Shown here in pieces: positions 1 through 64,000 of a stretch of DNA of 64,000 bases. Source of the stretch: Candidatus Mnemosynella biddleae (GTDB lineage: Archaea > Halobacteriota > Archaeoglobi > Mnemosynellales > Mnemosynellaceae); NCBI GenBank assembly GCA_002011165.2, contig MTMI02000001.1, positions 92,174 to 156,173 of the forward strand. Direction: 5' to 3'. Under the pieces are notes generated by a model. The model was not told the origin of the DNA. It ran no database searches and saw only the letters and a list, made by a program, of their open reading frames with translations. Numbering within the stretch: the first letter of the stretch is position 1; each line of letters opens with the position of its first letter. Position numbers and translations under genes: made by a program.

Positions 1-2
1 GC

Positions 3-1634
3 CTAAATCTCACAATTGAACTCATTGAATTTGGGATCCCCCTTGTTCTGTGTTTGAACATGATGGATGAAGCAAGAAGAAAAGGCATAGAGATAAACGT
101 GGATTGCCTTTCTAAAGAGCTTGGTGTTCCTGTAATCCCAACAGTCGCCACAAGAGGAGAGGGTATTAAAAAGCTCTTTGAATTTGCCCTGAGAGTTGCA
201 GAGGAGAGGAAAACTCCGGAGAGAATCTTGAACTACAGTAAAGATGTCGAAAAGATCGTAAAAAAAGCCGAAGAACTCGTAAAAGAGGTTTTTCCAGATA
301 ATTTCATTGTTTCGAGGAGATTTCTAGCAATAAAAGCTCTTGAAGGTGACGAAGAGATTCATGAACTAATAAAAGATAAGAGAAGGTTGGAAGAGCTTAG
401 GAGAGAGATAGAAGAGTCCCATGGAAAGCCTTCTGACGTCGTGGTTGCTTCAGAAAGACATTCTCTTGCCCTTCATCTCTTCTCAAAATGTGTAAAGGTG
501 GAGAGAGGATCTAAAAAAGACTTCAGAGAAAGAATTGATGAGATTCTCACTCATAAGTATTTGGGATTCCTTGTAGCCGGTCTTGTGCTCTATTTATTAT
601 TCTTCTCAGTATTTTCAATAGGAGGAATTATGGAAGAACGCCTTATGGAGTTTTTCGAGACTTTCTCTTATGAAATACTGAGAAATTTTCCAGAAGAGTC
701 CTCGGAATACGTGTTGCTTAACGGACTTCTCTTGGGAATTTCTGGTGGAATAGCCATAGTTCTTCCATATCTCATTCCCTTCCTCCTCTTTCTTGCAATC
801 CTCGAAGATGTGGGTTATATTCCACGAGTGGCATTTCTTTTGGATGGTGCTTTCCACAAAATGGGGCTTCACGGGGGAGCTATCATCCCACTTGTTCTCG
901 GATACGGATGTAGCGTTCCTGCTGTCATGGCCACGAGAACGATCGGATCGAGAAGTGAGAGGATTGTTGTAACTGCTCTTTCTGTTATGATTCCATGCTC
1001 TGCGAGAACTGTTGTTATCTTGGGACTCGTTGGACATTTCATAGGACTTTACGCAGCACTTCTCGTTTATTTCCTTAATCTAGCAGTAATAGTAGTCGCG
1101 GGCTTTTTCATGAGTAAAACTGTTTACGGAGATATTTTTGGACTTATCATGGAAATTCCTCCCCTCAGAGTTCCTTCTTTTAAAAATGTACTTCTGAAGA
1201 CGTGGTTGAGAGCAAGAGAATTCGTTGTAATCGCCTTTCCAATTCTCATCGCTGGAAGTGCGTTCCTATCTCTCATTGAGTTTTACAGATTAGACGGCTA
1301 CGTGAATCTACTTTTCGCTCCGCTAACCTCTCTTCTCGGACTTCCAAGCAATGTTGGAATGACGCTGATATTTGGAATATTGAGAAAGGAGTTAACCTTA
1401 ATTATGTTGACTCAAATAATGGGGACCTATGACCTCTCTTCTGTTCTCTCAAATGCTCAGATTATGAGCTTTGCAATTTTCACAACATTTTATATTCCCT
1501 GTCTTGCAACGATTGGCGTTATGATGAGAGAAATAGGAAAGAAATACACCTTATACACTATTCTCATGACCTTCTCAATTGCAACTGTTCTTGGAGCTCT
1601 TGCAAGAATTCTTCTGAGCTTCAATTTCCATTAA
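3..1634 (+). CDS. feoB: Ferrous iron transport protein B (FeoB), 5' partial at window edge
   Basis: The reading frame is open upstream of the listed start (LNLTIELIEFGIPLVLCLNMMDEARRKG, G4 motif NxMD). It has multiple TM segments and FeoB gate motifs (LEDVGYIPRVAFLLDGAFHKMGLHGGAIIPLVLGYGCSVPAVMATR). Confidence 0.95.
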   Translation, partial: LNLTIELIEFGIPLVLCLNMMDEARRKGIEINVDCLSKELGVPVIPTVATRGEGIKKLFEFALRVAEERKTPERILNYSKDVEKIVKKAEELVKEVFPDNFIVSRRFLAIKALEGDEEIHELIKDKRRLEELRREIEESHGKPSDVVVASERHSLALHLFSKCVKVERGSKKDFRERIDEILTHKYLGFLVAGLVLYLLFFSVFSIGGIMEERLMEFFETFSYEILRNFPEESSEYVLLNGLLLGISGGIAIVLPYLIPFLLFLAILEDVGYIPRVAFLLDGAFHKMGLHGGAIIPLVLGYGCSVPAVMATRTIGSRSERIVVTALSVMIPCSARTVVILGLVGHFIGLYAALLVYFLNLAVIVVAGFFMSKTVYGDIFGLIMEIPPLRVPSFKNVLLKTWLRAREFVVIAFPILIAGSAFLSLIEFYRLDGYVNLLFAPLTSLLGLPSNVGMTLIFGILRKELTLIMLTQIMGTYDLSSVLSNAQIMSFAIFTTFYIPCLATIGVMMREIGKKYTLYTILMTFSIATVLGALARILLSFNFH

Positions 1635-2165
1635 AGCCATATCTGTAAGAAAAACCCGATATGTGAGGCCCCCTGAATTAGAGTTCAAGAGAGCTTCTCT
1701 TATTTTCCCTTTCAGATCTTCTAGTGAAACTAAAAAAACTCTTCTGATTTCATTTTTGTCAACTGGATTTAAAGAGCCTCCAATAGCACGGGCTGTAAAA
1801 ACATGTGAGATCCAACTCTTTTCTTTATCACCACAAATGAAATTTGCGTGTATTCTGAGAAGATATCTCTCCAATTCAATCTTCAATCCAGTTTCTTCCC
1901 AAGCTTCTCGAAGAGCTGCAATCGCAAGTGATTCGTCTGGTTTAACTCCGCCACTCGGAGCTCTGGAAACACCTAGAGGATGAGTGTGTTTCTCAATCAC
2001 AACAACTTTATTATTAAAAAAGATGAAGAGAGTCACATCTTCTTTTCTACCATCTTTTCTCATGCTTTCCACAAGATTTCTGAACTCCCGAGGATGCATG
2101 AAGCCAACATAGTAGAGATCTTTTGGTTTTCCGTATTTCTTCTCTAAAATTTCAATATCTCTCAT
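1575..2165 (-). CDS. NUDIX hydrolase
   Basis: Nudix box GGVKPDESLAIAALREAWEETGL. The 3' end overlaps the feoB 3' end in the convergent orientation. Confidence 0.9.
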   Translation of the reverse strand: MRDIEILEKKYGKPKDLYYVGFMHPREFRNLVESMRKDGRKEDVTLFIFFNNKVVVIEKHTHPLGVSRAPSGGVKPDESLAIAALREAWEETGLKIELERYLLRIHANFICGDKEKSWISHVFTARAIGGSLNPVDKNEIRRVFLVSLEDLKGKIREALLNSNSGGLTYRVFLTDMALMEIEAQKNSCKSSKNSCN

Positions 2166-2404
2166 AAACCTCTCAACTTTGCGAGAGCTTTCAAAGCATC
2201 TTCTGTAAGCGAGAAAGTTCCGTTTTCTTCATTCACAACTCCTTGATTTTTCATCTCGCTTAAAATTCTTCTGAGAATTACTTCAGGAATTCTCGTAATT
2301 TTGGAGATCTCCTGAAGCTTCATACTTCCAGATACCAGTGTCTCAACTATTTTCTCCCTTTTAGGGTTTCCTGTGATGTAACCAATGAGATCGCTCATGT
2401 TCAT
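2162..2404 (-). CDS. Small winged-helix/HTH transcriptional regulator
   Basis: The ORF from MNMSDLIGYITGNPKREKIVETL... has HTH-like sequence (MKLQEISKITRIPEVILRRILSEMKNQGVV). The longer ORF-track start (2554) runs into the SRP RNA gene and is unlikely. Confidence 0.7.
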   Translation of the reverse strand: MNMSDLIGYITGNPKREKIVETLVSGSMKLQEISKITRIPEVILRRILSEMKNQGVVNEENGTFSLTEDALKALAKLRGL

Positions 2405-2451
2405 CACATCCGATGAATTTATTAGAGTGAGATGATAATATAAGTATCTCT

Positions 2452-2766
2452 GGTGGGCTAGCCCGGGTGGCTCGGCGTCACCTGTAACCCGAAATCGCCG
2501 ATATGCGGGGGGCGAAGTCTGAGGGCGTCGGACTGACATTCGGGAAGTCCCCATCTGAAACGAGGAGTCTCCGTCCCGCTGGGTCGGTGTGTGATGGAGG
2601 GGCTATCTGGAAAGATGGTTCCTCCATCTTAACTGCGCGCACCGGTTCAGGCCCGGAAGGGAGCAGACCAAAGCGCAGGCAACCGGCGCTTGCGGGGGTG
2701 CGGAGATGAGGATCGATGGGGAGGAACTTCCTGAGTGTCAGTCCGGCCACCGAGGACGTGCCCACT
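2452..2766 (+). ncRNA. ffs: Archaeal signal recognition particle RNA (7S RNA)
   Basis: GC-rich island starting GGTGGGCTAGCCCGGGTGGCTCGGCG and ending ...CGTGCCCAC, with complementary ends GTGGGC/GCCCAC. It contains the conserved helix 8 core GTTCAGGCCCGGAAGGGAGCAGACC. Confidence 0.93.
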
Positions 2767-2772
2767 AAAAAA

Positions 2773-2856
2773 GTCGGGGTAGCCAAGTGGCTAAGGCGCG
2801 GGTCTGCTAAACCCGTGGCGCTTCGCGCCGCGAGGGTTCAAATCCCTCCCCCGACG
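2773..2856 (+). tRNA. tRNA-Ser (anticodon GCU)
   Basis: Acceptor GTCGGGG/CCCCGAC, anticodon loop CTGCTAA, long variable arm GGCGCTTCGCGCC, T-loop GGTTCAAATCC. Confidence 0.95.
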
Positions 2857-3170
2857 TGATTTTCCCTCCCTACTTATCTTTCTCCAAAAATACTCAATAT
2901 GCCACCGTTCACGGATATGTTTTAGGAGGAATTTCTCTATTAAAGACTAAAAAGAAAGTGATTGTGGATGTAACCCACTCTTCAAAGAGACGAATAGTCT
3001 CCCAGAAGCGGTTGAAGTTGTAATTCACGAAGTACTTGAAGAGAATTGAAGGACGTGGGAAGAGCAAGTCAGTGAGGTGGTCAGAGATTCTCAAGTGCCA
3101 TAAAATGTTATTTTTCCGTGTTTTCGATAAAATTTTTAAAAAGAAGTTCGCAATACTCTAACGATCAAAT

Positions 3171-3485
3171 ATGTTTGACGTGATCTTCATAATGCTAATA
3201 GGAGCAATTTTCGTGATTGTTGGATATCTCGTGAAATTCAAAGAAATGGTAGGCTTTATTCCGGGATATGATCCAGAATACTACGAAAATACAAAAATGA
3301 TGACAAACATAATGGGGATTGCCTACATGCTCATAGGGATCATAACTATTGGAATGGCACCATACATGGTGAAGGGTGTTCTTTTCTATCTTAGAATCTG
3401 GCTCTTGTTGATTGGTACTGTCCTTATCTCCGCTTTTATACTATCATCAAAATATGGAGTTGTGAAAAATGAGGACAGACGTTAG
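3171..3485 (+). CDS. Small membrane protein, DUF3784-like
   Basis: 104 aa with several hydrophobic segments and KEMVGFIPGYDPEYYENTKMMTNIMGIAYMLIGI, resembling the DUF3784 family. Confidence 0.6.
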   Translation: MFDVIFIMLIGAIFVIVGYLVKFKEMVGFIPGYDPEYYENTKMMTNIMGIAYMLIGIITIGMAPYMVKGVLFYLRIWLLLIGTVLISAFILSSKYGVVKNEDRR

Positions 3486-3633
3486 TATTCTGATCTTCGT
3501 TGCGGTTTTCTTCCTTCTTCTAGCAGGATACGCATATATTCAGGATTGGGGGACTCCGAGAGTTACAGGAAGCATTCTGATAGCCATAGGTTTTCTGTTA
3601 GAGGCATATCGAAGAGATTCCCTCGAATTATGA
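3469..3633 (+). CDS. Small membrane protein (54 aa), overlapping the previous gene
   Basis: My translation: MRTDVSILIFVAVFFLLLAGYAYIQDWGTPRVTGSILIAIGFLLEAYRRDSLEL*. Below the ORF-track cutoff; starts inside the end of the preceding gene. Confidence 0.5.
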   Translation: MRTDVSILIFVAVFFLLLAGYAYIQDWGTPRVTGSILIAIGFLLEAYRRDSLEL

Positions 3634-4599
3634 GATGATTTCTTTGTTAACTAGATTTGGAGGTATTTCTCCTTTCAGAGCAGTTATTAGATTTTTCGCT
3701 GCAGTAACAGCCATTTTGGTTCTGGTCTCTACGGTAGCACTTCCAATGTGTGGAAGAAGAGTAACGAAGTTTTCCATTTTCTTCAGCTCTTCGTGAACTG
3801 CGGGTTCAAATTCATAAACATCCAACCCTGCTCCACGAATCCAGCCCCTTTTCAGAGCCCATACGAGATCATCTTCTTTTACAATAGGACCTCTCGCTGT
3901 ATTTATGAGAAAAGCTGTTCTCTTCATCTTCCTGAGTTCATCTTTCGTGAACCGGTGTCTCGTTTCTTCCGTTAAAGGAACATGAATTGTCAAAAAATCA
4001 CTCCTTTCGAGAAGTTCGTCGAATGAGACAAATTGTGCACCTATTTCCTTCTCAGCTATCTCATTTCTTTTCACATCGTGATAAATGACCTCCATATTGA
4101 ACCCGAATTTACCTCTTCTAGCAACCGCAAGTCCAATTCTTCCCATTCCATAAATTCCAAGTGTCTTTCCATAAACATCGTAACCCAAGAATCCAAAAAT
4201 GTCCCATCCTCTGAACTTTCCTTCTCTGACGAATCTATCCGCTTCGGTGACTCTTCTTGCGGTGCTCAAAATCAGAGCAAATGTAAGATCTGCGGTTGTT
4301 TCGGTCAAAACATCCGGCGTGTTTGTGACCATGATTCTCCGTTTCGTTGCAGTTTTAACATCTATGTTATCATATCCTACTGCAACATTTGCGATGACCT
4401 TAAGATTTTTCGCTGATTCTATGACTTCTCGATCGAATATATCGGTTAGAAGACAGAGGACTCCATCTTTATCTTTTATTCTTTCGATTAGTTCTTCTTT
4501 GCTTAATTTTCCTTCTTTATTGTACTCAATCTCCAAAGAATTTGCCTTAAGAAGTCTTATAGCCTCTTCAGGTATTTTCTGAGTAACAAGGACTTTCAT
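3628..4599 (-). CDS. D-isomer specific 2-hydroxyacid dehydrogenase (glyoxylate/hydroxypyruvate reductase-like)
   Basis: NAD-binding GKTLGIYGMGRIG, INTARGPIVKEDDLVWAL, LLPHIGSATVETRTKM. Confidence 0.9.
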   Translation of the reverse strand: MKVLVTQKIPEEAIRLLKANSLEIEYNKEGKLSKEELIERIKDKDGVLCLLTDIFDREVIESAKNLKVIANVAVGYDNIDVKTATKRRIMVTNTPDVLTETTADLTFALILSTARRVTEADRFVREGKFRGWDIFGFLGYDVYGKTLGIYGMGRIGLAVARRGKFGFNMEVIYHDVKRNEIAEKEIGAQFVSFDELLERSDFLTIHVPLTEETRHRFTKDELRKMKRTAFLINTARGPIVKEDDLVWALKRGWIRGAGLDVYEFEPAVHEELKKMENFVTLLPHIGSATVETRTKMAVTAAKNLITALKGEIPPNLVNKEIIS

Positions 4600-4616
4600 G
4601 GCAATGCCTCCAGAGA

Positions 4617-6317
4617 TTAATTCTCAGTAGAGAACTCTTTAATATTTTCGATATTCGTACCCATCGAAGCAAATTCATCTGGAGATATCTGAACTTCTAT
4701 TATCACCGTTTTTTCGAGTTTCCATACTTTTCTTAGAACTTCCTTCAGCTCTTTCAAATCTTCAACTTTAATGTGCTCAGCTCCAAAAGCTCTGGCAAAG
4801 TTCTTAAAATCCACACTTCTACCATCTAGTTCAAGATTCACCTCATATTCATATCCGTAGAGATAGATCTGAGATTGTCTTATCAGTCCGAGATGTCTAT
4901 TGTTGAGGAGGAGAATGATAATTGGAAGATTGTACTTTACTGAAGTGGCTATTTCCATCCCCATGAAAAGTATTCCTCCATCTCCTACGATTGAAACAAC
5001 AGTTTTCTCTGGATTGGCAGCTTTTGCTCCTACTGCTGCAGGAATTTCAAATCCCAAGGTTCCCGCCCCACCAGAGAGTATGTAACTTCTCTCCCCGTGA
5101 ACTTTGAGGAATTGTCCTGCCCATATTTGGTTTAAACCGCACCCTAATGTGAAGATTGTATCCTTTGGAAGAGTTTCTGAAATGATTTCGAATAGCTTCT
5201 TCGGATAAGAATTTGGCTCTTCAATCTCATCCAAGATTTCAGAATGCCAGATTCTTTTTCTTTCTGGAAGGACTCTCAGAATTTCATCGAGAAATTCTTT
5301 TGCATCACTCACAACTCCAAGATCGATGGAGAAATTCTTTCCTATCTCTTTTGGATCAACATCCACCTGAAGAAATTTTTTGCCTTTAGTATAAACTGAG
5401 ACTTCACCCGTATGTCTGTCAGAAAAACGACATCCCACTGCAATCACGAGATCTGCGTGTTTAAAGACATGATTTCCTCTTAAAGAGTGGCATTGGGTTC
5501 CCACGTTTCCGATATAGAGTGGGTGATTTGGAGGGATTGCTCCTTTGGCCATGTTAGTTGTAACAATGGGGGCTTTCAGCTTTTCCGCAAGTTTAACGAT
5601 CTGTTGAGTTGCAGTTGAGAGAATGACGCCATGACCTACAAGCACTATTGGACGGCGAGAGGAAGATATCATTTCCACTGCCATCTTTATAATTTCCTTT
5701 TCTCCTGATGGCCTTCTACCTTTTAATTCGAATGATGAAATTTGATGATAGTGTGTGATTGCTTTTTGAACGTCGAGAGGTATATCTATGAGGACTGGCC
5801 CAGGTCTTCCGCTTTTCGCTATTATGAAAGCTCTTTGAAAAATTTGAGGTGCTCTTTCGGGAGAGAGAACAAGAAAACTGGCTTTCGTTACAGATTTTGC
5901 GATTTCCACTATTTTTACTTCCTGAAATGCATCGGTTTCGAGCTTCCAACTCTCAACCTCTCCGGTTATTGCGATAAGAGGTATCGAATCTGCGTAAGCT
6001 GTGTAGAGTCCAGTAATCAGATTTGTTGCAGCCGGTCCAGAGGTTGTAAGGCAAACACCTATTTTTCCGCTAGATCGAGCATGTCCGTCTGCAGCGTGAA
6101 TTGCACCTTCCTCGTGTCTCGTTGTTATGTGTTTTATCGAAGATTTAGCAAGATGTTTGTAAATAGGAAGAACTGCAGCTCCAGGAATTCCAAAAACAAC
6201 CTCAACATTATTCTCTTCAAGTATTCTCACAAGAGCTTCTGCAACTTCAATCTTCTCATAATTCGCACTCTGAGTTTCCACTGCTTTTGCTTCCATGTTT
6301 TTCCACCTTTTATGCAA
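4617..6317 (-). CDS. ilvB: Acetolactate synthase large subunit-like thiamine-diphosphate enzyme
   Basis: VVFGIPGAAVLPIYKHL, TTRHEEGAIHAADGHAR, GDGGILFMGMEIATSVKYNLPIIILLLNN (ThDP motif). No ilvN-like gene is adjacent. Confidence 0.88.
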   Translation of the reverse strand: MHKRWKNMEAKAVETQSANYEKIEVAEALVRILEENNVEVVFGIPGAAVLPIYKHLAKSSIKHITTRHEEGAIHAADGHARSSGKIGVCLTTSGPAATNLITGLYTAYADSIPLIAITGEVESWKLETDAFQEVKIVEIAKSVTKASFLVLSPERAPQIFQRAFIIAKSGRPGPVLIDIPLDVQKAITHYHQISSFELKGRRPSGEKEIIKMAVEMISSSRRPIVLVGHGVILSTATQQIVKLAEKLKAPIVTTNMAKGAIPPNHPLYIGNVGTQCHSLRGNHVFKHADLVIAVGCRFSDRHTGEVSVYTKGKKFLQVDVDPKEIGKNFSIDLGVVSDAKEFLDEILRVLPERKRIWHSEILDEIEEPNSYPKKLFEIISETLPKDTIFTLGCGLNQIWAGQFLKVHGERSYILSGGAGTLGFEIPAAVGAKAANPEKTVVSIVGDGGILFMGMEIATSVKYNLPIIILLLNNRHLGLIRQSQIYLYGYEYEVNLELDGRSVDFKNFARAFGAEHIKVEDLKELKEVLRKVWKLEKTVIIEVQISPDEFASMGTNIENIKEFSTEN

Positions 6318-6440
6318 ATTTATTACATTGGATATTTAAACTTTCTGATGTAAAATATCATAATTATAAATTGATAATGTTAATTAATGACAGACACTAA
6401 CAGAAAACATGAAATAGGTTTAAAGATAGGAAGAGAATTG

Positions 6441-7004
6441 ATGATAAAAGCCGTGATATTCGATCTTGATGGTACTCTCACAGAATTTAACATAAGAATA
6501 GATGAGATTAAGAGGATTCTCGGATGTAGAGGGCCTCTTCTCGAATTTTTGATGATGTTAGAGGAGGATGAGAGAAGGAGAGCCGAGGAGATGTTAAGAA
6601 GGGAGGAGATGAGAGCTGCGGAAGAATGTAGATTGAGAGAAGATGTAAAAGAGGTTCTTAGAGAGTTGAAAAAGAGGGGTCTGAAGCTTGCAATACTCAC
6701 AAGAAATAACAAAGATGCCGTCGAGAGAGTCTTGAAGAGATTTAACCTGAGTTTTGATGCTATTTCTACAAGAGATGATGGAGATTTTAAACCTTCGAGG
6801 AAAGCGGTTGAGAGACTCCTGAGAGATCTTCGAGTTTCCAGAGAAGAGGTTATTTTTATTGGAGATCACGAAATAGATAAAATCTGCGGAGAGATTGCTA
6901 AAGTAAAAACTCTGATAATAGGAGAAGATATAAAGTGTTTGAAGGAGTTAATTCAAGTAGTGGAGAATGAGAATTACCGTCCTCTATCAGGAGAACGAGT
7001 TTGA
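6441..7004 (+). CDS. HAD-superfamily hydrolase
   Basis: The probable start is internal Met19 of the listed ORF (MIKAVIFDLDGTLTEF). Motifs DLDGT, LTRNN and IGDHEIDK. Confidence 0.88.
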   Translation: MIKAVIFDLDGTLTEFNIRIDEIKRILGCRGPLLEFLMMLEEDERRRAEEMLRREEMRAAEECRLREDVKEVLRELKKRGLKLAILTRNNKDAVERVLKRFNLSFDAISTRDDGDFKPSRKAVERLLRDLRVSREEVIFIGDHEIDKICGEIAKVKTLIIGEDIKCLKELIQVVENENYRPLSGERV

Positions 7005-7497
7005 AGATTACGAGAAAAGAGAAATAGAGGAGAGATTGAATTCTTTCGGTCTAGAGGTTGAAGGAGATGTTAAACTGATTAAATCGGCGAAAAAAGAGAT
7101 TAGATTAATAAGAGTGGAGATCTTTAAAAGACTTCCAAAGTTTTTGAAACAGATTTTTTACGCCTATGCAAGGAGAATTTATCCAAGATGCAGATACTAC
7201 GTGAGTCTCAGGAGGGTCAGAGAGAGCTACTGGATTGACGTGATAGGAATTTTCGAAGAGATTTACAAATATGCAATTGAAGAAGAAAAGAAAAACGTCG
7301 TTTTCGTTGTTAAGATGCCAATTGTAAGAGCTTTCGATCTGAAAATGGATGGAGGACTCTCTTATTCATTAAGAGACGTGAATCTTGCTATTTGTGGTTC
7401 TGAATCAATTGAAGATCTTGTAAAATTAATCATTCACGAAATTTGGCACTGGAGGATTTTCCGTGGCTGGAAAGATTTAATAAAGAGAGTTCAATAA
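6967..7497 (+). CDS. Uncharacterised protein with a C-terminal HExxH motif
   Basis: 176 aa ORF ending LVKLIIHEIWHWRIFRGWKDLIKRVQ; overlaps the HAD gene. Confidence 0.6.
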   Translation: MRITVLYQENEFEDYEKREIEERLNSFGLEVEGDVKLIKSAKKEIRLIRVEIFKRLPKFLKQIFYAYARRIYPRCRYYVSLRRVRESYWIDVIGIFEEIYKYAIEEEKKNVVFVVKMPIVRAFDLKMDGGLSYSLRDVNLAICGSESIEDLVKLIIHEIWHWRIFRGWKDLIKRVQ

Positions 7498-7507
7498 TTC
7501 ATTTGAG

Positions 7508-9631
7508 GTGTTTGCGATGAGGGCTTCTGAGATCATAGAAAAAGCGAAAAAAGAGGGGAGAAGTGTTCTTACTGAAGTTGAGTGTAGAGAGATTCTAAAA
7601 GAGTATGGAATTCCTATCCCGGAAGGTTATCTTGCGAGAAGTGAGAGAGAAGTGAGAGAAATTTTCGCAAAAGTTGGAGCTCCTGCAGTCATGAAGATTG
7701 TATCTCCAGATGTTATTCACAAATCTGATGTAGGAGGAGTTAAACTTAACATTCAAAGTGAAAAGGATGCAATTATCGCTTATAATGAGATTTTAGAAAA
7801 CGTGAAGAAGAACGTCCCTGAAGCAAAAATTGATGGTATTCTCATTCAGAAAATGATCCCAGAAGGAATTGAAACAATCATAGGAGGGACTTTTACACCT
7901 CAATTCGGTCACGCCCTCATGTTCGGATTAGGAGGAATTTTTGTAGAGATTATGAGAGATGTAAGCTTCAATATTGTTCCAATTTCTGAAGAAGATGCAA
8001 GAGAGATGATAGAAGAGATAAAAGGGAGGGCAATTCTAGAGGGTGTGAGAGGGAAGATCTCGGTTGATAAAGATGCTCTCGTAAATATTCTTCTTGCAGT
8101 TTCTTCACTTCTGAAAGATCATCCTGAGATCGTAGAGCTCGATCTCAATCCTGTTATTGCTCTTGAGGATTCTGCCTTTGCAGTTGATGCAAGGATGATT
8201 CTGGGAGAACCAAAATTCATTAGGGAAAGAGAATATACCAGAGAGGAGATTCTAGAGCAGATGAGGAGAATATTCTCACCAAAAGGAATTGCGATTATTG
8301 GGGCTTCTTCAGATCCCACAAAACTTGGTTATGCTGTTCTGAAGAATCTCGTGGAGTCTGAGTTCGATGGAGAGATCTATCCAGTGAATCCCAAGGGTGG
8401 AGAGATTCTTGGAAAGAAGGTTTACACCTCGGTTGAAGAAATTGATGGAGAAGTGGATGTTGCGGTTCTTGTCATACCAGCAAAGTTCATTCCTAATGAG
8501 ATTGAGAGACTCGGAAGGAAAGGAGTTGTGGGAGCGGTTGTTCTGGCTTCTGGATTTGCAGAAGTGGGAAACAAGGAGCTTCAGGAAGAATTGGTAGAAA
8601 AAGCAAGAAAACATAGAGTGAGGATTCTCGGACCAAACATCTTTGGATTCTATTATACCCCGAGGAGTCTTTGCGCAACCTTCTGTACACCGTATTACGA
8701 AAAGGGAGGTACTGCTCTTATCTGTCAGAGTGGCGGAGTTGGAATGGGAATAATAGGATACTCTCGTTCCAACAGAATGGGAGTTTCTGCAATAGTGGGA
8801 CTTGGAAACAAGAGCGATATTGATGAGGATGATCTTCTTGAGTTCTTCGGAGAGGATGAGAACACGAGAGTAATTGCGATGCACATGGAAGATATGAAAG
8901 ATGGACGATCCTTCATAGAGGTTGCAACAAGAGTTTCGAAGAAGAAACCAATAGTTGTTCTAAAAGCAGGAGCTACTAAAGAGGGACAAAGAGCTGCAAG
9001 CTCTCATACTGGAGCTCTTGGAGGAGATCTCGCAATTTATGATGCAGTTTTCAAAAAAGCAGGAATTATCAGAGCCTCAAATCTTGAAGAGATGCTCGAT
9101 ATAGCGAGAGCTTTGAACCTACTCCCAGTTCCAAAAGGGGAGAACGTGCTCATTCTTACGGGGGCAGGAGGTCTTGGAGTTCTTTTAGTTGATGCCTGTG
9201 TGAAACATGGACTAAAATTGATGAGGCTTCCTGATGATCTTGACGCAAAGTTCAGAGAATATATTCCTCCATTTGGTGCAACTGGAAATCCAGTCGACAT
9301 AACAGGAGGGGAGCCTCCCGAAACTTATGAGGCGACTCTGAAGATTGCTCTTGAAGATGACAGAGTGCATGCGATCATTATAGGATACTGGCATACTCTC
9401 ATAACACCGCCAATGGCATTTGCTCAAGCTGTTATTAGAGCAAAGGAGGAAGCTGAGAAGAAAGGAAAGAGGAAACCAATGGTTGCAGTTCTAGCTGGAG
9501 ATGTCGAAGTTGAGGAGGCTTCGAGATATCTCGAAGAACGCGGAATTCCCGCTTTTCCATATTCATCCGAAAGAGCTGTAGCTGTGATGGGGGCTCTTTA
9601 CAAATGGGCGAGAAGAGCAGGAAAGATTTGA
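7508..9631 (+). CDS. Acyl/acetyl-CoA synthetase (ADP/NDP-forming), fused with beta (ATP-grasp) before alpha (CoA-binding)
   Basis: N-terminal ATP-grasp region (GAPAVMKIVSPDVIHKSDVGGVKLN), then CoA-binding FSPKGIAIIGASSDPTKLGYAVLKNL and the phospho-His region SSHTGALGG. The start may be Met4 at 7517. Confidence 0.93.
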   Translation: MFAMRASEIIEKAKKEGRSVLTEVECREILKEYGIPIPEGYLARSEREVREIFAKVGAPAVMKIVSPDVIHKSDVGGVKLNIQSEKDAIIAYNEILENVKKNVPEAKIDGILIQKMIPEGIETIIGGTFTPQFGHALMFGLGGIFVEIMRDVSFNIVPISEEDAREMIEEIKGRAILEGVRGKISVDKDALVNILLAVSSLLKDHPEIVELDLNPVIALEDSAFAVDARMILGEPKFIREREYTREEILEQMRRIFSPKGIAIIGASSDPTKLGYAVLKNLVESEFDGEIYPVNPKGGEILGKKVYTSVEEIDGEVDVAVLVIPAKFIPNEIERLGRKGVVGAVVLASGFAEVGNKELQEELVEKARKHRVRILGPNIFGFYYTPRSLCATFCTPYYEKGGTALICQSGGVGMGIIGYSRSNRMGVSAIVGLGNKSDIDEDDLLEFFGEDENTRVIAMHMEDMKDGRSFIEVATRVSKKKPIVVLKAGATKEGQRAASSHTGALGGDLAIYDAVFKKAGIIRASNLEEMLDIARALNLLPVPKGENVLILTGAGGLGVLLVDACVKHGLKLMRLPDDLDAKFREYIPPFGATGNPVDITGGEPPETYEATLKIALEDDRVHAIIIGYWHTLITPPMAFAQAVIRAKEEAEKKGKRKPMVAVLAGDVEVEEASRYLEERGIPAFPYSSERAVAVMGALYKWARRAGKI

Positions 9632-10284
9632 TTGCTCTGCATATAATCGCTGAGAACAGACCAGGAGTTCTCAGAGATATAACTCAGGTGATAGCATCGA
9701 AAGGTGGGAATATCACCTATCTACAATCTTTTATTGTTGAAAGGGGTGTAAACGAGGGGAAGAGCAGTATTTATGCTGAAATTGAGAATATAAAGGCTGA
9801 AGATGTTCTCAATGATATTCGAGATCTACCAGTTGTTTACAATGCTGAAGAAGTTCCGCCCTTCATAGATGTTTACGGAAAACGAGTGATTATCATTGGT
9901 GCAGGCGCTCAGGTTGCTCAAGTTGCTATGGGAGCAATCAGCGAGGCTGATAGGCATAACATCAGAGGTGAGAGGATTAGTGTAGACACAATTCCGCTTG
10001 TGGGAGAAGAAACAATAGGAACAGCTGTAAATGCTGTTTCAAGGCTTCACAGAGCCTCAATTCTTGTTCTCGCTGGATCTCTGATGGGAGGAAGTATTAG
10101 TAAAGAAGTTGATAGATTGAGATCTCTGGGAATCCCAGTCATTTCCCTAAATATGGCTGGAAGTGTTCCAGAACATGCAGATCTTGTTGTAACTGATCCA
10201 GTTCAAGCCGGAACTTTTGCGGTGATGCATATAGCAGAGACTGCATCATTTGATATTTCTAAGTTGAAAAAAAGGAGATTCTAA
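9604..10284 (+). CDS. ACT-domain-containing protein
   Basis: N-terminal LHIIAENRPGVLRDITQVIASKGGNITYLQSF is a typical ACT domain. The C-terminal region VIIIGAGAQVAQVAMGAISEADRHNIRGERISVDTIPLVGEE is conserved-looking. Confidence 0.8.
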   Translation: MGEKSRKDLIALHIIAENRPGVLRDITQVIASKGGNITYLQSFIVERGVNEGKSSIYAEIENIKAEDVLNDIRDLPVVYNAEEVPPFIDVYGKRVIIIGAGAQVAQVAMGAISEADRHNIRGERISVDTIPLVGEETIGTAVNAVSRLHRASILVLAGSLMGGSISKEVDRLRSLGIPVISLNMAGSVPEHADLVVTDPVQAGTFAVMHIAETASFDISKLKKRRF

Positions 10285-10991
10285 AAACTTAAACACTCAA
10301 ACTCCTTCAATCTCTCCTTCAACTCATCCTCCATTCTCCTCTTAACCTCTTCCAGCTTCATTCTAAGTTCCTCTGAGATTTCCTCTTTGAGAATAGAGTT
10401 TACGAGTTGAAGAACATGATTTGCTCCTGCAACTTCTTTATCACAATCTCTTCCAAATCTTGGGGCTCTACAATTATAACAGATGGAGAGAGCGAATCTA
10501 TTCAGATTCTCCTCGCTGATCTCCTTACCTATAATCTCTTTAACTGCTTCTCTTGTTGAAGTGCATGGAGATTCTCTGAGAATTTCTACGTTTTCCAATT
10601 TTCTTCCTTTTAGCTTAACTTTAAATTCTGGAATTCCGAAATGCTTTGCATACTCGTCAATCTCCTCAATTCCAGTATCATCTCTTAGCATACACATAGT
10701 TTTTGGAATGACAATCCTAGAATTGATCTCATGAATCTGTCTGTGAAAACCTCTTCCGAAAGATACACCGAGAATCATTGGTTTTCTCTTCTCTGCAACC
10801 GATAGAACAACGTCAGGGTGGCGATGATATGAAATGTAGAGATTGCACTCCGGTAACTCTACTTCAAGTTCATCATCTATAATCTGTGAGAGAGGCATCG
10901 GAATGAAGATCCACTCCACTCTGAAGACTCTCCCAATGTTCTTATATGCTCTATCTCCGTATTTCCCATCACTAATTATCCCAATCCTCAT
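10281..10991 (-). CDS. DUF166-like protein
   Basis: 236 aa, MRIGIISDGKYGDRAYKNIGRVF... CYNCRAPRFGRDCDKEVAGANHVLQLVNS; resembles archaeal DUF166. Confidence 0.65.
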   Translation of the reverse strand: MRIGIISDGKYGDRAYKNIGRVFRVEWIFIPMPLSQIIDDELEVELPECNLYISYHRHPDVVLSVAEKRKPMILGVSFGRGFHRQIHEINSRIVIPKTMCMLRDDTGIEEIDEYAKHFGIPEFKVKLKGRKLENVEILRESPCTSTREAVKEIIGKEISEENLNRFALSICYNCRAPRFGRDCDKEVAGANHVLQLVNSILKEEISEELRMKLEEVKRRMEDELKERLKEFECLSF

Positions 10992-10994
10992 GCA

Positions 10995-11162
10995 TCAGAA
11001 TCTCCTTATGTCTTTCAATTTTTTCTCACAATCAAAGCAGTATTTCTTTTCGAGATCTGTAAGAAATTCCTTTCCACAGTCTTTACATCTGACTTTTTTC
11101 AGCGAACTCCTATATTTCGCAAGAGTTGGAACATCAAAACATCTGCACTCTTCGAATTTCAT
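10995..11162 (-). CDS. Small zinc-ribbon-like protein (55 aa), not in ORF track
   Basis: My translation: MKFEECRCFDVPTLAKYRSSLKKVRCKDCGKEFLTDLEKKYCFDCEKKLKDIRRF*. Three CxC/CxxC knuckles; lies directly upstream of the DUF166-like gene on the same strand. Confidence 0.65.
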   Translation of the reverse strand: MKFEECRCFDVPTLAKYRSSLKKVRCKDCGKEFLTDLEKKYCFDCEKKLKDIRRF

Positions 11163-11262
11163 TTTCACTCAGCTCCAAAATCATTCTCGCAAATCGTTGA
11201 GATTTAATCCATTTTATATGTTGCTGTTTTTCTCTATCCATGAGTCTGATATGAATGTTAAA

Positions 11263-11946
11263 CTAAAAAAGTAGATCAGAAAGCAGAGATCTCTCCACAT
11301 CACAGAGCTCTGAGAACTCGCACTTTGGGCACTTTTCCTTCTTTGGCGGAAGTTTTCCACTGTAAATCGAGAATATTTTATCTCTTATTCTAATTACATT
11401 TCTTCTATCTGAAAATCTGATTTTTTGTTCTCTGATGATACCATAAGGTGCATAATCCACGTATCCTTTTCTAACTCTTCCAAATCGCTCTTCAGCAAGC
11501 ATTGCATATGCAGTTAACTTTATTCTGTCAGATCTATAGATTCCCTGAGATGGGGGTTTGGAAGTTCTTAAAATAACGGGAATTGGTTCATCAGAAAGAA
11601 CAATTTTATCTAGAATTCCGCTCATTCTGAGTCTTTCTGAGAAGAGTTCGACATCAATTTCATAATTTTCTTCCTTGTAATTTTCAGAACATCGTAGTTT
11701 AACGGCTCTAAAGATCTCGAGATCTTCACTCTTCAGATAAGGATGAGTTTGAAGAATTGTTTTAAAAACATCCGAAATTTCAATCTTATTTGGATACAAA
11801 GAGTATCGAGAAAATACCTCTTTCCAGAAAATTCTTTTGAGAGATTCTTCCTTTTTCTCTTCTAAATTATATCCATTAACCACGAAATATACCATTCTAG
11901 GACATCTTAAATAGAGTGAGATGTCTGAGACTCTTACGAATGACAT
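11263..11946 (-). CDS. Cas4-like / DUF83 (RecB-family) protein, active site apparently degenerate
   Basis: N-terminal RVSDISLYLRCPRMVYF, C-terminal CPKCEFSELCD (Fe-S type cysteines), core GILDKIVLSDEPIPVILRTSKPPSQGIYRSDRIKLTAYAMLAEERFG. Confidence 0.7.
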   Translation of the reverse strand: MSFVRVSDISLYLRCPRMVYFVVNGYNLEEKKEESLKRIFWKEVFSRYSLYPNKIEISDVFKTILQTHPYLKSEDLEIFRAVKLRCSENYKEENYEIDVELFSERLRMSGILDKIVLSDEPIPVILRTSKPPSQGIYRSDRIKLTAYAMLAEERFGRVRKGYVDYAPYGIIREQKIRFSDRRNVIRIRDKIFSIYSGKLPPKKEKCPKCEFSELCDVERSLLSDLLF

Positions 11947-12010
11947 TTAATTTTGATTTTTACTGAGAAGAAATAAAGTTTTATATAAACTTCCAAAGAA
12001 TGAGAAAGGT

Positions 12011-12676
12011 ATGCTAAAAATTCTTGCAATTATCCATGCGGAAAATGAAAGGATGGGGTTCATAGAAGATTTTCTCGAAGAGAAAGAAATTGAATATGAA
12101 TATTTGAGATATTACAGAGGAGAGAATATAAAGAGATGGGATTTCACCCATTTAATCATCATGGGAGGGCCTATGGGAGCATACGAAGAGAAAAAATATC
12201 CTTTTCTCGAAGAAGAAAAGAGAGTTATTCTAAGAGCTTTTAAAAGGAATATTCCAATTCTTGGAATTTGTCTTGGAGCACAGTTAATAGCAAGATCTCT
12301 TGGCTCAAGAGTCTACCCGCATATCAGAGAGATTGGATGGTTTAAGATTTGGAAGAATGAGAGAGATGAGATCGCAGAAGAGATTCCAGAAGAATTTTAC
12401 ACTTTCCAGTGGCATAATGACACCTTTGAAATTCCAAATAATGCTAAAATGATTTTCACAGGAGATCCAGTAAAGAATCAAGGATTTAGAATAGGAAATG
12501 CCATTGCACTTCAATTCCATCCAGAAGTCACGAGAGAGATGATAAAGGACTGGATTTCGGATGAAGAGTGTCTCACTGAGGATGAAAAGAAGAGAATTTT
12601 GAAGGACACAGAGAAATATATTAAAGAATCTCAAAAGATCTGCAGAAGATTGATGAATAATTTCTTGAAAATTTGA
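12011..12676 (+). CDS. Class I glutamine amidotransferase-like protein
   Basis: LIIMGGPMGAYEEKKYPFL, ILGICLGAQLIARSLG, ALQFHPEVT. Confidence 0.9.
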   Translation: MLKILAIIHAENERMGFIEDFLEEKEIEYEYLRYYRGENIKRWDFTHLIIMGGPMGAYEEKKYPFLEEEKRVILRAFKRNIPILGICLGAQLIARSLGSRVYPHIREIGWFKIWKNERDEIAEEIPEEFYTFQWHNDTFEIPNNAKMIFTGDPVKNQGFRIGNAIALQFHPEVTREMIKDWISDEECLTEDEKKRILKDTEKYIKESQKICRRLMNNFLKI

Positions 12677-12750
12677 TGGGGCAGCGCAGATTTGAACTGC
12701 GGTCCAGGCCTCCCAAAGGCCCGAGGATAACCAGGCTACCCTACTGCCCC
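12677..12750 (-). tRNA. tRNA-Pro (anticodon UGG)
   Basis: Reverse complement GGGGCAG...GGGCC-TTTGGGA-GGCCT...CGCAGTTCAAATCTGCG-CTGCCCC-A folds as a tRNA with anticodon TGG. Confidence 0.93.
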
Positions 12751-12959
12751 ACGATAAATAGAGATAACAGAGAGAATATTTAAAGGTTTTAGTCCTGCTA
12801 AGATAACTTATTGAAGAGATTCTGTGATGTTTTCTTACCCAATTCCTAATTAAATGAGTTTTTCTATAGAAATCTCTCTTCAAATCCATCTAAATCCAAA
12901 ATCAACCTCTCTCATCAAATCAGGAATCTAATGTTCTTTCATCTCTTAACTCAAATTTT

Positions 12960-13204
12960 CTTTTAATTCAACAGTGTTAATGATGAATTCTGGTTTAAAT
13001 CTCTTCATTTCAATCTTCTATCTCAACAGAATTTCTTCTTTTTATCTTTTCTTCTCTTAAAGAGGAGAAAATTTGAAAAGAAGAAAAATTAGAGAATCAG
13101 GGATATTTATAAATGAACTTCATCTTTAGAGATTCCTGACATCTTATAAAGGAGAGAAGCTCCAGAAAAGATTTTTATTGAGAAAGAAGAGAAAATTAGT
13201 GATG
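12960..13204 (+). promoter_or_regulatory. Probable CRISPR leader
   Basis: AT-rich, non-coding sequence directly upstream of the most regular end of the array. It includes a TATA-like ATATTTATAAATG and ends ...GAGAAAATTAGTGATG before repeat 1. The degenerate repeats are at the opposite end. Confidence 0.6.
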
Positions 13205-14768
13205 GTTGAAATCAGACTAAAATAGGATTGAAATCTTTATCAGGAAGCAGAACTATCGCATCTGCAGAAGCTGTTGAAATCAGACTAAAATAGGATTGAA
13301 ATGAAGTTTATCTGAAATACGAGCTGCAAGCTTTCTGGTTGAAATCAGACTAAAATAGGATTGAAATAGCCCTTCTTGCCCGGTGTGCTTGTGAGTATGT
13401 CTAAAACCTGTTGAAATCAGACTAAAATAGGATTGAAATTGAGTCGTACTTAACAGAATGGTTGGGAATTACGTTGAAATCAGACTAAAATAGGATTGAA
13501 ATGCTTTAAGTAGTCTGCGAGCACGTGCAAGAACATACCGTTGAAATCAGACTAAAATAGGATTGAAATGAGGCACCATCTACGTAGAATGTCTTGTTCG
13601 GAGGAACAGTTGAAATCAGACTAAAATAGGATTGAAATCTTTTTCATGGATCTGGAACTCTACTCTCGAGTTTGGTTGAAATCAGACTAAAATAGGATTG
13701 AAATTCTTGGTCAGATGTCATGGAGCTCAGGAGCAGAAAGGTTGAAATCAGACTAAAATAGGATTGAAATTTTCCATGGGCAATAAGATACGACTACTAC
13801 TATCCATAGTTGAAATCAGACTAAAATAGGATTGAAATCACGTCTACTTTATCACTCCCATCTAAGCCCGTAACTGTTGAAATCAGACTAAAATAGGATT
13901 GAAATGTGATTGCATTCACCATATCTTCCGTGACTGCAACTCGTTGAAATCAGACTAAAATAGGATTGAAATTATTTACCGAGCTGGGGCGATGTAATGG
14001 AGCTAAGGAGTTGAAATCAGACTAAAATAGGATTGAAATAACGGGAGTGGGAGTGCAAGAACTGCGTCTACAACGTGTTGAAATCAGACTAAAATAGGAT
14101 TGAAATAATAGCGGAAGCTCAGAATTCTCTGAAGAGGACATGTTGAAATCAGACTAAAATAGGATTGAAATTGATTCGACGGCTGCGTACATGACAGGAT
14201 TCGTTACGTGAGTTGAAATCAGACTAAAATAGGATTGAAATGATCCTGATATTCCACCGCCCCCTTCTCGACGTGAGTTGAAATCAGACTAAAATAGGAT
14301 TGAAATATTGTATATTCTTTTTTGAATGGTGGAGATACTTTAGTTGAAATCAGACTAAAATAGGATTGAAATATTTCAGGCGTGCTCAAAGCTGTTGGCG
14401 GTTATTTGTTGAAATCAGACTAAAATAGGATTGAAATGTGATCTATAAGCTCTTTAAGAGGTGAGGAAATGAGTTGAAATCAGACTAAAATAGGATTGAA
14501 ATCAACTAAAAGCAGCAATGGATAAACACATGCTTTTGTTGAAATCAGACTAAAATAGGATTGAAATTCTCCAACCCTCCTCATCTTTTTCTCGATCTCG
14601 TGATTGTTGAAATCAGACTAAAATAGGATTGAAATCGTTCCATTCTGATTGCCTTTTCAAGACCCTTTTCGAGTTGAAATCAGACTAAAATAGGATTGAA
14701 AGAACCCTCAGACGTTCCGCAGGTCATTCCTTTCCCTCGTTGAAATCAGACTAAGATAGGATTGAAAG
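13205..14768 (+). CRISPR. CRISPR array: 24 repeats, 23 spacers
   Basis: 30-nt repeat GTTGAAATCAGACTAAAATAGGATTGAAAT. By my count there are 24 copies (first 13205-13234, last 14739-14768), with spacers of 33-42 nt. The last two repeats deviate (T30G in both, plus one internal A>G in the last), marking the distal end. Confidence 0.99.
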
Positions 14769-14854
14769 CAGATGACCGGATAAATGGCATTGAAGTCCTT
14801 CAGTGTCTGGATCCAGAAAACACTGTGAGATTTAGAATCATCAGAGAAAGATGA
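14769..14854 (+). pseudogene. C-terminal remnant of an unidentified CDS abutting the last CRISPR repeat
   Basis: The frame reads ...ADDRINGIEVLQCLDPENTVRFRIIRER* and its TGA overlaps the ATG of the following gene remnant (aagATGAag), as in an operon. It has no 5' part because the CRISPR repeats begin. Confidence 0.45.
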
Positions 14855-15297
14855 AGAGTGTTGGGTGGCTTAAGAGTTATATTAGGGAGAAGGGAATTGA
14901 TGCAAAAATCATAGAAGTCGGAAAAGCTTCAACTGTTAACGAGGCTGCAGAAGAATTTGATGCAGTAAAAGATAGATAATAAAATCCATTGTTCTCATTG
15001 CAGAAGATGAAGCTATAATTGCAATTGTTACCGGCACGTCATCTGTTGATTTGAAGGGGATCAAAGAGCTGATCGAAAAGAAAGTGGAGGGCGCAGGAAG
15101 AGAGGAGGTTTTACATCTCACTGATTTCCCAGCTGACGGTGTTCGTCTATAGGGCACGAATCAAGGTAATCCTTGATGAAAGAGTTCTAAGGAATGAGAG
15201 AGTTTACAGCGGTGGAGGAGGTGAGAGACATCTGCTCCTAATCTCTCCTTCTGAGATTGTGAGAGATGGAGCAATTGTAGCGAGGATAAGGAAGTAA
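14851..15297 (+). pseudogene. YbaK/EbsC (aminoacyl-tRNA deacylase-like) pseudogene
   Basis: Three consecutive segments in shifting frames: MKSVGWLKSYIREKGIDAKIIEVGKASTVNEAAEEFDAVKDR* / IIKSIVLIAEDEAIIAIVTGTSSVDLKGIKELIEKKVEGAGREEVLHLTDFPADGVRL* / VFVYRARIKVILDERVLRNERVYSGGGGERHLLLISPSEIVRDGAIVARIRK*. Together they match the YbaK-like order of motifs. Confidence 0.75.
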
Positions 15298-15300
15298 AAT

Positions 15301-16215
15301 CTAGTGTCTCTCAACCAAATAAACTCCAGTCATTGTCAAAATCCCTCCTAAAGCTGTAAAAATTCCTATCTCTTCTCCCAGCACAGAAAAAGCCATTATT
15401 GCCGTGAAAAAAGGAATAATGTACACGAAAACAGCTACTTTTGTTGCCTCCATTGCGGTCAAGGCGGAGTACCATACCAGATAAGCAAAGACTGAGCAGA
15501 GAAGGGAGAGGTACAGCAAAGAAATCCAGGCGGTCATGCTCAAAGAAAGCGGGTTTACAATACCTTCGTAGAGAGCAAATGGAAAGAGTAGGATTGAGCC
15601 AATTGCAAAGGCGTAGGCTGTAAGAACGTCTGGGTTGTACTTCTCCAGCAAACTCTTCCCCAAGATTGTGTAGAGAGCCCATAGAAACCCATCGAAAATT
15701 ATCAGCACGTCACCAGTAAGAGTTTCACTGCTGAAAAATTCGAATTCCCCTTTCGAAACCACCAACATAACACCAAGAAAAGATAAGCAAAGACCGAGAG
15801 TTTTAAGCTTCGTAAACCTCTCACCAAGGAAAAGGGACATCACTGCTATGAAAATAACCGATGTATTCATGAGTATTGAAGAATTCGTGGCTGTTGTGTA
15901 TGTGAGAGCTACAAACTGAACTGCATAGAGTAAAGTAACTCCCGTAATGGCCAAAATTACGATACGGGGTATATCCTCTATCTTAACAGACTTCAATCTC
16001 TTTTTTAAGTAAACCGCTAGGAGAAGAACTGGTGAAGCTAGGATGAACCTATAAAATGCCAGATTGTACGGCTTAATTTCTTGAAGACCGATTTTTATGA
16101 AGATGAACGAGCCTGCCCAGATGAGCATTGTAAGGAGTAATGCAATTATGTACATTCTCTGTAGCTCTTCTTTTGTCCCCATTGCTTCTGCACCTCTAAA
16201 CCTTAAAGATGACAT
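15301..16215 (-). CDS. DMT-superfamily (EamA-like) transporter
   Basis: 304 aa with about 10 hydrophobic segments and two EamA-type halves (LIWAGSFIFIKIGLQEIKPYNLAFYRFI; VFVYIIPFFTAIMAFSVLGEEIG). The start may be downstream at MGTKEEL. Confidence 0.9.
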   Translation of the reverse strand: MSSLRFRGAEAMGTKEELQRMYIIALLLTMLIWAGSFIFIKIGLQEIKPYNLAFYRFILASPVLLLAVYLKKRLKSVKIEDIPRIVILAITGVTLLYAVQFVALTYTTATNSSILMNTSVIFIAVMSLFLGERFTKLKTLGLCLSFLGVMLVVSKGEFEFFSSETLTGDVLIIFDGFLWALYTILGKSLLEKYNPDVLTAYAFAIGSILLFPFALYEGIVNPLSLSMTAWISLLYLSLLCSVFAYLVWYSALTAMEATKVAVFVYIIPFFTAIMAFSVLGEEIGIFTALGGILTMTGVYLVERH

Positions 16216-16443
16216 TCAAAAAACTTTGAAACAAATAACTTATGATCTCAATTTCGATGGAGTATGTTTGATTTAATAGAGGCTATTGTGGGCCATTAAA
16301 TGAGATTAATGATGAAAAGTAAAGGTTATACCAAAGTTGAAAAGATAGTTGTGGAACATGAGTTTGCTCCAACTACAATCAAGCTCCTTTCTAATATTTT
16401 TACTAATATTTGAGTGATCATCAATCACTTGTTTACGAAGTAT

Positions 16444-16473
16444 GCTGAATTCAGACTAAGATGGGATTGAAAT
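16444..16473 (+). repeat. Isolated degenerate CRISPR repeat
   Basis: GCTGAATTCAGACTAAGATGGGATTGAAAT against array repeat GTTGAAATCAGACTAAAATAGGATTGAAAT: 26/30 identical. It shares the internal A>G change with the terminal array repeat. Confidence 0.85.
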
Positions 16474-16525
16474 CGAGAGTTGGAAATTGTCACAAAGCAC
16501 TTTTGAGGATATGAGGTTTTATTTT

Positions 16526-18409
16526 TTAAATTTTTATAATTTCGCCTGTTCTTTCGTAAGTCCTTATTCCATCGGGAAGTCTCTTGGAGAATTCCTTCGA
16601 TCTTAAAACTGAGAGGAACTCTTGAACTGTTGATTCTTCAAGTCTTTCTATAGGAATTAAGAAATCATATTCCTCTTCGGTTAAAGGAGTGAAAAAGAGA
16701 TTATACCGAAGTGCCACATATTTCAGTCCGATTCCCGCATCAGCTCTTCCAGTAGAGATATAATAAGCTAAGGACGAGTGAGTCTTCACAACAACTTCAT
16801 ATCCTTTGAGATTTCTTCTGAGGTTCTCTGCTTCAATTCCTCTTTTTTCTGCAAGCTCTTCTATCAGCCTATCGAGAAGTAATCTCGTCCCAGATCCGGG
16901 ATTTCTATTAACAATTCTTAAATCTTTATCTACGATCTCCTCGAATGATGAGAGCGGAACTGATGAAATTATTCCCTGTTCCCTCAAATAGCCCTTCACA
17001 AGAACACAATTCTTCAACCCATATTCTCTTGCTTGAAGAAGATTATCTCCCAAATGAATTCCAGAAATATCTGGAATTCCTCTCCTCATCACCATTAACC
17101 CACCAGTTGAACCAAGGTTCACAATTTTCATCTCACACTCCATCAGCTCATCTATGAGTTCTACTCCCGGACAGTGACTTCCCATAAAGAGGATATCGGG
17201 AATTCTCTTTTCACTAAAAAGCGTAACTTCGAGCTCTTCTCCCTCATCAATCACTTCAACATTTTCTGGAATTTCTACAAAGCCTTCTGCCTCAGAGAGA
17301 GAGGTTATAGCTCCAGAGGATTTGAAAACTGGATAGCATTTATCCCTGAAAACGCCAACCGGCAAAATCTGCCTCCTTCCATCCAATCTCATTTTTGATG
17401 TCAATTTCATTCTGATTTTCTTTCTTTCATCTCTTAGATGCATTGCTCTTCTGAATAGTGGTTCAACGAAGTAAATGAATATTGAGAGAGCTGAAGTAGG
17501 ATAGCCGGGAAGTGAAAAAACTGGTCTTCCGTTAACTATACCAACTAAAAAAGGCTTTCCTGGTCTTATGTTAACTCCGTGAAAAAGGAGTTGACCTTTT
17601 CTTTCAATGATCTTTGGAAAGAGGTCTGCAACACCTACGGAAGTGCTTCCTGATGTTATCACTGCATGACATTCAAGAGCTGCTCTCTCAAGTGTCTCCT
17701 CAATCTCCCTCTCGTCATCCCCAATTATTCCATAATCCACCGGAGTGCATCCTATGAGTTTGAGAGATGATGAAATTGAGTAACGATTGACATCATAAAT
17801 TTTGGCTTCTTCCAGCTCTTTTCTACAATCAATTATTTCATCTCCTGTCGAGAATATTCCAACTTTCAGAGAGAGAACTCTAATCCTCGAGATTCCAGAA
17901 GCTGCGAGAACACCTATGTGATGAGGTGAAATTAGAGTGTATCTCTTGAGAATTCTTTCTCCTCCAGAGATGTCTCCTCCCGCGCTCATCACGTTTTCGA
18001 ATCTTCTTACAGCTTTCAGAACTTTCACATGCGTGTTTTCCACTATACAATCCTCAATCATAACAACAGCGTCAGCACCTTTCGGCATCATAGCACCAGT
18101 TGCAATTTCTATCGCCTCTCCACTCTCTATTTCTATTTCTGGCTTCTCTCCCGGAAGGACTTTCCCCTTGATTCTCAATGATTTGGGAGAGTCTTCTCTT
18201 GCATCAAAAGTATCTGATGCTCTAACTGCAAATCCATCCATTGAGGCCCTTTCAAAAGGAGGTACGTCAATCGGAGAGAAAATAGATTCAGCAGATACTC
18301 TTCCAAGTGATTCAAGAAGAGGGACTTCTTCAATTTCTGGTTTGAGCTCCAAGGAGAAGAGAATTCTTTTCGCTTCTTCAACTGAGATTAGTCTTCTATA
18401 TTTACTCAA
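16526..18409 (-). CDS. Molybdopterin biosynthesis MoeA-like protein fused to a C-terminal periplasmic-binding-protein-like domain
   Basis: The MoeA part contains PPFERASMDGFAVRASDT and SLPGYPTSALSIF. The C-terminal part GSHCPGVELIDELM...RNPGSGTRLLLDRLIEELA...ADAGIGLKYVA is PBP-like. Confidence 0.9.
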   Translation of the reverse strand: MSKYRRLISVEEAKRILFSLELKPEIEEVPLLESLGRVSAESIFSPIDVPPFERASMDGFAVRASDTFDAREDSPKSLRIKGKVLPGEKPEIEIESGEAIEIATGAMMPKGADAVVMIEDCIVENTHVKVLKAVRRFENVMSAGGDISGGERILKRYTLISPHHIGVLAASGISRIRVLSLKVGIFSTGDEIIDCRKELEEAKIYDVNRYSISSSLKLIGCTPVDYGIIGDDEREIEETLERAALECHAVITSGSTSVGVADLFPKIIERKGQLLFHGVNIRPGKPFLVGIVNGRPVFSLPGYPTSALSIFIYFVEPLFRRAMHLRDERKKIRMKLTSKMRLDGRRQILPVGVFRDKCYPVFKSSGAITSLSEAEGFVEIPENVEVIDEGEELEVTLFSEKRIPDILFMGSHCPGVELIDELMECEMKIVNLGSTGGLMVMRRGIPDISGIHLGDNLLQAREYGLKNCVLVKGYLREQGIISSVPLSSFEEIVDKDLRIVNRNPGSGTRLLLDRLIEELAEKRGIEAENLRRNLKGYEVVVKTHSSLAYYISTGRADAGIGLKYVALRYNLFFTPLTEEEYDFLIPIERLEESTVQEFLSVLRSKEFSKRLPDGIRTYERTGEIIKI

Positions 18410-19553
18410 AAAATCTCACCTCAACAATCTCGTCTCTCTCTATTCCCTCAAGCTCTTCTGGAACGATGATATAACCATCCGCTTTAGTAACGGAGCTGAG
18501 GATTCCAGATCCGTGGGTCATCAGGGGAATTGCAGTAGAATGGCGGAGTTTAACTCTCGTGAATGTTCGATAGCCAGCTTTAGATGTGACTGAAGTTAGG
18601 AGCCTTGCTTTAACAATCCTCTCTTCAATCGGCTTATTCATCAGCTTGAAGATGATTTCTTTGAGAAAGGTGATAGAAGCCATAAGACAGGCAACCGGAT
18701 ATCCCGGAAGTCCAAGAAGAGGTTTTCCTTCAACAACGCCAAAAAGCGTGGGTCTTCCGGGAGACATCGCAACCCCTCTGAAAACAGGAGTTCCGATTTC
18801 CTCAAGAACGTTCCAGAGAAGATCTCTCCTTCCTGCAGAAGTTCCTCCGATAACTGTGATGATGTCGAACTCTCTTGCATGTAGGATGGCTTCCTTCAAC
18901 TCCTTCTTATCATCTCCAACCACAGGATAGATCTCTGGAATCCCACCCCATTTTCTTGCGAGAATAGATAGCATCAGAGAATTAGTTTCTCTGATTTCTG
19001 AATCTTTTTTAAACTCTTCTCCCGTTGGAATGATTGCCACTCTGGGTCTCTTGAAAACTGATACTTCTTCTATCCCAAGAGCTTTAAGTAAAGCGATATC
19101 GGGAGCTCTGAGAACGTGAGAGATTTCAAAAATAGTTTCACCTATTTCAACGTCTTCTCCCCTTCTTGCGACATTTTTCCCAGGATGGACTTCGGAATAG
19201 ATCTCCACCTTACCGTTCATCTGAACTGTGTCCTCGACCAACACAACTGCATCAGCACCATCTGGGAGTTTCTCTCCAGTGTTCACAGGAACTGCTTTCA
19301 TCTCTCCAGCAATTTCGGAGATTTCCATGAGTACGGGAGAGTTGTGAGAAGCGCCATATGTGTCTGATGCTCTAACTGCAAATCCATCCATCGCAGATCT
19401 GTCAAAAGGAGGGATATTCACATCAGAAATTATTTCTTCCGCGAGTGTGCATCCTACAGCATCTTCTAACCTAACTTTTTGGATTGATGGGTTTAAATTT
19501 TCAAAAATCAATTTTAGAGCTTCTTCAACTTTTACTGTCTCTTTTATCTCCAT
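18402..19553 (-). CDS. moeA: Molybdopterin molybdenumtransferase MoeA
   Basis: PPFDRSAMDGFAVRASDTYG, GEKLPDGADAVVLVEDT, GLPGYPVACLMA. Confidence 0.93.
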   Translation of the reverse strand: MEIKETVKVEEALKLIFENLNPSIQKVRLEDAVGCTLAEEIISDVNIPPFDRSAMDGFAVRASDTYGASHNSPVLMEISEIAGEMKAVPVNTGEKLPDGADAVVLVEDTVQMNGKVEIYSEVHPGKNVARRGEDVEIGETIFEISHVLRAPDIALLKALGIEEVSVFKRPRVAIIPTGEEFKKDSEIRETNSLMLSILARKWGGIPEIYPVVGDDKKELKEAILHAREFDIITVIGGTSAGRRDLLWNVLEEIGTPVFRGVAMSPGRPTLFGVVEGKPLLGLPGYPVACLMASITFLKEIIFKLMNKPIEERIVKARLLTSVTSKAGYRTFTRVKLRHSTAIPLMTHGSGILSSVTKADGYIIVPEELEGIERDEIVEVRFFE

Positions 19554-19814
19554 TTACCCACCAGCAACAGGTGGAAATATCGCTATTTCATCTCCTTCCC
19601 TAACCTCGGTATTCAGATCCGTGTTCTTTCCATTCAGCATTATATTCAAACTTTTGTTAAGTTCACCCTGAGGAAAGATCTTATCCTTTAGAGCTGAATG
19701 CTTTTCAACAAGTTTTTCAAGAGCTTCTCCAACGCTTTGCGCTTCAACAAACTCTTCCTTGACGCCCACGATTTCTCTGAGATTTGCAAAGAGCTTTATC
19801 TTTACCTTCGACAT
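19554..19814 (-). CDS. MoaD/ThiS-family ubiquitin-like protein (SAMP-like)
   Basis: 86 aa beta-grasp-like protein ending ...EVREGDEIAIFPPVAGG with a C-terminal diglycine. In line with the moeA genes. Confidence 0.9.
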   Translation of the reverse strand: MSKVKIKLFANLREIVGVKEEFVEAQSVGEALEKLVEKHSALKDKIFPQGELNKSLNIMLNGKNTDLNTEVREGDEIAIFPPVAGG

Positions 19815-19969
19815 ATTTTGAGTTTTTGACTCGTAGAAGATATAAAGATGATGGAAGGGTGCAAAAAAGTAATTATTAATATTTGATGATCAGATACTGG
19901 CACGCTTTCGCAAGGAGTGATACCGATAAGATTTAAATAAAGAGGGAGATGACCTTCTGAGAGGGTAAA

Positions 19970-20314
19970 ATGGAGAGAGAGGAAATTCTTCTAAAGGTTA
20001 AAGAGGCTGAAGAAGAGGCAAAGAAGATAGTTGAAGAAGCTGAAAGAGATTTTCAAAAAATAATTGATGAAGCTAAAAAGGAAGGAGAGAAAATAGTAAA
20101 GAAGGCGGAAATAGAGGCTGAAAAAGAGGCAGAAATGATTTTGGAGGAGGAAAGAAGAAGGATTGAAAAGGATAAAGAAGAGATATTGAAGAGAGGAGAG
20201 GAGGAGATAGAGAGGATTGAGAGTAGAGCTCAACAGAAAATGTCTGAAGCTGTCGAACTTTTACTCAGGAGATTCGAGGAGGTTTTAAATGCTCCTCCCA
20301 GAGAGAATGAATAG
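19970..20314 (+). CDS. ahaH: A-type ATP synthase subunit H
   Basis: Charged coiled-coil protein, first gene of the A-ATPase operon. Confidence 0.85.
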   Translation: MEREEILLKVKEAEEEAKKIVEEAERDFQKIIDEAKKEGEKIVKKAEIEAEKEAEMILEEERRRIEKDKEEILKRGEEEIERIESRAQQKMSEAVELLLRRFEEVLNAPPRENE

Positions 20315-22196
20315 GTTCATCGTGGTAGGTGAAAAAGATGAACTCGAAAATGTTATTGAGAGGCTTTATTCTCTAAACATCTTTCATATAAAAGATTTCA
20401 TCGAAGAGGGTCCAATTTTCAGAATAGGTGAGCCACTTGAAAGAGCTGAGAAGTATTCTGATTATCTTCTGAGGATTCGCTCTTTGATGAGAGCTCTTAA
20501 AATAAAAGAAGTTGATCAAAAATACAGTGTTAAAGAGATCGAGGAGATTATTCAATCGAAACTCGATGAAATAAACAAGAGAATTTCTGAAGAGATGGAG
20601 AGATATTCGAGAGTGGAAGGAACTCTAAAAGAGTTGGAGCAACTCCTCAAAGATTTGAGACCTTTCGAGATTCTTGGAATTCGTCCTTCGCTGTGCAGAG
20701 GTTATGAGGGGATTTCATGTTTTGTAGGGAAGATTAGGAATTTCAAAGAAATTGAAGAGATTATTTCACAATTCCGAGAAGAGTGTTATGTTGTGAGAGG
20801 AGATGGAGAAAAGGATATTTACGTTGCGATTTTTGTTCCGAAGAATTTGAGCGATAAGATGGCTTCTGAACTTTCAAGAACTAGCTTCTCAGAAATTCCA
20901 GTTCCTCTAGTTGAAGGAGATGTTGGAGAGGAGATTAAAAGAGCAACAGAAGAAGTTGAAAAGCTTAAAAATGAGCTTGAAAGTATAAGTAAGAGGATTG
21001 GAGGATTAAAAGAGGAGTACGCCGGCATTCTTCTTGCTTGCGAAGAGTATTTGGCAATAGAAGTTGAAAAGGCTGAGGCACCTCTCAGATTTGCGACAAC
21101 TGAGAACTTCTTTGTGATAGATGGGTGGATTCCTTCAGAGAGAAGAGATGACTTTATTGAAGCTTTAAAGGATTTCAAGGTTTACGTAAATGAGATTCCA
21201 TCCAAAGAAGAGCCACCGGTTTATCTCAAGCATCCAAAACCGATAAGTCCTTTCAAGCTACTCATAGACGTTTTCTCAACTCCTCGCTACAATGAGATAG
21301 ATCCCACATCGATTATTTTCATCACCTTCCCACTTTTCTACGGCTTCATGCTCGGAGATGTTGGCTACGGAGCACTGATAGGAATTATGAGCTATGCTAT
21401 AAAGAGGAAGATGAGGAGCGAAGGATGGCAGTCGCTTGCTTCAATCGGGCTCTATGCTGCGGCACTCTCAATTATTTTCGGATTGATATATGGAGAGTTT
21501 TTCGGATTTCCAATGTATGGAGAGGAGAGTATCTTTGGATTAACCTATATCCACACTCCGCTTCATAGATTTGAAGAAGTAGTCGAGCTTCTGATGATTT
21601 CTCTCATAATCGGAGTCGTCCATGTATCTCTCGGACTTTTCTTGGGTTTGAGAAACGTTGCAGTGATGCACGGATGGAAAAAAGCGATTTACGAAAGAGT
21701 TTGCTGGATTCTCATGCTTTTCGGGGGCATCATACTTGTTTATTACTTACTCCCCCCGCTTATGGAGGGGGTTCCTCTCGGAGAGCTAAACTTCCTTTCA
21801 CCAATCTTTCTCCTCGGAGCGGTTCTCCTTATTTCAGGTGTTGCGATTCTTATAATCGGAGAAGGTCCAATTATGATCATGGAAGTTCCAACGCTTCTGA
21901 GTAATATCGTATCTTATTCCCGACTTCTTGCAATTGGACTCTCCTCAGTGGGAATAGCTCTCGCAGTAAACACGATTTCAATAGAGCTCTTCTTATCGAA
22001 GGGAGGAGTTCTGCTCCTTGTAGGAGTGATTGTTTTGATTCTCGGTCACAGTCTCAATCTCGCCCTCGGAATAATAGGTCCGGGGCTTCATTCACTTAGA
22101 TTGCAATATGTGGAGTTCTTTACGAAGTTCTTCGAAGGTGGTGGAAAAAAATACAGCCCCTTTGGAAGAATTAGAAAATATTTGAAGGAGGGATGA
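20289..22196 (+). CDS. atpI: A-type ATP synthase subunit I (a)
   Basis: 635 aa: N-terminal coiled coil, C-terminal multi-TM region with FPLFYGFMLGDVGYGALIGIMSY and SNIVSYSRLLAIGLSSVGIA. Confidence 0.96.
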   Translation: MLLPERMNRFIVVGEKDELENVIERLYSLNIFHIKDFIEEGPIFRIGEPLERAEKYSDYLLRIRSLMRALKIKEVDQKYSVKEIEEIIQSKLDEINKRISEEMERYSRVEGTLKELEQLLKDLRPFEILGIRPSLCRGYEGISCFVGKIRNFKEIEEIISQFREECYVVRGDGEKDIYVAIFVPKNLSDKMASELSRTSFSEIPVPLVEGDVGEEIKRATEEVEKLKNELESISKRIGGLKEEYAGILLACEEYLAIEVEKAEAPLRFATTENFFVIDGWIPSERRDDFIEALKDFKVYVNEIPSKEEPPVYLKHPKPISPFKLLIDVFSTPRYNEIDPTSIIFITFPLFYGFMLGDVGYGALIGIMSYAIKRKMRSEGWQSLASIGLYAAALSIIFGLIYGEFFGFPMYGEESIFGLTYIHTPLHRFEEVVELLMISLIIGVVHVSLGLFLGLRNVAVMHGWKKAIYERVCWILMLFGGIILVYYLLPPLMEGVPLGELNFLSPIFLLGAVLLISGVAILIIGEGPIMIMEVPTLLSNIVSYSRLLAIGLSSVGIALAVNTISIELFLSKGGVLLLVGVIVLILGHSLNLALGIIGPGLHSLRLQYVEFFTKFFEGGGKKYSPFGRIRKYLKEG

Positions 22197-22200
22197 GAAA

Positions 22201-22440
22201 ATGGCGGATCCTTTAGCGGTTGGATTGCTCGCACTTGGTGCAGGTCTAGCTGTTGGACTGGCTGGAATAGGAGCTGGAATGGGCGAACAGGGAATCGGAG
22301 CTGCTGCAGTGGGTGCAATGGCAGAAGATGAAGGTTTCTTTGGAAAGGGACTTCTGATGACTGTGATTCCAGAGTCCATAGCTATTTTCGGTCTTGTGGT
22401 CTCACTGATTCTTCTGTTCGTCACACTACCATCTCTCTGA
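22201..22440 (+). CDS. atpK: A-type ATP synthase subunit K (c), single hairpin
   Basis: 79 aa with two TM helices and a conserved Glu (TVIPESIAIFGLVV). Confidence 0.96.
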   Translation: MADPLAVGLLALGAGLAVGLAGIGAGMGEQGIGAAAVGAMAEDEGFFGKGLLMTVIPESIAIFGLVVSLILLFVTLPSL

Positions 22441-22450
22441 AGGGATTTAG

Positions 22451-23026
22451 ATGGCTCTGGAGAAGGTTATAGAGGATACACTGAAGAAGAGTAGACAGAG
22501 GGCAGAGGAGATCAGAGAAAGAGCTGAAGAGGAGAGGAAAAAGATACTAAATGAAGCGATGAAGAGAGCTGAGGAGATAAAGAGGAAAAAGAGAAGAGAA
22601 GTTGAAGAGAGAGCGAGGAGGATGAGAATTCAGGAGCTCTCGAGCACGAAGATAGAGGTAAAGAGGAGGGTGCTGGAAGTTCAGAAAGAATTGCTTGAGA
22701 AGTGCTATGAAGAGTCCCTAAGAACTCTTTCAAATCTTTCCGAGGATAGACGACGAGAGATCTTGAAGAAACTTATATCAGAAGCTGAGAAGCATGGCTC
22801 AAAGATTTATTCAAATGAGAGAGAGGAGAATATAGTCAAAGAGCTCAGTAAACTGAAGTATGCTGGAAGAATTGACTGTCTTGGAGGCGTAATCGTTGAG
22901 AATGAAGATGGAAGTGTGAGAGTTGACATGACCTATGAGACTATTTTCTCTTCGCTCTTCGAGTCTTCGATGAAAGAAGTTGCTTCAATACTCTTTGAGG
23001 ATTATGAGGCTGGGAATAAGGATTAG
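22451..23026 (+). CDS. atpE: A-type ATP synthase subunit E
   Basis: 191 aa coiled-coil plus C-terminal domain (LGGVIVENEDGSVRVDMTYETIFSSLFESSMKEVASILF). Confidence 0.93.
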   Translation: MALEKVIEDTLKKSRQRAEEIRERAEEERKKILNEAMKRAEEIKRKKRREVEERARRMRIQELSSTKIEVKRRVLEVQKELLEKCYEESLRTLSNLSEDRRREILKKLISEAEKHGSKIYSNEREENIVKELSKLKYAGRIDCLGGVIVENEDGSVRVDMTYETIFSSLFESSMKEVASILFEDYEAGNKD

Positions 23027-24053
23027 AGGAAGATCGAAGATTAAAGATTACGCATATATCACAGCGAGAGTTAGGGCTAAAAAGAAAAAGCTTCTACCCA
23101 AGGAGACTTATCAGAAGCTCCTGAAGATGGGTCTCTCCGAGATTATCAGATTTCTTAGCGAGAGCGAGTATAAAGAAGAGATAAACGAGCTTTCGGATAA
23201 ATACAGCGGAGTTGATCTTATAGAGAGAGCTCTGAATCTCAACCTTTCGAGAACTTACAGAAATCTCATTGAGATTTCTTCGGGAGATGCAAATTTAATG
23301 ATAAGAGAATATCTCCGAAGATGGGATATCTGGAATATAAAGTGTGTGATCAGAGGCAAGAGGATAGGAGCGAGTCCAGAGGAGATAAAATCTCTCTTCG
23401 TCGTTGCTGGAGAATTCGATGAGAAGTTTCTCGGTACTCTCGCAGAACTGAACAGCGTGGAAGATGTTATAGAGGCGCTGAGCAACACGAGATACCATCG
23501 AATATTAAGGAAATATGGAGAAGAGAGATGGGCGGAGCTTGAAGATGAACTTGATAAGATGTACTATGAAGAGCTGATAGATATTCTCGAAGAGGAGGTT
23601 AGTGAGGACAGAAAGCTTCTTCTCAAAGTTATAAGGATGGAAATAGATGTTAAGAATCTGAGGACACTTCTGAGATTGAAGAGAGATGGTGTAGAGACTA
23701 AAGATATTGAGCATCATCTTATAAAAGGAGGAGAGGAGCTTCATGAAAGAGAGCTCAGAAGACTTCTTACGCTAGATTATGAGGATCTACTCAAAGCTCT
23801 GAGCGAATATTCATATTGGAAGGTTATTGAAGAGGCAATAGAGAGGAGATCTCTTGTATCGGCGGAGACGAGACTTGAGAGATACGGAGCGGAATACGCT
23901 CATAAGCTCTCATATTACTATCCTCTTTCCATTCTGCCAGTAATAGGATACATAATAAGTAAAAAACACGAAATTCATAATTTGCATCTCATTGCAAGAG
24001 CAAAAGAGCTCGGAATTCCTTCAGAGAGTGTTGAAGAACAGCTGGTGATATGA
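23004..24053 (+). CDS. atpC: A-type ATP synthase subunit C
   Basis: Probable start at ATG 23004 (MRLGIRIRGRSKIKDYAYITARVRAKKKKLLPKETYQKLLKM), overlapping the atpE end. C-terminal IGYIISKKHEIHNLHLIARAKELGI. Confidence 0.93.
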   Translation: MRLGIRIRGRSKIKDYAYITARVRAKKKKLLPKETYQKLLKMGLSEIIRFLSESEYKEEINELSDKYSGVDLIERALNLNLSRTYRNLIEISSGDANLMIREYLRRWDIWNIKCVIRGKRIGASPEEIKSLFVVAGEFDEKFLGTLAELNSVEDVIEALSNTRYHRILRKYGEERWAELEDELDKMYYEELIDILEEEVSEDRKLLLKVIRMEIDVKNLRTLLRLKRDGVETKDIEHHLIKGGEELHERELRRLLTLDYEDLLKALSEYSYWKVIEEAIERRSLVSAETRLERYGAEYAHKLSYYYPLSILPVIGYIISKKHEIHNLHLIARAKELGIPSESVEEQLVI

Positions 24054-24054
24054 G

Positions 24055-24357
24055 ATGAGAATAGGAGTGGTAGGCTCAAAGGACTTCACTCTTGGCTTCA
24101 GACTAGCTGGAATTAAACTCTTCAAAGAGGTTTCAAGCTCTGAGGATATGGAGAGAGCTATTAAAGAGATGATGGGAGAAAAGGACATAGGAATATTGAT
24201 CGCAGAAGGGGGGCTTGCCGAAAAAATGAGGAGGGAGTTCAGAGAAGAGATTGAAGAGTCACTAGAACCTATCGTAATCTTTGTTGGTGGAGAAACTGGT
24301 ATAGAAAGTTTGAGGGAAAGAATAAGACTTTCGGTAGGTGTTGACCTGTGGAAGTAA
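24055..24357 (+). CDS. atpF: A-type ATP synthase subunit F
   Basis: 100 aa: [21 protein letters not shown]...[15 protein letters not shown]. Confidence 0.93.
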
Positions 24358-26090
24358 GTAAAGGTGAAATTTTGAGGGTTGCTGGTCCTGTTGTCACCGC
24401 CACTGGAATGCACGCCAGAATGTATGATCTCGTTGAGGTTGGAGAAGAAGGTCTTATGGGAGAGGTTATAGGGATAGAAGGAGAGAGAGCGATCATACAG
24501 GTTTATGAAGATACCTCTGGAGTGAGACCAGGAGAGAAGGTTGTGAATACTGGAAGACCTCTCTCCGTGGAACTCGGTCCAGGGCTTCTTGGAAGAATTT
24601 ATGATGGAGTTCAGAGACCTCTTCCGGTTCTACGAGAGATGATGGGAGATTTCATAAGAAGAGGTGTAAGTGCTCCAGCATTAGACAGAAAGAAAAAGTG
24701 GAAGTTCATTCCTTCTGTTAAAGCGGGTGAGAAGGTCTCTGGAGGGGGTATTCTCGGAGAGGTACAGGAAGCGGAGCATGTCGTTCACAGAGTCCTCGTG
24801 CCTCCGAATGTCTCTGGAAGGATTAAAGAAATTTACGAAGGAGAATTTACTGTTGAAGAGCCAATTGGATATTTTGAGGATGGAAAGGAGATCAAGATGA
24901 TGCATACGTGGCCTGTGAGATTTCCGAGGCCCGCAAAGGAGAGATTCATGCCAGACGTTCCTCTTTTAACTGGTCAGAGGGTGCTCGACACATTCTTTCC
25001 GGTTGCAAAGGGCGGGACTGCCGGAATTCCTGGCCCATTTGGAAGTGGAAAGACTGTAACGCAACAGCAACTGGCGAAGTGGAGTGATGCCGACATCGTA
25101 GTTTACATAGGGTGTGGAGAGAGAGGAAACGAGATGACGGAAGTTCTTGAGGAGTTTCCCAAGCTTGAGGATCCGAGAACTGGAGCTCCTCTGATGGAGA
25201 GAACGGTTCTCATTGCAAATACATCAAATATGCCAGTAGCAGCAAGAGAAGCATCTATCTATACCGGAATAACCATAGCGGAATATTACAGAGATATGGG
25301 ATACGATGTCTCGCTTATGGCTGATTCAACCTCAAGATGGGCTGAAGCTCTGAGAGAGATATCCTCAAGACTTGAGGAGATGCCTGGAGAAGAGGGATAT
25401 CCCGCTTATCTCGCTGCAAAACTCTCAGAATTCTATGAAAGAGCTGGAAGGGTAAGGACTTTATGTGATAAAGAGGGATCTGTAACAATTATCGGAGCAG
25501 TTTCACCGCCGGGAGGGGACTTCTCAGAGCCCGTAACTCAGAACACTTTGAGAATAGTAAAGGTTTTCTGGGCTTTAGACGCGAAACTTGCACACAGAAG
25601 ACACTTCCCTTCAATCAACTGGTTGAACTCGTATTCCCTTTACGTTGACACTCTAAGAAGATGGTATGAAGAGAAGGTTGCTCCAGATTGGGGAAGAATG
25701 AGAGAGGAAGCAATGAGGATTCTTCAGGAAGAAGCAGAGCTTCAAGAGATAGTTCAGCTTGTTGGAAGCGATGCACTTCCTGAGGAGCAAAGACTTCTTC
25801 TCGAGGTTGCGAGGATGATAAGAGAGTATTTCCTCCAACAGAATGCATATCACGAAGTTGACACATATACTCCTCTAGAGAAACAGTATGAAATGCTCAA
25901 AAGCATTCTTAAGTTCTATGAATATGCATCGAGAGCTCTTCAATCCAGAGTTCCACTTGAGGACATTCTCTCGCTAAAATCGAGAGTTGAGCTCTCAAAG
26001 GTGAAATATGAGAAGGACTACAAAGAGGCTCTCAAGAGAATTGAAGAGATGATGAGAAAAGAGTACGCCGATCTCGGTGTGGAGGTGTAA
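24348..26090 (+). CDS. atpA: A-type ATP synthase subunit A
   Basis: 580 aa; Walker [40 protein letters not shown]. No intein seen. Confidence 0.98.
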
Positions 26091-26093
26091 GAA

Positions 26094-27497
26094 ATGATTG
26101 GAGTTAAGGAATACCGCACTATCACTGAAATAAGCGGACCTCTGCTTTTCCTCGAAAAGACAGAACCAGTTGGATATGGAGAACTTGTTTACATAACTCT
26201 GAGCGATGGAACAAAGAAGAGAGGTCAGGTTCTCGACACTTCAAAGGATTTTGTTGTGGTTCAGGTATTTGAAGGTACTTCAGGAATAGATACGGGAGCT
26301 GCAGTTAGATTCACAGGTGAGACTATAAAACTTCCAGTCTCTTCTGATCTCCTCGGTAGAATCCTCTCTGGCTCTGGAGATCCTCTGGATGGTGGACCGA
26401 GGATAATTCCTGAGGATAGATGGGAGATTACGGGATCTGCAATAAATCCTTGGGCAAGAGATACTCCGAGAGAATTTATTCAAACTGGAATCTCCACGAT
26501 AGACGGTATGAACACACTCGTGAGAGGGCAGAAGCTTCCGATTTTCAGTGGTAGCGGATTGCCACACAATGAGATTGCCCTTCAGATTGCGCGCCAAGCA
26601 AAAGTTCTTGGAACTGAGGAGGAATTTGCGGTTGTCTTCGCTGCGATGGGAATAACTCATGAAGAAGCTCAGACCTTCATGAAGGACTTCGAAAGAACGG
26701 GCGCTCTTGAAAGAGCGGTTGTCTTTCTAAATCTTGCAGATGATCCAGCTATCGAAAGGCTCATAACTCCAAGAATGGCACTTACTGCAGCGGAATATCT
26801 TGCTTATGAAAACGATATGCACGTTCTCGTGATTCTAACGGATATGACGAACTACTGTGAGGCTCTCCGGCAGATAGGAGCGGCAAGAGAGGAAGTTCCT
26901 GGAAGAAGAGGATATCCGGGTTATATGTATACCGATCTCGCTACGATATATGAGAGAGCGGGAAGAATTAAAGGAAGGAGAGGATCTATCACGCAGATTC
27001 CGATCCTCACCATGCCCGGAGATGATATTACTCATCCCATTCCAGATCTCACAGGATATATAACTGAAGGGCAGATAGTCATATCGAGAGAATTGCACAG
27101 AAAAGGAATCTATCCTCCGATCAACGTTCTCCCCTCGCTTTCGAGACTCATGGACAATGGAATTGGGCCGGGACAGACCAGAGAAGATCACAAACAGCTT
27201 TCAGATCAGATGTATGCAGCTTACGCTGAAGGAGTTGATCTGAGAGGTCTTGTCGCAATCGTTGGTAAAGAGGCGCTTTCTGCAAGAGATCAGAAATTCC
27301 TGAGATTTGCCGATCTCTTCGAGGATAGATTTGTGAGACAGGGAAGAGAGGAGGACAGAAGTATAGAGGAGACTCTCGAACTTGGATGGGAGCTTCTTGC
27401 AGAGCTTCCTGAAACAGAGCTAACGAGAATGGATAGAGAGACGATAGAGAAATATCATCCAAAGAAGAGGAGGAAAAATGGCGATCAGAGAAGTTAA
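26094..27497 (+). CDS. atpB: A-type ATP synthase subunit B
   Basis: 467 aa; [53 protein letters not shown]. Confidence 0.98.
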
Positions 27498-28101
27498 GGC
27501 AACCAGATCAGAACTCATGGAAGTAAAGAAGAGGATTAAACTATCTGAATCGGGTTACGAATTATTGAAGAAGAAGAGAGATGGTCTCATCTTGGAATTC
27601 AGAGGGATTCTGGAGAGAGCAATCGAGATAAGAGAGAGAATGGGAAAAGAGAGTGCAGAGGCTGAGGAAAAACTCAGAGATGCACTTTGCTATGAGGGTT
27701 CTCTTGCTATCGAGAGTTCTGCTCTCGCCATAGAAGATGAACCCGAAATCGTGATAAGAAGTAAAAATATTATGGGCGTTGTTGTCCCGATTATAGAGGC
27801 AACAAGAGTTGAGAAGAACGCTCATGAGAGAGGTTATGGACTCATAGGAACTTCCTCGAGGATAGATGAAGTTGCTAAAGCATACGAGAGACTTCTTGAG
27901 ACTATTATTCTTGCTGCTGAGATTGAGACGACGATGAGAAGACTTCTGGAGGAGATAGATAAGACGAAGAGGAGAGTGAATGCACTGGAATACAAGGTGA
28001 TTCCTGAGCTGAAGGAGATTGCAAGATTTATTCAGTTCAGACTGGAAGAAATGGAGAGAGAGAACATCTTCATGCTGAAAAGGATAAAAGCCAAGGAATG
28101 A
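27478..28101 (+). CDS. atpD: A-type ATP synthase subunit D
   Basis: 207 aa; [36 protein letters not shown] and C-terminal [43 protein letters not shown]. Confidence 0.96.
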
Positions 28102-28268
28102 GATTGAAGAAAGTTATAGGGGAACTGAAAAGCGGAGAGCTCTCCTTAGAGACGAAAGTGTGGATTCTCAAAAAATTTTGGATTATCTCTCTTTTCATGC
28201 TTGTTCTTGGATATTTGATACTCTTTCTCCTTCTTTTCGGTGAGCGAATAAACATCCCATTCATTTAG
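28098..28268 (+). CDS. Small membrane protein (56 aa) at the end of the A-ATPase operon
   Basis: My translation: [59 protein letters not shown] overlaps the atpD stop (ATGA). Confidence 0.6.
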   Translation: MRLKKVIGELKSGELSLETKVWILKKFWIISLFMLVLGYLILFLLLFGERINIPFI

Positions 28269-28316
28269 TACATCACTCCGAAATGTCTATATTAGAGCAC
28301 TGAGAGATTCCATGCC

Positions 28317-28514
28317 ATGAAAAGGGAGACTCTCGATATTTTAGCATGTCCTGAATGCCGAGGAGATTTAGAGCTCAGAGTTAAAGAGGAAAGTGATGAG
28401 GAGATTTTAGAGGGAGAACTCATATGCAAGAATTGTGGTGAGATTTATCCTATAAGAGATGGAATTCCAGATCTCAGACCCAAGGAGATGAGAGAAAAAT
28501 TCGGTGGTGATTGA
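28317..28514 (+). CDS. Trm112-family protein
   Basis: MKRETLDILACPECRGDLELRV...LICKNCGEIYPIRDGIPDLRP. Confidence 0.9.
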   Translation: MKRETLDILACPECRGDLELRVKEESDEEILEGELICKNCGEIYPIRDGIPDLRPKEMREKFGGD

Positions 28515-29136
28515 AATCCACCAGATTTTCGTAAATAGGAGAGGTTTAAATTCAATAGAATTTGAAGATTCAGAGATTGAAATTGAAATATCTCCAGAAG
28601 AAGAGAGAATCGTTGAATTTCTCATCGTGAATTACGGAACTCCCACACACGTGAATGTTTCGGTTTCAGAAGAGCTCCGAAATAACGTGAAACTGCTTAA
28701 AGAGAATCCATATGTGAAATATGAAGAGGTTGTGCCAGCTCTTGTAACTCTTGAAGAAGGTGAGCTCAGAGGAGAGCTCATTGTCACAACAGGATATGGA
28801 GCTTACAGAAGCTCTGTTCCCCTTGTGATAAGAGCCAAGGACAAATCAAAGGAGATATCCCATATAGTGGAGATCTCCCCAAGAACAACGATTATGAGAG
28901 AGGAGGGGGTCGAGAGGCGAAGATTTTCGATTGTAGAAGTTCTAAAAGTTATGAAATATCCTCTGGCAATAGTATTTCTTGCGGTTATCCTTTACTTCGG
29001 AGCCCAAGTAGTTGGGACTCTCTCGATACCATCACAGAGTATCCTCATGAGTTCTTCTTTCTGGGTAGCCTATCTTCTCTCAAACATCCTTACTTATACT
29101 GCTGTTGAGACCTTGAGAGCTGTTTATTCGAGGTGA
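28504..29136 (+). CDS. Conserved-looking membrane protein of unknown function
   Basis: 210 aa: beta-rich N-terminal region, then two C-terminal hydrophobic segments ([40 protein letters not shown]). Confidence 0.6.
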
Positions 29137-29140
29137 TGAA

Positions 29141-30730
29141 ATGAAATATATATGCATTACTGGAGGAGTTATGAGTGGACTTGGAAAAGGAATAACTGCA
29201 GCTTCGACAGGAAGAATTCTCAAAGATAGAGGATTTAAGATTGTTCCAATTAAGATTGACCCTTATTTGAATATAGATGCGGGAACGATGAATCCTTATC
29301 AGCATGGAGAAGTCTTTGTTCTGAAGGATGGTGGAGAAGTTGATCTCGATCTTGGACATTATGAGAGGTTTCTGAACGTTGATTTGACGAGTGAACATAA
29401 CATCACAACGGGAAAAATCTACAGAAACGTAATAGAGAGGGAGAGGAGAGGTGACTATCTCGGAGAGACGGTTCAAATCATTCCTCACGTTACAAACGAG
29501 ATTAAAAGATGGATAAGAGAGGTTGCAGAAAAGTCGAATTGCGACATCTGTTTGATTGAAGTTGGAGGAACTGTCGGTGACATCGAAAGTATGCCTTTCT
29601 TAGAAGCACTCCGTCAGATGAGACATGAAGAGGGTGAGGAGAACTTCGTTCTCATTCACGTGACTTTAGTTCCAACTGATATTATGGGTGATCAAAAAAC
29701 GAAACCAACGCAACATTCAGTGAAGACTCTCAGAGAGCTGGGTCTCCAGCCAGATGTCATCGTGGGGAGGTGCTCAAAGAGATTGAGAGATGATGTTAAA
29801 GCCAAAATCTCACTTTTCACCGATGTTCCGGTTGAGGCTGTGATAAGTGCTGAAAATGCAGAGGATATCTATTACGTTCCTCGAATGTTGAAAGAAGAGA
29901 TGCTCGACGAGTATTTGATAAAAAGGCTGAAACTTGAGGAAAGAGAGGATACAAGAAAATGGGACGAGATAGTAGAAAAGATGGAGAAGAGAAGGGGAGA
30001 GGTCAGAGTTGCGATTGTTGGAAAATACACCTTTATTCCTGATTCTTATCTCAGCATCAGAGAGGCTCTGAAACATGCTTCGATAGAGCTTGGAGTGAAG
30101 GTGAAAATAGAGTGGATAGAAGCGAGTGAGATAGAGAGGGGTAGAATTGAACTTGAGGATTATGAATTTGATGGAATTCTCATTCCTGGTGGTTTTGGAG
30201 CTAGAGGCTCTGAGGGAAAGATCGAAGCTATAAAATATGCAAGAGAGAACGAATATCCCTTCCTCGGGCTCTGCCTTGGATTTCAGCTTGCAGTAGTTGA
30301 GTTTGCAAGAAATGTGATTGGATGGGCTGACGCTCATACTTCGGAAGTGGAGAGGACTTCTCATCCTGTCATAGATCTCCTCCCAGAACAGAGAGGTGTT
30401 AAAAAGCTTGGAGGAACAATGAGACTTGGAGAAGAGGAAATAACGATAAAGGAGGGAACTCTTGCACATAGAATTTACGGAGAGACGAAGATTAAAGAGA
30501 GACACAGACACAGATACGAGGTGAATCCGAGGTATATAAAGAAGATTGAAGAACATGGATTGATTTTCTCAGGAGAGAGTAAAGGAAGGATGGAAATTGC
30601 AGAACTTCCAGAACATCCTTTCTTTTTTGCAACTCAATTTCATCCTGAGTTTAAGAGTAAACCTGAAAATCCATCTCCCCCTTTTGTGGCTTTCGTTGAT
30701 GCGATGATGAGGATGAGGGGATTAAAATGA
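29141..30730 (+). CDS. pyrG: CTP synthase
   Basis: [27 protein letters not shown] and glutaminase [19 protein letters not shown]. Confidence 0.98.
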
Positions 30731-31638
30731 AAAATGTTGATGCTTTCATAGAATCTGCGATAAAGGAGATAAGAGAGAGAGTAAGAGGAAGAGCTATCAT
30801 AGCTCTTTCAGGAGGGGTTGATAGCTCTGTATGTGCAGTCTTAGCTCACAAAGCTATAGGAGACCTCCTCACACCAGTTTTCGTGGATACAGGTTTGATG
30901 AGGAGAGGAGAGCCAGAAAGAATAAAGGAGATCTTTGGTCATATGAATTTGATGTTTGTCGACGCAAAAGAGAGATTTTTCGAGGCTCTTAAAGGTGTTA
31001 CGGATCCTGAGAAGAAGAGGAAGATTGTAGGAGAACTATTTATAAGGATCTTCGAAGAGTGTGCAAAGAAGATAGGAGCCAAATACCTTATTCAAGGAAC
31101 AATTTATCCAGATAGAATTGAATCAGAAGGAGGGATAAAATCGCATCATAATGTCGGAGGAATGCCCTCAAACATAGAGTTCGAAGATGTAATTGAACCT
31201 TTGAGAGATCTCTACAAAGATGAAGTGAGAGAAGTTGCGAGAACTCTCGGACTTCCAGAGGAGATAAGCGAGAGGATGCCATTTCCAGGTCCAGGACTTG
31301 CGGTGAGGGTACTTGGAGAGGTAACCGAAGAGAAGATAAGAATCGTGAGGGAAGCCAATGCAATTGTGGAGGAAGAGCTCAGAGAATTCAATCCTTGGCA
31401 AGCTTTTGCAGTTCTTTTAGGTAAAGCTACTGGAGTAAAAGGAGACGTAAGACTCTATGGATGGATAATTGCTGTTCGAGCGGTTCTCTCAAGAGATGGA
31501 ATGACTGCAGAGATTCTTGAGATCCCGTATGATAAACTTAAGAAGATTTCCTCAAGAATAACCTCAGAGATCCCTGAGGTTTCGAGAGTTGTTTACGATA
31601 TAACTCCGAAGCCCCCCGCAACTATAGAATTTGAGTGA
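30727..31638 (+). CDS. guaAB: GMP synthase subunit B (ATP pyrophosphatase only, split type)
   Basis: [38 protein letters not shown]. No amidotransferase domain in this ORF. Confidence 0.95.
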
Positions 31639-31648
31639 GGTGTGTTCC

Positions 31649-32809
31649 ATGAACTTTGAAGATATTGTTCAGCTCGATGAGAAATATGTGATGAGGACAT
31701 ATAGAAGAGAGCCGGTGGTTCTTGTTAGAGGAGAGGGTGCTCTCGTATGGGACATTGAAGGAAGAAGATATATTGATTGTGTGGCTGGAATAGCCGTTAA
31801 CATCGTTGGGCATTGCCATCCTTATGTGGTGGAAGCAATAAAAAAGCAAGTTGAAAAACTCATTCACATCTCCAATCTCTATTACAATGAACTTCAACCT
31901 GTTCTTGCAATGGAGTTGAGTAAGAGAAGTGGGATGGACAAATTTTTCTTCTGCAACAGTGGAACCGAGGCTGTTGAAGCTTCACTTAAGCTTGCAAGAA
32001 AGAAAAGTGGAAAGAGGGATATCATCGCCGCGAGAGGATCTTTCCACGGGAGGACGATGGGGTCTCTCTCAGTCACCTCAACGGAAAAATACAGAAAGCC
32101 TTTCGAACCTCTTATTCCTGGAGTGAAGTGGGTGGATTACAACGATGCGGAGGCTATAAGAAAAGCTATTGATAAAGACACTGCAGCGGTGATATTGGAG
32201 CCAGTTCAGGGAGAAGGTGGTGTAAATGTTCCTTCAAAGGACTATCTTAAAGAAGTTAGGGAGATATGTGACGAAAAAGATATTCTTCTGATATTCGATG
32301 AAGTTCAAACCGGATTCGGGAGAATAGGAGATTGGTTCGCCTCTCTGGTGTTTGATGTTAAACCCGATATCATGGCAATGGCGAAAGGGATGGCAGGAGG
32401 ATTTCCTATGGGTGCTATCGGAGCGGTTGAAGAGGTTGCAAATGCTTTTGAACCTGGAAATCACGCTTCAACATTTGGTGGAAATCCGCTGGCCTGTGCA
32501 GCTTCCTTGGCTACGATAAGAGCAATAGAAGACGGAGATCTTCTGAGAAAGTGTAGGGAGAACGGAGCGTACTTTATAGAGAGACTGCACGAAATTCAGA
32601 GTGATGGAATAAAGGAGGTCAGAGGTCTTGGAATGCTAATTGGAGTGGAAATGAAGGGGTCATGCACGGAGATAGTTACAAAGATGCGTGAGAAGGGCGT
32701 TCTTGTGAATTGCATTCAGGAGAGAGTTATAAGGCTTGCTCCACCCCTAGTCATTACAAGAGAGCAGATTGATGAGGTGGTGGAAAAATTTGCCTCTGTC
32801 TGTCCGTGA
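31649..32809 (+). CDS. argD: Class III aminotransferase (acetylornithine aminotransferase-like)
   Basis: GRRYIDCVAGIAVNIVGHCHPYVVEAIKKQ, FCNSGTEAVEASLKLAR, LIFDEVQTGFGRIG. Start chosen at MNFEDIVQ. Confidence 0.85.
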   Translation: MNFEDIVQLDEKYVMRTYRREPVVLVRGEGALVWDIEGRRYIDCVAGIAVNIVGHCHPYVVEAIKKQVEKLIHISNLYYNELQPVLAMELSKRSGMDKFFFCNSGTEAVEASLKLARKKSGKRDIIAARGSFHGRTMGSLSVTSTEKYRKPFEPLIPGVKWVDYNDAEAIRKAIDKDTAAVILEPVQGEGGVNVPSKDYLKEVREICDEKDILLIFDEVQTGFGRIGDWFASLVFDVKPDIMAMAKGMAGGFPMGAIGAVEEVANAFEPGNHASTFGGNPLACAASLATIRAIEDGDLLRKCRENGAYFIERLHEIQSDGIKEVRGLGMLIGVEMKGSCTEIVTKMREKGVLVNCIQERVIRLAPPLVITREQIDEVVEKFASVCP

Positions 32810-33884
32810 GTGCATAAGAGAGCTCAGAGAATACATTCCAGGAAAAAATATTGAAGAGGTTGTCGAGAAATACGGAATTCCTCCAGAAAAAGTGGCAAAA
32901 CTTGCATCAAATGAGAATCCCATTGGGCCGAGTCCAAAAGCGATAGAAGCAATAATCAGAACTGCTGGAAGTGTGCACATTTATCCAGAGAAGGGGGGTT
33001 GGAAGCTTAGAGAAGCAATATCAGAATATCTTGAGGTACCTCCAGAGACCATCATCCTCGGAAATGGAGTTGATGGAGTTATTGAAGGACTCATGAAACT
33101 TTTCATAGAACCTGGAGATAATGTTATCTTTCCCATTCCAACCTTTCTCGGTGCAGAACTTCTTGCAGTGGCTTCTGGAGGCAGAACCAAGTATGTTATG
33201 AGGGATGAGAATTTTGAGATTTCCCCAGATGACATTTTTGAGGCGGTAGATGAGAGAACAAAGATGATTTATCTCTGTACTCCAAATAATCCAACGGGAA
33301 ATGTTGTTGAGGAGAGAGTTGCTAGAGAGCTTGCAGAGGAGATTGATGCTCTGATTCTTTTGGATGAGGCTTATGTTGAGTTTGCGGATTCCTCTCTGCT
33401 CCATCTTATTGAGGAGTACGAGAACGTTGTGATTATGAGGACTTTCTCAAAGGCGTTCGGATTAGCAGGATTGAGGTGCGGATATGCTATTTGTTCCCCT
33501 GAAATAAGAAAAGAATATGACAAAGTAATTCCTCCATTCGATGTCAACAGAGTTGCAATAGAGGCAGCTATTGCAGCTTTGAAGGATAAGGAGTTTATCA
33601 AGATGGTTATCGAGCTCGTGAGAGAGGGAAGGGAGTTTCTTAGAAAGGATGTTCCTTTCAAAACTTATCCTTCCCAAGCTAATTTTGTCTTTGTAGACGT
33701 CTCGCCATTTAAATCCTCTTTCATAACTGAGGAACTTATGAAAAGGGGAATTATCATAAGAGATTGCTCCTCTTTCACCGGAGCCAAAGATACTCACATC
33801 AGAATAACAGTCGGAAAAATGGAAGATAACTTAAGAGTTGTGGAAGAACTCAAAAAACTAAAAGAATCAGATGGGTTTAACTAA
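32769..33884 (+). CDS. hisC: Histidinol-phosphate aminotransferase
   Basis: KLASNENPIGPSPKAIEA, PNNPTGNVVEE, RTFSKAFGLAGLRCGYAI. Confidence 0.93.
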   Translation: MMRWWKNLPLSVRECIRELREYIPGKNIEEVVEKYGIPPEKVAKLASNENPIGPSPKAIEAIIRTAGSVHIYPEKGGWKLREAISEYLEVPPETIILGNGVDGVIEGLMKLFIEPGDNVIFPIPTFLGAELLAVASGGRTKYVMRDENFEISPDDIFEAVDERTKMIYLCTPNNPTGNVVEERVARELAEEIDALILLDEAYVEFADSSLLHLIEEYENVVIMRTFSKAFGLAGLRCGYAICSPEIRKEYDKVIPPFDVNRVAIEAAIAALKDKEFIKMVIELVREGREFLRKDVPFKTYPSQANFVFVDVSPFKSSFITEELMKRGIIIRDCSSFTGAKDTHIRITVGKMEDNLRVVEELKKLKESDGFN

Positions 33885-34328
33885 TAGAAAGGCGTCTCTT
33901 GAATTATTGAATGGAAGATCATAGTAGTTTAAAACGAGTCCGATAATTCCGAATTTCATTTTCAGGAAGAAGTCCAGAGATGGGTTTGACCTATTGCACT
34001 CAAGAAGAATGAGTTTTGACGTCTCTTTTGATTTTCTTTCGAATTTCTCAAGAAGAGCTTTTCCGATGCCTTTCTTTCTGAAGTCTGGATGAACACAGAT
34101 TGATGCAACTCTTGAGACTTCTTCTCTAATCTCTCCTGCAATGTATCCCAAGATATTCTCCTCCTCTTCTGCAACTAGAAGGGTTCCTTTCACGAAGAAG
34201 TGGAAGATATCTTCAAGAGAATAGGAATAAATACCTCTGAAACAAATTTTCTCTATCTCCAAGATTTTTTCGAGATCTTCCTCTTTTGCTTCTTTCACTT
34301 TCATTCTGCTAAATTTTTTATACTTCAT
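33867..34328 (-). CDS. rimI: GNAT acetyltransferase (RimI-like)
   Basis: VASICVHPDFRKKGIGKALLEKFERKS (GNAT motif A). Confidence 0.85.
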   Translation of the reverse strand: MKYKKFSRMKVKEAKEEDLEKILEIEKICFRGIYSYSLEDIFHFFVKGTLLVAEEEENILGYIAGEIREEVSRVASICVHPDFRKKGIGKALLEKFERKSKETSKLILLECNRSNPSLDFFLKMKFGIIGLVLNYYDLPFNNSRDAFLLVKPI

Positions 34329-34350
34329 AATTAATTCATTTTGTGACGAA

Positions 34351-34761
34351 ATGGAGGAGGATTGCGTGGACTACGAAGAGTTGAAGAGATGGGTTGAAGA
34401 AGAGATCTATTTTTGTGAGAAACAGATTGAAATTTATCAGAAACGGCTTGAAAGGGCTAAAAAGATAAAAAACGAGCTCGAGAGGATAGGAGAGGTTAGA
34501 GAGGAGATAAGAAGTTCATCAAAAGTTGAAGTTCCGAAGATTCAGCCACAGAGAAGAAGATATAAAGATGTGATGACAGAAATAAAGAGGATTATAATAT
34601 CTGCTGGAGCGAAATTCCAAGCTGTTCCAAGAGATGAAATAATAAGGAGAGCGGTTGAAATTGGAATACCTGAGAGTGAAGTTCAGCACGTTTTACGTTG
34701 TCTAATCTCGGAAGGAAAGTTGTTTGAGCCAAGAGAAAAAATGATAAGGATGATTCACTGA
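34351..34761 (+). CDS. Hypothetical coiled-coil plus winged-helix-like protein
   Basis: 136 aa: N-terminal charged helix, C-terminal DEIIRRAVEIGIPESEVQHVLRCLISEGKLFEPRE looks HTH-like. Confidence 0.55.
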   Translation: MEEDCVDYEELKRWVEEEIYFCEKQIEIYQKRLERAKKIKNELERIGEVREEIRSSSKVEVPKIQPQRRRYKDVMTEIKRIIISAGAKFQAVPRDEIIRRAVEIGIPESEVQHVLRCLISEGKLFEPREKMIRMIH

Positions 34762-34763
34762 GT

Positions 34764-35912
34764 CTAATACTCGTAAACTCTCCAATAGAGCTCAACAACC
34801 TCTTCCTTCGTCGGGACCCTTGGATTAAAATTGGGACTTCCACTGGCTAAAGCATCTTCTGCCATTTTCTCCACGACTTCTGAGAATTTCTTTCTATCAA
34901 CTACTTCAGATAGTTTCTTAACATTAAGATCATCATTGAGTTTCTGAACTGCTTCTGAAGCTCTTCTGTGATCTCTTTTCTCTCCGAGAAGCTCTGCAAT
35001 TTCAGCATATCTCTCCTTTTCGTAATCTGCACTAAATCTGATGACTTCGGGTAAGAGGACTGCATTTGAGTGGCCATGGTGCATGTGGAAATAAGCTCCG
35101 AGAGGTCTTGCCATACCATGAACAAGTGCCACAGAAGAGTTTCCAAAAGCTAAGCCAGCCTGCATCTGAGCCACCATCATGTGGTATCTCGCTTCTTTAT
35201 CTTCTGGATTTTCATAAGCTCTTCTAAGATATTTCGAGATAAGTTTGATCGCTGAAATAGCAAGAGCGTCACTCAGGGGATTTCTTCTTTTGGAAACATA
35301 GCTTTCAATCGCATGAACAAGTGCGTCTATTCCTGTGTAAGCGGTGAGATGCTTTGGAAGCGAAATGGTAAGCTCGGGATCCTCTATTGCTATGAAAGGG
35401 ACGACTTTTTCACTTTTTATCAGCATTTTAACATCTCTCTCCTCATCGGTTATTATGATGCTCTGGGAGCACTCGCTTCCTGTTCCCGCAGTTGTATTAA
35501 TTGCAATTTGTGGAACAGGAGTGTTTCTGACCTTCTCATATCCTTCGTAATCCTGAATTCTCCCGTTGTTTGTCGCAAGAACTGCGACTGCTTTTCCCAC
35601 ATCGGTAGGACTTCCTCCTCCTATAGAGATTACCCCATCACACTTCTCTTCTGTGAAGAGTTTTAGGGCTTCTTCAACATTTCTAACAGTTGGATCCGGT
35701 GTTGTTCCATCAAAAATGATTGGAGAGGAAAAATTACTGAGGATTTCAATGATCTCTCCGAAGAACTTCTGCTTCGCAAGAAAACTATCTGTGACTACGA
35801 GTGGTTTCCTTATATTCAGCTCTTCCACTACCTCTCCTATTTTCTTTGAAGCTCCAAATCCTATTATTACCTTTCTTGGAGATATAAAATTTCGAATTTC
35901 CTCCATATACAT
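34764..35912 (-). CDS. Iron-containing alcohol dehydrogenase
   Basis: VISIGGGSPTDVGKAVAVL, TTAGTGSECSQSIIITDEE, HGMARPLGAYFHMHHGHSNAVLLP. The listed ORF extends to 35945; the likely start is MYMEEIRNF or MEEIRNF. Confidence 0.93.
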   Translation of the reverse strand: MYMEEIRNFISPRKVIIGFGASKKIGEVVEELNIRKPLVVTDSFLAKQKFFGEIIEILSNFSSPIIFDGTTPDPTVRNVEEALKLFTEEKCDGVISIGGGSPTDVGKAVAVLATNNGRIQDYEGYEKVRNTPVPQIAINTTAGTGSECSQSIIITDEERDVKMLIKSEKVVPFIAIEDPELTISLPKHLTAYTGIDALVHAIESYVSKRRNPLSDALAISAIKLISKYLRRAYENPEDKEARYHMMVAQMQAGLAFGNSSVALVHGMARPLGAYFHMHHGHSNAVLLPEVIRFSADYEKERYAEIAELLGEKRDHRRASEAVQKLNDDLNVKKLSEVVDRKKFSEVVEKMAEDALASGSPNFNPRVPTKEEVVELYWRVYEY

Positions 35913-37384
35913 TAGAACCAACTCTCCCTTTTTACAGGAACCCATCTCTCTATGATAACTTTTCTATCCGTGAAGAAATCTACAACATCTTTACCCTGAC
36001 CGTGGAGGTCTCCGAAGAAGGAGTCTTTCATTCCTCCGAAAGGATAGAACGCTATTGGTGCAGCAACTCCAACATTTATTCCTATGTTTCCGCACTGCAC
36101 TGTATATCTGAATTTGTGAGCCCACTTTCCATTCATCGTGTAAATTGTTGAAGCATTTCCGTATTTACTCGAATTTATGATTCTTATTGCCTCTTCGAGA
36201 CTTTCAACCCTTTTCATACAGACGACTGGTCCAAAAATTTCCTCATCAAAGATGTACATTCCTGGTTCGGCTTCAAAAACCGTTGGACCGAGGAAATACC
36301 CATTTGGATGACCTTCGACTTTTATGTTCCTTCCATCCAACAGAAGCTTTGCTCCCTCTTTAATCCCTATTTCGATCTCCTTATGGAGTCTTTCTAAAGC
36401 ACTTTTTGAGACAACTGGACCCATATCAACATCTGGATCCAACCCATTTCCGACCTTCAGTTTACTCGCTGCATCAAGAAACTTTTCCTTAAGCTCTTCG
36501 TAAATCTCTCCGACTCCAAGAATCACGGAACCTGTGAGACACCTTTGACCAGTGTTTCCGAAGCATGACTCAAGCATGTTAGACATGAAAGCATCTATAT
36601 CAGCATCAGGCATTACCACAAGAAAATTATTTGCTCCTGCCTGAGCCTGAACTCTCTTCCCATATTTCCCACAGAGCTCATAGATTCTCTTAGCCACTCT
36701 TGTTGACCCAACAAATGAAATTCCAACTACATCAGGATGTTCTATTAACCACTGAGCCTGTTGAGGTCCTCCATTGACGAGGTTCACAACTCCTGGAGGA
36801 AATCCAGCCTCCTCTATCAGCTCGAAGATTCTCTGTTGAGAGATCGGACACTGTTCATTTGGCTTCACAATATAGGTATTTCCGCATGCAACTGCCCAAG
36901 GAAGGAACCAGAAAGGGACGAGAGCAGGAAAGTTGAAAGGCGGAATCATCGCAAAAACTCCAAGAGGTACTCTTATTGTATATTCATCAATTCCTCTCGC
37001 TATATCTTCAGAATAATCTCCCATCATCAACGTTGGAATTCCACAAGCTGTTTCGATCATTTCTATCAATCTCTGCATTTCTCCAACCGCTGCTCTGTAT
37101 TCCTTTCCGTGCTCAGTTGTTATCGTTCTTGCAAGCTCTTCCTTGTGTTCAAGAATCAGATCTCTGAGCTTGAATAGATATCTAACCCTTTCTACCGCTG
37201 GAGTCTCTCTCCACTCTGGAAAAGCTTCCTTTGCAGCCTTAACAGCTTCATCAACTTCTTTTTTGGTAGACATCGGAACCTTTGCGATGACCTCAACTGT
37301 AGCGGGATTATCAACATCAAGAAGCTCCTCAGATTCAGAGTCCACCCACTTACCGTTTATGTAATTTCTCAGAACTTCAACCAT
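35912..37384 (-). CDS. mmsA: Aldehyde dehydrogenase, methylmalonate-semialdehyde dehydrogenase-like
   Basis: MIPPFNFPALVPFWFLPWAVACGNTYIVKPNEQCP, FGNTGQRCLTGSVILGVG, YPFGGMKDSFFGDLHGQGKDVVDFFTDRKVIIERW. Confidence 0.92.
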   Translation of the reverse strand: MVEVLRNYINGKWVDSESEELLDVDNPATVEVIAKVPMSTKKEVDEAVKAAKEAFPEWRETPAVERVRYLFKLRDLILEHKEELARTITTEHGKEYRAAVGEMQRLIEMIETACGIPTLMMGDYSEDIARGIDEYTIRVPLGVFAMIPPFNFPALVPFWFLPWAVACGNTYIVKPNEQCPISQQRIFELIEEAGFPPGVVNLVNGGPQQAQWLIEHPDVVGISFVGSTRVAKRIYELCGKYGKRVQAQAGANNFLVVMPDADIDAFMSNMLESCFGNTGQRCLTGSVILGVGEIYEELKEKFLDAASKLKVGNGLDPDVDMGPVVSKSALERLHKEIEIGIKEGAKLLLDGRNIKVEGHPNGYFLGPTVFEAEPGMYIFDEEIFGPVVCMKRVESLEEAIRIINSSKYGNASTIYTMNGKWAHKFRYTVQCGNIGINVGVAAPIAFYPFGGMKDSFFGDLHGQGKDVVDFFTDRKVIIERWVPVKRESWF

Positions 37385-37454
37385 TCGAAAACCTCCAAGT
37401 TAATTGTTAATCGTGATGAAATAAATTTTTTATGATTTCAAATGGAGGAATTGT

Positions 37455-37925
37455 TTGATGAGCTTCTTCACTTCCATTTACGAATCGTGGAGAGAAATTC
37501 AATATGAGAAATACTCCACTCTTGAGCTCGATAAGAGATTAAAGGGGAAGAGAGTACTTGATGCTGGATCTTCGGTTGGTTTTCTCAGCGATTTTCTCCA
37601 AGAGAGGGGCTGTAATGCAGAAATCATTTCGGTGGATCTTGATGAGGGGGCTCTTATAAAATGTTCTTCAGAAAGTGTTCTTGGAGATATCACAAATCTC
37701 CCTTTTAAAGAGAGATGTTTTGATGCAATAGTCTGCTTTGACGTTCTTCATCTTTCAAGAACCATTGACCTGAGACCTCTGAAGGAGGGTGGCGAGATGA
37801 TCGTGGGTGTTCCAAAAAGACATGAAAACGTTCTTCTTGAGTGGATTGAAGGAAAAAATGCAGAAATCAGAGAAATAAATGGAAAAGAGAGAGAAATTGT
37901 TGCTCTCTTCACTTTGGATTCATAA
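37455..37925 (+). CDS. Small SAM-dependent methyltransferase-like protein
   Basis: [34 protein letters not shown]...[14 protein letters not shown]. Confidence 0.75.
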
Positions 37926-39588
37926 TTGCTCCTCTTGAAGCAGAAGTTACATTCTTTGCATAAACTCCAAGAAATCCTTTTACTTCTTTCTCAGGAGGTC
38001 TCCACTCCTTTCTCCTCTCTCTCATCTCCTCCTCACTGATCTCGACATGAAGAGATCTCTTAGGTATGTCAATGGTTATTAGATCTCCGTCTCTCACCAG
38101 AGCAATAGGCCCACCTTCCATAGCCTCTGGAGAGACGTGACCTATTGCACCTCCTCTGTTGGATCCCGAGAACCTTCCATCTGTGACGAGAGCAACTGAG
38201 GAGGAGAGACCCATTCCGTCAATAACTTGAAGAATGTCGTACATCTCCCTCATCCCAGGTCCTCCTTTTGGACCTTCATAGCGTATCACTATGACATCAC
38301 CCTCTTCAATTTCTCCTTTCATCACCGCTTCCATTGCATCCTCCTCTCTGTCAAAAACCTTCGCCTCTCCCTTATGAACAAGCATCTCCTCTGAAACAGC
38401 AGATGCTTTTACAACAGCTCCATCAGGAGCAAGATTTCCTTTGAGAATTGCTATTCCTCCTTGTTTATAGAAGGGGTTCTCCCTCGTTCTTATAACTCCT
38501 CCGTATATTCCATGAGCATCCTTGAGAATCTCTCTTAGAGTTCTTTGCGAGACTGTCATGACATCCAAATGAAGTTCATCTTCTATTTGTTTCCACACAG
38601 CTGGAAGTCCTCCTGCTTCGTCGAGATCTTTCATTGAATACTTATCTGTCGTCGGAGCCATTCCACAGATTGTGGGAATCTTTCTCGAGAGTTCATCAAA
38701 CACCTCCAGAGAGAGCTCTATTCCAAGCTCATGAGCTATTGCTGGAAGGTGCATCACTGCATTTGTTGAACCTCCAACGGCCATGAGAGTCATAACCGCA
38801 TTCTCAAAGGCTTCATAGCTCATAATATCTGAAGGTTTAACTCCTCTTTCAAGAAGATCTATGATTGTTTTTCCTGTTTTATAAGCCATTTCGCTGATTC
38901 TAGCTCCAATGGCTGGAGTCGTTGAATTTCCTGTCAGAGACATCCCAAGAGCTTCTGTTATTACACACATCGTGTTAGCTGTCCAGATGCCCGGACATGC
39001 TCCGCAAGTTGGACAGGCTGAATGAGCAAGTTTCACATAATCTTCTTTACTCATTCCTCCAGAAAGAAGAGTTCCGTATTTCTTTGTTATTGTGCTTGCA
39101 AGAACGAGCTCCCCTTTATAATTCCCGGGAAGCATGTAACCGCCTGTAAGAACGATTGAAGGTATGTCCATTCTAGCCAGAGCCATCAGCATACCGGGAA
39201 CGATTTTATCGCATGTTGCAATAGCAACAACTGCGTCGAACTGATGAGCCTCGACCATAAGCTCAACACTTGCTGCAATGACTTCTCGACTTGGAAGCAC
39301 ATATTTCATTCCCACATGACCCTGAGCGACTCCATCACAAATTGCAATTGTGTTGAATTCAAAAGGAGTTCCTCCTGCCCTTCTAATTCCATCTTTAACT
39401 CTCTGAGCGAGTTCTCTTAAATGGTATGACCCGGGAAGAGCTTCGTTCCAACAGTTCGCAACACCTATAAGTGGAGAGTCGAACTCTTCCTTCGTTAATC
39501 CCATAGCATGCCACAGACAGAATCTTTCCCAGTAAATATCTTCTCTTCCCTCAACAATCTTTCTACTCCTCAGCTCCATTTTATTCAC
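37909..39588 (-). CDS. ilvD: Dihydroxy-acid dehydratase
   Basis: [11 protein letters not shown]..., [59 protein letters not shown]. Confidence 0.97.
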
Positions 39589-39723
39589 CGAAAAGAGGTT
39601 CTTTTAGAGAACATAAATGTTTTTTCATTTCAAATTCTCTCCTGTGAACTTCGAAATAAAAAGGGATTTCAATGTTCAATAAGAAAAAATTAAATTCCCC
39701 CGAAAGCATAATTATCTTGAGGG

Positions 39724-39954
39724 ATGGCCTTGCTTCCGAACAGAAAGGTTCAGAATCTCATAGGAAAGAGAGTAAGAGTTGAGATGAAAGGAGATGCCAG
39801 CATTCTTGAGGGAACTTTGATGAGCGTTGACGACTACATGAATCTGTACTTAGAGGATACGAGTGAGATCGTTAATGGAGAGAGAACGAGGATTCTCGGA
39901 CCTGTGATCCTCAGAGGAAACAACATAATTCTTCTTACTCCGGTAGAAGAGTAA
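39724..39954 (+). CDS. LSm/Sm-like archaeal protein
   Basis: 76 aa; VQNLIGKRVRVEMKGDASILEGTLMSVDDYMNLYLEDTSEI...GPVILRGNNIILLTP. Confidence 0.95.
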   Translation: MALLPNRKVQNLIGKRVRVEMKGDASILEGTLMSVDDYMNLYLEDTSEIVNGERTRILGPVILRGNNIILLTPVEE

Positions 39955-39960
39955 GAGAGA

Positions 39961-40305
39961 GTGACTTGGATGACCATTAAAGACGAGGTTATTGAATACC
40001 TTCGTTCGAAGCCTGAAGGTGTTTATCAGAAAGATTTGTGGAGAGATCTTGGGATAGATAGCAGAAGCTGTTCGAGGGTTCTTTTGGATCTGGAGAGAAA
40101 GGGGGTGATAGAGAGGGAGAAAGTAGTCGTTGACGGAACGGTAACCTACAAAATAAAGCTCATCTCAGAAAATGGTGACGAAAGTGTTATTTTGATTCTT
40201 TCAGAGTCTCTACCCCCATGCATAGGTTGTAGAGAGGAGTGTGAACCCGAATGGTGTGAATTGCTGGAGATATGGATAAGAGATGTTTTTGACAAGAAAA
40301 AATGA
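39961..40305 (+). CDS. Winged-helix protein with C-terminal four-cysteine cluster (possible TFE-beta/RPC34-like)
   Basis: wHTH YQKDLWRDLGIDSRSCSRVLLDLERKGVIEREKVVVDG, then PPCIGCREECEPEWCELLEIWI. Confidence 0.6.
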   Translation: MTWMTIKDEVIEYLRSKPEGVYQKDLWRDLGIDSRSCSRVLLDLERKGVIEREKVVVDGTVTYKIKLISENGDESVILILSESLPPCIGCREECEPEWCELLEIWIRDVFDKKK

Positions 40306-40378
40306 TGTTTTAATTCTTCCTTTGTTGTTTTTGTAGGAGAAAGAATAAATACCTCTCATCCCCTTTTTCATCTTCAGA

Positions 40379-41449
40379 ATGAATATCGAAGAAGAAATTA
40401 GAAGACTCGAAGAGGAGATCAGGAGTACACCATATAATAAATCAACCCAACATCACATAGGGAGATTAAAGGCCAGAATCGCTCAACTAAGAAGAGAGCT
40501 TGAGAGAAAAAGTTCTAAGGGTGCTCAGAGGGAGGGTAAGGTTAAAAAACAGGGAGATGCAACTGTTGCACTTGTTGGAGGTCCTTCGGTTGGAAAATCA
40601 ACTCTTTTTAACATTTTAACCAATGCAAATTCAGAGGTCGGAGATTATGATTTTACAACTCTTGAAGTAATTCCAGGGATGATGGAATACAACAAAGCGA
40701 AAATCCAGATCCTCGATCTCCCCGGAATCATTGAGGGTGCTTCCAGTGGAAAAGGAGGGGGCCGAGAGATCATCAGTATGGTCAGAATTGCAGATCTTGT
40801 TCTCTTCCTCGTTGATCCATGGGATGTTGAGAAATGGAGGGACTGGGAGAGAGAGCTTTATGAATGTGGAATAAGGGTGAACAAATCCCCTCCAGATATA
40901 AAAATAAGGAAGATGGATCAGGGAGGGATAAAGATACAGAGGAGGGGAGAGACAAAACTGAGTGATGAGGAGATCATGGGGGTGCTCAGAGAATTTAAGA
41001 TACATAACGCGGAGATTTCTCTTAACGAAGATTGTGACGTAGAGGATCTCATAGACGTGCTTGCGGATAACAGAAAGTACGTAAAAGCTCTTGTGGTTGT
41101 TAATAAAATAGACCTCTATGAACCAGAGGAGAAGAGGGAAGAATACGTTTACATATCCGCAAAAGATGGAAAAAACATCGAAGAGTTGAAAAAAAGGATA
41201 TATGAGTCGCTAGGTTTTATAAGAGTTTATTTAAAGCCCCCAAGAGGAGAACCAGATATGAATTCCCCAATGATTTTAAGAAGAGGAGCAACAGTCGAAG
41301 ACGTTGGGGAGAGACTCCATAGAGATTTTGTCGAGAGATTCAGATATGCAATGATCTGGGGTAGTTCTGTGAAATATCCAGGTCAAAGAGTTGGAAGAAA
41401 GCACGTGTTAGAAGATGGAGATATTCTTACAATAATAACTGAAAAGTGA
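40379..41449 (+). CDS. DRG/Obg-family GTP-binding protein with TGS domain
   Basis: G1 GGPSVGKSTLFNILTN, G3 DLPGIIEGAS, G4 NKID, C-terminal TGS region. Confidence 0.95.
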   Translation: MNIEEEIRRLEEEIRSTPYNKSTQHHIGRLKARIAQLRRELERKSSKGAQREGKVKKQGDATVALVGGPSVGKSTLFNILTNANSEVGDYDFTTLEVIPGMMEYNKAKIQILDLPGIIEGASSGKGGGREIISMVRIADLVLFLVDPWDVEKWRDWERELYECGIRVNKSPPDIKIRKMDQGGIKIQRRGETKLSDEEIMGVLREFKIHNAEISLNEDCDVEDLIDVLADNRKYVKALVVVNKIDLYEPEEKREEYVYISAKDGKNIEELKKRIYESLGFIRVYLKPPRGEPDMNSPMILRRGATVEDVGERLHRDFVERFRYAMIWGSSVKYPGQRVGRKHVLEDGDILTIITEK

Positions 41450-41529
41450 GAGATCATTTGTTGATAATAAAATTCCTGACGCACTTCGTAAAATTTAAAA
41501 TTTCGGGTTCTCAAATTTATTAATAACTA

Positions 41530-42559
41530 ATGGTCAGAATGGGCGGTGTAGGGTTAAAAGCATTTTTGGTACTTGTATTATTTATTGTGGCACTCTTGTT
41601 TGTGATTGCCTATGAAAAAACCAATATTCAGATTGCCTCTGAAGAGGAGTATTTGCCTTTAAAATCCAACACCGAGGAAGAAAAATATCAAGAGAAAAAT
41701 AAGCGTGAGGTGAATATGAAGAGTTTACCGGTCTTATTGAAAGTATAGTAAAAGCTGAGAGAATAGCGGAGAACTGTTATTTATTGGAAATATCCTGAGT
41801 TCAGTATTTATGTTTCTAAAGGAACATGTGAAAAAGCTGAGGGAAAATACTCTTTCACCTATAAAGATGTGACATTCATTTTCGATGATGAGAGGGTCTT
41901 AGATATTTTAGAAAAAGAGACTAAAGACCCCAAAACAGTAGAGAAGTTGATGAATAATTTGGAAAAAATAGGAAATTCTATAATTCTTCTGGAATCAGAT
42001 GATGGGATAAACTGGAGAAAAACAGGAATTATCGTAGCAAAGGATGGAAGCGTTCCAAATCTTGTTGTAGATTATGAAGGAAGACTTCGTTTATATTATG
42101 TTTCTTTTCGAAGTTATTCTAATAAATGGAAAATACAGATTATATACGAATCTCGGAATAGTGGCAGAAGCGGATGACGGTATTGATTTCCAAGAAATAG
42201 GTTTTTCACAACCAATAATGGATCCCACTGTTTTTGAAATTAATGGAAAGTGATATATGATTGGCTGGGATGAAAAAGGAATTTATCTCTTTTCTTCAAA
42301 GGATGGTGTGAATTTCGTTAAAGAGAAGAATTTGGATTTAGACGGGAGAATATGTGATGCTATGAAGATGAATAATCTTATTTATCTTTACTGTTATTCA
42401 GAGAGGAATGGGAAACCCGTAATATTTCTGTTTAAGAGCAAGGATGGAATTAATTGGGATGAGTATGGAGTTGTGTATGAAAGTGATGAAAAAATAGCTG
42501 ATCCAACCGTTGTGTTTTTCAACGGGAAATATTATATGGCGCTTACCAAATATAAGTGA
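41530..42559 (+). pseudogene. Decayed secreted or membrane-anchored beta-propeller-like (GH43/sialidase-like repeat) gene
   Basis: N-terminal TM segment (GLKAFLVLVLFIVALLFVIAYE), then several frameshifted pieces with recurring motifs (ESDDGINWRKTG, EADDGIDFQEIG, SKDGVNFVKE, SKDGINWDEYG). There is an in-frame TGA (GKtgaYMIGW) at 42251-42253. Confidence 0.7.
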
Positions 42560-42959
42560 AGACGATTAATGATGTTAACGATTAGAGCAAGTTAGCAAGT
42601 TTTTAAATGTCTCCTTTTGAGGGGTCGAATAAAACAAATCGCATTCAGCGTAAGCCAGAACAATTTTTGTATTTCATATTACTTGTTAATTTCAAAAAGT
42701 TTTGAGCTCCTTAGTAAAAGAATATTTCCTAAGCTTTGATTCCTCGATAAATTTGCCAACCTAGTTCATAGTTGCTAAAGTTTTTTTACGTTTTTTAGAG
42801 TAGAAAGAATTATAGAAAAGAAAAATTTAATTTATTTCAATTATCATTCAAAAATTGAAATTTTCTAGGGAAACTTGGAAAATTGGAGTTTAACGAAAGG
42901 TTATCTCCAGCGCCTTTTCAAAAAAATTTATAAAATAAAAAAAACAAAATATAAATATC

Positions 42960-43133
42960 ATGAGTATTGGACATTTCTTTAAAAAGGTTGGAACAACAAT
43001 TGAAAAACAAGTAAAGAGATCTCAAATTAACTCAAAACGAGAAGAAGAAATAAGAATTATAAAAGAAAAATACCTTTCTCAACTTTCTCATCGTGAATTA
43101 GTTCAAATCTATAAAACATATTTCGAGGAGTGA
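42960..43133 (+). CDS. Small basic protein (57 aa), first gene of a two-gene module
   Basis: My translation: MSIGHFFKKVGTTIEKQVKRSQINSKREEEIRIIKEKYLSQLSHRELVQIYKTYFEE*. 3 bp upstream of the next ORF. Confidence 0.6.
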   Translation: MSIGHFFKKVGTTIEKQVKRSQINSKREEEIRIIKEKYLSQLSHRELVQIYKTYFEE

Positions 43134-43136
43134 AAC

Positions 43137-44039
43137 GTGTCAAGAAAAAAGACGAGAAAAACGAGAGGAAAAAGTAGAAAAAAGGAAGAAGATATTTTTG
43201 GTTTAGATTTTGATGTGTCAAAAATTGAGATTCCTAAAATAGAGATGTCTTCTCTAGATTTTGGTTTTTCAAAACAGAGAAGAACAACAAGAAAAAGTAG
43301 AAGAAGAGAAGATATATTTGGCTTAGATTTTGAAATGCCGAAAATAGATGCACCTCCTTTGGATTTTGGACTTGATGAACAGAAAAAGATGAATCTTAAT
43401 AAAATATCAAAAGTAAAACTTGTCGAAATTCTTTCAAGGCAACTTTCTACAAATCAAATTTATCAATCACTTATTCGCTTAGGTAAACACAGATTGGCGG
43501 ATGAGTTCTTAAATGAGATAGAATTTGTAAACAAAAAATATGATAAAATCCTTATGGAAATAGATGGAAAAGTTGAGAAGGCTGTTGGAGATAAAATACT
43601 TGGTGTTGTGGTAGATGAGATTATAACTTATATGAGAAGATTATATTCCATTTCATTTAAACCTAAAGACGAAATAGACTTCCATAAACAAATAGAACCA
43701 TTTCTTAATGGACTTGTTTCTGTGTTGGAAGGCTCTCTCACAAAATTTGGTTGGAAAGTTAACATAAATAGAGAATACAAACTTCCTTCAAACGAAAGGA
43801 TAGATTTATTGATCTCTATAGGCGGTGCAAAAATCGGAATAGAAGTTAAGTATGATTTAAAAGAGACGTCAAAACTTCAAAGATTACTTGGACAAATTGA
43901 TAGATATATTCCTTATTTGGATTTACTCATCGTAATCTCGTATTATCCTTTGAATTCAAATACGATTAATACTATCAAGAATAAAGAGATTGAAAAAGGA
44001 AAGCCAATAAGAGTAATAACTCCAAATAAAATAGTCTAA
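43137..44039 (+). CDS. Predicted PD-(D/E)XK nuclease-like protein with duplicated N-terminal motif
   Basis: N-terminal tandem motif (R/K-rich)-EDIFGLDF-x-PKI-x-LDFG(F/L). C-terminal ERIDLLISIGGAKIGIEVKYDLKETSKLQRLLGQIDRYIPYLDLLIVIS (D...ExK...QxxxY). Confidence 0.6.
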   Translation: MSRKKTRKTRGKSRKKEEDIFGLDFDVSKIEIPKIEMSSLDFGFSKQRRTTRKSRRREDIFGLDFEMPKIDAPPLDFGLDEQKKMNLNKISKVKLVEILSRQLSTNQIYQSLIRLGKHRLADEFLNEIEFVNKKYDKILMEIDGKVEKAVGDKILGVVVDEIITYMRRLYSISFKPKDEIDFHKQIEPFLNGLVSVLEGSLTKFGWKVNINREYKLPSNERIDLLISIGGAKIGIEVKYDLKETSKLQRLLGQIDRYIPYLDLLIVISYYPLNSNTINTIKNKEIEKGKPIRVITPNKIV

Positions 44040-44185
44040 AATTTCAGCGCCTCTACTCACCCAATTTCGCAAGGCGCGAAATTTCATATATCTCCAAAAC
44101 GCTAACAGAACTTGTAGTTTAGGAGGATGATAAAATAGCAGTAAAAATATCATGTGAGAACGTTATTTATAAATTCTCCAAGTAC

Positions 44186-45046
44186 TTGAAGCCCGTGGCT
44201 CATGTGAAGCTAAAGGATGTAGTTATTTTTGAAACTTTAGATGCATTGAGCAATCAAATAAAAGATGAAAATGTAAGATTAGAGACAATAGATTTGACTA
44301 AAAGAAATCCTGCCACGGGTCCGATCTATGTGGAGAATGTTGAACCCGGTGACACTTTGGTTGTTGAGATTCTAGACGTAGCTCCTAGTGAGAGGGGTTG
44401 GATCCGAGTTTATCCTGGAGGAGGGGTGCTCCACGATAAGTTGTTTAAACCCAAGGTAAAGTTATTGCATCTTGAGAATGAAACTGTAAAATTTAACAAC
44501 ATAGGGATGCCAATTAAGCCAATGATAGGGGTTTTAGGTGTTGCTCCGTCTGAAGGAGAGTTTCCCACGATAACACCAAGCTATCACGGAGGTAACATGG
44601 ATGTAGCATTGATAACTAAAGGCAGTAAAGTATATCTTCCGGTGTTTGTAGAGGGTGCTCTTTTAGCATTAGGAGATCTTCACGCTGTACAAGGAGACGG
44701 AGAGATCTGTTCCACAGCAGTTGAGATTTCAGGAGAGGTTAAAATTAGGTTAGATGTAATTAAGGGGATGAGACCCAAATATCCCATTGTCGAGCTTGAA
44801 GATTCATATTCGATAGTAACTTTTGGTCACAGCCTAGATGATGCACTTTACAGAGCTTCTGAAGAAGTTGTAAAAAGTTTAATGAGGGCTCATGGACTTG
44901 AGTTTGAAGAGGCTTACATGCTCTCAAGCCTGATAGTTAATTTAAGAGTGAATCAAGCGGTCAATCCAATGAGAGGTATTAGAGCCGAAATACCCAAAAA
45001 ATATGTCAAATTGAATGATCTATTAAATTACGGCCAGAGCCCGTAA
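44186..45046 (+). CDS. Acetamidase/formamidase-family protein (start uncertain, homology may begin about 44135)
   Basis: RNPATGPIYVENVEPGDTLVVEILDVAPSERGW. The frame is open upstream (IAVKISCENVIYKFSKYLKPVAHVKL). Confidence 0.85.
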   Translation: MKPVAHVKLKDVVIFETLDALSNQIKDENVRLETIDLTKRNPATGPIYVENVEPGDTLVVEILDVAPSERGWIRVYPGGGVLHDKLFKPKVKLLHLENETVKFNNIGMPIKPMIGVLGVAPSEGEFPTITPSYHGGNMDVALITKGSKVYLPVFVEGALLALGDLHAVQGDGEICSTAVEISGEVKIRLDVIKGMRPKYPIVELEDSYSIVTFGHSLDDALYRASEEVVKSLMRAHGLEFEEAYMLSSLIVNLRVNQAVNPMRGIRAEIPKKYVKLNDLLNYGQSP

Positions 45047-45207
45047 AATCCGTTCAAAAACAGCACAAGGATTCCGAGGAGTAGAGAGACCCAAAGCACT
45101 GTTTTTGGGTTTATCTCAATATTGGAATCTCTTATATCATAATACCTCATCAAACCTGCTGAAGAGATGAGTCCTGTTTCCTTTCCTTCTCTCTTCCTCT
45201 TCGCCAT
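45028..45207 (-). CDS. Preprotein translocase subunit Sec61beta (SecG-like), not in ORF track
   Basis: My translation of the minus strand: MAKRKREGKETGLISSAGLMRYYDIRDSNIEINPKTVLWVSLLLGILVLFLNGFYGLWP*. Typical archaeal Sec61beta layout. Confidence 0.9.
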   Translation of the reverse strand: MAKRKREGKETGLISSAGLMRYYDIRDSNIEINPKTVLWVSLLLGILVLFLNGFYGLWP

Positions 45208-45218
45208 CGATTTTAAGT

Positions 45219-46301
45219 TTGAGTATCATTAATTTAAATGTTATGTCTGAGATCGTGATAAGCGGATGGATCCTAAGAGGAGAGGAGTTCGAGCTCATCT
45301 CAGGTTACATTTCGATTAAAGATGGTGTGATAAAAGAAGTTGAAGAAGAGAATATCAGAGGCGAACTTCTCATAATCCCCTCACTTGTGAATGCTCATGT
45401 CCACACTGGTGATGCTGTTGCGAAGGACTTAGAGTATGAGGATCTCAGGAGTGTTGTTGCACCACCAGATGGTTTGAAGCACAGAATTCTGAGGGAGACG
45501 CCGAGAGACGAGATTATAGGAATGATGAAAAGGGTTTCAAATGATATGGTGAAGTGTGGAATTGGAGCCTTCTGCGATTTCAGAGAGGGAGGAATTGAAG
45601 GGGTGAGGATGCTAAGAGAGGCGGAGTTCAAACCTCTTGCGGTCATTCTCGGAAGACCGGAAGGATGTGATGAGGAGGAGGTATTGAAAATCTCTGAGGG
45701 AATAGGAGTAAGCGGATATCTAGATGTTGAGGAGGAGCTTCTCATCTCTTGGAGAGAGAGTGCGAAGAGAATGAGGAAACTTTTTGCGATTCACGCAGGA
45801 GAATTTGAAAGAAGTGATATAGAGGGTGCTCTAAGTCTTGAACCAGACTTTGTTGTGCACATGACGTGTGCTTCCAGAGAGGATATTAAGATGATGGCTG
45901 ACCTCAACATTCCCGTTGTTGTTTGTCCGAGGGCGAATCTCGATGGTGCTGGAATCTGTGGGCGTGCACCACCTCTCAGAGAAATGCTGGAAGAGGGATT
46001 GTGTGTTGCCATTGGAACCGATAATCTAATGATAAATTCAGTTGACCTCTTCAGGGAGATGGATTTCATCTCAAGGGTTTATAAGATTCCTCCAAAAGAA
46101 ATTCTCAAGATGGGTACGATAAACGGAGCGAGGATTTTAAAGAGAGATGAAGAGCTCGGGTGCATAGAAGTTGGGAAAAAAGCATATATAACAGTAATCA
46201 ACCTAAATTCATCTAACACGTGTGGAAGTAGAAGTGTTATAAGAACTCTCATTCGTAGAGTTCGACCAGATGATATTGTCAGGACAATAACCGGAGGTTA
46301 G
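45219..46301 (+). CDS. Amidohydrolase (chlorohydrolase/cytosine deaminase-like)
   Basis: LIIPSLVNAHVHTGDAVAKDL, HAGEFERSDIEGAL, CVAIGTDNLMINSVDLFREM. The start may be downstream at MSEIVISGW. Confidence 0.85.
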   Translation: MSIINLNVMSEIVISGWILRGEEFELISGYISIKDGVIKEVEEENIRGELLIIPSLVNAHVHTGDAVAKDLEYEDLRSVVAPPDGLKHRILRETPRDEIIGMMKRVSNDMVKCGIGAFCDFREGGIEGVRMLREAEFKPLAVILGRPEGCDEEEVLKISEGIGVSGYLDVEEELLISWRESAKRMRKLFAIHAGEFERSDIEGALSLEPDFVVHMTCASREDIKMMADLNIPVVVCPRANLDGAGICGRAPPLREMLEEGLCVAIGTDNLMINSVDLFREMDFISRVYKIPPKEILKMGTINGARILKRDEELGCIEVGKKAYITVINLNSSNTCGSRSVIRTLIRRVRPDDIVRTITGG

Positions 46302-46306
46302 GAGAG

Positions 46307-46753
46307 ATGAGTGAAATTAAGAAGATAGTTATTGCTACAGATGGCTCCGAGTATACGAAGAAATCTGTTGAGGTTGCAGTAGATCTAGCTCAAAAACTCG
46401 GAGCCGAAGTTTATGGAATTTATGTTATGGACACTGCTGCTTTTGTAAGCGTCCCGCTTGACGCAGCTTTGGAGGACATCCTCGATGTCCTGAGAGAAGA
46501 AGGTAAAAGAGCTCTTAAATATGTTGAAGATCTCGCAAAGGAGAGGGGTGTGAAGGTTCATACTGAGATCCTTGAAGGTTATCCGGCTGAAATGATCGTG
46601 AAATATGCAGAAGAAATAAATGCAGATCTGATTTCCGTTGGGACTTTAGGAAAGAGTGGAATTGAGAGATTTATTCTGGGAAGTACCTCTGAAAAGGTTA
46701 TCAGACTTTCGAAAATGCCTGTAATGGTCGTTAAAGGTGAGAAACGTGATTGA
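46307..46753 (+). CDS. Universal stress protein (UspA family)
   Basis: KKIVIATDGSEYTKKSVEVAVDLAQKLGAEVYGIYV...VGTLGKSGIERFILGSTSEKVIRLSKMPVMVV. Confidence 0.95.
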   Translation: MSEIKKIVIATDGSEYTKKSVEVAVDLAQKLGAEVYGIYVMDTAAFVSVPLDAALEDILDVLREEGKRALKYVEDLAKERGVKVHTEILEGYPAEMIVKYAEEINADLISVGTLGKSGIERFILGSTSEKVIRLSKMPVMVVKGEKRD

Positions 46754-47597
46754 GAGTGGACTCAGAGTTAAGGATGTGATGACGAGAGATGTCATCTATG
46801 TGACTCTCCCGGGAACAAGGGATGAAGTACTTGAGATCTTCAAGAAGCATGGAATTTCAGGAGTTCCAGTTGTGAAGGATAAGAGACTTGTTGGAATAAT
46901 TACAAGAACAGATATTCTCAGAAAACCAGAAGAAGAGCAACTTGCTCTTTTGATGACAAGAAACCCAATAACGATTTCTCCAGAGGAGTCAATAGAGAGT
47001 GCCGCAAAGATACTTTATGAGAGGAGAATAAGAAGGCTTCCAGTTGTGAAAAATGATGAACTCGTTGGAATTGTCAGTATTGCGGATCTCATAAGGGCTT
47101 TGGGCGATATGGACGTTCAGGAAACGATTGACAGATACCTTGAGGATGGCACGATGATATGTTGGGAAATGACTCCACTGAATATTGTTGCAATGATGAT
47201 GCAGATGGGAAATATAAACGCGATGCCTGTTGTAAATGATAACGGAGAGCTCGTTGGTATAATAGGCGATGATGATATTCTGAAAGCTTCGATGATAGAG
47301 GATAGAGTGGAGAAATCCGACATGTCAACAGCTCATGATGAGGATGCGTGGGCTTGGGAAGGAGTGAGAGACACTTTGAGACTCTACTATGGAGTTTCAG
47401 AAATAAAGATTCCGAAGATTCCGGTTAAAGAGGTAATGGTGAAGAACGTTGTTACCGCATATCAATATTCTGAGGTCAGTGAATGTGCGAGAAAAATGAG
47501 CAGAGGAAATTTCGATCAACTACCAGTAATTACAAGTGAGAACGTTATTATAGGAGTTCTCAAGGATAGAGATCTCCTGAAGGTGTTTTTTGAATGA
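46737..47597 (+). CDS. CBS-domain protein (four CBS motifs)
   Basis: Repeated VKDVMTRDVI / ALLMTRNPITISPEES / PLNIVAMMMQMGNINAMPVV / VKEVMVKNVVTAYQ...LPVI units. Confidence 0.92.
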   Translation: MRNVIESGLRVKDVMTRDVIYVTLPGTRDEVLEIFKKHGISGVPVVKDKRLVGIITRTDILRKPEEEQLALLMTRNPITISPEESIESAAKILYERRIRRLPVVKNDELVGIVSIADLIRALGDMDVQETIDRYLEDGTMICWEMTPLNIVAMMMQMGNINAMPVVNDNGELVGIIGDDDILKASMIEDRVEKSDMSTAHDEDAWAWEGVRDTLRLYYGVSEIKIPKIPVKEVMVKNVVTAYQYSEVSECARKMSRGNFDQLPVITSENVIIGVLKDRDLLKVFFE

Positions 47598-49234
47598 ATG
47601 ATAAGTATAAAAAGGTAATGGAGCTCTGTAGGAGGAGAGGTTTTCTCTGGCCCTCTTTTGAGATATATGGAGAGGTTGCGGGATTCTGGGACTATGGACC
47701 GCTAGGAACGAGCTTGAAGAATAGGATAATAGAGAGATGGCGTGAGATATACGTTAAGAGAGAAGGATTTTATGAAATTGACACACCGACGATAGGAGTT
47801 GAAGATGTTTTCGTCGCGTCTGGTCACGTCTCTGAATTTACAGATCCTCTGGTGAGATGCAAGAAGTGTGGAAGTGTTTTCAGAGCGGATCATCTCGCTG
47901 AAGTTAATTCATCTGAAACAGAGATTATAGAGGAGAGAATTAGAAAGGAGGGAATTTCATGCCCGGAGTGCGGGGGAGAGCTCAGTAATGTTTATTACTT
48001 CAACTTAATGTTCAAAACGAGCATAGGACCTGAAGGAGATAGAGTAGGATATCTCAGACCGGAAACTGCTCAGGGAATCTTTATCAACTTTCTCAGACTT
48101 TTCAGATTCAATAGAGAGAAGTTACCATTTGGTGTTGCTCAGGTTGGAAGAGCTTATAGAAACGAGATCTCGCCAAGACAGGGGCTTATAAGGTTGAGAG
48201 AGTTTACGCAGTGTGAAGTGGAATATTTTGTGGATCCAGAAAGGAAAGATTCAGCTTCATTTGAAGACGTTGAGCTTCTCCTTCTTCCTGCAACAGGAAA
48301 AGAGATTAAAATCAGCCTTAAAAAAGCTGTTTCAGAGGGAATGCTTGCTCATTCCCTTATGGCATATCACATGAAACTTATATACGAATTTCTGACCTCT
48401 ATTGGGATCCCCGGAAATGCCATAAGATTCAGACAACACAGAAGGGATGAGATGGCTCACTACGCAAATGATTGCTGGGATGCAGAGGTTCTAACTTCTA
48501 GATTCGGATGGGTTGAAGTTGTGGGTCTTGCAGACAGAGGAGATTACGATCTGAGAGCTCATATGAGACACTCTCAGGTGGATCTCAGAGTGGATACGGG
48601 AGAAGAGTTAGGAGAGATGAAGAGAGTTGTGAGACCCCGGATGAGCAAACTCGGACCTGTTTATAAGGAGAGAGCAAAGAAAATTGCGGAGGCTCTAAAA
48701 AATGCAGAATTTAAAGATGGGGGAATAATCGTAGAGGTGGATGGTGAAAAGATCGAGATTCCAGAGGAATTTTACGAAGTTGAAGAGATAAAGGAGACGA
48801 GAAAAATTATCCCTCATGTCATAGAGCCCTCTTTTGGAGCTGATAGAATCCTCTATGTTTTGTTGGAGCACGCCTATGACGAAGAAGAGGTTAATGGGGA
48901 GCTTAGAGTTGTTTTGAGGGTTCCTCCGGGAATTGCTCCGATTGATGTTGCGGTGTTTCCTCTTGTGAATGATGAGAGACTTGTGAAGATCTCCCGTGAA
49001 ATTGCTGAAGATCTCAGAACCCATGGACTTCAGGTGGAGTACGATGAGGGAGGATCCATAGGAAGGAGATACAGGAGACAGGATGAGATAGGAACGCCTT
49101 TCTGTGTAACTGTTGATTTCGAGACGCTTGAAGATGAAAGTGTAACTATAAGATTCAGAGATTCTATGAAGCAGGAAAGAGTGAAAATAAAGGAGCTAAG
49201 AGACAGGCTCCTGAAACTTTTGGGAAGATGCTGA
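47594..49234 (+). CDS. glyS: Glycyl-tRNA synthetase
   Basis: RRGFLWPSFEIYGEVAGFWDYGPLGTSLKNRI, RPETAQGIFINFLRLFRFNREKLPFGVAQVGRAYRNEISPRQGLIRLREFTQ. Confidence 0.97.
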   Translation: MNDKYKKVMELCRRRGFLWPSFEIYGEVAGFWDYGPLGTSLKNRIIERWREIYVKREGFYEIDTPTIGVEDVFVASGHVSEFTDPLVRCKKCGSVFRADHLAEVNSSETEIIEERIRKEGISCPECGGELSNVYYFNLMFKTSIGPEGDRVGYLRPETAQGIFINFLRLFRFNREKLPFGVAQVGRAYRNEISPRQGLIRLREFTQCEVEYFVDPERKDSASFEDVELLLLPATGKEIKISLKKAVSEGMLAHSLMAYHMKLIYEFLTSIGIPGNAIRFRQHRRDEMAHYANDCWDAEVLTSRFGWVEVVGLADRGDYDLRAHMRHSQVDLRVDTGEELGEMKRVVRPRMSKLGPVYKERAKKIAEALKNAEFKDGGIIVEVDGEKIEIPEEFYEVEEIKETRKIIPHVIEPSFGADRILYVLLEHAYDEEEVNGELRVVLRVPPGIAPIDVAVFPLVNDERLVKISREIAEDLRTHGLQVEYDEGGSIGRRYRRQDEIGTPFCVTVDFETLEDESVTIRFRDSMKQERVKIKELRDRLLKLLGRC

Positions 49235-49275
49235 AAAAGATGTTTATATAGTGTAGATGAGAGATTTTATGCAAG

Positions 49276-51513
49276 ATGAGTTATTACAATCATCCACTGC
49301 TTAAAAAAGATGTTATAGAGTATCGAGAGTATCAAGTTAGAATTGCAAGAAAAGGTATTGAAAAGTCTCTTTTAGTTGTTCTTCCCACAGGTCTCGGGAA
49401 GACTGTGATAGCTCTGATTGTGATGCTTGAAAAGCTCCTTGAATCTGGTGGCAAGGTTCTCATGCTCGCTCCTACACGACCTCTTGTGGAGCAACATTAT
49501 GAGTTTATAAAAAGTGTGACTCTCCTTCACCCAAGATCTATTGCGATGATTACGGGGAATATCGAAAAGAAAAAGAGACTGGAGTTGTGGAGGAGAGCAT
49601 CTGTTATTATTGCGACTCCTCAAACAATTGAGAACGATCTGGTGACGAATGAGATATCTCTAAGAGATGTTAGTTGTATCGTTTTTGATGAGGCTCATCG
49701 TGCTGTTGGAGAATATTCATACGTTTACATTGCAAGGAGATACAGAGAAGAGAATCCCCACGCACATGTCATTGGTATAACTGCATCTCCTGGAAGCTCC
49801 AAGGAGAGAATTGAGGAGATATGTGGAAATTTAGGGATAGAGGAGATTGAGATTAGAACAGAATATGATGATGATGTTCTTCCCTACATCTATCCCGTTG
49901 AGTTCGAGTGGATTCATGTAGAAGTTCCAGTGGAAATAAGGGGGTTGAAAGAAGAGCTTGAAAAAGTGGTAGATGACAGGCTGAATAAACTCAGAGAGAT
50001 GGGTGTAAAGATCAAAGGGAATTCAAAAAAGGAGATTCTGGAAATTCAAGCTAAAATAAGAGAGCTTATAAAAGAGTCGCCAAACAGACAGCTATATGAG
50101 ATTGCTTCTATTCAAGCAGAGGTTCTCAAGTTGAAACATGCAGTTGAATTAATTGAGACTCAGGGTCTTGAGGCTCTTAAAAAGTATTTCGAAAGGTTAA
50201 AAAAGGAGGCTTATTCAAGAGGTGGGAGCAAAGCCTCAAAAAGACTCTTCTCGGATCCCAAGTTTCTTGAAGTTTTGAAAAGAGTGGAAGGGCTCGAAAC
50301 AAAGCATCCAAAGCTGGAGAAACTTGTTGAAGTTATCCAAGAGGCTCTTGACGAAGGGACTGAGAGAATCATAGTCTTCGCAAACTTCAGAGATAGTGTG
50401 GAGATGATAACCTCACATTTGAAAGAGAGGGGAATTAAAGCGGAGAGATTTATAGGACAGAGTTCGAGAAATGGAGTCAAGGGTCTCTCTCAAAAAGAGC
50501 AGGTGGAGATAATCAGGAGATTCAAAGAGGGTGTCTTCAACGTTCTTGTGGCAACTTCAGTTGCCGAGGAGGGAATAGATATACCTTCAACAGATCTTGT
50601 AATATTCTATGAACCTGTTCCCTCCGAAATCAGAAGTATTCAGAGAAGGGGGAGGACCGGAAGGGACACTTATGGAAGAGTTGTCATGTTAATAACAAAG
50701 GACACGAGGGATGAGATCTATTACTGGATCAGCAGGAGAAAGGAGAAGATAATGAAGAGGATGATGCGGAGGAAGTTGAAAAGGGAAGAGGGGAAAGAAG
50801 TTGAAAGTGATCAAAAAAGGCTTGAAGACTTTAAAAATACCTCCATAAAGATTATAGTTGATCACAGAGAGTTGCGCTCAGGAGTTGTTAAAGAGCTTAA
50901 AGATTTTGGAGTTGAAATAGATGTTGAAGTTCTGAATGTTGGTGATTATCAACTTAGCTCTAGAGTCTGCGTCGAGAGGAAAACTGTTGAGGATTTTCTG
51001 GCATCTCTCATAGACACTGAGAGAAACCTTTTCAGACAAATAGAAGAGCTCTCTAAGAACTATGAGAGACCTGTGTTAATTATAGAAGGTGGCAATTTGT
51101 TTGGAGTGAGAAATATTCACCCTCATGCTATAATGGGAGCTTTAGCATCAATTAGCGTGGATTTCAGGGTACCTATTCTTTTCACAAAGGATAGTAGAGA
51201 GAGTGCTGAGCTGATTTTTCTCATCGCAAAAAGGGAGATGGAAGAGGGTATAAGAAACATCAAATTTCATACTAAAAAAACCTCTAAGAATGATAGAGAG
51301 ATGCTTGAATATATAGTTTCTTCTTTTCCGGGAGTTGGTGTTTCCACTGCAAAAGCCCTCTTGAACCATTTTGGATCCATAAAGAATATCGTAAACGCAG
51401 ATAAAAAAGAACTTCTGAGAGTTAAAGGAGTGGGAGAGGTTACTGCTGAAACGATAAAGAAATACGGCGAAATGGAATATGGAAAAAGGAGTTTTATAAA
51501 AGACTTGGACTAA
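49276..51513 (+). CDS. hef: Hef helicase/nuclease (XPF/FANCM family)
   Basis: Walker A LPTGLGKTVIAL, DEAH, C-terminal ERKTVEDFLASLIDTERNLFRQIEEL nuclease domain and HhH region SFPGVGVSTAKALLNHFGSIKNIV. Confidence 0.96.
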   Translation: MSYYNHPLLKKDVIEYREYQVRIARKGIEKSLLVVLPTGLGKTVIALIVMLEKLLESGGKVLMLAPTRPLVEQHYEFIKSVTLLHPRSIAMITGNIEKKKRLELWRRASVIIATPQTIENDLVTNEISLRDVSCIVFDEAHRAVGEYSYVYIARRYREENPHAHVIGITASPGSSKERIEEICGNLGIEEIEIRTEYDDDVLPYIYPVEFEWIHVEVPVEIRGLKEELEKVVDDRLNKLREMGVKIKGNSKKEILEIQAKIRELIKESPNRQLYEIASIQAEVLKLKHAVELIETQGLEALKKYFERLKKEAYSRGGSKASKRLFSDPKFLEVLKRVEGLETKHPKLEKLVEVIQEALDEGTERIIVFANFRDSVEMITSHLKERGIKAERFIGQSSRNGVKGLSQKEQVEIIRRFKEGVFNVLVATSVAEEGIDIPSTDLVIFYEPVPSEIRSIQRRGRTGRDTYGRVVMLITKDTRDEIYYWISRRKEKIMKRMMRRKLKREEGKEVESDQKRLEDFKNTSIKIIVDHRELRSGVVKELKDFGVEIDVEVLNVGDYQLSSRVCVERKTVEDFLASLIDTERNLFRQIEELSKNYERPVLIIEGGNLFGVRNIHPHAIMGALASISVDFRVPILFTKDSRESAELIFLIAKREMEEGIRNIKFHTKKTSKNDREMLEYIVSSFPGVGVSTAKALLNHFGSIKNIVNADKKELLRVKGVGEVTAETIKKYGEMEYGKRSFIKDLD

Positions 51514-51815
51514 CTTTTCCTTAGCCTTTCCATCATGTCAAGTAATTTCTCAAGTGAGAGAAGAATTTTATATATTTTCTCTGGATCCTTCTCTCTTCTC
51601 AGAACTCCCATGAGGTGTTGTGCGGTTTCGTTTAAAATTTCCTCCAAAGTTATTTCTTCTTTTTCGTCTTTCTTTTCTTCTTTTCTCTCACAGTAAACGC
51701 AAAACACTTCATTATCCTTTTTTAAAAGTGGAGCTCCACAGTTTTCGCAATGTTCGCCCAAGAGCGTTGCTCCTTTTTCCAAAGCTTCGACTATTTTTCT
51801 AACTTCCATTCTCAC
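51510..51815 (-). CDS. Sjogren's syndrome autoantigen 1 (ZNRD2/SSSCA1)-like zinc-ribbon protein
   Basis: GATLLGEHCENCGAPLLKKDNEVFCVYCERK. Confidence 0.85.
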   Translation of the reverse strand: MRMEVRKIVEALEKGATLLGEHCENCGAPLLKKDNEVFCVYCERKEEKKDEKEEITLEEILNETAQHLMGVLRREKDPEKIYKILLSLEKLLDMMERLRKS

Positions 51816-51861
51816 ACCCTTTTAAACCGAAAATTATTTTTCCAACCTCTGATAAATAGAG

Positions 51862-52185
51862 ATGAACACAAGATCCTTAAAAATTTTTACAGAGGTGATT
51901 TATATGATGGGAGAAGATCCAGAGGGAATTATAAAAGGTTGTGTTGATATTTTGAAACAGATTATTAACGATGACACCGTCCCGAAAAATATCCGAAGAT
52001 CAGCAGAAAAAGCTAAAGATGTACTTGAAAAGGGTGTTGAATCTGGAAAAGATAGTTATGCAATAAGAGCTGCTTCTGCAATTTCAATTTTGGATGAGGT
52101 TGGAAACGATCCCAACATTCCACTACATGCAAGAACTCTTATTTGGAATATAGTTTCTCAGCTTGAGAGAATACCTCCTGAGTAA
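51862..52185 (+). CDS. UPF0147-family protein
   Basis: ILKQIINDDTVPKNIRRSAEKAKDVLEKG...NDPNIPLHARTLIWNIVSQLE. The start may be at MMGEDPEG. Confidence 0.88.
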   Translation: MNTRSLKIFTEVIYMMGEDPEGIIKGCVDILKQIINDDTVPKNIRRSAEKAKDVLEKGVESGKDSYAIRAASAISILDEVGNDPNIPLHARTLIWNIVSQLERIPPE

Positions 52186-52219
52186 TTTTTCTTTTTATTC
52201 AATCATTTTGGTGGGAGAG

Positions 52220-52240
52220 ACCCCTTTATTTCCAGTGGAA
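52220..52240 (-). promoter_or_regulatory. ORB-like origin box, left arm
   Basis: ACCCCTTTATTTCCAGTGGAA is the exact reverse complement of the right-hand box TTCCACTGGAAATAAAGGGGT. Confidence 0.85.
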
Positions 52241-52398
52241 CTTTTTAAGACTTTTTGGATTTGGCACTCGACTTTCTATTTTTAATTTAATTTATTTTTA
52301 AATTTTTCTTGGAAAAGTATAAATAATTTTAGTTGCAGAAATCTACAACTGGTTACTTCGTCATTAAAAATAATAAAAAATAGAAATGTCCAAAATAT

Positions 52399-52419
52399 TT
52401 CCACTGGAAATAAAGGGGT
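52399..52419 (+). promoter_or_regulatory. ORB-like origin box, right arm
   Basis: TTCCACTGGAAATAAAGGGGT followed by GGG, with the TTCCA-GGAA and G-string layout of euryarchaeal ORBs. Confidence 0.85.
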
Positions 52420-52508
52420 GGGTGTCACTCGCAATGATTATTAATATTCAGAGACTATCTTTATTACATCTCAAATCATAAGCTATCCATTCCCTCGTGG
52501 TGATAGTT

Positions 52509-53744
52509 ATGAATCCTAATGGTAGTGGAAGTATCTTTGACGAATTTCTAAATGCAAATTCAATATTTCTAAATAAAGAAGTTTTGAGACACTCTTATAC
52601 TCCTGATTATCTTCCTCACAGAGATGAGCAGATAAGAAGCATTGCAGCAATTCTCTCTCCAGCTCTTAGAGGAGAGACACCATCAAATATTCTCATTTAT
52701 GGTAAAACCGGAACAGGAAAAACTGCAGTTGCGCGATACGTCGGAAAGGAACTCGAAAATGTGGGAAGAAATAGAAACGTTCCCTGTCACGTTGTTTATC
52801 TTAATTGTGAGATTATAGATACGCAATACAGAGTTCTTGCCAATCTCTCGAAATATTTTAATAGAGAAGTTCCAATGACTGGTTGGCCTACAGATCAAGT
52901 TTATCAGGAGTTCAAAAATGCAATAGATAGACATCGAGCAGTAATAATAATCATTCTCGATGAAATAGATAAACTTGTCAAAAAAGGAGATGAAGTTCTT
53001 TATAATCTCTCAAGAATAAATTCCGAGCTTGATAACGCAAAAGTGAGTTTGATAGGAATCTCTAATGATCTAAAATTCACAGAGTATTTGGATCCAAGAG
53101 TCAGGAGCTCTCTTGGAGAAGAGGAAATAGTTTTCCCACCTTATGATGCGCAACAGTTAAGAGATATTCTTGAGGAGAGAGCCAAACTGGGATTCAGAGA
53201 TGGTGTTTTGGAAGATGGAGTTATACCCCTATGTGCAGCTTTTGCAGCTCAGGAACACGGAGATGCGAGAAGAGCTCTTGATCTCCTCAGAATAGCGGGA
53301 GAGCTTGCCGAGAGAGAAGGTGCTGAAAAAGTCACAGAGAGACATGTTAGATTGGCGCAGGAGAAGATTGAGATTGATAGAATAGTTGAAGTTATAAAAA
53401 CACTTCCGATGCACTCAAAAGTTCTACTCTACAGCGTTGTTTTTCTCGAAAGCTCTAATGTTAGGGGTGCGACTAGCGGAGAGGTTTATAGAGTTTATAA
53501 AGAGATATGCAGGGAAATAGGGATAGAACCCCTAACACCGAGGAGAATTACAGACTTGATATCAGAGCTTGACATGCTCGGGATAATTAATGCTACAATA
53601 GTCAACAAGGGAAGATACGGAAGAACAAAGGAAATAACCCTCAGCGTTCCTTTAGAAAGTACGAAATCTGTTTTACTCTCTGATTACAGATTGAGCAATC
53701 TCAAAGACTTCACACAAAAACTCTCAGTGCAATCGCATTTCTGA
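52509..53744 (+). CDS. cdc6: Orc1/Cdc6 origin-binding protein
   Basis: LIYGKTGTGKTAVARYVGKEL (Walker A), IIILDEIDKL (Walker B), C-terminal winged helix. Start at Met or at GTG 52497. Confidence 0.96.
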   Translation: MNPNGSGSIFDEFLNANSIFLNKEVLRHSYTPDYLPHRDEQIRSIAAILSPALRGETPSNILIYGKTGTGKTAVARYVGKELENVGRNRNVPCHVVYLNCEIIDTQYRVLANLSKYFNREVPMTGWPTDQVYQEFKNAIDRHRAVIIIILDEIDKLVKKGDEVLYNLSRINSELDNAKVSLIGISNDLKFTEYLDPRVRSSLGEEEIVFPPYDAQQLRDILEERAKLGFRDGVLEDGVIPLCAAFAAQEHGDARRALDLLRIAGELAEREGAEKVTERHVRLAQEKIEIDRIVEVIKTLPMHSKVLLYSVVFLESSNVRGATSGEVYRVYKEICREIGIEPLTPRRITDLISELDMLGIINATIVNKGRYGRTKEITLSVPLESTKSVLLSDYRLSNLKDFTQKLSVQSHF

Positions 53745-54228
53745 TAAACTCCAAAATCTTCAAATAAATAATACCCACTTTAGGAATTCTGAATTTAGCA
53801 ACTCCAATTATCCACTTCTCTTTAACTGGAGATGAAATAAAGGGCTGATCATAAGCGGAGTTTGCGTCTCCTTTTGTAACAAATCCTGAGTTAGGAGCAA
53901 TCCCATCATTTGGGATTATTTCACCCTTCTCTATCCAGAACATAGCTCTGTGAATTATCGGCATTCTCTTCGAGTCTCCATTTGGTCTATAAACTATCAC
54001 ATCTCCATAATTTCCAAAAGAAACATAGTTAAGCTCTTTTCCCTTTTCGTAACTTATAACGTCACTTTTCATCAGAAAAACGACATCACCCCTCTCGAGA
54101 TTTGGAACCATACTATCAGAGTAAACGACTGCAAAAACTGGATAAGTTCCGCTGATAAGCAGAATAATCCCTACGATCAAAGCAGAAGGAATAACTGTTT
54201 CTACGACTTCTTTTTTGAGATTCCCCAT
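53710..54228 (-). CDS. Signal peptidase I (S26 family)
   Basis: VVYSDSMVPNLERGDVVFLMK (catalytic Ser motif), VIVYRPNGDSKRMPIIHRAM, FVTKGDAN. Confidence 0.9.
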   Translation of the reverse strand: MGNLKKEVVETVIPSALIVGIILLISGTYPVFAVVYSDSMVPNLERGDVVFLMKSDVISYEKGKELNYVSFGNYGDVIVYRPNGDSKRMPIIHRAMFWIEKGEIIPNDGIAPNSGFVTKGDANSAYDQPFISSPVKEKWIIGVAKFRIPKVGIIYLKILEFIRNAIALRVFV

Positions 54229-54323
54229 GAGATCACCGCTGAATTGAAATATCCAACCATCAGTTAAAAATCTTCCGAGGTAAAGTAAATTTTATTCTCC
54301 TCCACCTTCAACCTTATGAGGGA

Positions 54324-55718
54324 ATGTCAAAAGAAATATTGAGAAGATTTTTGGAAAATGGATTTCAAGTCCATCCTGAGGCTTTAAAGTTAATAAGTTC
54401 TCAAAGAAATCCAGAAGAAATAGTCGAACGTCTTTTGAAATCTCTCGACAGTTCAACAATCGTTGTGCAACCAGAAAACGTCATAGCTCTGATCTCGGAA
54501 AGGAAAGAATCTGAAGTTAAAATCATTGAAAATTTCCTAACCTCTTCATCAAGCGCTTCAGCAGAAAGCTTTCACAGCTATTTTCTAAGTAGGTACAAGA
54601 AATTGAGGAAAATAATAGAGCAGAGGGGAATACGAGGAAGAGAGATATCAACGATTTCGAGGGTTCCGAGAGGGAACGAAGTTACAGTAATCGGAATGGT
54701 TAACGAAATAAGGGAGACATCTTCTGGTAACCTCATTATCGAGCTTGAGGATCAAACCGGAGTCATCAGCGTAATCATATCGAAGGAGAGTGAGTGCTAC
54801 GAAAGAGCAAAGCTTCTAGTTCTAGATGAGGTGATTGGATTAAAAGCAATTAAACACAATGACATTCTTATTGCGACTGATTTGATAGAACCTGATGTAA
54901 AAGTACACAGGAGTAGAGAAATTGAGAGAATAAATTGTGGGATCCTCTTTCTCTCTGACATTCATGTGGGAAGCAAGACATTTTTGAAAGAAGACTGGAA
55001 TAGATTTATTTCTTGGTTAAGTGGAGAATATGGAAACGAGGAGCAAAAGGAACTTGCGGAAACTGTAAATTATCTCGTCGTTGCGGGTGATATTGTTGAT
55101 GGAATTGGAATTTACCCGAATCAGGATAGAGAACTCGAAATTCTCGATGTCTTTGAACAATACGAAGTTGCAGGAGAACTCTTCGAAAAAATTCCTAAGA
55201 GAATTAAAATCATCATCTCCTCTGGAAATCATGATGCAGTTAGACAAGCGGAACCACAACCTCCACTTCCAGAGGAAATCCAGTCTCTTTTTCCGAGAAA
55301 TACAATTTTTGTGAGCAATCCCTCGCTTATAGACATTCACGGGTTGAAAATTCTGATTTATCACGGAAGATCTCTTGATGATATAGCCTCTCTCATACCC
55401 TCTGGTTACAAGAACCCCCACCTCATGATGAGAGAGCTGATAAAGAAAAGGCACTTATCCCCCATTTATGGAGAGAAAGTACCTCTTGCACCGGAAGAAG
55501 AAGATAAACTTGTGATAGAGACAACCCCTGATGTACTTCATTGTGGACACGTTCATACTGTAGGAGTTGGAACTTATAGAGGGATCTATCTTATAAATTC
55601 AGGAACTTGGCAGGATCAGACTGAGTTTCAGAAGAGAATGAACATAATTCCAACTCCGGGGGTTGCAGTGTTCATGAATCTTAGTGATCTCTCTCCAAAA
55701 ATACTGAAATTTGTTTAA
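54324..55718 (+). CDS. polB: DNA polymerase D small subunit DP1
   Basis: OB-fold followed by phosphoesterase motifs GILFLSDIHVGSKTF, VVAGDIVDGIG, ISSGNHD, HCGHVHTVG. Confidence 0.96.
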   Translation: MSKEILRRFLENGFQVHPEALKLISSQRNPEEIVERLLKSLDSSTIVVQPENVIALISERKESEVKIIENFLTSSSSASAESFHSYFLSRYKKLRKIIEQRGIRGREISTISRVPRGNEVTVIGMVNEIRETSSGNLIIELEDQTGVISVIISKESECYERAKLLVLDEVIGLKAIKHNDILIATDLIEPDVKVHRSREIERINCGILFLSDIHVGSKTFLKEDWNRFISWLSGEYGNEEQKELAETVNYLVVAGDIVDGIGIYPNQDRELEILDVFEQYEVAGELFEKIPKRIKIIISSGNHDAVRQAEPQPPLPEEIQSLFPRNTIFVSNPSLIDIHGLKILIYHGRSLDDIASLIPSGYKNPHLMMRELIKKRHLSPIYGEKVPLAPEEEDKLVIETTPDVLHCGHVHTVGVGTYRGIYLINSGTWQDQTEFQKRMNIIPTPGVAVFMNLSDLSPKILKFV

Positions 55719-55723
55719 ATCCC

Positions 55724-56131
55724 TTACCAATAGATAATTCCTTTATTCCTGTCGTATTCCCATATTCCAAGAAAAACCATCATTGCAGCTCTCATAGCCT
55801 TTCCTATCTCCTCTCTCGATCTCGCCACCACCGGATCTGGAAATCCCAAACCCTCTAAGGAAAACTCCACTCCTCTTTCTATGAACTCATTTGCAAGTGC
55901 AAGCATCTCATCATAGTTCTCACATATGGTCTTTAGGTCCCTCTCCATTTCCTTGGATCCAAGCTCTATAGCATCGTAAATCTGAAAGCTCTCTATTGTT
56001 GCCGTAATCGTTTTTATAACTTCTTCCGAATCCTCTCTACTTTTTACAAGCTCGTAAAGAGCCTTCTTAGCCTCTTCTCCTATCAATTCGAAAATTTTCT
56101 CAGAATTTTTAAGAGAACCACTAAAGCTCAT
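55724..56131 (-). CDS. Hypothetical helical protein (135 aa)
   Basis: Likely start MSFSGSLKNSEKIFELIGEE. The longer listed ORF overlaps the divergent PPC-domain gene. Confidence 0.55.
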   Translation of the reverse strand: MSFSGSLKNSEKIFELIGEEAKKALYELVKSREDSEEVIKTITATIESFQIYDAIELGSKEMERDLKTICENYDEMLALANEFIERGVEFSLEGLGFPDPVVARSREEIGKAMRAAMMVFLGIWEYDRNKGIIYW

Positions 56132-56178
56132 GCCATCACCTCGGGAAGAGTTTTTAACCACTGCAGTTATTAAAACCA

Positions 56179-56616
56179 GTGATGGGTGATGGGATGAAGG
56201 AGTATGAAATAAAAAGAGTTTATATGGGAAAGATACCATATGGAGAGGACCTCCTCGGTTTTCTGAATGCTTTAGTTTTGGAGAAAGGAATTGAGCTTGC
56301 AATAATCAAAATACTCGGAGGTTTGAAGAAAATAACTCTTGGTTATTATAATCAAGAGAAGAAGGAGTTCGTCAAAATTGAAGATAATGCAGGAGTGGAG
56401 ATAGTCTCATGTTACGGAAATGTAACGAGGAAGGATGGAAAGCCACACGTTCATCTACATCTCATAGCTTCGAAGTCGGATGGAACCTGCATTGGAGGAC
56501 ACGTTCTCGAAGGATGTGAGGTATTTGCAGTAGAGTTTTTCCTTTTCGAGCTCTTTGGAGATCTGGTCGAGAGGAAATACGACGAATTGACAGGTCTCTA
56601 TTTGTGGGATGTGTAA
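56179..56616 (+). CDS. DUF296/PPC-domain DNA-binding-like protein
   Basis: [41 protein letters not shown]...[33 protein letters not shown]. Confidence 0.88.
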
Positions 56617-59600
56617 TGAACGAGTGTTATTTCTCCTCTCTCGAATTCGAGTTGAAGAAATGTTATGAAATTGCGAAAGAGGCTAGAAGAAGGAGAGAGG
56701 ATCCAACTCCAGAGCCTGAGATTCCGATAGCCAAAGATCTTGCTGAGAGAGTTGAAAGGCTGATGAACATCCCTGGACTTGCGGAGATGATAAGAAGATA
56801 TAACGAGGAGCACTCCTTAGAGGAAACAGCGATCCTCATAGGTTCTGAGTTTGCAAAGGGCGAGATAGGAGATTTCAAAGGTATAACCGCTGTTGAAATG
56901 GCTGTGAGAACAGCTATAGCAATTCTTACCGGAGGGGTGGTTGCAGCTCCGATTGAAGGAATAGCTAAGGTTGGAGAAGGCAGAAATGACGACGGAACAA
57001 AATTCCTCAAAATTTACTACGCAGGACCAATAAGGAGTGCCGGAGGAACTGCACAGGCTCTCTCTGTGCTTGTAGCAGATTACGTCGGAAAACTCGTAGG
57101 ATATGCTCCCTACAGGCCATACGAAGAGGAGATAGAGAGGTATATAGAGGAGATATCGCTTTACAGGAGAATAGCTCCTCTTCAATATACTCCTTCGGAA
57201 GAGGAAATTCGTTACATAGTCTCCCACTGCCCAGTTTGCATAGACGGAGAGCCAACAGAAAAGGAAGAAGTCTCAGGTTACAGGAATTTGAAAAGGGTAG
57301 AAACAAATAGGGTGAGGGGGGGCGTTGCACTAGTTATCGCGGAAGGTCTTGCTTTAAAAGCTCCAAAAATTGCCAAGTATGTGGAAAAGTTGAAGATCAA
57401 AGGATGGGACTGGGTTAAGAGTTTGACAAAAGAGAACGATCAAGAAGAGGAGGGAGAGAAAAAGGATTACAAATTCATGAGAGAGGTTATTGCTGGAAGA
57501 CCAGTCCTTTCACATCCCTCACAGCCAGGAGGTTTCAGACTGAGATATGGAAGATCGAGAAACACCGGGTTTGCTTCTGCTGGATTGAATCCTGCGACAA
57601 TGATCATACTTGATGAGTTTATAGCTATTGGCACTCAGCTGAAACTTGAGCTTCCGGGCAAGGCTGCGGGAATAGCTCCTGTAGACTCTATAGAAGGTCC
57701 TACAGTTCGTTTATTTAACGGAGATGTCTTAAGAGTTGATGATATTGAGACCGCAAAGAGAATTAGAGATAAAGTTGAGAAAATCCTCGATGTAGGAGAA
57801 ATTCTGATAAACTACGGAGACTTTCTCGAGAATAATCACAAACTTCTCCCTCCTACATACTCCATCGAAATATGGCTTCAGGAAGTTCCAGTGGAAATAA
57901 TGGGGTTGAAAGGATACGAGGATCCGAGTGGAGATGAAGCTTTGAGATTCTGTGAAATGGGAGCACCCTTGCATCCAAAGTTCACGTATCTCTGGCATGA
58001 CATCTCTGTAGAGGAATTCCTTTATCTTTCTGATTTCATATCCTCGAAAGCCTCGTTCGACGGAAAAATACTGAAGGTGCCTTATGATGAAAAAGTGAAG
58101 GAAATTCTTGAAAAACTTCTCATTCCTCATCTCATGAGAGATGATATTATAATTGAGGACTCGAAGCCACTAATAAGATGTCTTGGTTTAGATGATGGAT
58201 TAAGAAAGAAATACACTTCAATCTCATTCAAAACCGCTTTAGACGCTGTTAATGAAGTTAGTGGCCTTGTGGTTAGAGCCAGAGCACCAACAAGAGTTGG
58301 AGCGAGGATGGGAAGACCCGAAAAGTCGAAAGAAAGAAGGATGAAGGCATCTCCTCAAGTCCTCTTCCCGATTGGTGATTATGGAGGGAGAACGAGATCT
58401 GTTCTTGAGGCTTCGGAGAAAGGAGAGATAAAAGCTGTTTTGAATGTGAGATATTGTCCTGAATGTAGAAAGGAAACACCGCTGATTAGATGCGAGTGTG
58501 GTGCGAGAACAGAGGCCGTAAAGAAGTGCACATCCTGTGGAACTATTACCCCTCACGATCTCTGTCCAAGATGCAGAAAATCTACATCAAGTTTTGCGGA
58601 ATACGAAATAGATTTGAAGGAAATGATAAACAGAGCTCTTAGAGAACTCGGAATTAACGGAATAAAGGAGCTAAAAGGCGTAAAGGAACTAATGTCTGCG
58701 AGAAGAACTCCAGAGCCACTTGAGAAGGGGATTCTTAGATCAATTTTCTCTCTAACAGTCTTCAAAGACGGGACAATAAGATATGACATGACAGATCTTC
58801 CCTTAACTCACTTCAGACCATCTGAAATTGGAGTCTCGGTTGAAAAGCTGAAAGAACTCGGCTATACTCATGACATTTATGGTGAGGAACTTAAAAGCGA
58901 AGAACAGACACTCGAACTAAAGGTTCAGGATATAATAATCTCAGAGGACGCTGGAGATTATCTTCTGAGAGTTGCTCAGTTTGTGGATGAGCTCCTGAGT
59001 AGATATTATGGATTACCTGCTTATTACAATGCGAAGTCCAAGAAAGATCTAATCGGACACCTTGTAATAGGTCTTGCACCTCACACCTCTGCTGGAATTC
59101 TCGGGAGGATAATAGGGTTCACCAAAGCTTCTGTTGGATACGCTCATCCTTATTTCCATGCGGCCAAAAGAAGGAATTGCGATGGAGACGAAGATTGCGT
59201 AATACTCCTTCTAGACGCTCTTTTGAATTTCTCAAGAGACTACCTTCCAGAGAAGCGAGGAGGATTTATGGATGCGCCTTTAGTTCTGACGACAAGAATT
59301 ATTGTTCCAGAAGTTGACGGAGAGGTTCACAACATGGACGTCATGTTTGCATATCCTCTGGAGTTCTACAGGATAGCTGAAAAAGGCAAAATGCCAAAGG
59401 AAGCCCTCAGTCTTATGGAAGTAGTCTCCAAAAAGATGGAAAATGGAGATCCGTATTCAGGTTTAGGATACACTCACGAGACTTCATGCATTTCTGCGGG
59501 ACCTCTTAGGAGTTCTTACAAAACTCTTGATACGATGGTAGATAAAATAGAGAAGCAGTTGGGACTTGCCAAAAAGATAAGGGCGGTGGATGAAAGAGAC

Positions 59601-59930
59601 GTTGCAGAAAGATTGGTCATCTCCCATTTCCTCCCGGATCTGATTGGAAATCTCAGGCAGTTCTCGAAGCAATCTCTCAGGTGTCCGATGTGCAACTCCA
59701 AGTATCGAAGAGCACCTCTGAAAGGGTGTTGTTTGAAGTGCGGATCAAAACTCACACTAACGGTTCACGAGGGCTCCGTCTCGAAATACTATGATGTTTC
59801 CAGAAAAATAGCGGAAGAATTTGGAATATCTGAATACACAAAACAGAGGCTTAAACTCTTGGGAGAGGAACTCGAAGCCATGTTCAGCAACGGAAAGATA
59901 AAGCAAGCAGATCTCAGCAGTTTCATTTAA
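56604..59930 (+). CDS. polC: DNA polymerase D large subunit DP2
   Basis: 1108 aa; zinc motifs [67 protein letters not shown]. No intein apparent. Confidence 0.97.
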
Positions 59931-60366
59931 GGACGTCCAGAATTATTGAGGGACAGACTCGAGAAACTCCAGAAAGATTGGAAATCTCCTCATGAATTCT
60001 CGAAAGTTCTTCCATAGAATCTGCGACTATCTCTATCATCAGCGCGTGATCTCCAGTGGTGAGCCACATCGATCTAATTTTCTCATTCTCTTTCAGAATC
60101 TTTATAACTTCCCATAGCCTCTCTGCTTCAACGTCAACTCCAGTCAGCGAAGCGAAAATCTTGGCTTTTTTGAAATCCACTACTGCCTTGTAACCGATTA
60201 TCACGCCCTCTTCTTCGAGCTTCGAAATTCTTTTTCTAACTGCAGCCTCAGTTATCCCCAAGCTCTCCGCTATTCTAACCTTAGGTATTCTCGCATTCTC
60301 CACGAGAGCATCTATTATCCTTCTATCTTTTTCGTCCACAAAAGATAGATGAAAGTCCTCATTCAT
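59923..60366 (-). CDS. Lrp/AsnC-family transcriptional regulator
   Basis: [55 protein letters not shown]. Confidence 0.93.
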
Positions 60367-60486
60367 ATACTTTTAGTTCTAAATTCGAACAAAAAACTTA
60401 TATCTCGTGAAACAAAATTTAAAATTGTGAGTTAATACCTTTGCTGGATAAATTTCCCGAAGTTCTTATAAAAAGAATCCGATGGG

Positions 60487-61038
60487 GTGAATGAAATGTT
60501 AAAGGATAGAGTTTTAAAAGCTTTGAACAAACAAATAAATGCTGAGCTTTATTCAGCATATCTTTATCTCTCGATGTCTGCTCATTTTGAGGCAGAAGGC
60601 CTAAAGGGCTTTGGAAATTGGATGAGAGTACAAGCTCAAGAAGAACTGATGCATGCGATGAAAATCTTTGATTACGTGAATGACAGAGGTGGAAAGGTTA
60701 AGCTCGAAAAAGTTGAAGCCCCTCCCTCAGAATGGAAGTCCCCCCTCCACGTCTTCGAAACAACATGCGAACATGAAGCTAAAGTCACAGAAATGATAAA
60801 CGATCTGGTTAATCTGGCGATTGAGGAGAAGGATCATGCAACCTACAACATGCTTCAATGGTTTGTGAGCGAGCAGGTTGAAGAAGAGGCAAGTGCTGAG
60901 GAGATCAGAAAGCAACTCGAGATTATAGGAGAGGATAAAAAGGCCCTTCTAATGATAGATAGGGAATTGGCTCAGAGGCAATTTTCTGTAACAACTCAGG
61001 AGGAGTTTGAATGCTCGCAAAAATCCCGGTTGAAATAA
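60487..61038 (+). CDS. ftn: Ferritin
   Basis: MLKDRVLKALNKQINAELYSAYLYLSMSAHFEAEGLKGFGNWMRVQAQEELMHAMKIFDYVNDRGG. Confidence 0.96.
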   Translation: MNEMLKDRVLKALNKQINAELYSAYLYLSMSAHFEAEGLKGFGNWMRVQAQEELMHAMKIFDYVNDRGGKVKLEKVEAPPSEWKSPLHVFETTCEHEAKVTEMINDLVNLAIEEKDHATYNMLQWFVSEQVEEEASAEEIRKQLEIIGEDKKALLMIDRELAQRQFSVTTQEEFECSQKSRLK

Positions 61039-61292
61039 AAGATTTAACAAAAGAGGACGTCAACAAGGAGGCTTTGAGATTGGCTGTGATTGCGGAACTG
61101 GATGCAATAAATCTTTATGAACAGCTCGCTTCGATGGTTGATAATGAAGGAATAAAGAAAATCCTTCTGGAAGTGGCTAAAGAGGAGAAAACACACGTTG
61201 GAGAGTTCTTGGCACTTCTTCTGAAGTTTGATGAAGAGCAAGTTAAAGAGCTCAAGAAGGGAGAGGGAGAAGTCAAAGAAGTCTTAGAGTGA
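61011..61292 (+). CDS. Encapsulated-ferritin (EncFtn)-like small ferritin-like protein
   Basis: EALRLAVIAELDAINLYEQLASMVDNEGIKKILLEVAKEEKTHVGEFLALLLKFDEEQVKELKKGEGEVKEVLE with the E...ExxH pattern. It overlaps the ferritin 3' end. Confidence 0.8.
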   Translation: MLAKIPVEIKDLTKEDVNKEALRLAVIAELDAINLYEQLASMVDNEGIKKILLEVAKEEKTHVGEFLALLLKFDEEQVKELKKGEGEVKEVLE

Positions 61293-61296
61293 AACT

Positions 61297-61416
61297 ATGA
61301 CGAGGGAAGGGCAACTTTACAAGTGCATGGTTTGCGGAAATGTTGTAAGAGTGATTCAGGCAGGAAGAGGACAGCTTTTCTGCTGTGGAAAACCTATGAG
61401 ACTGTTAGAGGAATAA
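61297..61416 (+). CDS. Desulforedoxin-like protein (39 aa), not in ORF track
   Basis: My translation: MTREGQLYKCMVCGNVVRVIQAGRGQLFCCGKPMRLLEE* with the CxxC...CC rubredoxin-like Fe(Cys)4 pattern. Confidence 0.88.
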   Translation: MTREGQLYKCMVCGNVVRVIQAGRGQLFCCGKPMRLLEE

Positions 61417-61522
61417 AAGTTTACCCTACCTCACTCAATTTATTTAACCTCAAATTTTTCGATAAGCCTTAAAAGAACTCTTTTAGCAATCTTTTTATTC
61501 TTAAAATAAGAAATCATCTTCG

Positions 61523-62392
61523 ATGAGTTACAAAAAAGCGAGAAAAATCCTCATTTTAATTCTCTTTCTCAATCTCTTAGTTGCAGTTGCGAAAGCAATC
61601 TTTGGGATTCTCTCTGGTTCACTCAGCATGATCTCGGATGCGTTTCACTCCTCTTTCGACTCCCTTTCGAATATTATAGGGATCATTGCAACCACGATAG
61701 CGATGAGAGAGGCAGACTACAATCATCCCTACGGGCATGGGAAGTTTGAGAGCTTGGGAACACTATTTATAGGATCCTTACTTCTTATTACATCGTTCTG
61801 GATTGTTAAAGAAGCTTACATAAGACTTAAAACGAATTTCTCACCGGAAATCTCCACTATAACGGTCTCTGTGATGATTTTGACCATCATCGTAAATATC
61901 TTCGTTTACTCTTATGAAAGGAAGAAAGGTGAAGAACTCGGAAGTCACATTTTGATAGCGGACTCTTCACATACTAAAAGCGATATATACGTCTCTTTAT
62001 CAGTTCTCGGATCCTTCCTACTCATAAAACTTGGACTCAATTTGGTGGATCCGCTTTTAGCTTTGGCAATCGCTATTTTAATTGCAAAAATGGGGGTTGG
62101 AATAGCGAAGGAATCTGCAATGGTACTCACGGATGCGAAGTTAATTGAGTGTGAAGAGGAAATTAAAAGAGCAATTCTTGAAGTTGAAGGCGTTGAGGGT
62201 TATCATAAGTTTAGATGTAGAGGAAAACCAGGAGAAATGTATGCAGACGTCCACATAACAGTTCATCCATCTTTAACAGTCGAAGAAGCTCATGAAATTG
62301 CGGAAAGAGTCGAAAAAAAGATCACAAAAGAATTCGACTTCATAAAAGAGATCACCATTCACTTGGAACCAGAGAATAAAATAAAAAGATAG
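61523..62392 (+). CDS. Cation diffusion facilitator family transporter
   Basis: LSGSLSMISDAFHSSFDSLSNIIGIIA, NHPYGHGKFESLG, ADSSHTKSDIYVSLSVLG. Confidence 0.95.
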   Translation: MSYKKARKILILILFLNLLVAVAKAIFGILSGSLSMISDAFHSSFDSLSNIIGIIATTIAMREADYNHPYGHGKFESLGTLFIGSLLLITSFWIVKEAYIRLKTNFSPEISTITVSVMILTIIVNIFVYSYERKKGEELGSHILIADSSHTKSDIYVSLSVLGSFLLIKLGLNLVDPLLALAIAILIAKMGVGIAKESAMVLTDAKLIECEEEIKRAILEVEGVEGYHKFRCRGKPGEMYADVHITVHPSLTVEEAHEIAERVEKKITKEFDFIKEITIHLEPENKIKR

Positions 62393-62403
62393 AAAAAGAG
62401 GAG

Positions 62404-62676
62404 TTACTTCGCCAAGTAGATCTCAATTGAAGAGACGTTTATTACGTCTCCTCTCTCTCCCGAAATCTCCTCAGTATCAATCTTTATATCTTTAACTTCA
62501 ACATCAGTCAGAAACTTCTTTCTTACTACTTCCGCAGTATCCACAGCTCTACTGATTGCACGACCTCTTGCTTTAATCACAACCTCACTTGCTCCGTTGT
62601 TAAACTGCGTAACCGCTGCAAGCACATAGTTCATTATTGGTTTGTTACCCACGTAAATCACGTTCTCTTCTGCCAC
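62404..62676 (-). CDS. albA: DNA/RNA-binding protein Alba, copy 1 (GTG start)
   Basis: [50 protein letters not shown]. Confidence 0.96.
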
Positions 62677-62812
62677 AAACGCAACCTCCTCGAAAGTATG
62701 TGCAGACTTTTACATTCTCACGGTTCTTAAACTTTTCCTCCTCTAACAGACTAAGAAAAAATTAAGAGAAAATTAAAATTGAAAAAGTTAAAAATTGGGA
62801 GAAAAGCCCTAT

Positions 62813-63085
62813 TCAGGGCTTACTCAGATAGATTTCTATCGCCGAGATATTCATCTCATCCTGTTCCGTCTTAACAGTTTCAGTATCAATCTTTATATCT
62901 TTAACTTCAACATCAGTCAGAAACTTCTTTCTTACTACTTCCGCAGTATCCACAGCTCTACTGATTGCACGACCTCTTGCTTTAATCACAACCTCACTTG
63001 CTCCGTTGTTAAACTGCGTAACCGCTGCAAGCACATAGTTCATTATTGGTTTGTTACCCACGTAAATCACGTTCTCTTCTGCCAT
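62813..63085 (-). CDS. albA: DNA/RNA-binding protein Alba, copy 2 (ATG start)
   Basis: First about 70 residues identical to copy 1; divergent C-terminus [22 protein letters not shown]. Confidence 0.96.
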
Positions 63086-63213
63086 GGGACATCACTCCCT
63101 CCAAATCGCCTTTCTTCGATGTTAGTTACCATTATTAAGCTTCTATGGTATATAAAAATATTTAGGCAAAATTTTTTAAACATCCAACTTAAAGAAATAT
63201 AGCTCCTGAAAAA

Positions 63214-63287
63214 GCCTCGGTAGCTCAGCCCGGAAGAGCGGGTGACTTGTAATCACCAGGTCGGGGGTTCAAATCCCCCCCGGGGCT
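63214..63287 (+). tRNA. tRNA-Thr (anticodon UGU)
   Basis: Acceptor GCCTCGG/CCGGGGC, anticodon loop CTTGTAA, T-arm GGGGGTTCAAATCCCCC. Confidence 0.94.
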
Positions 63288-63383
63288 TACATTTTTGAAT
63301 TTACATTTCTGAAGTTCGAACCATTGTGTAATATCAGGGAACATCTTGGATTATATATTGAAAATCTGGAAACCTCTTCTTTT

Positions 63384-63999
63384 CTATCCTATCTTCTCAA
63401 ACTCTACTCTCGGAAATCCTTCCGAAACATCAACAATCATCGCATAATATTGAGTCTTCGGCTTCTCACCCTTTATCACGGGAACATTGCAAACATTCTC
63501 CATCTTTATGTAAATGTCACTCAAATTCACAAGCTCTTCCATAAACGGAAATCCAGGCTTGACAAGTCTGATGAGGAGACCTCTCGTCTCTCTGACGAAG
63601 ACACCCCCCTCTTCAAGAGCTTTGAGAACTTCATTTCCATACCTCGAGTGAAGCGAATCAACTCCGGTAACATGAAGATCCTCATATGTTCCCCTCCTCT
63701 CTCTCATAAGCAGTTCATAAGTATCCTCAGCCTCCTCTATAGCCTCCTCTCCCCTGAGCCTTTCTTTGCCCCATCCTCTCTCAATAAAAATAAGATTCTT
63801 GAGCTCATCTCCTGTGACGAAAGGTCTAATCTCATTTAGAATTCTATCCGTATCAGTTCCCAGAGCTGGAATCATGTAAATTTTCTTTCCTCTACGCAGA
63901 AAATTCATATAAAAGCTCTGAATAACCCGATAATACATCGCCCTCGTCACACCCTCTCCAACTTCAAAAAGAATCGATGAACCCTTAGGAAATCCCCTC
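63384..63999 (-). CDS. KaiC/RecA-superfamily ATPase-like protein, 5' partial at window edge, with degenerate P-loop
   Basis: The frame continues to the window edge: RGFPKGSSILFEVGEGVTRAMYYRVIQSFYMNFLRRGKKIYMIPALG; C-terminal YYAMIVDVSEGFPRVEFEKIG. Confidence 0.6.
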   Translation of the reverse strand, partial: RGFPKGSSILFEVGEGVTRAMYYRVIQSFYMNFLRRGKKIYMIPALGTDTDRILNEIRPFVTGDELKNLIFIERGWGKERLRGEEAIEEAEDTYELLMRERRGTYEDLHVTGVDSLHSRYGNEVLKALEEGGVFVRETRGLLIRLVKPGFPFMEELVNLSDIYIKMENVCNVPVIKGEKPKTQYYAMIVDVSEGFPRVEFEKIG

Positions 64000-64000
64000 T

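What the first reader, a model, noticed from the sequence alone, without database searches (positions are those of the whole stretch)
13705..14009. Two CRISPR spacers encode the same peptide SW[S/G]DVMELR with synonymous differences
Spacer 8 (13705-13740) reads TCT TGG TCA GAT GTC ATG GAG CTC AGG AGC AGA AAG = SWSDVMELRSRK. Spacer 12 (13973-14009) reads TAT TTA CCG AGC TGG GGC GAT GTA ATG GAG CTA AGG A = YLPSWGDVMELR. Over the DVMELR core the two DNAs differ only at two third-codon positions (GTC/GTA, CTC/CTA). The upstream Ser uses different codon families (TCT/AGC). This is what one expects if both spacers were taken from homologous protein-coding sites in two divergent mobile elements. The lineage would then have been attacked repeatedly by one virus or plasmid family at a conserved coding site.
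Basis: partly seen in the sequence, partly recalled or inferred. Interest (0 to 1): 0.75.

Follow-up and report, generated by a model that had tools for sequence, protein, structure and literature searches.

The report
Two spacers from one virus-gene site
The immune memory of an uncultured archaeon holds two stored fragments taken at almost the same spot of one viral structural gene, from two different members of a virus family that is missing from the phage collections searched, and at least three more fragments in the same memory bank point at that family.

Summary
Confirmed and extended. The window holds a 24-repeat, 23-spacer CRISPR array (13205-14767) of an Archaeoglobi-like genome. Spacers 8 and 12 sit exactly at the stated coordinates and encode SWSDVMELRSRK and YLPSWGDVMELR. 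Their DNA similarity was reached in 1 of 600 simulated arrays; among 229 spacers of this genome and its genus-mate only exact duplicates are more alike. No exact protospacer was found. A degenerate-codon scan of GTDB genomes found one ORF that extends both peptides, YLPQWSDVMELRSRG, in a 698-aa tape-measure-like protein on a 14.8-kb virus-like contig (L124). Five array spacers (4, 6, 7, 8, 12) match L124 proteins above all controls; spacers 2 and 3 and one spacer of a second array match more weakly. Mismatches fall 26/17/62 on codon positions 1/2/3. In L124 both sites, and three others, directly follow CCN, a known type I-B PAM; the two Pro codons of P-Y-L-P give two PAMs nine bases apart. Whether spacer 12 primed the uptake of spacer 8, or the overlap is coincidence (1-3% in simulation), stays open.

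The parts
13045..13204 (+). Leader side of the array (newest spacers lie next to it)
   Evidence: 160-bp flank nearly identical to the flank of the C9 array of the same genome; the opposite flanks do not align; the degenerate repeats lie at the other end
13205..14767 (+). CRISPR array, 24 repeats and 23 spacers
13303..13337 (+). Spacer 2: EVYLKYELQAF, weaker match to the same 698-aa gene (EKYLKYEIHAF), CCT before the site in L124
13368..13409 (-). Spacer 3: VLDILTSTPGKKG, weak match to the 268-aa gene hit by spacer 6, same orientation
13440..13472 (+). Spacer 4: ESYLTEWLGI, match to a 157-aa protein of L124 (EAYITEWLGI)
13570..13608 (-). Spacer 6: VPPNKTFYVDGA, best match, 268-aa protein of L124 (VPPNKTFYVDGP), CCA before the site
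13639..13674 (+). Spacer 7: FSWIWNSTLEF, match to the 698-aa protein (FSWIWQSTLDF)
13705..13740 (+). Spacer 8: SWSDVMELRSRK, match to residues of the 698-aa protein (QWSDVMELRSRG), CCG before the site
13973..14009 (+). Spacer 12: YLPSWGDVMELR, match to the 698-aa protein nine bases upstream of the spacer 8 site (YLPQWSDVMELR), CCA before the site

Best explanation
Spacers 8 and 12 were captured in two separate events, 12 first, from two diverged members of one archaeal virus family. Both come from the same stretch of the C-terminal helical part of a tape-measure-like structural protein (FRPYLPxW[S/G]DVMELRSRG). Each capture began just after a CCN PAM on the coding strand; the two PAMs are the Pro codons of P-Y-L-P, which explains the 9-base offset. 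The shared peptide is what selection on the viral protein leaves after third codon positions have drifted. Shown: the two spacers, one gene holding both peptides in one frame, further spacers matching the same contig, and CCN in the relative. Inferred: that the true donors were such viruses, the order of capture (from leader polarity), and that the spacers are used for defence.
For: Single ORF with both extended peptides, including ends (YLP, RSR) that were not in the search pattern. Five spacers score 50-63 against L124, versus at most 41 for 458 shuffled spacers and at most 48 for 20 other contigs of the same MAG. Mismatches by codon position 26/17/62. CC at -3/-2 in 5 of 8 mapped sites of this repeat family, background about 5.5%, P about 2.5e-5. 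Complete I-B cas locus in the genome; CCN is a published I-B PAM (PMC8482600). Leader side fixed by comparison with a second array.
Against: No exact protospacer found in IMG/VR, phages, plasmids, GTDB genomes or Archaeoglobi genomes. L124 sits in a bin whose RNA polymerase is bacterial, so its host is not shown directly. Flanks were read from a relative, not from the donors; three of eight sites lack CCN there.
Confidence: 0.9

Rival explanations
1. Chance similarity of two unrelated spacers.
For: Short sequences; the pair was picked by eye; a score of 15 or more does turn up in 1 of 600 simulated arrays.
Against: One gene extends both peptides, and independent spacers match the same contig.
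Confidence: 0.03
2. Primed adaptation: crRNA of the older spacer 12, imperfectly matched to a diverged relative, recruited the uptake machinery to that virus, and spacer 8 was cut at the next CCN nine bases on. This refines the main explanation rather than replacing it.
For: Two of 7-9 spacers landing within 9 bases on one strand is expected in only 1-3% of random draws. All four spacers in the 698-aa gene are on the coding strand, although CCN sites are fewer there (71 against 182). Six of the eight youngest spacers map to L124 against one of the other 15 (P 0.0017). Priming is known in archaeal I-B systems (PMC7694759).
Against: 1-3% is not compelling after the pair was noticed for its overlap; coding-strand preference is known for I-B without priming (PMC8482600). 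About 8 of 28 mismatches may be too many to prime.
Confidence: 0.25
3. The two spacers come from different repeat units of one protein in one virus, not from two viruses.
For: The C-terminal part of the 698-aa protein is made of similar helical units.
Against: In L124 the W.DVMELR unit occurs once, and that one position accounts for the extra residues of both spacers, YLP on the left and RSR on the right.
Confidence: 0.04

Closest known systems
Type I CRISPR spacer records of recurrent infection (many spacers against one virus family)
   Same: Clustered recent spacers against one family, CCN PAM, coding-strand protospacers
   Different: Here two spacers overlap at homologous codons of diverged viruses, and the link was visible only after translation
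Tail tape-measure proteins of head-tailed viruses (e.g. phrog_1272, phrog_167)
   Same: Residues 60-300 of the L124 698-aa protein match several tape-measure profiles
   Different: The targeted C-terminal part does not; it matches phrog_7334 of unknown function and nothing in the phage records
Fragment L131 in an Archaeoglobaceae MAG (G016)
   Same: Shares the ParB-like protein (53-56% identity), a 118-aa protein (55%) and the long helical protein (20-25%), including PY[LI]P....D...LR.RG at the site
   Different: Much more distant; no spacer matches it above control
Preferential spacer matching of certain viral genes in the ocean (PMC6401485)
   Same: Structural genes among the frequent targets
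   Different: That work counts matches per gene over communities; here it is one codon stretch in one array

Membership tests
CRISPR array | Regular near-identical repeats with unique spacers and a leader | tested here: met
   24 repeats, 23 spacers, conserved leader flank
Type I-B CRISPR-Cas | cas8b, cas7, cas5, cas3, cas6, cas1, cas2, cas4 in the genome | tested here: met
   All present in one locus on contig C7
Type I-B CRISPR-Cas | This array is served by that locus and not by the III-B/Cas4-Csa1 locus on C6 | tested here: inconclusive
   No array was seen beside the I-B locus and no effector genes were found among the ten ORFs tested around the window array; the C6 locus has its own, different repeat
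Protospacer with CCN PAM | CCN directly 5' of the protospacer | tested here: inconclusive
   Met at 5 of 8 homologous sites of a relative; the true protospacers are not available
Head-tailed viruses (Caudoviricetes) | Tape-measure and tail-spike-like proteins | tested here: inconclusive
   Profile matches, partly compositional
Head-tailed viruses (Caudoviricetes) | Terminase, portal and HK97-type capsid protein | tested here: inconclusive
   None recognised in the 14 proteins of L124 that were profiled, but the contig is probably incomplete (no terminal repeats)
Virus of Archaeoglobi | Link to an Archaeoglobi host | tested here: met
   Spacer matches from this genome; the relative L131 lies in an Archaeoglobaceae-type MAG of the same class

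The most novel reading that the evidence does not exclude
The pair is a fossil of priming across virus lineages: an old spacer with several mismatches to a diverged relative of its donor steered the uptake of a new spacer to the next PAM of the same conserved codon stretch, so that immunity tracked a virus family through its protein-constrained sites.
Probability: 0.25. Interest if true: 0.65.

Novelty: new member of a known kind. Interest (0 to 1): 0.5.

Why it matters
It ties a virus family that the reference collections lack to a deep lineage of Archaeoglobi-like archaea by translated spacer matches, where nucleotide searches find nothing. It shows that comparing spacers with each other at the peptide level can reveal target gene, frame and PAM when no protospacer is known. 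It also gives a natural case for asking whether type I priming works across diverged viruses.

Tried and rejected
Exact DNA core of both spacers in IMG/VR: no hit. Degenerate pattern in IMG/VR: six hits, judged coincidental; the closest, L015, shares 18 bases with spacer 8 but lies antisense at the start of a bacterial tailed-phage gene, and L018 is the end of a short ORF of a bacterial phage. Spacer DNA against phages: nothing credible. L124 proteins and profiles in IMG/VR: none, except remote ParB matches. Phages and plasmids by tblastn: only tape-measure or ParB similarity at 20-32% identity. No provirus in this genome or 58 genomes of its class. G016 contigs L132-L134: compositional similarity only. 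Structure of the C-terminal region: all-helical but low confidence (pLDDT 57), so no fold search. One genome search used a mis-ordered pattern and says nothing. Reverse-strand reading LSS[M/I]TS was considered and rejected, because the homologue is in the forward frame.

Full report
Observation. The window carries a CRISPR array at 13205-14767, with 24 repeats and 23 spacers of 33-42 nt. The genome (G000, 1.5 Mb, 11 contigs) belongs to a class of which 59 genomes are held, in a family (f1) with one other held genome, G058. I call it Archaeoglobi-like because the repeat is nearly that of Archaeoglobus (my knowledge); no marker gene was tested. Among all pairs in the array theirs is the best match (score 15, next 10). 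In 600 simulated arrays of the same first-order composition one reached 15 or more. Over 229 spacers of this genome and G058 only two near-exact duplicate pairs exceed it.

Finding the gene. Nucleotide searches failed. I therefore scanned for every spelling of W-x-D-V-M-E-[L/F]-[R/S]. IMG/VR gave six loci and the GTDB genome set 88. One of these, L098 (JAGGSE010000090.1, 'MAG: bacterium isolate AUK014'), reads KYAFNARFRPYLPQWSDVMELRSRGMISDK. It contains the left end of spacer 12 (YLP) and the right end of spacer 8 (RSR), neither of which was in the pattern. The ORF is 698 aa long. The isolate code suggests the Auka vent field, which I did not verify.

Independent support. I translated all spacers in six frames and compared them with the whole 14.8-kb contig (L124). 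Spacers 6 (VPPNKTFYVDGA / VPPNKTFYVDGP), 12, 7 (FSWIWNSTLEF / FSWIWQSTLDF), 8 and 4 (ESYLTEWLGI / EAYITEWLGI) score 63, 58, 57, 53 and 50; the maximum of 458 shuffled spacers is 41. Twenty other contigs of the same MAG give best scores of 37-48, scattered and partly low-complexity. Spacers 2 (43) and 3 (38), spacer 3 of the C9 array (41) and spacer 8 of the C6 array (48) are weaker. Spacer 2 gains from lying in the same 698-aa gene with a CCN flank, spacer 3 from lying in the gene of spacer 6 in the same orientation, C9_3 from a CCN flank. C6_8 is only suggestive, since unrelated contigs also reach 48. Over nine mapped spacers the mismatches to L124 fall 26, 17 and 62 on codon positions 1, 2 and 3, the mark of coding homology in the stated frames.

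PAM. In L124 the three bases before the homologous sites are CCT (spacer 2), CCA (6), CCG (8), CCA (12) and CCA (C9_3), but CGG (7), CAA (3) and CGC (4). With CC at about 5.5% per strand, 5 of 8 has P near 2.5e-5; restricted to the five strong spacers it is 3 of 5, P 0.0016. CCN is a published I-B PAM (PMC8482600) and the genome has a complete I-B cas locus. The sites of 12 and 8 start after the two prolines of P-Y-L-P, hence the 9-base offset.

Order and frequency. The left flank is nearly identical to that of the C9 array and is the leader, so spacer 8 is younger than 12. Six of the eight youngest spacers (2, 3, 4, 6, 7, 8) map to L124 against one of the other fifteen (P 0.0017), though two of the six are weak ones. 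Random draws of 7-9 spacers from CCN sites of a 15-30 kb genome put two within 9 bases on one strand in 1-3% of trials: unusual, but no proof of a hotspot or of priming.

What the target is. Residues 60-300 match tape-measure profiles and residues 439-684 match phrog_7334 of unknown function. The contig also carries a ParB-like protein, a beta-helix protein resembling tail spikes and many small proteins without matches. No terminase, portal or capsid gene was recognised and there are no terminal repeats. The bin's RNA polymerase is bacterial, and L124 differs from the bin's other long contigs in G+C (0.47 against 0.35-0.43), so the contig is probably misbinned. A distant relative, L131, with the same ParB / 118-aa / helical-protein set lies in a MAG of the same class as the window and conserves PY[LI]P....D...LR.RG at the targeted site. 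No close relative was found in the phage, plasmid or IMG/VR collections.

Conclusion. Two spacers record one codon stretch of one viral structural gene, taken from two relatives whose DNA differs at 8 of 28 bases there. The kind of event is ordinary CRISPR memory; the virus family appears undescribed in the collections searched.

Noticed in passing
G000:C6:44378-54580 (L145): A second, much larger CRISPR array of 135 repeats (37 nt, GAAACAGAGAAGAACTCCTAAAAATGGAGATTGAAAG) beside Cmr (III-B), cas1, cas2, cas4 and csa1 genes; spacers 58/61 and 59/62 are near-exact duplicates, pointing to a segment duplication.
   Followed up: partly
G000:C7 (L143:7998-17403): Complete type I-B cas locus (cas6-cas8b-cas7-cas5-cas3 and cas4-cas1-cas2); no array was seen in the 1.5 kb searched beside it.
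   Followed up: partly
window 16439-16478: A single repeat-like copy (GCTGAATTCAGACTAAGATGGGATTGAAA) about 1.7 kb beyond the array, possibly a relic of a longer array.
   Followed up: no
window 11263-11946 (-): A Cas4-like nuclease gene 1.3 kb before the leader; no other cas gene was found among the ten nearby ORFs tested.
   Followed up: partly
window 12675-12751 (-): tRNA-Pro (TGG) gene just outside the leader side of the array.
   Followed up: no
L124 (G059:C13, 14.8 kb): Virus-like contig matched by archaeal spacers but binned in a MAG with bacterial RNA polymerase; probably a misbinned contig.
   Followed up: partly
G016 contigs C5, C23, C287 (L134, L132, L133): Long tape-measure-like ORFs (916-1589 aa) in an Archaeoglobi-class MAG, perhaps fragments of further viruses.
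   Followed up: no
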